A stretch of 5,123 bases of DNA. Origin: Acidobacteriota bacterium. Its GTDB lineage: Bacteria; Acidobacteriota; Blastocatellia; Pyrinomonadales; Pyrinomonadaceae. Position 1 is the stretch's first letter, and every line of letters begins with the position of its first letter. A program made the position numbers and the translations under genes. Location of the stretch: NCBI GenBank assembly GCA_029777145.1, contig JAKOSS010000828.1:1-5123 (forward strand), written 5' to 3'. Shown here piece by piece: positions 1 through 5,123 of this stretch. The notes beneath the pieces were generated by a model. That model was not told the origin of the DNA, made no database searches, and saw only the letters and a list, made by a program, of their open reading frames with translations.

Positions 1-1109
1 ACATCATCGGCGTCGAGCTTGAATTCCGCGCGGATCGCCTCCGGATCGGACGCAAGATCGTCCCGCAGCCCCGAGATCGAATGCGTGAAGAACCCGCGCT
101 CGGCCTCGGCCACGACGAATCCCGGCTCATGCCTCAGCCGTGTCACAAATCCTGACCAGCGCCAGTAATCGCGGATCCAGAAAAAGCCGGCAACGACCAA
201 AACGACGAGCAACGCGGCCGCAAGCACATTGAACGGCGTCAGCAACTTCGACTTTGACGCAGCGGCCTCACCGAGCTGCATCCGCAAACATCGTTCGAGG
301 ATCGGCCGTGCCGGCTCGAAGACGGCGGGATCGCCGCGAAAATTCTCCAATTCGGCATCGAAATCTAGTTCGACCTCCTCGATCGCTTCGACCAAAGTTT
401 CGCGCAGAGCGAGTGGTGCATTGCCACGGATCACCGCCGCCAGGATCGCGTCGGGTCCGTACTCGATCCAAACCGAAAGATCGCGAACCTTGAGCGAGTC
501 GAGAGTTGCGTCTTCCGACTCTTTGAATGAATCGTGGACGAAGTCCTGGATCGCGGTAAGCATCGCCGAGACCATGTCGCCGTCCTCGGCCGCCGACGGA
601 TCGACCGAAACATGCTGGAGCATCACGCCGGTCTCCTTGTGAATGAGAAAGACCTGTTCGACGCGGTAAAGCAGCGTGTGCAACAGAACGACTTCGGCAA
701 ACGGCTTGCCGGTCCGCATCGCCTCGACCCGCCACTTGACGCCTTCCGGCGAAAAACTGTGATCGAGCGTCTGGTTCAACGACTGAACCATCTGGCCGAG
801 CGCTTCGGCAATCGCCTTGCGGACGGCCGGGCCGATGATCGGGAAGATCGCCTCGGCGAGGATCCGCGGATTGCGAAGCGCCGACTGGCGGATGTTCTCC
901 TCGACGATCGGAAGCGTCGCCGCCGCCAGCGATTGGTCGCGGCGCGCACTCTTTCGGATCGCCGACGGAAGAATCTCGCTGACCGATTCCGACTCAACGA
1001 GAATTCGCCTCAGATCGGCAAGCCCGGCGTCGCCGTCTTCCGCTTCCGCTGGCTTCTGCTGCGTCTCGGTCAACTCCTCCGACACGGGATTGTCGGTCTC
1101 AAAGGGCAT
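1..1109 (-). CDS. OmpA-family-like membrane protein, N-terminal part (3' end beyond left edge)
   Basis: The first 369 residues are in the window; the reading frame is open to the left edge. Residues 1-30 are acidic and variable. Residues about 31-280 form a soluble domain with the stretches RNPRILAEAIFPIIGPAVRKAI (about 79-100) and PFAEVVLLHTLLYRVEQVFL (136-155), then an IQDFVHDSF motif (187-195). I recognise these from memory as the cytoplasmic domain of cyanobacterial proteins annotated 'OmpA family', which carry a peptidoglycan-binding OmpA domain at the C-terminus; that part is not in the window. Residues about 293-312 are one hydrophobic membrane segment, followed by WIRDYWRW and a domain that resembles the BON-like region of those homologues. 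There is no signal peptide, so the N-domain should be cytoplasmic. The start is secure: ATG at 1109 is the first start codon after an in-frame TAA 18 codons upstream. No clear ribosome site is visible. It follows the coiled-coil gene after 73 bases. Biochemical role unknown. Confidence 0.85.
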   Translation of the reverse strand, partial: MPFETDNPVSEELTETQQKPAEAEDGDAGLADLRRILVESESVSEILPSAIRKSARRDQSLAAATLPIVEENIRQSALRNPRILAEAIFPIIGPAVRKAIAEALGQMVQSLNQTLDHSFSPEGVKWRVEAMRTGKPFAEVVLLHTLLYRVEQVFLIHKETGVMLQHVSVDPSAAEDGDMVSAMLTAIQDFVHDSFKESEDATLDSLKVRDLSVWIEYGPDAILAAVIRGNAPLALRETLVEAIEEVELDFDAELENFRGDPAVFEPARPILERCLRMQLGEAAASKSKLLTPFNVLAAALLVVLVVAGFFWIRDYWRWSGFVTRLRHEPGFVVAEAERGFFTHSISGLRDDLASDPEAIRAEFKLDADD

Positions 1110-1182
1110 TTCAGATCGGATTCGGAACGCGCGACGCGAACTTGATCGCCGCCGTCCCGCGCCTTACCCGGCAAGCACGGAA

Positions 1183-1737
1183 TCAATCCGCGTCGGGCAT
1201 CTTGAAATCGTTCGTCAACCGCATCGCCATTTCGGTGAAAAGTTCCGCCAGCGCCGTCCGGTCGGCCTTGTCATCGCGGATCTCCGAAGACTCGCGCTGG
1301 AGTGCCGAAAGCATGTCATTGTGACGCTTGTGGATCTCGTCCGAGAGATCCTTCGACTGCGCAAGGATCTGCTGGCGAAGATCGCTTTCGGACTTCGCGG
1401 CCTGCTCATCGATCGCGGTGACCTTTTTCTCGAACGCGTGCGATACGTCTTTCATGCCGTCCGACAACGACTTCACGGCATCCGTCCGCGCATTCTGCTC
1501 GCCCATCAGGCGGTCGGCAAGCGATTTCAGCTCGCCTTTCATGTAATTCTCGAGCGCGTCCAGTTTCTTGCGAACCTCGTCGCGCATGTCGCTGATCTCC
1601 GCCGACATCTTTTCTTCCATCCGCGAAAAGCGGCGTTCGAAATCGCGTGACTGCGATCCGAAGAGAATGTCGCGGATCTTGTCGATGTTACCGTCGTCGG
1701 CGCCGTCAGCGCCTGATGTCTTCTTCTGGGGTTTCAT
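1183..1737 (-). CDS. Conserved coiled-coil protein, partner of the OmpA-like protein
   Basis: This gene encodes 184 residues, highly charged and almost entirely helical. Residues 1-17 are a basic then Gly/Asp-rich tail. The segment NIDKIRDILFGSQSRDFERRF (about 17-37) looks like a conserved head. Residues about 30-165 show heptad-like spacing of Leu, Met, Ile and Ala between Glu, Lys, Arg and Asp, with no Pro or Cys, as in a long coiled coil. The C-terminus (ALAELFTEMAMRLTNDF) is a second conserved-looking block. There is no membrane segment or signal peptide, so it should be cytoplasmic and oligomeric. From memory, similar proteins are encoded beside OmpA-family genes in cyanobacteria and some other phyla, which fits the neighbour at 1109. 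Its start codon lies inside the kinase gene (32-base overlap), suggesting translational coupling; a weak GAG sits about 13 bases before the ATG. Function unknown; a scaffold or membrane-complex role is inference. Confidence 0.85.
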   Translation of the reverse strand: MKPQKKTSGADGADDGNIDKIRDILFGSQSRDFERRFSRMEEKMSAEISDMRDEVRKKLDALENYMKGELKSLADRLMGEQNARTDAVKSLSDGMKDVSHAFEKKVTAIDEQAAKSESDLRQQILAQSKDLSDEIHKRHNDMLSALQRESSEIRDDKADRTALAELFTEMAMRLTNDFKMPDAD

Positions 1738-3679
1738 AAATCAAATCCAACTCGCGCTTCAACTGCCTGAAATGGCCGTCGAGCCGCGAGACCATATCCG
1801 AGACGCTTCCGCCCGATGCGGCGGCGATCTCAAGTTCGGCGCAAAGATCGCGCATCGATCCGACACCGACGTTTGCACTGCTTCCTTTCAACGAATGCGC
1901 GCGACGCTTCACGTCGGACAGGTCGCCACGGTCGGCTGCCGACTGAATACTCGAGATCTCACCTGCAGTGAACCCTAAGTAAGTTTTATAGATCTCGGAT
2001 ATGAAGTTCGTCTCGCCGCGCGACTCGATCGTCAGAAAGCTTTCCAAGACTTCAGGGGTAACGTATTTGGACAATGAATGTTGAATTACTTTCGGACGCA
2101 AGTCAAGACTTGCGGGTTCGGGCGGATTCGCGAAGTGTCGTTCGAAAATAGTGGCTAAACCGTCTCTGGTCAACGGTTTGCATAGAAAATCGTCCATTCC
2201 GGCGGCGAGGCAGCGATCGCGTTCGGAGTCGGCCGTATGTGCCGTCAACGCGATGATCTTTGCTCGGCGGTTCGGTCCGCCGGATTCACGGATCTTCCGG
2301 GCGGCCGCGAATCCGTCAAGTTCCGGCATCTGACAATCCATGAAGATGAGATCAAAATTCTTCACGTGGGCGATCTCGACCGCCTTCGCGCCGTTCTCGG
2401 CCGAAGTCACCTTACAGCCCATCTGTTTGAGAAGCGCCGCGATGACCTCGGAGCTGATCTCATTGTCCTCGGCGAGGAGCACCCTGAATTTTCCGGGCGG
2501 ACTTTCCGAAACGTGAAGGCTTTCGATCGGATCTTCGGCCGCCGCGGCGCGTTCGAGCGGGACGCGGAACCAGAATCTCGATCCCTCTCCGACTTTGCTT
2601 TCAAATCCGATGGCGCCGTTCATCAGGCCGATCAGTTCGCGTGAGATCGCAAGACCAAGACCGGTTCCGCCGAACCTGCGGGTCGTCGACGCGTCGCCTT
2701 GGGTAAACGGTTGAAACAACAGCGACCCTTGCGTCTCGTTGATCCCGATCCCGGTGTCGGCGACCTCGAAGACGATCTCCGACTCGCCGAAAGCGCGCAC
2801 TGAAACCGCGACTGATCCCTCGACCGTGAATTTGACGGCGTTGCTGACGAGATTTCCGAGCACCTGCCGCAAGCGACCGGAATCGCCGCGAAAACTCGTC
2901 GCCAGATCCGGGTCAAGCTCGCTCGATAGACGAAGTCCTTTGGCTTCGGCCGCTGAACGGTGGACCGAGACGGTTTCGTCGAGCAGGTCCGCGAGATCGA
3001 AGACAACCGGACTCAATCGCAACTTGCCGGCCTCGATCTTCGAAAAATCGAGGATGTCGTTGACGATCTCGAGCAGCGACCCGATGCTGCGCTTGAGCAG
3101 ATCGACGTAATTCGCCTGTTCGGCGCTGAGTTCCGTGTCGGAAAGGAGGTTCGCGGTTCCGACGATCCCGCTCAGCGGTGTCCGGATCTCGTGACTCACG
3201 TTCGCGAGGAACGCGGCCTTTGTCCGGGCCGCCTCGAGCGCCGCGTCGCGGGCATCGGCAATCGCGCGCTCGACTTCCCGTCTCTGCGTCGCATCGCGAA
3301 ACGTGACGATCGTTCCGGCGACGCGCGGGCCGTCGAAGATCGGCTGGCACGCATATTCGACCTGGATCACGTTTCCGCCCGACCGCATGAAAACACCGTC
3401 GGGGACATGGGACGCCGCGCCTTCTGAGATCGCAAACTGGATGGGACAGACCGCCAGTTCGCTTTCGGAAGCGGTCTTGTCCTGGCCGAAAAACACGAGA
3501 TCGTACGGCCGACCGAGAAGATCGTCAGCCGCCGCGTCAAGCATCGCGCAGGCCGCGGAATTGATGAACGTAACGCGCCTCGACGCCTCAACGATCGCCA
3601 CCCCTTCGAGCAGCGAATCAAACAATGATCCGAGCGCCTCTCCGCGCGTCGAAAGCAATTTTTCGAGAGCCGGTTCCAT
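1706..3679 (-). CDS. Hybrid sensor histidine kinase, PAS-HisKA-HATPase-REC-HPt
   Basis: Complete, 657 residues. A PAS-like sensor domain spans about 15-130 (FINSAACAMLDAAADDLLGRP, then the FRDATQRRE exit). HisKA has the H-box SHEIRTPLSG with phospho-acceptor His163. The ATPase domain shows an N-box ending at Asn280, G1 box DTGIGI (308-313), F-box FQPFTQGD and G2 box GGTGLGLAIS (337-346). REC (about 399-510) has acidic Glu404/Asp405, phospho-acceptor Asp448 in FMDCQMPELDG, Thr479 and Lys501. HPt (about 540-640) has His595 in AHSLKGSSANVG. All catalytic residues are present, so a full His-Asp-His relay is expected, ending on a separate response regulator. There is no membrane segment or signal peptide: it is a cytoplasmic sensor, with the ligand unknown. 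The start at 3679 is the first start codon after an in-frame TAA only five codons upstream (3692-3694); no Shine-Dalgarno is visible. Its 3' end overlaps the coiled-coil gene, so it likely heads the operon. Confidence 0.95.
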   Translation of the reverse strand: MEPALEKLLSTRGEALGSLFDSLLEGVAIVEASRRVTFINSAACAMLDAAADDLLGRPYDLVFFGQDKTASESELAVCPIQFAISEGAASHVPDGVFMRSGGNVIQVEYACQPIFDGPRVAGTIVTFRDATQRREVERAIADARDAALEAARTKAAFLANVSHEIRTPLSGIVGTANLLSDTELSAEQANYVDLLKRSIGSLLEIVNDILDFSKIEAGKLRLSPVVFDLADLLDETVSVHRSAAEAKGLRLSSELDPDLATSFRGDSGRLRQVLGNLVSNAVKFTVEGSVAVSVRAFGESEIVFEVADTGIGINETQGSLLFQPFTQGDASTTRRFGGTGLGLAISRELIGLMNGAIGFESKVGEGSRFWFRVPLERAAAAEDPIESLHVSESPPGKFRVLLAEDNEISSEVIAALLKQMGCKVTSAENGAKAVEIAHVKNFDLIFMDCQMPELDGFAAARKIRESGGPNRRAKIIALTAHTADSERDRCLAAGMDDFLCKPLTRDGLATIFERHFANPPEPASLDLRPKVIQHSLSKYVTPEVLESFLTIESRGETNFISEIYKTYLGFTAGEISSIQSAADRGDLSDVKRRAHSLKGSSANVGVGSMRDLCAELEIAAASGGSVSDMVSRLDGHFRQLKRELDLIYETPEEDIRR

Positions 3680-3693
3680 GGTTACGTGCTTTT

Positions 3694-3722
3694 ACGATAA
3701 CGATTCGACCGGTGCTTGTAAA
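3694..3722 (-). promoter_or_regulatory. Sigma70-like promoter of the kinase operon
   Basis: Reading the minus strand, TTTACA (3722-3717; 5 of 6 to TTGACA) is followed after 17 bases by TATCGT (3699-3694; 4 of 6 to TATAAT). Transcription would begin near 3687, only about eight bases before the kinase ATG at 3679. The mRNA would be nearly leaderless, which agrees with the absence of a Shine-Dalgarno. The -35 element directly follows the U-tract of the upstream terminator. This is a consensus match by eye and could be fortuitous. Confidence 0.45.
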
Positions 3723-3723
3723 C

Positions 3724-3756
3724 AAAAAACGCGGAGCGAATTGAATCGCCCCGCGT
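3724..3756 (-). terminator. Rho-independent terminator
   Basis: On the minus strand, ACGCGGGGCGA (3756-3746) pairs with TCGCTCCGCGT (3739-3729) as an 11-bp stem with one G-U pair and a six-base loop. It is followed at once by six T residues (3729-3724), then G and TT. On the plus strand no T-run follows, so it acts only on minus-strand transcripts. It would end the candidate small RNA, or else the activator mRNA, and insulate the kinase operon from upstream transcription. Confidence 0.8.
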
Positions 3757-3765
3757 GTCGAAATC

Positions 3766-3810
3766 GCTCAGCCCCGAAGGGTCCTGACGGGACTGAGCTC
3801 CTGCGGACCC
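3766..3810 (-). other. Possible H-type RNA pseudoknot
   Basis: On the minus strand the order is GGGTCC (3810-3805), linker GCAGGA, GCTCAGTCCC (3798-3789), GTCA, GGACCC (3784-3779), TTC, GGGGCTGAGC (3775-3766). The two helices (6 and 10 bp) interleave as in a compact H-type pseudoknot; the linkers of 6, 4 and 3 bases look sterically possible. An AGGAG sequence lies in the first linker, but no start codon follows at a useful distance. It sits nine bases before the terminator stem, the position of an aptamer or stability element. GGGTCC could instead be unpaired with only the 10-bp hairpin formed. Confidence 0.4.
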
Positions 3811-3999
3811 TATGGGCTACCCCCGTCCCCATATTGCCGCATTCCGTTGAAATGCGGACCTAAAACGCAGCCCGCGCAAAAAACTGGATTGATGCCAAAA
3901 ACTTCCCGAATCCGAAGTTGACAACGGCGCCTTGTCCTCAAATTTCTCTGCCCCCAAAAAAAATCTCGGTCGCGGGCGCCGGTTGTCGCGAATATACGA

Positions 4000-4016
4000 T
4001 TCAATCGGCGTACCAA
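4000..4016 (-). promoter_or_regulatory. Sigma54-like (-24/-12) promoter
   Basis: Minus strand TTGGTACGCCGATTGAA matches the sigma54 consensus TTGGCACG-N4-TTGCA at all but two defined positions: C to T in the -24 element and, more seriously, C to A in the -12 GC. The GG (4014-4013) to -12 spacing is correct (N10). The predicted start is near 3989, just before helix P1. The pair of palindromes upstream sits at about -129 and -161, the usual range for activator sites. It was the best GG-N10-GC-type match I found in the interval. Confidence 0.4.
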
Positions 4017-4111
4017 AAATTCAGAAGATTGCGCATGCCGGCTAATTACTGCAGATGATGGACTTACGGGAGGACGTTTAAGTTTGTGAATGCGCCGGGC
4101 GGCGAAATACA

Positions 4112-4124
4112 TGACAACATGTCA
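4112..4124. promoter_or_regulatory. Palindromic activator-type site 1
   Basis: TGACA-ACA-TGTCA is a perfect 5-3-5 inverted repeat. It is one of two such sites with centres 32 bp apart (4118 and 4150), about three helical turns, so both face the same side of the DNA. The 5-3-5 geometry is that of known sites for Fis-type helix-turn-helix sigma54 activators such as LuxO. The protein encoded immediately beside it is such an activator, so autologous binding is the simplest inference. Confidence 0.6.
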
Positions 4125-4143
4125 GACAATTCGACACGCTGCC

Positions 4144-4156
4144 TGACAGAATGTCA
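4144..4156. promoter_or_regulatory. Palindromic activator-type site 2
   Basis: TGACA-GAA-TGTCA repeats the half-sites of site 1 with a different three-base spacer. It overlaps the activator gene's TGA stop (4154-4156). With flanks, CATGACAACATGTCAG (4110-4125) and CTGACAGAATGTCATG (4143-4158) are also inverted copies of each other, 13 of 16 positions matching. Conserved half-sites with a varied spacer are what a dimeric binding protein would leave. Confidence 0.6.
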
Positions 4157-5123
4157 TGTTTCGGATTCATATTCGGCGAGTTTCCGGTAAAGCGTGCGTG
4201 ACGTGATTCCAAGGATCACGGCCGCCCGTTCACGATGTCCGCCGGTCGATTCGAGGACATTGAGGATATGCCGGCGTTCGAGTTCGGCCAGCGTCGGCGG
4301 CGGAGTCGCCGTTCGAGATTCGGTGACGTCCGGCTCAAAGTTCGAGATGTGCAGATCCTCGATGCAATCGATGACGTCGTCGTGGGTCAGTGCCGCCGAG
4401 CGCTCAAGCACGTTGCGGAGTTCGCGGATGTTCCCCGGCCACTGATGCTCCATGATCTGCCGTTTCGCGTTTGGCGAGAATGTCAGGCGGGGTCGGTTGA
4501 AACGGATCCGGAGACGCTCGACAAAGGAATCAACGAGCGCCGGAATGTCTTCGCGGCGTTCGCGGAGTGGCGGCAAGCGGAACGAGACGACGTTGAGACG
4601 GTAGTAAAGGTCCATGCGGAACCTGCTTTCCCGAACCTCGGACTCAAGGTCCTTGTTCGTGGCCGCGATGACGCGCACCGACGCGCGCCGGTCGCGGTTC
4701 GATCCGACCGGTCGAAATGCCCCGTTTTCAAGGAAATGCAGGAGCTTGACCTGCATCACGAGCGGCATTTCGCCGATTTCATCGAGAAAAAGCGTCGATT
4801 CGTCGGCAGCCTCGATGATCCCCGTTTTCGCCGCCGTCGCACCGGTGAACGATCCTTTCTCGTGACCGAAGAACTCGGATTCGAAAAGATGTTCCGGCAG
4901 CGCGCCGCAATTGATCGAGACGAGCGGATGATCGGCCCGCGGGCTAAGCGCGTGGATCCAACGCGCCATGACATCCTTCCCGGTGCCGGACTCGCCGGTG
5001 ATGAGGATCGTCGTATCGAGCTTCGCGACGGTTTCGGCCTGTCCGAGAATGACGTTCATCACGGTGCTCGCGTGGACCGGTTTGACCGTGTAGCCCTCGT
5101 TCTGGCGTCGGACGGCGACGCGA
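4154..5123 (-). CDS. NtrC-family sigma54-dependent activator, C-terminal part (5' end beyond right edge)
   Basis: 322 residues lie in the window. The frame is open through the right edge; a GTG at 5062 is internal, since coding sequence continues upstream as a typical linker (RRQNEGYTVKPVHAST). Numbering from the window edge: Walker A GESGTGKD (43-50), the sigma54-contacting loop as GSFTGA instead of the usual GAFTGA (90-95), Walker B LFLDEIGEM (111-119), sensor I region ATNKDL (154-159), arginine-finger region FRMDLYYRLN (168-177), sensor II WPGNIRELRNVLER (228-241). A variable linker rich in Thr and Pro (about 265-278) leads to a Fis-type helix-turn-helix (about 282-320, ERAAVILGITSRTLYRKL). 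The protein hydrolyses ATP to remodel sigma54 RNA polymerase into open complex from distant DNA sites. The missing N-terminus decides its input: a receiver domain is most common but is not visible. Two palindromes at its 3' end are plausible own binding sites. Confidence 0.95.
   Translation of the reverse strand, partial: RVAVRRQNEGYTVKPVHASTVMNVILGQAETVAKLDTTILITGESGTGKDVMARWIHALSPRADHPLVSINCGALPEHLFESEFFGHEKGSFTGATAAKTGIIEAADESTLFLDEIGEMPLVMQVKLLHFLENGAFRPVGSNRDRRASVRVIAATNKDLESEVRESRFRMDLYYRLNVVSFRLPPLRERREDIPALVDSFVERLRIRFNRPRLTFSPNAKRQIMEHQWPGNIRELRNVLERSAALTHDDVIDCIEDLHISNFEPDVTESRTATPPPTLAELERRHILNVLESTGGHRERAAVILGITSRTLYRKLAEYESET

Follow-up and report, generated by a model that had tools for sequence, protein, structure and literature searches.

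The interval between a sigma54 activator gene and a hybrid histidine kinase gene of an Acidobacteriota bacterium very likely holds a conserved small RNA (sRNA) gene, as judged by comparing its sequence with those of its relatives. The window, meaning the whole 5,123-nt stretch of DNA analysed (contig JAKOSS010000828.1 of assembly GCA_029777145.1), carries the predicted RNA, about 266 nt long, on its minus strand (3724..3989). The RNA is probably sigma54-dependent and regulatory, the first of a new family that would be paired with its own activator and feed back on the activator mRNA. This interpretation is supported by the retention of the interval in relatives, by helices that covary and by the lack of a matching Rfam family.

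All of the genes in the window that hold up lie on the minus strand. The sigma54 activator gene is represented by its 3′ part (4154..5122), which encodes an AAA+ domain, an AAA lid and a Fis-type HTH (Pfam Sigma54_activat, 1.3e-66; HTH_8, 1.9e-14). It is cut by the window end, its N-terminal part lying outside; the full-length relative in locus L091 reads REC–AAA+–Fis HTH, so a receiver domain is present there. A gap of 474 bases separates the activator from the hybrid histidine kinase (PAS–HisKA–HATPase–REC–Hpt by Pfam; 1706..3679), which is likely to be the partner of the adjacent activator. The next gene, conserved in relatives, encodes a coiled-coil-like protein (1183..1737) and is followed by the N-terminal part of a membrane-like protein (3..1109), in whose relatives a region near the C-terminus gives a weak OmpA-like match, and for which no relative was found in the PDB at E ≤ 0.01. 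The order of activator, gap, kinase, coiled-coil protein and membrane-like protein is kept in nine of nine related loci, in all of which a Ras-like GTPase gene (domain read on L091) comes next. An earlier note, made from the window sequence, had named as a check on its reading the alignment of the interval from genomes with the same activator–kinase order; the elements recur in 9/9 relatives. In all ten gaps they come in one order: activating site or sites, TGG[C/T]AC-N5-TTG and a folded RNA with hairpins H1, H3 and H4. In the window all of them share the orientation of the activator gene; that note had described them as lying in one orientation beside it.

The upstream end is marked by two exact TGACA-N3-TGTCA palindromes, one (4144..4156) overlapping the activator stop codon (4154-4156) and the other at 4112..4124, with the start-to-start distance of 32 bp originally reported. 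Exact sites occur at 0.004 per shuffled window, and two within 60 bp were seen in 0 of 3,000 single-base shuffles. Measured from their centres, the predicted start at 3989 is 129 and 161 bases away, so the 130–160 bases of the earlier note fit the start site; the sites begin 109 and 141 bases before the −24 element. The −24/−12-like promoter that the earlier note placed downstream of them is at chance level from the window alone: TGGTACGCCGATTGAA (4000..4015, minus strand; predicted start about 3989) has two mismatches against TGGCAC-N5-TTGCA, its −12 half, TTGAA, is off consensus, and it ties for the top promoter score within the window, where 11 matches at three mismatches or fewer compare with 9.1 expected. 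The promoter is convincing only because the motif recurs at the equivalent place in nine of nine relatives. With the window included, TGG[C/T]AC-N5-TTG is found at the matching position in 10/10 loci, and of the relatives eight have TGGCAC-N5-TTG and one has TGGTAC-N5-TTG.

The activating sites are held at a similarly constant distance. When one base is left free, every one of the ten loci has at least one site and eight have two or more. Relative to the −24 element, the first begins at −139 to −143 in nine loci and at −165 in L094; a further site begins at −107 to −112 in eight, and L093 and L094 have a single clear site each. We searched nine genomes for two exact 12-base half-open palindromes 16–24 bases apart. 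Such pairs occur in seven of the nine, each time only at the RNA locus, and a reversed-pattern control gave 0. A search for one site with TGGYAC-N5-TT 70–130 bases on returned 13 rows from seven of the nine genomes, 12 of them at the RNA locus. From these genome-wide searches with exact sites, TGACA-N3-TGTCA appears to serve mainly the RNA, and we infer that it is bound by the product of the adjoining activator gene. RpoN was found in the genomes of seven of the nine relatives and was not found in the other two (G399 and G404).

The thirteenth row lies elsewhere in genome G406, where two palindromes, closer together than at the RNA locus, precede a gene for a 211-residue protein (L188:3521-4156, minus strand; G406:C5, sites near 316238-316349) and are accompanied by a TGGCAC-N5-TTG promoter. 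The protein is hydrophobic at its N-terminus and Pfam shows no convincing domain in it; the same activator may control its gene as a protein-coding target.

Downstream of the promoter, the sequence from 3989 to 3724 on the minus strand folds with a minimum free energy of −115.6 kcal/mol (z = −4.84; 0 of 200 shuffles as low), with a stronger signal in the 3′ half (z = −5.6) than in the 5′ half (z = −2.1). The z scores of the full RNAs range from −4.8 to −10.4 in the five of ten that were folded. Over aligned columns the RNA is 46–63% identical to the window in the relatives, rising to 89% in L091. We judged covariation by counting pairs, with shuffled columns and shifted strands as controls, on a small alignment of ten sequences, two of which are close kin.

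Hairpin H1 (3920..3987, minus strand; loop region TTGGGGGCAGAG, with GGGGG at 3951-3955) begins at the predicted start site. The 12-bp long-range stem of the earlier note starts, as described there, at base 3 of the RNA, with one base bulged. Across the loci the stem varies while GGGGGC stays constant in 10/10: 8 of the 11 pairs of the outer helix show compensatory change, 80.6% of cells are paired, the covariation score is reached by none of 500 column shuffles, and shifting the partner strand lowers pairing to 38–49%. H4 (3766..3798, minus strand), whose loop carries the invariant GGACCCTTC, has an 11-bp helix in which all cells are paired in the ten sequences and 7/11 pairs are compensated. 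One of five measures, that of further pair types, did not rise above shuffles in either of these two hairpins (260 and 164 of 500). H3 (3802..3841, minus strand; loop region ACGGGGGTAG, GGGGG at 3820-3824) contains GGGGGTAGCC, which is invariant in 10/10 loci and also served as the anchor by which the RNAs were located. The MAFFT alignment is wrong in the 3′ arm of H3, so the pairs of this hairpin were counted by hand pairing in a script: 48 of 50 cells of the outer helix are paired, and pairs 1, 3 and 5 have changed on both sides. The slide control is soft here, with 34/50 cells still paired at +2 (15 at +1 and 12 at −1). Support for the inner part of H3 is poor in the alignment (77.6% of cells paired, one of five pairs compensated). 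Alignment A3 is off by one base within the G5 run. Covariation among homologues, a check that the earlier note had set, is seen in H1, in H4 and for the outer pairs of H3. H2 is variable, with a run of four to six G at its tip in six of the ten loci; the window and L091 are among those without it. The G5 runs of H1 and H3 are present in all ten.

Two further pairings were computed for the loops. GGGGGU of H3 and ACCCUU of H4 would pair with about −8 kcal/mol, a contact that lies beyond the reach of covariation because both loops are invariant. Pairing of loops with the 3′ end of 16S rRNA was computed at −8.4 and −10 kcal/mol.

The distribution of the RNA follows that of the kinase, whose closest named relatives are from Acidobacteria, with Pyrinomonadaceae further down. 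Searches for the kinase covered the family and a sample of the phylum, and those with the RNA model covered the class. Among the best 80 kinase loci in genome contigs, identities were 33–49% and none was close. At E ≤ 1e-130, 396 phylum genomes gave two matches, G244 (81% identity, at L091) and G308 (47%), and at E ≤ 1e-120 the kinase was found in 9 of 119 genomes of the family of G244. We scanned 162 class genomes with R1, a covariance model of the 3′ domain of the RNA; ten reached E ≤ 0.01, nine of them at 72–97 bits with one locus each, always this locus. These nine are the same nine in which the family search (119 genomes) found the kinase, and only two of them appear among the 396 phylum genomes. 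It is highly improbable that the interval is regulatory DNA only, an enhancer, promoter and terminator that folds by chance. The sites and terminator would by nature be protein or polymerase signals, and folding by itself is weak evidence, but a DNA element of this kind would not account for compensatory changes in H1, H3 and H4, for invariant loops or for strong R1 matches limited to these loci.

Weaker matches were set aside. An R1 match in G492 (L109, 24.1 bits), a second one in G406 (L111, 24.6 bits) and opposite-strand matches over the locus itself (12–27 bits) were taken as chance hairpins. Matches of a 17-base core in viral contigs (L176 and L177; 17–19 bits, no cluster proteins at E ≤ 1e-3) were also attributed to chance, and a plasmid search with 3724-4156 gave no match.

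The RNA is predicted to end at an intrinsic terminator (3724..3756, minus strand), an 11-bp stem followed by T6. The strong terminator claimed at the outset is borne out by the hairpin at 3756-3729 with its T6, and a terminator is found in nine of the ten loci. In the tenth, L099 (1940-2110), the script used recognised none after H4; the rest of the RNA is kept. In another reading, the sigma54 promoter would drive the kinase, with the RNA as an attenuator or ligand sensor that gates read-through of the terminator. The kinase start does follow the end of the RNA by some tens of bases (45 in the window), with both in one direction, and the invariant loops of H3 and H4 could kiss, as may happen in aptamers. 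Support for a separate promoter of the kinase is slight: a possible sigma70-like one, TTTACA-N17-TATCGT (3694..3722, minus strand), is weak, and 9 of 12 matches are reached in five of ten loci, mostly not above shuffles. Against this, no terminator was recognised in L099, and Escherichia coli glmY–qseE, which has the same layout, shows virtually no read-through into qseE in the available part of the report (PMC6075780). We regard a kinase-operon leader as quite unlikely.

Beyond these loci, the membrane-like protein is more widespread (31/162 class genomes). We read 20 of the 22 RNA-less loci (L156-L175), four of which have less than 1 kb upstream on the contig. All 20 hold the trio of coiled-coil, membrane-like and GTPase genes together (cut by the contig in L156 and L157), and neither the activating sites nor the GGGGGTAGC core occurs in any of them. 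No activator was found upstream of the trio in the available sequence; two of the 20 have a sigma54-like string without an activator match, and the activator-like match in L164 (42% identity) and the kinase-like matches in several loci are all downstream of the trio. In the genome comparison, activator, RNA and kinase thus behave as a single cassette, placed next to a trio that occurs more widely.

The RNA had been called possibly undescribed, with an Rfam search as the check, and no family matches. None of the 4,227 families of Rfam 15 reaches its gathering score at the locus in the window or the seven relatives scanned (all but L096 and L097). The only match in the window at E ≤ 5 is AaHKsRNA41 (E = 4; 15.4 bits against a gathering score of 97), and at E ≤ 3 the only one at the locus in the seven relatives is ncS54, over H4 and the terminator of L093 (E = 1.2; 22.5 against 43). 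Membership of the Qrr, GlmY/GlmZ or CrcZ families, as far as Rfam 15 includes them, was rejected on scores below gathering. No description was found in the part of the matching open-licence PMC papers that was covered. For comparison, a 2022 compilation gives 4 distinct annotated sRNAs for Acidobacteria and 345 for Proteobacteria in the part available (PMC9029176, Table 1). A circuit of this type, a sigma54-dependent sRNA paired with its activator, is already known; as far as our searches show, this RNA with its loops is new to it, and so is the phylum of the host.

What the RNA might act on was approached through its G-rich loops. The activator start regions of L091 and L094 contain TGCCCCCA, the exact complement of TGGGGGCA, which L091 carries in H1 and L094 at the tip of H2. 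The activator start of L096 has CCCCCC and that of L093 has CTACCCC, complementary to part of the H3 loop; no C-run was found at those of L097 and L099. The activator start is off the contig in the window, L092, L095 and L098, which leaves six testable relatives. Three of these six have C5 (chance about 1.7e-5) and four have C4 or longer (about 4.5e-5), in a test made after the loops had been seen, with background rates from the same loci and before allowing for the five genes examined per cluster. In L091, the C-run touches the AGG just before the activator start codon, so pairing there should block translation.

On the 1.16-Mb contig of G308, the activator alone among 939 mechanically called genes has CCCCC at −45 to +12, although gene starts as a whole show no enrichment (1 seen, 2.7 expected for CCCCC; 3 seen, 3.4 expected for TGCCCC, with 7 for its complement). 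By duplex energy the activator ranks fourth for the H1 loop and joint second for the H3 loop, and is the only gene in both top-six lists. The duplex of the L096 activator start with H1 does not stand out from shuffles (100/500), and that with H3 is matched by 4/500. C5 starts were found elsewhere in 2 of 247 genes of a G403 sample and 6 of 334 of a G426 sample. An initial look at the clusters put 10 of 41 gene starts at three or fewer of 100 shuffles: two are activator starts (L091 and L094) and eight belong to other genes, namely kinase (L095 and L096), coiled-coil (L096 and L097), membrane-like protein (L093, L094 and L098) and GTPase (L099). Because these other starts score too, the target may vary, and we lowered our confidence in the best explanation. 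On complementarity, negative feedback on the activator is still the most likely single function, at roughly even confidence.

In the G426 sample (G426:C79:1-400000; L267-L286), the six starts among 334 carry C5 or longer, and none carries G5. One start has CTACCCCCC, the complement of the H3 loop, and further targets are possible.

The same sRNA gene could also make a protein decoy, with its G5 loops binding a protein, as CrcZ binds Hfq/Crc in Pseudomonas, and the C-runs incidental. The G-run occurs two or three times per molecule while the stems change around it, Hfq is encoded in nine of nine relatives, and there is precedent in CrcZ and CrcY, which sequester Crc/Hfq under CbrB control according to the part of the source available (PMC8871633). 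Yet the G-rich H2 tip is missing from the window and from L091, the C-run at the activator start is improbable by chance, and CsrA, a candidate for binding GGA, was found in just five of the nine RNA-carrying genomes, of which the other four may be incomplete. We tentatively disfavour a CsrA sponge on that count of genomes, and consider a decoy in general unlikely.

Under the preferred reading, a regulatory sRNA that base-pairs, the circuit would run as follows. The hybrid kinase would hand phosphate on to the NtrC-type activator encoded next to it, at the activator's receiver domain. The activator would bind TGACA-N3-TGTCA at and just past the stop codon of its own gene and, through looping of the DNA, open an RpoN promoter about 110–140 bases downstream, as the conserved sites and their spacing suggest. 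An RNA of about 260–325 bases would then be made, ending at the terminator before the kinase gene and displaying GGGGGC(A) in H1 and GGGGGUAG in H3, with the G-run of the H2 tip also displayed in six of the nine relatives. The G-rich loops, perhaps assisted by Hfq, may pair with C-runs at ribosome-binding regions. The mRNA of the activator itself is the best-supported candidate and would give negative feedback; other genes of the cluster are possible targets.

Activator-paired sigma54 sRNAs are known from Gammaproteobacteria, among them that of LuxO, which is fed by hybrid kinases and an Hpt relay, and that of CbrB in Pseudomonas, where crcZ lies just after cbrB and its RNA has repeated exposed motifs that are CA-rich. 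The analogy of the earlier note to Vibrio luxO–qrr1, a sigma54 sRNA that adjoins its activator gene, is a good one, and extends to the format of the sites and to complementarity between loops and activator mRNA. Both systems have an NtrC-type activator, an sRNA that is sigma54-dependent in Vibrio and predicted to be so here, and 13-bp 5-3-5 palindromes, that of LuxO being given as TTGCA-WWW-TGCAA in the part of the report available (PMC10162802), and the predicted pairing parallels that of Qrr, which is described, in what is available of the source, as pairing with luxO mRNA and reducing it (PMC4211561). They differ in that no Rfam family matches, so that the sequence and fold of the RNA are different, and in that here the sites overlap the 3′ end of the activator gene with the RNA downstream, the kinase gene adjoins and the phylum is another.

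An equally close parallel is QseF–glmY. In Enterobacteriaceae, QseF/GlrR is likewise an activator made of REC, sigma54 domain and HTH with several activating sites and a sigma54 promoter, and the sRNA gene is directly followed by the kinase gene, which has its own sigma70 promoter (PMC6075780, in the part available). The same source gives the QseF sites as TGT-N12-ACA and places the activator gene last in the qseEGF operon, unlike here, and GlmY, unrelated to the present RNA by Rfam, is described in the accessible part of another report as a decoy for RapZ (PMC7073468). CbrB–crcZ/crcY shares an sRNA under a sigmaN-dependent NtrC-type activator, but the CbrB sites are non-palindromic as far as the available text describes them (PMC6296734), and CrcZ sequesters Crc/Hfq (PMC8871633, available part), whereas the present RNA has G5 runs. 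Within the phylum, Acido-1 and Acido-Lenti-1 are also structured noncoding RNAs; neither matches in the window or the seven relatives scanned, and the accessible part of their description mentions no sigma54 setting (PMC2864571).

If the proposed circuit is true, a soil phylum has a complete sRNA circuit, comprising sites, promoter, structure, terminator and predicted target, that has converged on the same feedback design as that of Vibrio. A more specific picture, which we hold tentatively and place a little on the doubtful side, is that this Acidobacteriota RNA family independently reached the wiring of Vibrio quorum sensing, with sites at the 3′ end of the activator's own gene, G5 loops that silence the activator message and a cassette upstream of an older trio; H3 and H4 may kiss and so gate the G5 run.

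At the downstream side of the cluster, ARAGORN places a tRNA-Met after the GTPase gene in six of eight loci scanned and finds no tRNA in L093. There, a group I intron-like Rfam match (L093:9155-9355; 47.2 bits against a cut-off of 50) lies at the position that tRNA-Met(CAT) occupies in the six.
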